Assembly (NCBI RefSeq): GCF_022458985.1
Contig: NC_061781.1
Location: 16,957,001 to 17,021,000 of the forward strand
Direction of reading: 5' to 3'
DNA length: 64,000 nt
From: Mugil cephalus
Taxonomy: Eukaryota > Chordata > Actinopteri > Mugiliformes > Mugilidae
Within the stretch, counting starts at the first letter, position 1; each line of letters starts with the position of its first letter. The notes beneath the pieces were generated by a model, which had not been told where the DNA came from, ran no database searches, and saw only the letters and a program-made list of their open reading frames with translations. Of this stretch, positions 1-64,000 are shown in pieces. The position numbers and the translations under genes are program-made.

Positions 1-2080
1 GTGTTCACGGCACTTTACATATTCATCCATCTCCACCACTTGAATTTATGTCCCTAGAAATGTCCAAAATTAGCTTTGAGGATAAAGCAGGCACAGCGAT
101 AATCATGTGTCATGCGCTTTTCTAATGGGAGATAATTTGACAGTAGCTTTTAGTGTTATATTTCATTCTGTTTGAAGAGACGGTTGACATTCCTGTGTAT
201 TCCTTGTGATCAAAAGCACACAGTGGTATTTTTTTTTAATATTACTTGTGGCATTAGTATTATTATTTCTTTTTTTTTTTTTTTTACTGTCAAATGAAAA
301 ACCAAGATGTCCTAAAATGTATTTCAGAAAATGGGATGGCAGAAAGCTCTTTCACAGATCATTAGAAATGTGCATTCTATTAGCTACTGTGCAAATGCTG
401 TATTTATTTTAATATTTATTTGTTTTGTGTACAGATTTCTGTTCTGGGCCATTTTTACTGTTTCACGTGATTCTTAAGATGTTGGTTGCTATTGTTGTTG
501 CATAATCTGACTTAATTTATCTTGAGTGGCCCTAAGCAGATGCATGTATTATGTACATAACGATAAGGAGGGTTTCATGCTGTTACTTATCTCCACCCTT
601 GTCACTATCGTTGCCCTGTGTCAATGAGAGTTTTTAATATACCAAGGTCACAACTATCTACAGTGTTACAGTTTCTGTGTGTGAACGAGCTGCTGGCCTT
701 TGACTTCTGATTCTAGCCTCCGTGCAAAAGAAAAAGAAAATCACCACTTGTTCTGCAGAAACATTTTTTAACTGTGCTATGTTAAAATGCTAACGCAGAC
801 CGTTTCATGTTAAAATGCTAAACATTTCCTCAGCTTTAGAATATTTGCAAACTTCATATTCTATACACATATTTATACACATATTCTTTTCTGACTTGCC
901 CTTCACTCGCACCCCTTTCCACAATCTGCCTCACTGTGTTTTTTTTTTCCTACCACAAATGGGAAAATGCGTGTTTGCCGGGGGAGGTGTTGCTGCAAAG
1001 GGAAAACAGTGTCTTGCGTTACTTCTGCTCAGCTGCCTGCCTTTGAGATGCGGCTGCTCTGTCTATTCTGCTTGTGAACCACTGAAGGAGCAGCCGAGGA
1101 GAAATTCCCTTTCATATGAAGCATAACAGAGTTTATATATATATGTACTAGCCAACCTATCATTGTGAAGGAGGAAGGACTTCCCCGTTAAGATAAGAAA
1201 AGTGAAATGCATTCTGCTTGAGATGAGCTATACCGGCAGTAGAGTAGAGTTTTAGGTAATTTCTTTTAACAAGTTACCCTTTGTTAATGGTTTATAATCT
1301 GTAACGGATTGCTCAGATTTTATAGATTAGTCATAACCTTTAAATACTTCTTATTTCTGAGTAGCCAGATTATAGAACACCATGCATTTATGATTGGGAC
1401 CAACATGCATGCATTAACACGTTATTTAGAATTGTTAGTGATATACAGTTCATAGAGTCATTATTTCCAGAAGTAAAAAAAACAAACAAACAAAAAACAA
1501 TAAGCAATGGGTGGTTTCAAAGGCCAGCTGACCCAAATTTATACTTATACATTGAGATTAAACCCGATTGATATAACATGAGCAAAAGTTCAAGGTTAAT
1601 CATTTATTGTCTAAATGGAATACCGAGATGCAAAAAGAAATGCACTGGAGAAAGCCACGGCTCTCCCACACATAAAATGCACAAATAGGTCCAAGGTAGT
1701 AAAAGAATATGCAGTGCAAGATATTTTTTATTTTGCACAATATGCAAGTTATCATAAAATGTAATTCAACTTATAGGGGCATTATAGGGGCAAGCTACTG
1801 TACTAATGTTAAATTTTAAAAAAGAAAGATGTGAAATTGGAGATGCTCGTTTTTTGTTAGGAGGGATAATATGTAATATTTTAATAAGTAAATAACAAAT
1901 ACAAACACTGAAGAGTTAATCAATATTAATAAAAAAAATACAGTTATAGAATCATACATCAAACTAAGTAGCTTTTAAAGTCGCAAAAATAAGCTAAATT
2001 CTGACAGGAGGCTCTTGTTTAATGGGTGTACCACTGTTTAGCAGAGGTAGAGGATAGGCTTTTGTGACTTACATGGCAAC
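1..2080. other. AT-rich non-coding DNA upstream of gsk3b
   Basis: No exon chain or conserved domain could be recognised on either strand. The stretch is AT-rich with homopolymer tracts, and an AATAAA hexamer lies at about 1928-1933. It could include the 3' UTR of a same-strand neighbour: in human, GPR156, LRRC58 and FSTL1 lie on the 5' side of GSK3B. Nothing in the sequence proves that, so it is inference only. Confidence 0.4.
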
Positions 2081-2139
2081 AGTGCTGCATGACCACCGGC
2101 GCTCAGTGACAGCTGGTCCATTTGAATTGACGGGCCTGG

Positions 2140-2560
2140 TCCCGGAGCCCCATTGGCCCACGGAGTCATCAATCTCGGGTGGCAGCTCCGCCCATTGTCC
2201 CCGTCGCGGCATGGAGAAAACCCTTTGAAGTCGTGAGGGCGGTGCGGAGCAAATTATGCCATGTGGTGCTCCAGAGCTGCACTTCCATTGGACAACGGGG
2301 ACTCACGGTAACGCCCATTTGTGAAGGATACTCTCTCTGATTGGCTAAACCGGCCACCCCAGATTCACAGCGTGCGCGTTCACGGCTTTGCTATTCTCCG
2401 TTGAGGTTTGCGTCAGGAGCGTGAACTCCTCTAACAGTTCCTGTAACGCTTTACGGCAGCGACGTAGATAATGTGCGCAGCGACAAAGACTGCGAGCCCG
2501 AAACCTATGGGGAAGGAATAAAAAAAAAAAATCAGTATCGTCGCACTGTTCCTAAAGACC
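2140..2560 (+). promoter_or_regulatory. Probable gsk3b promoter region with three CCAAT boxes
   Basis: Three inverted CCAAT boxes (ATTGG) lie at 2152-2156, 2287-2291 and 2340-2344, in a stretch that turns GC- and CpG-rich after an AT-rich upstream region. No TATA box is evident. Multiple NF-Y (CCAAT) sites in a CpG-rich, TATA-less setting fit a housekeeping promoter such as that of GSK3B. The transcription start is not determined; somewhere between 2,360 and 2,700 is my inference, which would give a leader of about 0.5-0.9 kb before the ATG at 3224. Confidence 0.5.
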
Positions 2561-2724
2561 ATCATTTTCCGAGCAGCTCACTGCCCCTGGGTCTCGGCTA
2601 AGACACGGGAATTTGACAGCGGTGGGACCGGATTTTGAGTGCGCGTGAAGCCGGTGAATCCGTTGTAGAGGGCTGATTTTCCGGTGGACCGTCTGTAGGC
2701 TAAGGGTACAGCGAGGGAGCCGCC

Positions 2725-2763
2725 ATGGCCGTCGGATCATTGAGCCTCCACATCGGGATATGA
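2725..2763 (+). CDS. Upstream ORF (12 codons) in the probable gsk3b 5' leader
   Basis: A 12-codon ORF, MAVGSLSLHIGI then TGA, begins at an ATG in an essentially perfect Kozak context (gccgccATGg). It ends about 460 nt before the gsk3b start codon. If the leader includes this point, most scanning ribosomes should initiate here, so GSK3B synthesis would depend on re-initiation or leaky scanning. The peptide shows no recognisable motif. The uncertainty is whether transcription starts upstream of 2725. Confidence 0.4.
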   Translation: MAVGSLSLHIGI

Positions 2764-3178
2764 AGAGGAACTGCATGTGTCCCGAATCGACGAGAAAACG
2801 CCGCATTCATCTGTCCTCCGCGCCGGACCCACATCCGAACTCGTGAAATTGATCCCACACCCACCGAGATATCGCATTTGGTTTTAAACAGGGGGGCCAC
2901 AGGGAGAGGCCAGATTCATGACTATTTTAGTCGGAGACGTGTCTTCAAAGGCCCGTTGAGAGAAAACCTGGATTATAAGGAGGAAACGATGCTCTGATTG
3001 ACTGTACGTGGGAAAGAAAGGGTAGTTTATTAGGTGATACCAAGTAGCGTGGAGGATCGTGGGATAAAAGGGGGTGTCTTTTCTGACTGTCCTCCCTGTG
3101 AATAATAGTGACATTACATATACTGTCATCCTTTTTTGGATGAGAAGGTCCGGCGGATCGTTCAGCGCTGCCGTTTAA

Positions 3179-32997
<29,819 letters not shown>

Positions 32998-33224
32998 GCC
33001 CGCAGACCGCCCCGCCCCGCCCCGGCCTCAGCCCCAGCCCACAGCCTCTCCATTGCCCTTGGCCAGGGGGGTGAGCTCTGCCCAGCTCTGCTCTGCTCTG
33101 CTCCCCCAGACAGCAGCGGAGCGACGCTGAAGCAGTCCGGGTTCAACAGCTAACCGACAGCCCCGCGCCACGACCACAAACCAAGCATCCCCAACCGGAC
33201 CCCTTCGAACCCTCCGACCGGCCT

Positions 33225-33227
<3 letters not shown>

Positions 33228-33288
<61 letters not shown>
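33228..33288 (+). repeat. (CA)n microsatellite in gsk3b 3' UTR
   Basis: Uninterrupted run of about 30 CA units, the longest pure dinucleotide tract in the window. Confidence 0.95.
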
Positions 33289-36200
33289 CTGTTTGAACTC
33301 CATCCTCCGTCAAAGACATGTCTCTCCGGGCCCTTTCAACAGGGAAGCGAATCGCAGGGCCAGAGGTGTTGTCGGCTGTACTATTGATAAAAGTACACTG
33401 TACATGTATACACAATGCTAGCCTGTTGTTTGTAAGAGGACAATCTGTAGAAAAGTCCTAAGCTGTTCCCCTCTCTCCTCCCCCTCCCCCCATCTGGCCT
33501 CACCCGTTTGCCTCCCCCACATTTTTCCATTTTTCTGCATCCTCATCCTTTGACCTCTGTGTCCCCTGGCCGATTCCCCCTCTTCTTCCTCCTCCTCCTC
33601 CTCCTCCTTTGGTTCCTTCTGTAGTGCATGGCCTGAGTATGGTAGGATCACCTGGGGGGTCGCCACGCCCTCTCATCTCCACTTCCCCGCAGACAAGGCA
33701 TGAGGCTCGCGCACGCGTATACACACAAACACACAAACACGCACACACGGACACATCCTCACACACATGGATGCATGACGTATGTGGAAAGAAGCCGTCT
33801 ACTTGTGGGGACACTTTAATTTTTCTGTTTTGTTTTGTTTTTTTTGTTTTTTTTGCCTGGGGTTGTTTTTAACTGGTTGGCGAGCTGTTTTACCTTCTTT
33901 TTAATGTTTTTTTTTTTTTTTGTACTCCTGGGCTTTGTTTTTTTTTTTTTTTTTTCTTTTTTGGATTGACACGTGCGATGGATGTGACATGTATCTGGTC
34001 CTGTGTGCTTGTATAATATATATATATACATACAGTACAAAAAAAACAAAAAAAAAACAAACACGCATACATACACAGTTTATATATTACTTTTCCTTAT
34101 GTATAAAAAGTATATATAGATATATGTATATTAACTACAATGGTTCAGAAATCATTTATGGTGAGCTCATATCTGGCAGAGCAGTGGCAATATTTGCTGC
34201 TGCCTAAAGACAATAGATATAGAGAAGGTGGTGTTTTATTTTATTTTGTCTCTTTTTTTTTTTTTTTTTGCTGGAGTGTGGTTAGATTCCAGCGGCTACT
34301 CTCTCTCCTCGTTCTCCTGTGTTGTCTGTATTAAGGCTGTAGATGGATTTAGGGCATCGCTCTATCCCCCACCCCCCCTCCCCGCCCGCCCCTCCCGTCT
34401 TTGTACCGACTCTGTCTGCAACAGTGTGTTCTGTGACAGTGCAGCGTCCAGGCGAACATGTTCTCCTCTCGCCTAAATCTTCCTCTTTTGTTGTTTTTTT
34501 TTTTTTTTTTTGTTTATCCGTCTCCGTGAAGAATCACTTTTCCTCGACCCCTTGAGAAAGTCCCCAGCCGTCGTCTCTCCAGCGCCGCCGGCTGCCTCGT
34601 ACGTGTTGTGACCACTGACTCCAAGTGTTAGGCTATAGCGTCCTCCCTCCTCCTCCCTCCTCCTCCTCCTTTTCCGCCTGGAGCACATAGAGCCACTCGG
34701 TACAGTCTGTCCAATCGTCTTATTTACAGAGAATACTCACTACATTAAAAAGAAAAAAAAAATATGAATGGAAAAATACTAAAAAAAAAAAAAAAAAAAA
34801 AAACAAGAGAAAAACTGAATTTGTATATACAGTATAAATGCTCCTCACCAAAATTCTGTATGACTTGTATGTTGTTTTTTTTTTATGTTGATTTATTTTT
34901 ATTTCCATGTTGTATTCAAGGTATGTATATATGCAGACCCATGTACTGTTTATGAGCAAAAACAAAGACAGCGACAGAGGGTGGGGAAAGAAATGGAGGA
35001 AAAAAAAAGAGAAAAAAAAGACAGAATCAGGGCAAAACTGATGTTGTTTATGGATATTGTAGATGATGATCAGCTTTATCCAGCCATATGTCCAATCTTA
35101 CCTGTACAGTACAGTAGAAGACAGCTGTATTATTGTAACAAGAACTAGTCATGTATAGTGTAACTATAGTTTGGAGTGCCTTTGCTTTCATACACCTTCG
35201 CCTTGTTTCCGCACCCCTCACCCGACCCCTGCCATCGCCCCCTCCTCCCATCACCACCCGCCCCACCCTCACCCTGATATTGTGACTCTCCCTTCGGTGC
35301 TGTTGAATGTCCTGCTATCCTGCAACACGCTAAAAAGTTTTCCCCCCTTCTTCCACTTGCACATGTCCCCCCCCCCCCCCCCCTTCTCTTCATTGCACAC
35401 TTAATGTAATATACAGACATTGTTAATTGTAAGGATATCTTTCCTTAACTGAAGTAGACAAGTGTTTATTTTAATAGATGTTTTATCTCGGACACACATG
35501 TATACCACAGTCCTGGACTCCGGGGCATGAAGTGGGTGGGGGTGTTGTGGATGGCAGCAGGGGTTTCAAAGAAAAAAAAAAAAAAAATTAAAAAAAAAAA
35601 GGCATCATATACTGTATATAAACAATACAGTTTCTGTATCACTCACAGTGTTGGTTCTGTTACCAAAGCCAAACTATTATGTAGTCGTGATGAGTCATCC
35701 TCAGAGGCAATAACTCGTCTTCTTATTCTTCTCTGGATATTTTGTTGTTTTCCCCCTGTCCTCTTGCTTGCTTCTCGTCCCGACACTTCTCATCCAGAGG
35801 GGGGTGGTTGTGGGGTGGGGTGGGGGGTTTCAGTAGCACCTAAAGGGGTCGAGTCATGTAGCCTTTCTCCTGCCTCCCCGCTTGCAGTAACTTTGCATTC
35901 ATGAACGTGTCGCCGCCCTCCATCAGAAGGTTTGACCACCTCACCCTACCCCTAACTCCTTCAGCAACAACACCACAAAGGTTACCAAAAAAATAAATAT
36001 TAAGAAAGCATATATGCTAGTATTATATGTTATACTAGCATATATGCTAGTTGGATACACTAACTGGGTTAAACTGGGGTTAGAGAAAAGGAAAAATCTA
36101 AGAAAATGCTACAAAAACATCCTGTATAACAGTACTACTACTTGAATGCCTCTGTTTGTGACTGAAAATTTTCTTTCTTTTTTTTTGTTCTTTTTTTTTT

Positions 36201-36297
36201 CCTTTTTGTTCTGTGAAGGTATGCTAAATGTGCGCCTCTGTAAATATTCCCTCTGCGTGCTCCGAGGAATAGTTCCCTGGTACTGTAATTTGCATTA

Positions 36298-36303
36298 AAT
36301 AAA
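36298..36303 (+). terminator. gsk3b: gsk3b polyadenylation signal
   Basis: AATAAA following a long 3' UTR, with T/G-rich sequence downstream (gtgtctctttggtcatcttt at about 36333). Chosen as the main site because no coding or repeat feature intervenes. Confidence 0.6.
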
Positions 36304-36715
36304 GAGTAGGATAGCCTGGAAATGATCAAGAAATGTGTCTCTTTGGTCATCTTTTAGTGCCACCGTCATTTATATAAAGTGACGTACATCAGTTTTGCGA
36401 GAAATTATAAACTTGACATTTGCTGGCTGCCGTTGTGTAAGGAAAATGGTTAGATTCTCCTGTTGTCTGAACAAAATAACTTTAACTTTTAACTTAATTT
36501 TTTATTTATTTTTTTATCTGTATTGGTGAAGAACGCCCCATAATGAAATCTAAATGTGTCACAGTAAATATTAGCTCTAGATGAATCTAAAATTTAAGAA
36601 AATGTCTGACTGAACAGGTCAATACGACATCCAATACCCATATCCGTATTTTTTATTTATTTATTTATTTATTTTTTCATTGTTCTATGTTGACGATGCA
36701 ATATTCTCACATTAC

Positions 36716-37087
36716 TACGGTGGCCCTGGAGGTCAAAACACAAACATTTCAATATTTCACAAAAACACAATGGCATTTCAGAATACACAACGATATTACA
36801 GAAAACACAACAACATTTCACAAAAGATAACATTTCAGAAAACACAAAAACTTAAAGAAAACATAATGACTTTTCAATAAACACAACATTACAGAAAACA
36901 GTTTCCTGAAAACAGTTTCCTGTAATGTTATTGTGTTTTCTCTATTGTCGTTGTGTTTTCTGAAACGTCATGTTTTCTGTAATGTTGTTGTGTTTTCTGA
37001 AATGTCATTATGTTTTCTTTAATTTTGTTGTGTTTTGTGAAATTCTATTTTCTGAAATGTCGTGTTTTGACCTTCAGGGTCACCATA
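36716..37087. mobile_element. Foldback (long inverted-repeat) element with 6-bp target duplication
   Basis: The whole 372 bp is an imperfect palindrome centred at about 36902. The outer ends read TACGGTGGCCCTGGAGGTCA and (reverse-complemented right end) TATGGTGACCCTGAAGGTCA. The arms are built from tandem variants of an acaacatttcagaaaac unit on the left and its complement on the right. CATTAC flanks it on both sides (36710-36715 and 37088-37093), as expected for a target-site duplication. No ORF of note. It lies between the convergent gsk3b and nr1i2 3' ends. Confidence 0.8.
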
Positions 37088-37093
37088 CATTAC

Positions 37094-37590
37094 ACTCACA
37101 TTTTTATACTGTACATTAAATAGTGTCTACTTACACCAGCATGCTGTCAGCTCACGATCTGAGTTTACCATATTAGCTTGCTAACATTTGCCATATAGCA
37201 TCAGCCAGTTAGCAACAGCAGACGCAATCAAAAATCATTTTGATTGTGCTAAATAAAACATTGTGGCATCACCTAAGTTGAGAAGGCAAATGTGTCAAAT
37301 GTCTGCACAGAATTTTGGGGTAATACCAGTTTTTGACCTTTACCACTTTACATATGTGTGATTCCACAAATGAAAATCATATTTTTAATATGATTATATA
37401 GATGATATATAGATATATATTTTTTAGTAATTAGTGTGTAATAAATTATAATAAATTCCTAAATTCTGAGAAAGTAATTTGAATTAACCAGCACCTTGTT
37501 TTCTGTCATTGTGTGTCCAAGTGTGACCACAGTGGGGCAGTGTTGGTCTTACTATGCTCCTACACTACATAGACGCACCACTACATACTT
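37094..37590. other. Intergenic stretch between gsk3b and nr1i2
   Basis: AT-rich, with no gene, repeat family or regulatory motif that I can support. Confidence 0.5.
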
Positions 37591-37610
37591 TAAGAGCACC
37601 TTTATTCAGT

Positions 37611-37616
37611 TTTATT
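37611..37616 (-). terminator. nr1i2: nr1i2 polyadenylation signal (candidate)
   Basis: AATAAA on the - strand about 445 nt past the nr1i2 stop codon; a second copy lies at 37601-37606. It defines a 3' UTR of about 37,590-38,059. Confidence 0.5.
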
Positions 37617-38059
37617 TACAAGTGTAGAGATTGTTTTGTTTTATGTGACAGCATCAAAACACAAAACTAAACCTGAGGTAACAAATGCAAAAACTTATGA
37701 TGGTTCGTGTAGCTACACCATTTTCAGTCTTTGACAATTCTCTGTGCAATATTTAAATTAAGCAAACATGCTCAGCTTCACAACATGCACTTCCTGTCAG
37801 CAAAAAAAACACGGACATAAGGATTCAATCTGGCCTGTAACAAAACCCACTTTGCAACACACTGCCTTACCTGTGGTACCTTTCCCTCGTGAGGTGTGCG
37901 CGGAGAACAAGACAATTACACGACACAATTAGTTACTACTTCCTTGCTTGTATGACAACCGAATACATTAATTTAAATCCACGGACACGCTCAGTTCTTG
38001 TTAAATAACAGCGGGGGACTCCGAGTGCTTGAGGAGTCCGTGTGCTGCAGGTGCCCGCA

Positions 38060-41000
38060 TCAGAAGTCGCTACAGGGGCTTTTACTGACCACCTCCATTA
38101 TGAGAGGAGATATAGTGTCAGGCTGGATGTCCTGGATCTGCAGGATCTGTTTGCTGTACTCCTCCGTCATTGTTCTCAGCTCTGTGCAGCAGGCTATCAC
38201 TTTCGGGTACAGCAAGCTGAAATAACAGAAAGCAAGAGGGTAAAGTAGACCAATATGTGAAAGGTGTCTGACAAAGTGGAGTTGGCACGTTACGCACTGC
38301 CTTTCTGAGCCCGTTCTCTTGCAGTCGATCCAGGTTTTTAGAGTCAGCGCCAGGTTTTCTTGAACCTTGTCGATCACGCCGCGCTGCTGCACTCCAGGAC
38401 GATCTGTCGGACCCGGCAAACACACGTGTCTTTAAATTAAAAAGCTCAACCTGAGAATGTCTGAACACATATTTTCATACTGGCTTGGTGCAAACGCACA
38501 CTGTTTGTCAGGTTTAAATATTTACAGGGTTCATAAATGATTGATTGGCAAGGACCGGGATGAACTGATGGAGACCTGCTGGTACCTGGAGAAAACAGGG
38601 ACATGGCCTGCATGAGAATGTACTCTTCCTCTTGCAGTTCCAGTCTCCGCAGCGTGTGGTGAAATTTGAGCAGAGGCTCCAACAGGAGTGGCTGGAAACC
38701 CGCTACAGAACAAAGAAATCTTCATTAGTGGCGTCAAATAGACTTGAGTCTATCTTCACCCTCAGATTTATATGTCAAAAAACAGATATATGTAATTTCT
38801 TGTTGTCTATAGTTTTCATTTTTTCACAGTTCTACAGTTTTTGATTAACATTTAACTGCGATACTGAGAGGGAAGTTGATGAATATCTTCGTTCTAGTAG
38901 CTGAAACATAAGGTTGTAAGATTGTTAATGGATTTTATCGTAAAACCAACTTACTTTAAGACTAAAACCAAATAACTAACGGAGAAATACAATACAAACA
39001 TGTACAGGATGTACAGGATGATTTAGCGTTGGTGAGGTAAGACCAGTCGGGACACAAGCTTTGTTGCTGCACGCTGACAAGGAAATAACATGTTGATACG
39101 TAGTTTAACCTGACCCTTCATGAAATATGAGCAGACGCCTACTGGGTAATTAGAGAGGTATTTAATTTAGTCTCAAATATGTCACAGACCGCCGAAAAGG
39201 AAGTGGGACATGCGAGACAATGTCTGTTATTAAACGGGACAATACGTGTTTGACAACATTCTTGTGAATGCGTCACGTTCCTGCTGCTGTAAAGTGACTG
39301 TTCATGTCTGGTTGCTCATGGAGATTAAGTACGATAAGCATAAACATGTCATAACGATTCTGTAACGAAGAGTCAAAATGTCAGCGTGTTGCTTCCTTCT
39401 TATCTGTATCTGTAAATCTTTACGTGTCTTTTGAGAACTTTCAGTGTCAAGGTTACCCTGGTCCCTTTCACACGGAACATAACGTACATCCTGAGTCTAC
39501 TGCTGCTTTTTCAATCAACCTCAACCCATATTTGTGTGCATTACTGAATTTATTTTGTATTGTTTTTGTAAGGAGACTTAATTACGACTACGCACTCACA
39601 AATCCAGGGGCTGATAAACCTCCATGGGATTCCACCTCTCAATTAATAATGATAAATAACAAATCGTTTCCGGACGTTTTAGCAAGTTTCAGCTAAATGT
39701 TTTAATTTCCAGGCCATTTCCATTTCACCCCAAAAACCCAAACAAATATACACAACTTCTGCAACACCAAAATGTGAGTAGACGTGCTGAAGATTTCAGC
39801 TAAATCTCCCATGCATCTTTCAGGAAGCGTTGATGGGAAACTATTTATATATTCATATATGTGACTGGACTGATTACAATCAGTTCTTGCGCAGTTCATG
39901 CACGTGTCTGCCTGACGTATTTGCATTCGTGAAAGTCGCCTCACCTCGTACAGCGTCGTCTATGCAGTATGTGATGTGGCCACATTCCCAGTTGCCTGTG
40001 TTCGAGTTGAACACCATGTTAAAGCGGATCTGCATTATTTCAAACGTGGCTCCCTTCAGCAGAGATATCTGGTCCCCCATGGACAGAGATCTGTGGGAAA
40101 CCGACTTGACATGACATAAACTAAATTTGCACTGAGCGAATATTAAAGGGGACCTATTACATTTTATTTACCCCCCTTTTTTCTGCCACGCGTATAGAAT
40201 GCTTCGACTTTTCGTGCTGACACGGGAAAGCCTGAAACCTGCGGCTTCTCGAGTGGTCGCTTGAGGACATTTCATTTAAAATGTGTCAAGATTAAAGTCG
40301 TGCATTGTTTAAGGTGTGGCTGTGTTCAGTGGCATGTGGGTGTCATTTTAGGTTACTAGCCTTCTGAGGACGCCCCAACGGCTCATTCTCCACCCATTTT
40401 GAAATTAGCAAGGAGATAAGCCCTGACCTGACACAAAGAGCTTCCTCAAAGCCAGCCAGAGACAGACACTAGCTCATACGGCTGACAGCAGGAGATGAGG
40501 ATATACATTGTTTGGCAACTCTAGTTGCAAGAGTCCCCAAATAAAAAAAAAAATAGCTAAATTATTTGTGTAATAAGTCCCCTTTAATCACCAAAAAAAA
40601 CAAACAAACAAAATAAAAACTACGTGCTGAGACGTGTTTGAACACGCATTGATGCACATATTTACCGGAAGTCCTGAAGGCCTTTGGAAAACCTAATTAT
40701 ATCCTGGATCATGTATGTCGTGAGGTCGGTCACGTGTGGAAGAGCAGTGAAGACGCATCGGGCTGTGCCCCCGTCTCCTTCCTGGCTCTCCTGCTTCTCA
40801 AAGGAACCACAGAGGCTGGAGGAGGACGACGAGAACGAGGAGCAGAGGGAGCCGCCGCACGAGGAGGCCGCGGGCTCGGCCGCGGATTTGTCGGCCGTGG
40901 CGCAGGTTTGCGCGGGATGGCCGGTCAGCGGGTGGAAGGCCTCGCTCGCAGAATGGCTGCTGTCATTCACGGGAAAGATGTTTCGGTCCATAGGCTGAAA

Positions 41001-43722
41001 TAAATTAATAAAATAAATAAATGAAAACCATCAGTCAGACAAGTAAAATAAAAATGATGGACATGCGTGAAATCGCTCACACACCCTGAATCCACTGAAA
41101 CGAGCAAAGTCAAATGTGCTGCGGTGGCCAGACAGCAGCTCCTGGATTATATTTTCTTGCCAGGGTGAAAGCTCCGCTGATGCCTTGTGCATCTTTCTCT
41201 TCTTGATCTTGATCCTCCGCTCCAACACTTCTTTCTCTGACATGACCACTGAAAGGACACAGAAAGCACGTACTACATGTCACAATAGGAACACTTTGGT
41301 ATTTTTATTGATTTATTTACCAATCATCCCTTTATTGCTTTCACAACATAGCACAAAAACTTATACGTGACATACAATCGCATGCCTCGTATGAACATGT
41401 CAAAACCCTCCACCCGCCCTTTCAGGTTTTTCGGTTTTCAGTTAGGAATCGGGTTTGCAAGGAAGAGATATGGAAGAGAAGTAAGGCCACCCATGAGAAA
41501 GAAAATAGAGGAGGTATTTATTTTTTCATCATGCACTTTAAGAAAAAAGAGAAAAAAAATTCAAAAATACATTGTCTTAAATTGTCAAGCAGATCGTCAA
41601 ACTGACAGAACCGTGTGAGTACCCCGCGGAAGAGTATTGGGGCTTAATTGATAATTAATATTAAGAATTTAAATTTGTATTTATTATTTCAGTTATATTG
41701 CTGATATATTCAACAGTGATGTGGATGTTGTCGCACACTGTTGCCTTGTCCGAGGGAGGGACGTAGACTCAGGAGCGCGTCCCTATCCGCCCTCAGAGTC
41801 CCGAAGCCGGACACAGACGCACTGTGCTTCAGGAAGTCACATGGTTCGTATAACCTGTGTGCACTTGTTGCGACTTCCCAGATATAGACCCAATGTAAAC
41901 AAATGTGGGACGACAGGTATGTGAATCCGTAAAATGTTTTCAACACACTGTTTTGACAGACGTTTTGCATTTCTGAACATGTTTTAACTTTTGCTTTTAA
42001 TTCACTCTTACCATAGTACAAAATTCCAGCAATTTCCTTAATAACAAAGTGTCACACATAGAGGTTACTTACTCTCTTCACGCATGCCGATGGCCTGGCA
42101 TTTACGGAAGCGGCAGGCTTGACACGACCGGCGGTTGTTTTTTGTTATGGTGCACTTATTCAGGAACGGACAGCGGAGTTGCGTTGACCTCTTTATTATG
42201 CGTCTGAAATGGGTCAGAAATCTTATAAATGAGAGTTTGCAAACATCAGTCTGAAGTCAGGAATCATGGGAATGGACTTACAGATGGTATTAAGCTATTA
42301 TTGTGTGCTGCGTTCACAAGCCAGTGAAATAAACCGTGGAGGTTATGAATGAGACAATCACATAACACATTATGATGGTTAAGATACTTTACATAAAACT
42401 TGACATTAATTACCCGACGTTGAATGAAGGCAACTCTAGCCCAAAGTAATACGCAATAAGCCAGTGCGATCAGACTGTTTACTTAGCAGACAGCATTTAT
42501 TTCACAATTATATGTAATTAAGTTTCTCAACCGGTTTCACTTTTTACTGCTGTCACTCTTCCTTTCATTGCCTAATAAGTTATTTTTGTGCATATAAACT
42601 ACATACAGCTTAACATAGAGAACTAACACCTCAGTTGCATTCAGATAACCTGGGAATACTTAAAGTCCACGTCATTCAACATGCAAATTAATTTTCGTGA
42701 TGACGCCTTCAAAATATGATCAGGTAAGTACAAAAAACAAAACAGAAATACATTCCAGAGTGACAGTGGTGCAGTAAACATTAGCTCCACGAAGGTGATG
42801 GTATTCAGCACGGTTTCAAATAAATGAAAGAGCTGTTGACTGAAAGACTGTTCACTGTTTTACTGTATGCACTCAGGTTTGCAAGCGTACCTAATGAACT
42901 GGCAAATGAGGGTGTATACTGTGCTTACATACACAAATCATCCATAACATTATGACCGCCTGTCTAATATTGCCCCCCCCCCCGTCCCCAGCAGGATGCA
43001 GACACACACACACATAAACGGTTTGGGAACAACTCAAAAAACATGAAGAACAACACAAGATGTGACCTCCAAATTCACTAGATCCCAAATTGATCAAGTA
43101 TCTTGTGGACTGATCCACAGAGGCCCCTCGCCTCAACCCATAATAATAATAATGATAATAATGCACTGGTTTCATATAGCGCTTTTCCATTCCAGATGCT
43201 CAAGGCGCTTACAGCTGGATGCATTATTCATTCGCTCACACAGTCACACCCTGGTGGTGGTAAACTACCTCAGTAGTCACAGCTGCCCTGGGGCAGGCTG
43301 ACGGAAACGTGGCGCCCACGGCCCCTCCAACCACCACCATACGACCCAAAGACCCCAACCACAAGCAGCATTCTGTTGTGAGACACCCTCAGAAGGCCCA
43401 TGTCCAGTCTCTGACGAGTCACAACTGTGTCTTGGAGGAACAAGAGAGACTTACTTGCACAATATTAAGAAGGTGGTCATAATGTTATGCCTGATGCGTG
43501 TGTGTAGGCGAGGGTCAGAGGGAAGCCTCACCTGAAGAAGCCCTTACAGCCTTCGCACGTCAAGGCGTTGAAGTGGTAGCCCTTGGCCTGATCCCCACAC
43601 ACGCCGCAGACCTTTGGCTCGTCATCTTCCGTCAGCGCCCCCTCCTCATCCTCGTCCTCCTCATTCTGCGCTGCGAGCAGCTCGCGGACCATCTGCAGTC
43701 CAGCAGAGGCCTTCTTGCTCAT
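38060..43722 (-). CDS. nr1i2: Pregnane X receptor, nuclear receptor NR1I2 (8 coding exons, 446 aa)
   Basis: Ligand-activated nuclear receptor that pairs with RXR and induces xenobiotic- and bile-metabolism genes. Coding exons in transcript order: 43722-43532, 42203-42073, 41248-41085, 40994-40666, 40090-39945, 38702-38586, 38403-38298, 38216-38060. Phases agree throughout; 1,341 nt. Zinc finger 1 reads [13 protein letters not shown] with P-box [10 protein letters not shown]; zinc finger 2 spans CPFLNKC to CQACRFRKC. The ligand-binding domain carries [16 protein letters not shown] and [20 protein letters not shown], which fits PXR. The C-terminal helix reads SPLIMEVV, matching the AF-2 pattern, with an extra SKSPCSDF. 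Unusual are an acidic N-terminus and a Ser-rich insert in exon 4. The start at 43722 is the first Met before the zinc fingers; an upstream start in another exon cannot be excluded. The alternative VDR or CAR fits less well. Confidence 0.93.
40143..40587. mobile_element. TTAA-flanked MITE (T2/Kolobok-like) in nr1i2 intron
   Basis: Terminal repeats TTAAAGGGGACCTATTACA and TGTAATAAGTCCCCTTTAA bound a 445-bp element without an ORF. The TTAA at each outer edge and the AAAGGGGACC end are the pattern described for T2-type miniature elements, linked to Kolobok transposons, in frogs and fishes. It lies in the intron between exons 40994-40666 and 40090-39945. Confidence 0.7.
42930..43505. mobile_element. 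Tc1-like element remnant carrying a second nested repeat
   Basis: Both ends survive as inverted repeats: ccataacattatgaccgcc near 42943 and ggtggtcataatgttatgcc near 43471. The transposase interior is degenerate. Between them, about 43140-43345, sits a different dispersed fish repeat (catatagcgcttttcc, ctcaaggcgcttacag, cagctgccctggggcag, tgacggaaacgtggcgccc), so the structure is nested. It lies in the nr1i2 intron just before the first zinc-finger exon and ends 27 bp from it. Confidence 0.65.
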
Positions 43723-44330
43723 TCTCACCCGAGGGCAGTTGTTGTGTCTGTTGATAACGACGAACAGACAAGTCAAATCCGAATAGGAGGATTAGGAGTC
43801 ATTTTTATCATGTCACCTGTCAGGGCAAACAAAAAAAGAAGTGTAACACAGGGTCTGAGTCACACTACTCCTCTATTATGTTTGAGAATAAAGGCGCAGT
43901 AACGCAAAGCTGCACGCGAATGAAGGCTCAGTGTGGAGTCGTTTCAGTCTGTCTGAAGGCTTTAACTGTAATCTTTTCACACAAGCGAAATGACCACAGT
44001 GGCCACAGCTCCAGTCTTGAAACTGGTGCAACTGTAGTGAATACTGCACAGTTTTCAACATCACAACATTTTTCATGTTGCTGCTGACATGTCAAGCGAG
44101 AGGATTTTTATCCAGCACTGAAACTGAAACAGCTGCATGAAAAACAGATTCATTTGTCGCCTGGTTGGCATTCTAGTGTAAAAAAAAAATCAAAATTAAG
44201 ATTAATTATCAATTAAGAGAAGAGACAAAAAAAAAGAAAGTGAATTTTAATTTCAAAGTCAAGTTAACAACATGTAAGAGACTCTGTGTCGCGCTTATAA
44301 GAGAAGAGCTACTTTTCCTACCTGTTCTTT

Positions 44331-44490
44331 ACCTGGGTAAAGGTCGAGATCATTAAACCCCCTCACCGGACGAGTCCAGATGTCCACGCAGCTGTGCATA
44401 CAGTCCACTGTATGCGGCCCAGCTTTCTGCCGTAAATCCAGGTAGATTTTGTATTTCCCGAACAAGCTACAGGTGAGAAAGAGCAAGGTA
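44331..44490 (-). other. Possible non-coding first exon of nr1i2
   Basis: A CCCAG/GTAAAG donor on the - strand (exon edge 44333) could pair with a CAACAG acceptor at about 43750-43748 ahead of the first coding exon. The two would not join in an open frame that includes the zinc fingers, so it would be 5' UTR. No promoter motif is clear. Weak call. Confidence 0.2.
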
Positions 44491-44519
44491 CGGCGCGAGC
44501 TTTTCCTGCTCTATACGTG

Positions 44520-44551
<32 letters not shown>

Positions 44552-45300
44552 ACTGGGCTGGTTGCAACAAGTGTGTCCGACCGACTGCGGCACTCAAGAA
44601 GGAGGAGATACGTCCAACCCGCCCACCTTGGTTAAACTGACTCATCATAAATCACTATGAGAGGGTGATTTCTCATATTTTTTTTCCGCCGTGTGATCAT
44701 GACAACTGCTTTTTTTTTTTTAAATCCATTAATTACACATTAGAGACTTTAGATTGGAGTGTGGTTGCCCTCTAGTGGTCGAAACTCCCTTGCGTCTTTC
44801 TACATATTTGAACATTTGATCCTCTCGAGAAACGAAATAAAAACCATTTACAATTGGTGTAGGTTTCAAATGACTGCTAATTTATCCAGGACGGCCCGGC
44901 CCAGCAAATTAATTTCAAAGGGTTTACAAGAACTCACTATGTTCAGCTCTTGTGACAGTCGGTGTCAAAGTGTAAGAGTAGACAATGAAGAAGAGGTTGC
45001 TAAAAGCTGATTGTGAATGAATGAGCTAAAACTACTGCTGTGAATTAAAAATCTTTCGATAAAACCAAACTTCATGGAGATTAGAGATATTACATTTGAC
45101 TGTTTTAGAGATATACTGTTTCAATTTTGGGGGGGGGACTGTAAAGTTTATACCTTTAAGACAAAATAGATAAATAACAATAATAAATAATTTTATATTA
45201 TTATATATATTTTTAGACTGCATTGCTTTTCACATGTACCTAAGAAACTGGCAACAGAGTGTAGAACTAATGGTTAAATCAAATAACCAAAGGCCAACAA
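44491..45300. other. Intergenic stretch between cfap91 and nr1i2
   Basis: Upstream of nr1i2 and downstream of cfap91. Long T-run at 44528-44550 and AT-rich sequence; gccctctagtggtcg at about 44768 resembles debris of a dispersed repeat. No gene seen. Confidence 0.45.
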
Positions 45301-45302
45301 CT

Positions 45303-45308
45303 TTTATT
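45303..45308 (-). terminator. cfap91: cfap91 polyadenylation signal (candidate)
   Basis: AATAAA on the - strand about 80 nt after the cfap91 stop codon, giving a short 3' UTR. Confidence 0.5.
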
Positions 45309-45388
45309 TATTTTAATAACACGAGTCAACACACTTAGACACTTTTGTCACTTTAGGCTTCTCTTTACTCGGTCTCTCTACTGTGGTC

Positions 45389-49810
<4,422 letters not shown>

Positions 49811-49891
49811 TGTGTTATTGTAATTAAAGGCCGCTTTTCCGAGCAATTTGCCAACCGGACCGCGATGTCAAACAGCGGTATTTTTAACCGT

Positions 49892-49905
49892 GTAACCATG
49901 GAGAC
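49892..49905 (-). promoter_or_regulatory. RFX X-box upstream of cfap91
   Basis: GTAACCATGGAGAC matches the X-box (GTNRCC, AT, RRNAAC) with one mismatch in the right half. It lies about 82-95 bp before the cfap91 start codon. X-boxes close to the start are typical of ciliary genes controlled by RFX factors, which agrees with the gene's axonemal role. Confidence 0.6.
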
Positions 49906-49999
49906 GGCAAACTCACCTTCCGGAAGTGGGAGGAGCTACCTTCGAGCTTCCTGACTCCACACTTACACGTCACGCAAGGGTTTTAAAATACCGCATACA

Positions 50000-50561
50000 T
50001 GATATTTAGTCAAGACCAATCCTATGAAATATAAGATAAATATTGACACTCTTTGCTCTTTTTGTGGCATTAAAGATGAAACAATATCTTTTTGGGAATG
50101 TACTTACATTCGTGTGCTAAGGATTGACCTTAATAATCCTTTAAATACTAAAGTTGATTTTCATTTAAATTAAATATCCAGCACGTACTATTTGGTTTGT
50201 CAGAAAATGAAAAAATAAGCCTTGACAAAATTCATATAATTAACCTTCTCACAATTCCCTACTTACTGTTCAAAATTTCCAGCAACAATATTATTGTTTT
50301 TAAAGCTATATTTATGTCCTCTTTACAAAATACTGAAAAAGCTTTAAATCCCAAATCTACCAAAATAAGAAGTTTATGTGAAAAATATAACATTGCCTGA
50401 ACTTTATTCATCCTCCAGTCCTTTTATTTAGTTTTTGGTTATTTGTTGTATTTTTGGTTTTATTTATATTGGTTTTGTAGCTGCATTTTATCCTGACCAT
50501 TTTTGCATTGTTGTACTTTTTCTGTATATATTTTGTCAATAAAAAAAAAGAAAAAAAAAGA
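50000..50561 (+). pseudogene. 5'-truncated L1-like LINE, ORF2 3' end
   Basis: The sequence at about 50033-50110 encodes LCSFCGIKDETISFWECTY, the Cys-rich C-terminal signature of L1/Tx1-type reverse transcriptase ORFs. It is followed by a Lys- and Ile-rich tail (50197-50400, ending in a stop) and an AATAAA merging into an A-rich tail at 50538-50561. One frame break separates the two blocks. A 5'-truncated dead copy. Flanking duplications were not found. Confidence 0.7.
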
Positions 50562-53500
50562 GAGACTTCCTCATGTGTTTCAAACATACGCCAGCGTGTG
50601 CCAAAAGCGGCCTGCGAGAGTCACTCTGGCCCCACAGCAGGATTTGGTTGTGTGAAAGGTAAGTGTGAAAATTAAATAGAAGACGATCATTGAAAATAAC
50701 TGCAAGCCCTAATTTGTCCACTGTTTTAGTCAGAGGGCAGAACGGCAGACAGCAGACTAATTAGTAATAATTATTTTCTTGAAGAAATTTCATTTGCTTT
50801 TTGAAGATTAGTTTATTAGTTTAGTTTGTTAAATGTAAAAATTCCCCTAATTTACGTGTTCTTCTTTGCACTAAAACAAACAGGAGAAAACCTTGAGTTG
50901 CCGTTACTTAATTAATATGTATTTATGTTACGCTATGTAGACTTCAGATCAAACTGTGGCCCCTGAACTGAAATGAATTTGACACCCCTGCCCTACCACG
51001 TTACATTTTGTAGGTTTATACATACTGCCACCTCGCCCTGTGTAGGATGTTTCTGTCTTCTATGCAAATCCTGTGAACTCAAGTTTCAGTCCATCTCTCA
51101 AGTGCTGCATGAGTCATAGCTCAACTGCCACAAGCAGTTTGTACTTCAGCAACTCCTCCAGATCTGGACTATCTTGATACATATTTTTGCACCCTCAATA
51201 TATTTAGCCTTATGTGTATCTAACTTGATGTAACATCTAAAGTCTTATCTCATCTTATCTTATCTTATTGCTTAACAACAAGTCTCAACTTTATTGCCAA
51301 GTATATTTGTACATACAAGGAACATATAATATAATATAATATAATATAATATAATATAATATAATATAATATAATATAATATAATATAATATAATACAAT
51401 ACAATACAATACAATACAATATAATATAATATAATATAATATAAATGTAACATAACTTCATGACTTACATGACCTTCAATACGGTCACATGCAAATAACT
51501 AAAATGGTTTCGGTCTGTTTTTCCACCGAGGGCCAAATAAAGTGTTCCTTGCTTATCTCCACATATGCTTTTGCTGAAATAAGTTCACTAAAATGTTAAA
51601 ATGTTAAAATGTTAAAACTATTTCCTTCATCAGAATCTTTTCCTACACGATTTCAAAAGACAGCACCACAAGAGAGCGGGAGCCGAAAATGTCTGCACGG
51701 AGGGAACAAACGCACAAATCATGCTGTGATTATGTGTGACTGCTGCACAGTCAGCCGCACAAAATATTTAATTGCGTGAAGCGGGGATTTTGTTTGTTTT
51801 CATGTGTGGCTCTGAAACCTTAACACTGTGTTAAGGGCATTATGTGCTGAACGTGGAAAATAACAAATAAACAGTGTGTTGTGAACACAGATTAGTAAGG
51901 GTGACTAAAACAAAAGAAAAAGCAGGAGTGCAGAAGGGTTTTTGCTGACTGAAGTAAAAAAAAAATAGAAAATACAGGAAATGCTTTATTCTTACTCAAT
52001 TTTGTCGACCCAACAAGCACAAGGAGGCACACAGCGTGTTTGTTAGGACTTAACTTGGACGTGCTCATGACGGTTGAGTCACAAATGTTTTGTGTCTGTA
52101 TTGTGAAATCTATTGTGAGCTTAAAACTAATAATGAAACAAAACATTTTTTACAACATTAACTAAACTGCAAGTTAATTGAAATTAAACAGATGTGAAAA
52201 TACACAAAAAGAAAAGAACTGAAAACAGAAACAGAGTGGATAATCCTTGCGTGGACTGTATTATTGTTTCGCTTTGTGCGTCTCTCTGTTTCTTTCTTTG
52301 CCCTTTACTTCGAAAGTATACTTTTATGGCACCCAAGAAAGGTTGATTTTGACATCAACAGGATGTTGGGGTGCTATCAAAGGGAAGCAGAGCGCGCACA
52401 GACACACGAGATGAGACACACTGACTATGCTTCTCCTCCTCAACGTCTCTGTCAGGGTTTTTTTTCTTTCCCCCCCTTTTTTGGTTTTGAATAAGTGGAC
52501 GATTCATCTGAACCAAGCGATATTACTTCATGGCGAGAAAGGTTTCTCAACTTTGTGGGCAGGCTAGTTCCCTCAAATTTTCCTCAACTGTGCCAGCTCA
52601 CAGTCAGCTGAAGCCCTGCTGCCTAAACATAAAATAGTCACTGTTTAATATTAGACTTGAGGAAAAAGCAGAAGGGCCTGTTTTTTTGTTTTTTTGTTTG
52701 GTTATAACCCAGATAGAATACTGCACATCGCACTGTGTTAAATGAGGAGAGACAAGTACGTCATTTTGGTTTGGTTGTAAGTTGATTTTTGTGTCCTTTC
52801 ATTCAGACGTTTTTAGTTACTTGCAACATGCAAACACACCAGGAAAAGAAAAGCCTCAACTGCTACATTTTTTTTTTTTATGGGGCAGTTGACATCAGCA
52901 TGTCGTGCTGCAAGATGCACTTATTAACCGCAAGCTCCGCACTCAGGGAGCAGCTCATAACCACATACGAAATAGCCATGATATAGCTACCACGTACAGC
53001 TTGCAGTGATCTCTGATCTGCACGTTGGGGACAGATTCAGAGATAACTCCTGCACCGATATTAACAGCGTATGCAGGCAGCTCTGGGTTTTTGTGAGCCC
53101 TGAACAATGACATGCACTTACACCAGCAGTTTTGAGACCACATCAATCGCACAATTGCATCCACTCAGCAGAAATGATTTTTTTTTTTTTTGTTCTGAAA
53201 TCTGTCAATAACCCTAGTAAAGAGGCATTTTAGCCCAACCTGATGCAATCCTCAATATTCATTTAAAACTCCCTTTGATGAGGGACAAAAACAGTTTCAC
53301 AGAGAGTCTGGATTCAGTTGTAGGGCTACGTTACAAAGCACAACAAGCGACAGCATGAAATCCCTGTAAAGGATCAATACCTGCGTCTCAGTCTCAACAA
53401 TAACTGCACCACAACTGATGATTTCTGATTTCTAATGTGATATTGCACAGTTTTCACAGTGTGGTCTCGTTTTTTAACGCTGTCTCGAGTCAGAGAGGGT

Positions 53501-53630
53501 GAGCATGTGACTTAGCAAGAAAGGAAACTTGCAGAGACGTCATCCTGTGTGGGAGTCAAAGAAGAAATGCTTGGCATATGTCGGTTTGGAAAGGAAGGAG
53601 GGAGGAAAAAGAAGGGAGGGATCTGCTTCG
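50562..53630. other. Intergenic stretch between cfap91 and the CD200R-like gene
   Basis: AT-rich, no exon chain. It contains the (ATAAT)n satellite at 51324-51443 and LINE-tail-like sequence at about 51150-51270. The part nearest the CD200R-like gene (53500-53630) becomes GC-richer and holds purine-rich aggaaa/gggagg blocks that could bind ETS factors. Confidence 0.5.
51324..51443 (+). repeat. (ATAAT)n satellite with an ACAAT variant block
   Basis: About 24 tandem pentamers; five consecutive units near 51395-51420 read ACAAT rather than ATAAT, indicating a local sub-array expansion. Confidence 0.95.
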
Positions 53631-53633
53631 TTC

Positions 53634-53640
53634 TATAAAG
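53634..53640 (+). promoter_or_regulatory. TATA box of the CD200R-like gene
   Basis: TATAAAG lies about 196 bp upstream of the start codon, with an inferred transcription start near 53665 and a leader of about 170 nt. Unlike the gsk3b region, it looks like a focused, tissue-specific promoter. Confidence 0.5.
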
Positions 53641-53835
53641 CCCTTGATCACGGGGCGCTCGAGTTTGTCTAGATGCGGTGGAGGAGCTGCTAACCCAGGT
53701 GCTTGTAAGGCATGAAACAGAGAATGCGAAATCGTTGGGTGAAGCGCAGTCTGATGTTGCTTTAGAGGACGTGAAGGGCTGGCGGTTCAGTGGAAGTCTA
53801 CGGAAACTTACAGGGGAACCCGAAGACAAGCAGAG

Positions 53836-56800
53836 ATGATGGAGATCATGTGGATTTTTGTCATGGTCGTCTTCTGTACTGAGGCGTGGAGCATTAATCC
53901 AGGTTTGAACATTAACGCGCTGCGTTGTTTTTTTTCGGTGCTTTTCTTTAAGCCTTATGAAGTCACAATATTAAAAACTCCACAAAGATATAAAGAAGTT
54001 GTCCTTAATATTTAAGTCTTGATAGATGGATAGGTTGATGGATACTTTATTTATCCTGTGGGGAATTTGGTGTAAGATATTTAAGTTATATAATGATATA
54101 AATCTATAATGCCATGTAAAAAAAAAACTATAAAGAAGTGGCAGCAATGACCAACAGTCCGGTTGTTTCCTCTCAGGGAGGAATTGTATAGTCTTATGAC
54201 CCGAGGGACAAAAAAAACCCGTCTTCAAGTTCATCTTAATGCAGTAATTTTAACACCTCTCTAAATTTGAGATATCAGCTTTTGCGTGGATGTGGGGTAT
54301 GACGGCTAAGTAGCACAGCGTAAGCGGCAATGAAGTCTGTGATTTACTCTAAACTCACCGTACAGTGACTCACAGTGAGCACAGGTCTGTGGAAAGACCA
54401 CACATGGTGGTGAGGGGTGGGAGGAAGGGGGGGGGGGGGGCAATGCCGAGCATGACAGGGGAAAAAGTGTTCCGTAACAGTTGCAGTTGCAAGATAAAGA
54501 TCTCCCCCGTGAAGCCCCTGAAACACGCCTCTCTTACAGTCTTGTGGTTTCACTATCCCACCTTGAGTCAGTTTGTTGTTTGTACTTGTCAGAAGTAAAC
54601 AGGTGTCATGTAAAAGTATATGAAGCGTGAATATTCGCTTTGAAATAAGGAACTACTTTTACCGTGCTGCCAACTAACAGGGGGCGGTTGTCAACGTAAC
54701 CCTTTCCTGTTGGTGCGTTACGGTGCTAGGTGTTTGTTTTTCCGGGCTTGCTGCGGACATGTTTTAATTGTATCACATCTTAACTGACTGACTAACTCAC
54801 CACGTACTAAAATTTAAATCATCTTGACTGACTCTGCTGGTCGGTTGCTTCAGAATGAATCAATGATTGCTACTGACTGACACATTGCACAACCTTACTA
54901 ACCTTTTCCTCACGTCCACCTCCATCTTTCTCAGGAACTAATGAAAACACCCCTGTGAACTTCACTGCTTCTTCTTCTTCCACTATCAAACTTTACGGTA
55001 AACTCATTTCCTCATGTTACTGTCCAGCTACTTTGCACCCGGTAACACATTAAATAAGACGATGCATATGAAGTGTGATGCGATGTAAAGTGATGTAAAG
55101 ACACAGTCAGCCCCTCCAATCCTTCTTTCATCCATGAAGCTCTTTATTTTTTATTTTCTTTGTCAGAATTAATTGAAAGCGTAGTTTTTTTTTTTTTAAC
55201 AAGTACAAGTAGTTGAATAACAAAGAAACTGAATATATTAGTTATCAGTCATTATAGTAGTTAATTATTTTTAGTTTCTTTTGGAATCTAATAATGAACA
55301 ATAATTTAAAAATGCCATTTGGGACAACTTTTATTTAGAACTGAGTTAATCAGTATTATAAGTAATTATTAGTTATGTTCAGGGCAGAAAGCTCAGGGTA
55401 CCACATTCATTCTGTGGTTTTGTGTATAAAGCATTGAATGTCATTTTTTCTTCAGTCTCTCAGGGAAGTACGGCAAACTCAGAAGGCCATGCACATGAAT
55501 CATTTTCTATGTTTCACAGATAGTAAGAAGCAGTCTTAGTTTTCTTTATTGAAGATTTAACAAACGCAGACTCTAACACATTCTATAGCTCTTCAAATCT
55601 ATATTTAACTAATATGAGTTTGGGTTTCACACGTAACATAACGCAACTATATATTTCATGTTTTGTGTCGTGTTTTAACTTCAAGCCTAAAATCTAACCA
55701 GTGTGCCATGCTTTTCTTTTTTATTCATATTGTATTGGTTTTATCTTTGCGTTTAAGTTTTCCTTTGATTTCGTATGTGCGTACTTTAAGGACAAAAGTA
55801 TTTCTCTGCATTGTTCTTTATTGGAATAAACCTCAAATTGTGTAATTAATGCAAACACTCTTTCCTTTTTTTTTTTGTTCAGTTAATAGATATGAGAATT
55901 ACAAGGTTGAGAGTGAGGTCAACCTGACATGCAGCAATAAGACATGGACGGAAACAATGTATGTTATCTGGAAAATACAGATGAAAAACAAAAACTGCAC
56001 GATATCCTTTGACAGCGAAGGTCGAAGCGAAAACACGTGTGGCGATGGCAAGTCTCTCAGAAACACATCCGCTCAGTCGTACCTGCACATCTCAAAGTTG
56101 TCAGCTGATGATGAGGGCGTCTTCATGTGCGAGTCGGTTTACACGGGAGGAAACGATAACTTTAAAATCCACGTGAATATCACAGGTAAGAACTAATTTT
56201 TTACTTACAGAGAGAAATAACTTTTAATTAATACATGCCTTCTGGTTCATGATGAGGCTGTAAAAATACATAAAATCCAAAAAATGAAGCATATTAAACG
56301 TTCATCAGGTACTACCGAGTCTAATTTCTCCTGCTTTGTCTTTCCCGGTTCAGTTCCTCCTAGTATACATGCCTGGTTTGAGCGTAAAGACAACAAGATG
56401 GTGGCAGTGTGCGAAGTCGTGGGGGTAAATCCTGCCTCCAACATCAGCTGGAGTTACGCGGGTAGCACCCTAAATGCCAATGAAACGTCGCTGTGCACTA
56501 AAATGCAGTGTTCAAGTCGTCTGGAGCTCCCTGAGGGCATGGCCGCAGAAAACCTGAGCTGTTCCGTGAGACATCCGTTCTGGGAACAGGAGAAGATTCT
56601 CAAACCAGAACTCAAAAAAGGTCAGGCCTCTGCCCACTGGACTGGCAAAAGTACGGATTCAAAAGGTTTCTAGGTCTTTTATGATGACATCACCATGAAC
56701 GGATGCACACTGTCGATGTCCATTCGGTTATTAACAAAACATGAATCTTTTTCACTACAGCTTCTTATTCGTTTTGGCTGTGGATACTTATCGCTGCCGC

Positions 56801-57024
56801 AGGCTTCGCAGTTTTGGCGGGAGTCGTATTGTTTGCACAGAAGATAATGATGCTGAGGTAGGACTACTGATTTCAAGAAAACTGAATGAAAACACTACTT
56901 GTAAGCCTGTTACTTTTTTTTGGCTTAGTCACTAAGCTGGTTTGTTTAACTTTTGCCAGGCAAAGCCAACAGTCCGACTCACTGTCCAAGTTTGCAAAGG
57001 TACGTTTTTGTTCTGTCTTTGTAG

Positions 57025-57055
<31 letters not shown>

Positions 57056-57190
57056 TTTTTGTCTTTCACAGCTCTTTGTGAAGTTTTGTTTCACAACACC
57101 CTCTGTTTTTCATTTCAGACAGAGGATGTGGAGGATGTGGAACCCTATGCTAGCTACGTTCAACGTGTAAACTCTATCTATAACACATAG
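53836..57190 (+). CDS. cd200r1: CD200 receptor-like immunoglobulin receptor (7 coding exons, 302 aa)
   Basis: Predicted type I membrane receptor; mammalian CD200R binds CD200 and restrains myeloid cells. Exons: 53836-53902, 54935-54997, 55883-56185, 56354-56620, 56761-56857, 56960-56999, 57119-57190; 909 nt, phases consistent. Exon 1 encodes a signal peptide with two adjacent Met codons; exon 2 a short Ser/Thr-rich stalk-like segment. Exon 3 is a V-type Ig domain (NLTC, IWKI, DDEGVFMC) with the extra Cys pair (NCTI, NTCGDG) seen in CD200R. Exon 4 is a C2-type domain (VAVCEVVGVNPASNISW). Exon 5 is the transmembrane helix. The tail VEPYASYVQRVNSIYNT aligns with the human CD200R1 tail QPYASYTEKNNPLYDTT, fixing the family. 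Many NxS/T sites. The Dok-binding NPxY is NSIY here. BTLA, TIGIT or CD80 fit less well. The polyadenylation signal is ATTAAA at 57663. Confidence 0.88.
54024..54240 (-). mobile_element. LINE-type 3' tail in CD200R-like intron 1
   Basis: gatggatactttatttatcc and tatgacccgagggacaaa are the antisense form of common fish LINE 3' ends. 5' truncated, no ORF. Confidence 0.5.
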
Positions 57191-57662
57191 AAATCTTGCA
57201 CATGCACGACGTCCTCAGATGCACACCGGTCTCTTGTGAGAAACTGAAGGCTGTGAAACTGAGAAGTGGTGTAATAGTAAAGAGAGAGCAGGGCGAGAGT
57301 TCCGATAAGAGAGGAAAGTGCCTCGCTTCAAACCTGTCCTAACAAACTCTTGACTGATGGAACAGGGGATGTACCTGATGGCACACTTGAGCCCACTACT
57401 CTCTCATGGAGAACATTAATAATTACTACAAGAGGAACAAATGGACGAACTGGAAAGGGGGGAGCATCTTGAGCCGGATGCAGCACATGGAGACGACACA
57501 ACTTTTAACGTTGATGTTTGGCTATGATCACTGACAATTATTTATAGATGGTCTGTACATAGATACTGGGAGTCAACCCACTATATTCAAATACATAGTA
57601 TTTCAGTGAATTACCTGAAGTATTCGTATTATATTGTGTTGTATACTAATGAAACAGTGTGC

Positions 57663-57668
57663 ATTAAA
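57663..57668 (+). terminator. CD200R-like polyadenylation signal (candidate)
   Basis: ATTAAA about 470 nt after the stop codon; no nearer AATAAA was seen. Confidence 0.45.
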
Positions 57669-57679
57669 ATACATTTACA

Positions 57680-59970
57680 CACACTGATATCATTTTAGCT
57701 ACATTCTTCACAACTACTGAGAACACTGATAAGCAAACAGGTTATGGCAAAAGTCACTTTATGAAAAACTAAAATAGTCCCGTTTTTATCTCCGGTCTAT
57801 ATTTAGTGTCACAGTGACTTTTACATCTTTCGTAGACAAAAAACAAAACTGATACTTCACTGCGTGGTGGTTATCTGTGGTAGGGCATGAAAAGACACTG
57901 ACTGTAAACCAGAGACCAAATACACTGTATAAACCTATTACCGAGATGGTATGAACCAGAAAAAGGAGCTATTGTGCCCTCTACCGGCAGATATATGGAA
58001 GTAGTCATTTCTAACAGCTTGACATGTCGGAATTTTGTGACGAAACACATAAATTAAAAAAAGGGTTAAATGACTGCGCTCTGCGAGCAACAGTCAGGTA
58101 AAGAGACATTTTCTCCGCTACCTATGTGAACAATGGAGAATGAACTCCACGGTCGCCTTTCAGCACGAAATACTTTCCACCATGTATCTGGATGGGCCGT
58201 GCCTGTCCGCTCTTGTATGCATGACAGACCCCTTTGATTAAGAGAGGCAAAACCTGTTTCAATTTGCATACCGGCATGTCATAAACTTGAAATTTGTGAA
58301 CCCAAAGCTTCCTTCCGCCATGTTATTTTCCATTGCACATATTGATTGCTTGCATTTTCTTGTGCAGAGAAAGAGGAAACTGATTTCGGTGTAACAAATT
58401 TATTTCTGCTTAGAGGTGATGAGTCATTTGGCATATCAAGAAAATGTACAGCCAGACTGCTGAATGCATTAGCATGATTTCCACTCCAAAGTAGTTACAA
58501 AAACCTTGTTGGGTGTTGTTTGAGGCAGCGAGATAACTGCGGCGACTTTATTCGTGTAAATTTATCGACGCTGAAGCAGAATAATGACAGAAAGAGTAAG
58601 TTGGTACACTTTTAATTTGCTAACACTAAAAAAAAAAAAAGTTAAAAAAAATCGACTGAAAAAAGTCCACATACAGTAAATTAAGCTATATTGTAAAGAT
58701 TCATATTCATCAATTAAATCATATAAATAATACACTGACACAGACAAAACATGTGTACATGTAAAAAGAAATCACAAAAATTATAAATTCTTAAGTTTTA
58801 AATATACTGTATATCTGTAGTACATTTAGGAAGTGTGCAGTACTTCTTAGCTGCAATGCGAGCTCAAAATTGGAATTGCAAATTACAGTATATGTGGGTA
58901 ACTTTCTATCCTACATTTCACGTGGCACAAACCTCACAAAATGTGTTATTGTGCAGAAAGACAAATTGCATTTTAGGCATTGGTAACCTTTTCAGTAAAG
59001 GCTGGTTAGGGCAACTAGACGTGGGTTTTGGTTGTGAAACTTCGGTTAAGGTGGAGCTTGGCTTTCGTTGTGCTTCAGCAGTGCCTTGATAAAGATAAAG
59101 ATCAAGCCTCCATCTGCTGTAGGAAATCCTGACATCGGATGTGCTCACATTAGTCGATTCATGAGAGGCACAAAGTCACAGTCACAACTACTTTCTGTGC
59201 AGCCTATCGTTGTTTTAGCACACGCACCACATGCTTAAAAGGCCAAACACACTGAACACCTTCTGTTCTCATGACTATTTTTGGACAAACAAGAAACTGA
59301 CGCCGTCAAAAGTAATGTAAAAAATTCAACAAGTAGTGGCTGTAAGACTCTCAGACATTCAAGGCGTAACGACTGGTAGTTAGTGAGAGGCTTTGCGATG
59401 GTTGCTGCCGACCTTAGAGAGCATTCAAACACAATTTTCGACAGCTTTCAATGGGGTGACAATGTGAAATAGTTTCCTGAATTCTCAGTACCACACCCAC
59501 TGACTTCTTCCAAAAATAAAAATTCAACACGCGGCTTCAAAACATCATTCATTCAGGTCAACGGTGAAACTCGTCACAGCACTTCCAAAGCCACTGGATC
59601 GGCTGCTGTTCTGGGAAAAATTATTGACTTTCAAGTCCTCAAACTCAACCGCTGGATTAAGTTTTCTCTCCGTCTGGCCACTTCCAGATATTTCGCTGAT
59701 TTCATGACGTCTTGTGAATCAATTCTCCTGAGTCCCCTCCGTTAAAAGTTCAAATTCAAATTTGTCCTCTTGAGAACAGTTGTAGTCTGGTCTATGGTTG
59801 CCTCAAAGGTGGAAAGGAGGATCTTGAGGCTAGGCTTTTCAACCGCCAGCTTGTGCCGGTTGAAAACCACTGTTTCTCAGGTGATGAGTTCATTTGTACC
59901 ATTACAAGACGGGTGACATGCATGGATGTAATCTGTTTGTCTTGCATCTTGCAATGGTGGTTTGCGCTTA
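57680..59970. other. Stretch between the two convergent immune genes
   Basis: Contains the unresolved 3' UTR of the GCSAM-like gene, read leftward from 59971. An AATAAA on the - strand at 58399-58404 is one candidate end. ctctaccggcag (about 57979) and the 58060-58290 area look like dispersed repeat debris. No further exon chain seen on either strand. Confidence 0.4.
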
Positions 59971-61342
59971 TTACCCCATGAGCACATAATCATCTGCACA
60001 CTCCTCCTTAGACGAGCACTCAGATTCGACTGCGGGTGGATCTGCTGCCGGGATATTAACTGTGGCGTAGTCACAATCATCGTCACTGGTGGCCCTGGTC
60101 CTTCTTGACACTTTGGCAGTGGTGTGGTTGATAGAGGCGTACATTACGTCGTCTGCCTGTCAGGAGAGAATGCACGGATAGTAAGTCACCCTTCTTTGTT
60201 ATTTTATTTCATTTCTATTTTTGATCAGCTCTTCTGCAGCCTGCACAGTTTTTTTTTTAAGTAATTTGGCTTCCTGCTAATGAAATATAGAACTCCTCTT
60301 ACAACAGAGGCCCTACACTGAAGTTTACCCAGTATGCAAATCCAACCCATATCACGAAAGCACAGACATAAACCCAAGGGAGGCTGCTAGCTGATAGATA
60401 TGGAGATTTATGGTCAACAGGAATAGACTCAACACAGAGAGAACTACCTTATTATCAGTGTTTTTATCATCAGAGTCCCCTGAAAGACAAAATGGAAAGT
60501 TATTCCCACATACTGTATACACATAATGACCAATTTATATTATTAAATGTTATGAATACTTATGTAGATGTGGTTATACCTTTTCTTTTCTCCTTTTGCC
60601 TGAAAGTAAAAGGAAATTGAGAAGATTAAATCAACACAGGATCACACACAGGTCAGTGGAACAAGTTCGTCCAAAACTGTAGCTTAACTCAACATTTATG
60701 ACTCCAATCCAAAACATAAAACATGCAAAAACACTATCTGCTGCGCCTTATCGGGGGATATTTACCACACAACAGTGTTCCCTTGACAGCTAGACGCATG
60801 AGAACATGTGCCGCAACAGGAAACACTTTGCATCGGCCCTACAACCGACATCTGTCTATTATAAACCATCACTAACTAGAAGGTCAGGAACAACAAGTGC
60901 TTTCAGGACCACTCTCGCACATGTTTGTGTGTTCGTGTGAAATATGTCCTAGTTAGCAGATAGGTAATTTCTTCATAACCGACTCAGCGTCGGCAGTGAC
61001 ACTTGGCTGGAACTGAGTCTATTTAAATCCAGTAACCGCTATTTCCTTGCTAAAGCAAATACAGAAGCTGCTCACCACAAACCGGAAAAACAAACAAAAA
61101 ACCAAACTACAACAGCATTTCTTTTAAATAAACACTTTTAGCCTCCTTTTTTTTATTGCGGCCTTTAACTACATCATGTTGTAATTTAATTACCCTTATC
61201 TTTAAGCTAGTTTCTGTTTATGCTGCAGTAATTTAAAAACAAATAACACCACGATGTTGGAGATGTTACGTTGTGGTGCTGTTGTCTTCCTACTTATGTG
61301 GAGTGCCAGTGTGATTACTCACCTTGAAATGCAGTTTCCCAT
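59971..61342 (-). CDS. gcsam: GCSAM-like myristoylated tyrosine-motif adaptor (4 coding exons, 85 aa)
   Basis: A very small gene split over tiny exons: 61342-61323, 60599-60580, 60479-60448, 60156-59971 (20, 20, 32, 186 nt), with good donors and acceptors and matching phases. The start MGNCIS is an N-myristoylation signal (Gly2, Ser6) with Cys4 for palmitoylation, then a Lys/Arg stretch: a lipid-anchored inner-membrane protein. The last exon holds three tyrosine motifs: VMYASI (ITIM-type), CDYATV and DDYVLM near the C-terminus. The spacing and wording YASINH, DYATVNIPAADP and DDYVLM parallel YTLINH, EYSLLHMPSTDP and DEYELLM in human GCSAM (HGAL, 178 aa), which also has an MGN start. Human GCSAM lies at 3q13.2 near CD200R1, which supports orthology. 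The symbol is by homology from memory. The human middle region is missing. Alternatives are GCSAML or an unrelated adaptor. Confidence 0.72.
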
Positions 61343-61457
61343 GATGATCCCACAGAGTTTCTGGTTGCTGGAGAACAACCCTAAGCCTGTAGTAGACACT
61401 GATGTCACAGATGTGTCTGCTGCTGCTCTTCAAAACGCACACAGGCCACAGCAGAAG

Positions 61458-61532
61458 AGAGAGAGAGAGGGTAGCAGGGGGAGAGAGAGACAGAGAGAGA
61501 GAGTGAGAGAGAGAGAGGGGAAGGAGGGGGAG
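61458..61532 (+). repeat. (GA)n purine tract upstream of the GCSAM-like gene
   Basis: Imperfect GA-rich run just 5' of the GCSAM-like first coding exon (reading as CT-rich on its own strand). GAGA-type tracts can sit in promoters, but no role is shown. Confidence 0.85.
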
Positions 61533-61639
61533 TCTATACAACGGCTTATCTGTGTGGTATTCTGATTTCCTGTGCACGAAGACAAACACGACACAAACAA
61601 TAATTAATGCAAATCCGTGTACTGACGTGGTCAAACTAC

Positions 61640-63390
61640 TTTTGTTATCAGCCCTCTAAATGTCAAGAGTGCAAACAACTTTATTCCTAGTAGACACAGT
61701 TGCCTTCCAGTGAATAAACAGCAAACTGTTGTCCGCTACATGTTTCGGCAGCTATTTCAAACCGGCCGTCATCAGCTCACTCCCATCTGACACGAAACAG
61801 GTAGATGCATGTGAGGTCGCGCTGATCCTATCTGTGATGTTGCTGCGTGGTCTCGTTTGCATGATTGTGCAGAAGTTTTACATGTACACTGGGATGTTTA
61901 GTTTTCTTTACAAGGGGTGTCTGTTGTCTTAAAAAAAAAAAAAAAAGAAAGAAAACAGGTGTTATGATCGTACAGAGGTATTTCTGCAATGTGAACCAGT
62001 CAGTAAAATGTCAGATGTTTGGGATGAGGTAGATTTATTAAATAAAGAAATATAAATATATTCGGAATTTTCTGGACCAAACCATGAGTTCATTTTTACG
62101 GTCAACAATGTGTGTATGTGGTAGGTATGTCTGCTGAAGTGCTAAAATGCTAAATATATCTAATCAGTCAACACCTGTAAGCTAAAAATAATTCATTTCC
62201 GGACACAGTACTTCAAATGTGTTGCTTTCATAATAGGCCACAACTTGACGATGTCCCAATAATACAGACATCCAATTCAGTATATTTGTACTTCTGTTTG
62301 ACCGCGACTGAAGACTGAATTAAAGAACCCTCTTGAGATGAAGATGAGAGATGAAACCTAAAACACGTCCAGTAACACTGTGGTGTAGTTTTCATGTGCG
62401 TTTAATCTCAATTTTCGAACACGCCCACTGGAAACGGACTGCTAGGTCAGATGGAGGTAACACATGAATGAAGACACTGCAATAAGCACTGCAAGGCTGG
62501 ACACAGAAAAGGTGGCTACGTTTACTGTATAAAGAAGGCAAGAATTGTGTTGATAAAGGTACAGATTCAGATTCAGAATGCTCTATTTGTACCTGTGTGT
62601 GGGGCAATTTAAGGCACATCTTAAAAGGGGTACATCTTAAAAATGAAACTACAGTACTTGTATATGAGAAATAATTAGCAATTAGCAACGAGATGGTCTA
62701 AACCCAGACTATCCCAGAGTTTTGAAATGTAGAAATGTTCCAGGCTATCTTCACATCTGTCCCTCTGAGGCCTGTGACAAACAGCATTTGTTTGGCTGAA
62801 AAGAGTAATGCTCATTTGTTTCCAGCCCTCAGCTTCTACAGGAGACGGAGCCGGGGCTGAAGAAAAAAAATATGAGCACAGAAATTCAACTTACCACCAT
62901 CTGCTGGTTGCATCGATCTTTGCGTTGGCCACATGCCATGATAGGGAACATGACTCAAGATGAAAAACTACATCCGCACAAAGGGGTTTGCTTCTTGTTC
63001 TCTGGAACTGCATCGGTTGCAGAGAACAAAATAAGGATGTGCTGACCTCACAACAACGTTTCCTCGTGTGAAGCAAGACATTCGGTTAACGTGGAAATCA
63101 AAAAACCCCACAGGGCTTGACCTTCTCGTGCTTTTCTTTTTTTATCTTCTTCCTTTTTACTTTCTTTCTTCTTTGGTAAAACTGGAACACCACAGCACGA
63201 CCATAACGTTACAGCACAGGCTCTGAATGAACCATTCAGCAATCAGACTTGTGAATGAATGGCAGCTACTGCTTCAGGTGCTAGCTAGCAGTGCACATGT
63301 TTGCTTAGACAGATAACATGCAAAAGGATGGAATCATTTCATAAAGCTAATGACAACATTCATCTGGTCAGCAGTTCCTGTTGATTTAAT
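61640..63390. other. Intergenic stretch right of the GCSAM-like gene
   Basis: AT-rich with an A-run at 61931 and a LINE-like tail motif (cagattcagattcagaatgct) at 62561. No exon chain recognised. Confidence 0.45.
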
Positions 63391-63392
63391 AC

Positions 63393-63660
63393 GCATGGAT
63401 CAGCCATAACATTATGATTTTGTTGGTTAAAATTGTGTAGGTCCCCCTTTTGCTGCCGAAACGGGGCCTCAGTCAGAGTTGTCTGCCCAGCACATCCCAC
63501 AGATGCTCGATTGGATTGAAACCTGGGGAATGTGTAGGCCGAGCCAACACCTTGAACTCACCGTTGTGTTACATGAATCATTCCAGTCACTATCCAGCTC
63601 AAAGAGGGAACCAACTGCCCTCAGGTGATGAAGATGTGCACAGGTGACCCCTGGTGCAAA
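63393..63660 (+). mobile_element. Tc1-like element fragment (best-preserved left end of its family)
   Basis: Begins cagccataacattatgattt, then gtgtaggtcccccttttgct, cccacagatgctcgattgga and cctggggaatgtgtaggcc, matching the common teleost Tc1 family also found at 17565 and 42930. Truncated on the right; no intact transposase. Confidence 0.65.
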
Positions 63661-63935
63661 AAGGCATTTAATCTAATTTCTCAGTTTCTGAAAGAGATCC
63701 AGAGTTCGTCTCTGCATCTCTGACTTGTAGAATGAAATGGAAAAGGGAAAACTCAATTCGTTTTTTTTTTTCACATGTGTGCACACCGGAAACTATATTA
63801 TTTCATGTTACAATAGCACACACATGTGCTGGATGGTTACAGATTGCAGGTGGGAGGTCAGGAAGTGGTGAGTTTATCAGAAGTGAAATGAACCCCGGCT
63901 GTAGCTGCAGCCGAACATTCGAAGAGGTTCGGGTC

Positions 63936-64000
63936 ATGAGCATGTTGAGCAAAATGGACACACTGATTTACCTGGTGATATATTGCTGCTTCACATGTGT
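63936..64000 (+). CDS. Possible signal-peptide exon of a further gene, cut by the window end
   Basis: ATG at 63936 (or in-frame ATG codons at 63942 and 63954) opens a frame running off the window. It encodes a short polar start followed by a hydrophobic segment, MDTLIYLVIYCCFTC, resembling a secretory signal peptide. Its place beside the CD200R-like and GCSAM-like genes makes another immune receptor plausible, but only about 21 codons are visible and chance is a real alternative. Confidence 0.3.
   Translation, partial: MSMLSKMDTLIYLVIYCCFTC

Follow-up and report, generated by a model that had tools for sequence, protein, structure and literature searches.

A chain of four coding exons on the minus strand of the Mugil cephalus genome probably represents a genuine gene, whose product would be a lipid-anchored adaptor that carries an ITIM and works like GCSAM. 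In mammalian germinal centres, GCSAM adjusts motility and signalling through the B-cell receptor. We favor, with middling confidence, the interpretation that the chain is a genuine gene with four exons and a single copy in the genome, and that the lipid-anchored adaptor it encodes most likely represents GCSAM/GCSAML in teleosts, in a reduced form. The window, which is the whole stretch of DNA that was analyzed, covers 64,000 nucleotides (C12:16957001-17021000) of a genome that was searched over 634.8 Mb in 24 contigs. The exon chain, its phases, its motifs and its neighbours are read directly from this DNA. The GCSAM interpretation made in the initial annotation is partly supported by them: membership of the GCSAM family is plausible by structure and place, and is unproven by sequence.

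All four exons lie on the minus strand. Coding exon 1 (61342-61323, 20 nt) encodes MGNCIS and the first two bases of Arg7, whose codon is split between AG and G, and it ends in a phase-2 donor, GTGAGT. Coding exon 2 (60599-60580, 20 nt) encodes a basic QKEKRK stretch, runs from phase 2 to phase 1, and has a weak donor, GTATAA. Coding exon 3 (60479-60448, 32 nt) encodes GDSDDKNTDNK and runs from phase 1 to phase 0. Coding exon 4 (60156-59971, 186 nt with the stop) contains Y30 in VMYASI, followed by NH, then Y54 in DYATV and Y81 in DYVLM. When the chain is rebuilt from the window, its three introns are all GT-AG with junction phases 2, 1 and 0, and the four exons join in frame to give an 85-aa product, MGNCISRQKEKRKGDSDDKNTDNKADDVMYASINH...ADDYVLMG, with an MGNC start and three tyrosine motifs. 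The junctions 61323/60599, 60580/60479 and 60448/60156 and the product, both first proposed in the initial annotation, are reproduced exactly from the letters, and the four-exon chain is confirmed as a sequence feature. The accompanying description of four tiny exons suits those of 20, 20 and 32 nt, but not the fourth, which has 186 nt.

The ATG of the adaptor gene lies in the context ATCATGG. An in-frame stop is found 5′ of it with no other ATG in between, which makes MGNC the earliest start in its frame. The candidate polyadenylation signals on the same strand are ATTAAA at 58616, AATAAA at 58552 (58552..58557) and AATAAA at 58404, plus two more. Judged from its letters, the four-exon gene is a well-formed prediction rather than a proven gene. 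It is also a good example of a blind spot in annotation, as its three tiny exons share 72 coding nt and automatic pipelines may miss the gene.

The splice sites were scored with simple matrices of our own, and ranked by percentile among the GT or AG dinucleotides that a 224-kb region has on its minus strand. The donors of introns 1-3 fall at percentiles 99.9, 92.2 and 97.1 and the acceptors at 99.8, 99.9 and 98.7. This means that five of the six sites lie above the 97th percentile, the exception being the exon-2 donor GTATAA at the 92nd. Among 32 enumerated ATG-to-tail chains that reach the acceptor of the tail exon, the proposed chain ranks first (49.3 vs 43.5 for the next) at a donor threshold of 0.3. 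This threshold was lowered from 1.0 after a first, stricter run, from which the chain was excluded because its exon-2 donor scores 0.56. Codon use in the tail exon is coding-like in its own frame alone (17.1 vs -7.4 and -53.7), which is mild support for coding. An equal or better codon score is reached by 327 of the region's 5486 183-nt frames that are open and follow an AG, and this, together with the weak exon-2 donor, speaks for a chance chain or a decayed gene, in which the tail exon is real or a relic and no such mRNA is made. We consider that reading unlikely, in view of three strong acceptors, closing phases, 85 codons free of stops, a good start context and the first rank among the 32 chains. 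Two rare strings also argue against it: MGN[CSY] occurs four times in the six frames of the 224 kb, and [DE][DE][VL]xYxx[IL]NH occurs a single time, in the adaptor tail exon.

The simplest mechanism that we infer for the product is a minimal adaptor, which would couple receptor kinases to SH2 phosphatases and to Syk- or PI3K-type partners. Expression, lipidation, phosphorylation, binding partners and descent are predictions that go beyond the letters. The protein is short, charged and probably disordered. Small and soluble-bodied, the adaptor would be attached to the cytoplasmic side of the plasma membrane through an N-myristoylated Gly2, a palmitoylated Cys4 and the basic stretch from R7 to K13. 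The sequence MGNCIS with basic residues after it makes a standard myristoyl-palmitoyl-polybasic anchor and fits the myristoylation consensus; the MGN signal for N-terminal myristoylation is present in the product as MGNCISR, from which lipidation is predicted. At activated leukocyte receptors, Src- or Syk-type kinases would phosphorylate Y30, Y54 and Y81. Y30 (VMYASI) may then recruit SH2 phosphatases, and Y54 and Y81 (DYATV, DYVLM) may recruit Syk- or PI3K-type SH2 domains. We take DYVLM to be a YxxM motif of the PI3K type.

Human GCSAM offers the closest point of reference for these motifs. PMC11518702 describes its first tyrosine as an ITIM without known partners, and states that Y107ENV binds GRB2, Y128 and Y148 bind SYK, H91 binds FBXO10, and the C-terminus binds PDZ-RhoGEF. 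The same paper describes a C43FC45 palmitoylation pair and a PDZ-binding QFSHL end. The fish product has in common with GCSAM (also HGAL or GCET2, and M17 in the mouse) an MGN start, an ITIM-type tyrosine and two more distal tyrosines. It further shares an N-H pair four to five residues past the ITIM tyrosine and an acidic DxY context near the end, and its gene stands in a neighbourhood that partly resembles that at 3q13.2. In contrast, GCSAM has 178 aa, a length given in PMC4262766, and four tyrosines, while the fish product has 85 aa and three. Y107ENV, C43FC45 and the QFSHL end are missing from the fish product: its tyrosine contexts are MYASI, DYATV and DYVLM, with no GRB2-type YxN motif, and its 85 aa contain neither a CxC palmitoylation pair nor a PDZ-binding C-terminus. 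The fish form would thus consist of a lipid anchor, an ITIM with NH, and a pair of distal tyrosines, and would lack the modules by which human GCSAM engages GRB2 and PDZ-RhoGEF. If it is a true counterpart, it would show the oldest part of GCSAM.

With GCSAML, the fish product shares the MGN start, a tiny phase-2 first exon, the ITIM, and the absence of a PDZ-binding end and of a palmitoylation pair. PMC10333346 gives 29 coding nt for exon 1 of GCSAML and 60 for exon 2, and reports that skipping of exon 2 swaps Ser for Arg. Because this swap occurs at the junction, the exon-1 junction of GCSAML is of phase 2. The first coding exon of the fish gene is likewise tiny (20 nt vs 29 nt) and of phase 2, with its Arg codon split by the intron, and this structure adds independent weight to the GCSAM reading. 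However, GCSAML keeps a YEN site and its 60-nt exon 2, whereas the fish gene has no YxN and an exon 2 of 20 nt. From exon 2 onward (20 nt, then 32 nt, with phases running 2 to 1 and 1 to 0) the fish gene differs from GCSAML.

In the profile search proposed in the initial annotation, Pfam HGAL (PF15666) is the only family matched by the full product at E values up to 10, with 14.8 bits (E 0.031) against a curated cut-off of 27 bits; a 69-aa version of the product gives E 0.026. The positive controls reach 145 bits (human GCSAM), 97 bits (GCSAML) and 131 bits (mouse M17). HGAL is matched by none of six other constructs, which were the tails of human BTLA and CD22, the fish BTLA-like and CD200R-like tails, exon 4 alone, and exons 1-3 with the ITIM. 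Shuffled versions of the product were also searched against Pfam, with residues 1-4 and the stretch from -2 to +5 about each tyrosine held fixed. Four of these 40 motif-keeping shuffles match HGAL, the best with E 0.002, which is better than the 0.031 of the real product. In view of these matches, the HGAL hit of the product reflects the tyrosine motifs and the acidic composition.

Profiles made from the GCSAM family give a similar picture. A two-sequence GCSAM profile scores the product at 8.7 bits, which is reached by 6 of 3000 full shuffles and 9 of 3000 motif-keeping shuffles. With a three-sequence profile the score is 9.0 bits; of 5000 shuffles of each kind, 2 full and 22 motif-keeping ones do as well, and the human BTLA tail scores -0.6 bits. 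As single queries, with 5000 shuffles of each kind, GCSAM scores 4.8 bits against the product (reached by 25 full and 38 motif-keeping shuffles), GCSAML 6.8 bits (23 and 47), mouse M17 1.8 bits (147 and 325) and the human BTLA tail 9.4 bits (1 and 22). Alignment pairs Y86 and H91 of human GCSAM with Y30 and H35 of the fish product. The partner of Y54 varies by alignment method, being human Y107 in some and Y128 in others, so that the two distal tyrosines Y54 and Y81 are present in a register to human Y128 and Y148 that differs between methods. Taken as a whole, the sequence evidence for kinship with GCSAM is suggestive, not decisive.

Searches for further relatives were made in several collections. 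The product has no match in PDB or in NCBIfam. Within its own genome, the tail-exon query found, besides itself, only one place on contig C20 (E 0.61), which is regarded as a chance match; no such gene was seen by eye in the surroundings. The HGAL family search of the genome returned nothing and is uninformative, because it missed the adaptor gene and a control too. A human GCSAM segment used as query also found nothing in this genome and missed the adaptor gene itself, so its result is no proof that paralogues are absent. Among prokaryote contigs 36 stretches matched the pattern and among viral contigs three, and none was confirmed, as expected for a fish gene.

In the open-licence literature on GCSAM/GCET2 in fish or on its evolution, titles and abstract openings contain no description of a fish GCSAM. 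C1ORF150/GCSAML is reported in PMC11518702 to be missing from lower vertebrates. It had been stated in the initial annotation that teleosts lack classical germinal centres. This needs qualifying, as PMC11695322, citing Shibasaki et al., reports a germinal-centre analogue in trout spleen, and it is there that a fish counterpart could be examined.

The genes around the adaptor form an immune cluster. To its left, exon candidates were recognized by eye as FSTL1, LRRC58, GPR156, GSK3B, an NR1I2-type receptor and CFAP91, and matching Pfam domains were found for the nuclear-receptor, kinase and FSTL1-type pieces. The part of CFAP91 at 47501..48446 on the minus strand (Pfam CFAP91) is an anchor gene beside the cluster, and a genome search with CFAP91 gave three matches, all at this locus. 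Rightward, the order is a CD200R-like gene, the adaptor gene on the opposite strand, two BTLA-like genes and a CD200-like gene. The CD200R-like gene (55883..57190, plus strand) has V and C2 Ig exons, a transmembrane segment, a 40-nt exon (56960-56999, phase 2 to 0) and a tyrosine-bearing tail exon, which starts in phase 0 as in the adaptor gene and ends YASYVQRVNSIYNT / EDVEPYASYVQRVNSIYNT. Its best PDB match is CD200R1 (E 2.1e-12), so that the synteny with CD200R on which the initial annotation relied is real, with BTLA-like genes on the other side.

The two BTLA-like genes are in tandem on the plus strand of C12, to the right of the window (extended window coordinates, about 65475-66215 and 70334-71737). 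Copy 2 matches BTLA with E 3.5e-10, and copy 1 has an Ig domain that looks almost the same. In copy 2, a 32-nt exon running from phase 1 to 0 (71160-71191, extended coordinates) is followed by an ITIM-type tail with EVYASI and TEYTAV. For copy 1, no ITIM-type tail exon like that of copy 2 was found, the candidate being IPRDGHVSNCAVYADI. Three signal-peptide-like stretches, similar to one another, also lie on the plus strand here (63672-64031, 64635-64790 and 69322-69459, extended coordinates; MDRL/MDTL..YLVIFLCFTC); they suggest first exons of BTLA-like genes, one of them with no apparent Ig exon to go with it.

In humans, we take CD200, BTLA and CD200R to lie close to GCSAM on 3q13.2. The ATG3/ATG10-type family, which presumably includes a human neighbour of BTLA, was searched for in the whole genome and has matches at G000:C7:27718956-27720970 and G000:C23:3000358-3000871 and none on C12. 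The wider human 3q13.2 block is therefore broken up here. Human GCET2 is placed at 3q13.2 between C3orf52 and SLC9A10, with TMPRSS7, C3orf52 and SLC9A10 as direct neighbours, in PMC2997777, and at 3q13 also in PMC4262766. None of these three neighbours was recognized among the fish genes read around the adaptor. With the direct human neighbours not recognized and the ATG3-type genes elsewhere, the immune cluster fits and the wider block does not.

The neighbourhood and the motifs also bear on a different descent of the adaptor. The ITIM-type first tyrosine with a His five residues on is present as VMYASINH, which is not specific to GCSAM because the human BTLA tail carries the likeness too. 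Human BTLA presumably has YASLNH where the fish product has YASINH, with the next tyrosine 25 vs 24 residues on. This similarity, at least as great as that to GCSAM, suggests that the product may be a lipid-anchored ITIM adaptor which works like GCSAM without being its orthologue, its tail having come from a BTLA- or CD200R-type inhibitory receptor or having converged. That motif-only shuffles reach HGAL points the same way, as do the phase-0 starts common to the tail exons of the CD200R-like gene, BTLA-like copy 2 and the adaptor gene, and the 32-nt, phase 1-to-0 exon of copy 2, which equals exon 3 in size and phase. We hold this reading to be possible but somewhat doubtful. The tail of the neighbouring fish BTLA-like gene is unlike the adaptor product (with a score of 26, z is 1.0 for full shuffles and 0.2 for motif-keeping ones), and the MGN start and phase-2 first exon are traits of the GCSAM family. 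BTLA is an Ig receptor with a transmembrane segment, and within the limits of the scan given below no such exon joins fish exon 2.

Other short adaptors with tyrosine motifs are SIT, LAX and SCIMP, which carry transmembrane segments. Weak Pfam matches to them came from single motif-keeping shuffles, and the real fish product matches none of them. A clearly better match to another adaptor family, which would have told against the initial annotation, was not found, but the BTLA receptor tail is an equal match. For homology to GCSAM speak the neighbours, the kind and phase of the first exon and the sole Pfam family; against it stand the score below cut-off, the four of 40 shuffles and the BTLA tail.

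The shared phase-0 tail starts and the 32-nt exon of copy 2 also lead to a reading of origin, by which GCSAM itself would have been born from a receptor tail of the CD200R/BTLA cluster, its ITIM exons freed from Ig and transmembrane exons and re-anchored by an MGN exon. This is a long shot, and the likeness to copy 2 in exon size and phase is so far a small-number coincidence. If true, the fish gene, which is flanked by CD200R-like and BTLA-like genes and has a BTLA-like 32-nt, phase 1-to-0 exon and a YASINH motif resembling that of human BTLA, would preserve a view of this origin and predate germinal centres.

The CD200-like gene at the right of the cluster raises one further question, namely whether exons 3-4 are the cytoplasmic tail of this same-strand receptor about 16 kb upstream, with exons 1-2 minor or spurious. 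A scan of the minus strand at 61350-79000 (donor and acceptor scores >1.5, 19-residue hydrophobicity >1.9, end phase 1 or 2) found no transmembrane exon joinable to exon 2 and no in-frame Ig exon for it. Within these limits, the sole transmembrane exon belongs to the CD200-like gene (76263-76364, three nested candidates); it ends in phase 1 and could be joined in frame to exon 3, but it cannot join exon 2 in the frame of the tail. Two opposite-strand BTLA-like genes lie in between, and mammalian CD200 has a short tail that is not known to carry tyrosine motifs of this sort. We therefore regard a CD200-like tail as very improbable and retain the reading of a four-exon adaptor gene.

The assignment of the CD200-like gene is itself weaker, as it comes from a comparison with the human CD200 domain, whose score of 56 was equalled in 1 of 2000 shuffles. 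In PDB its best matches are MHC class I and Ig domains; the 60 matches listed, of 640, include no CD200, and in Pfam C2-set and C1-set fall just below cut-off. Beside it, several PDZ-domain exons lie on the minus strand at 90463-93254 (extended coordinates); by eye they are PDZK1- or NHERF-like, and one of them matched Pfam PDZ.
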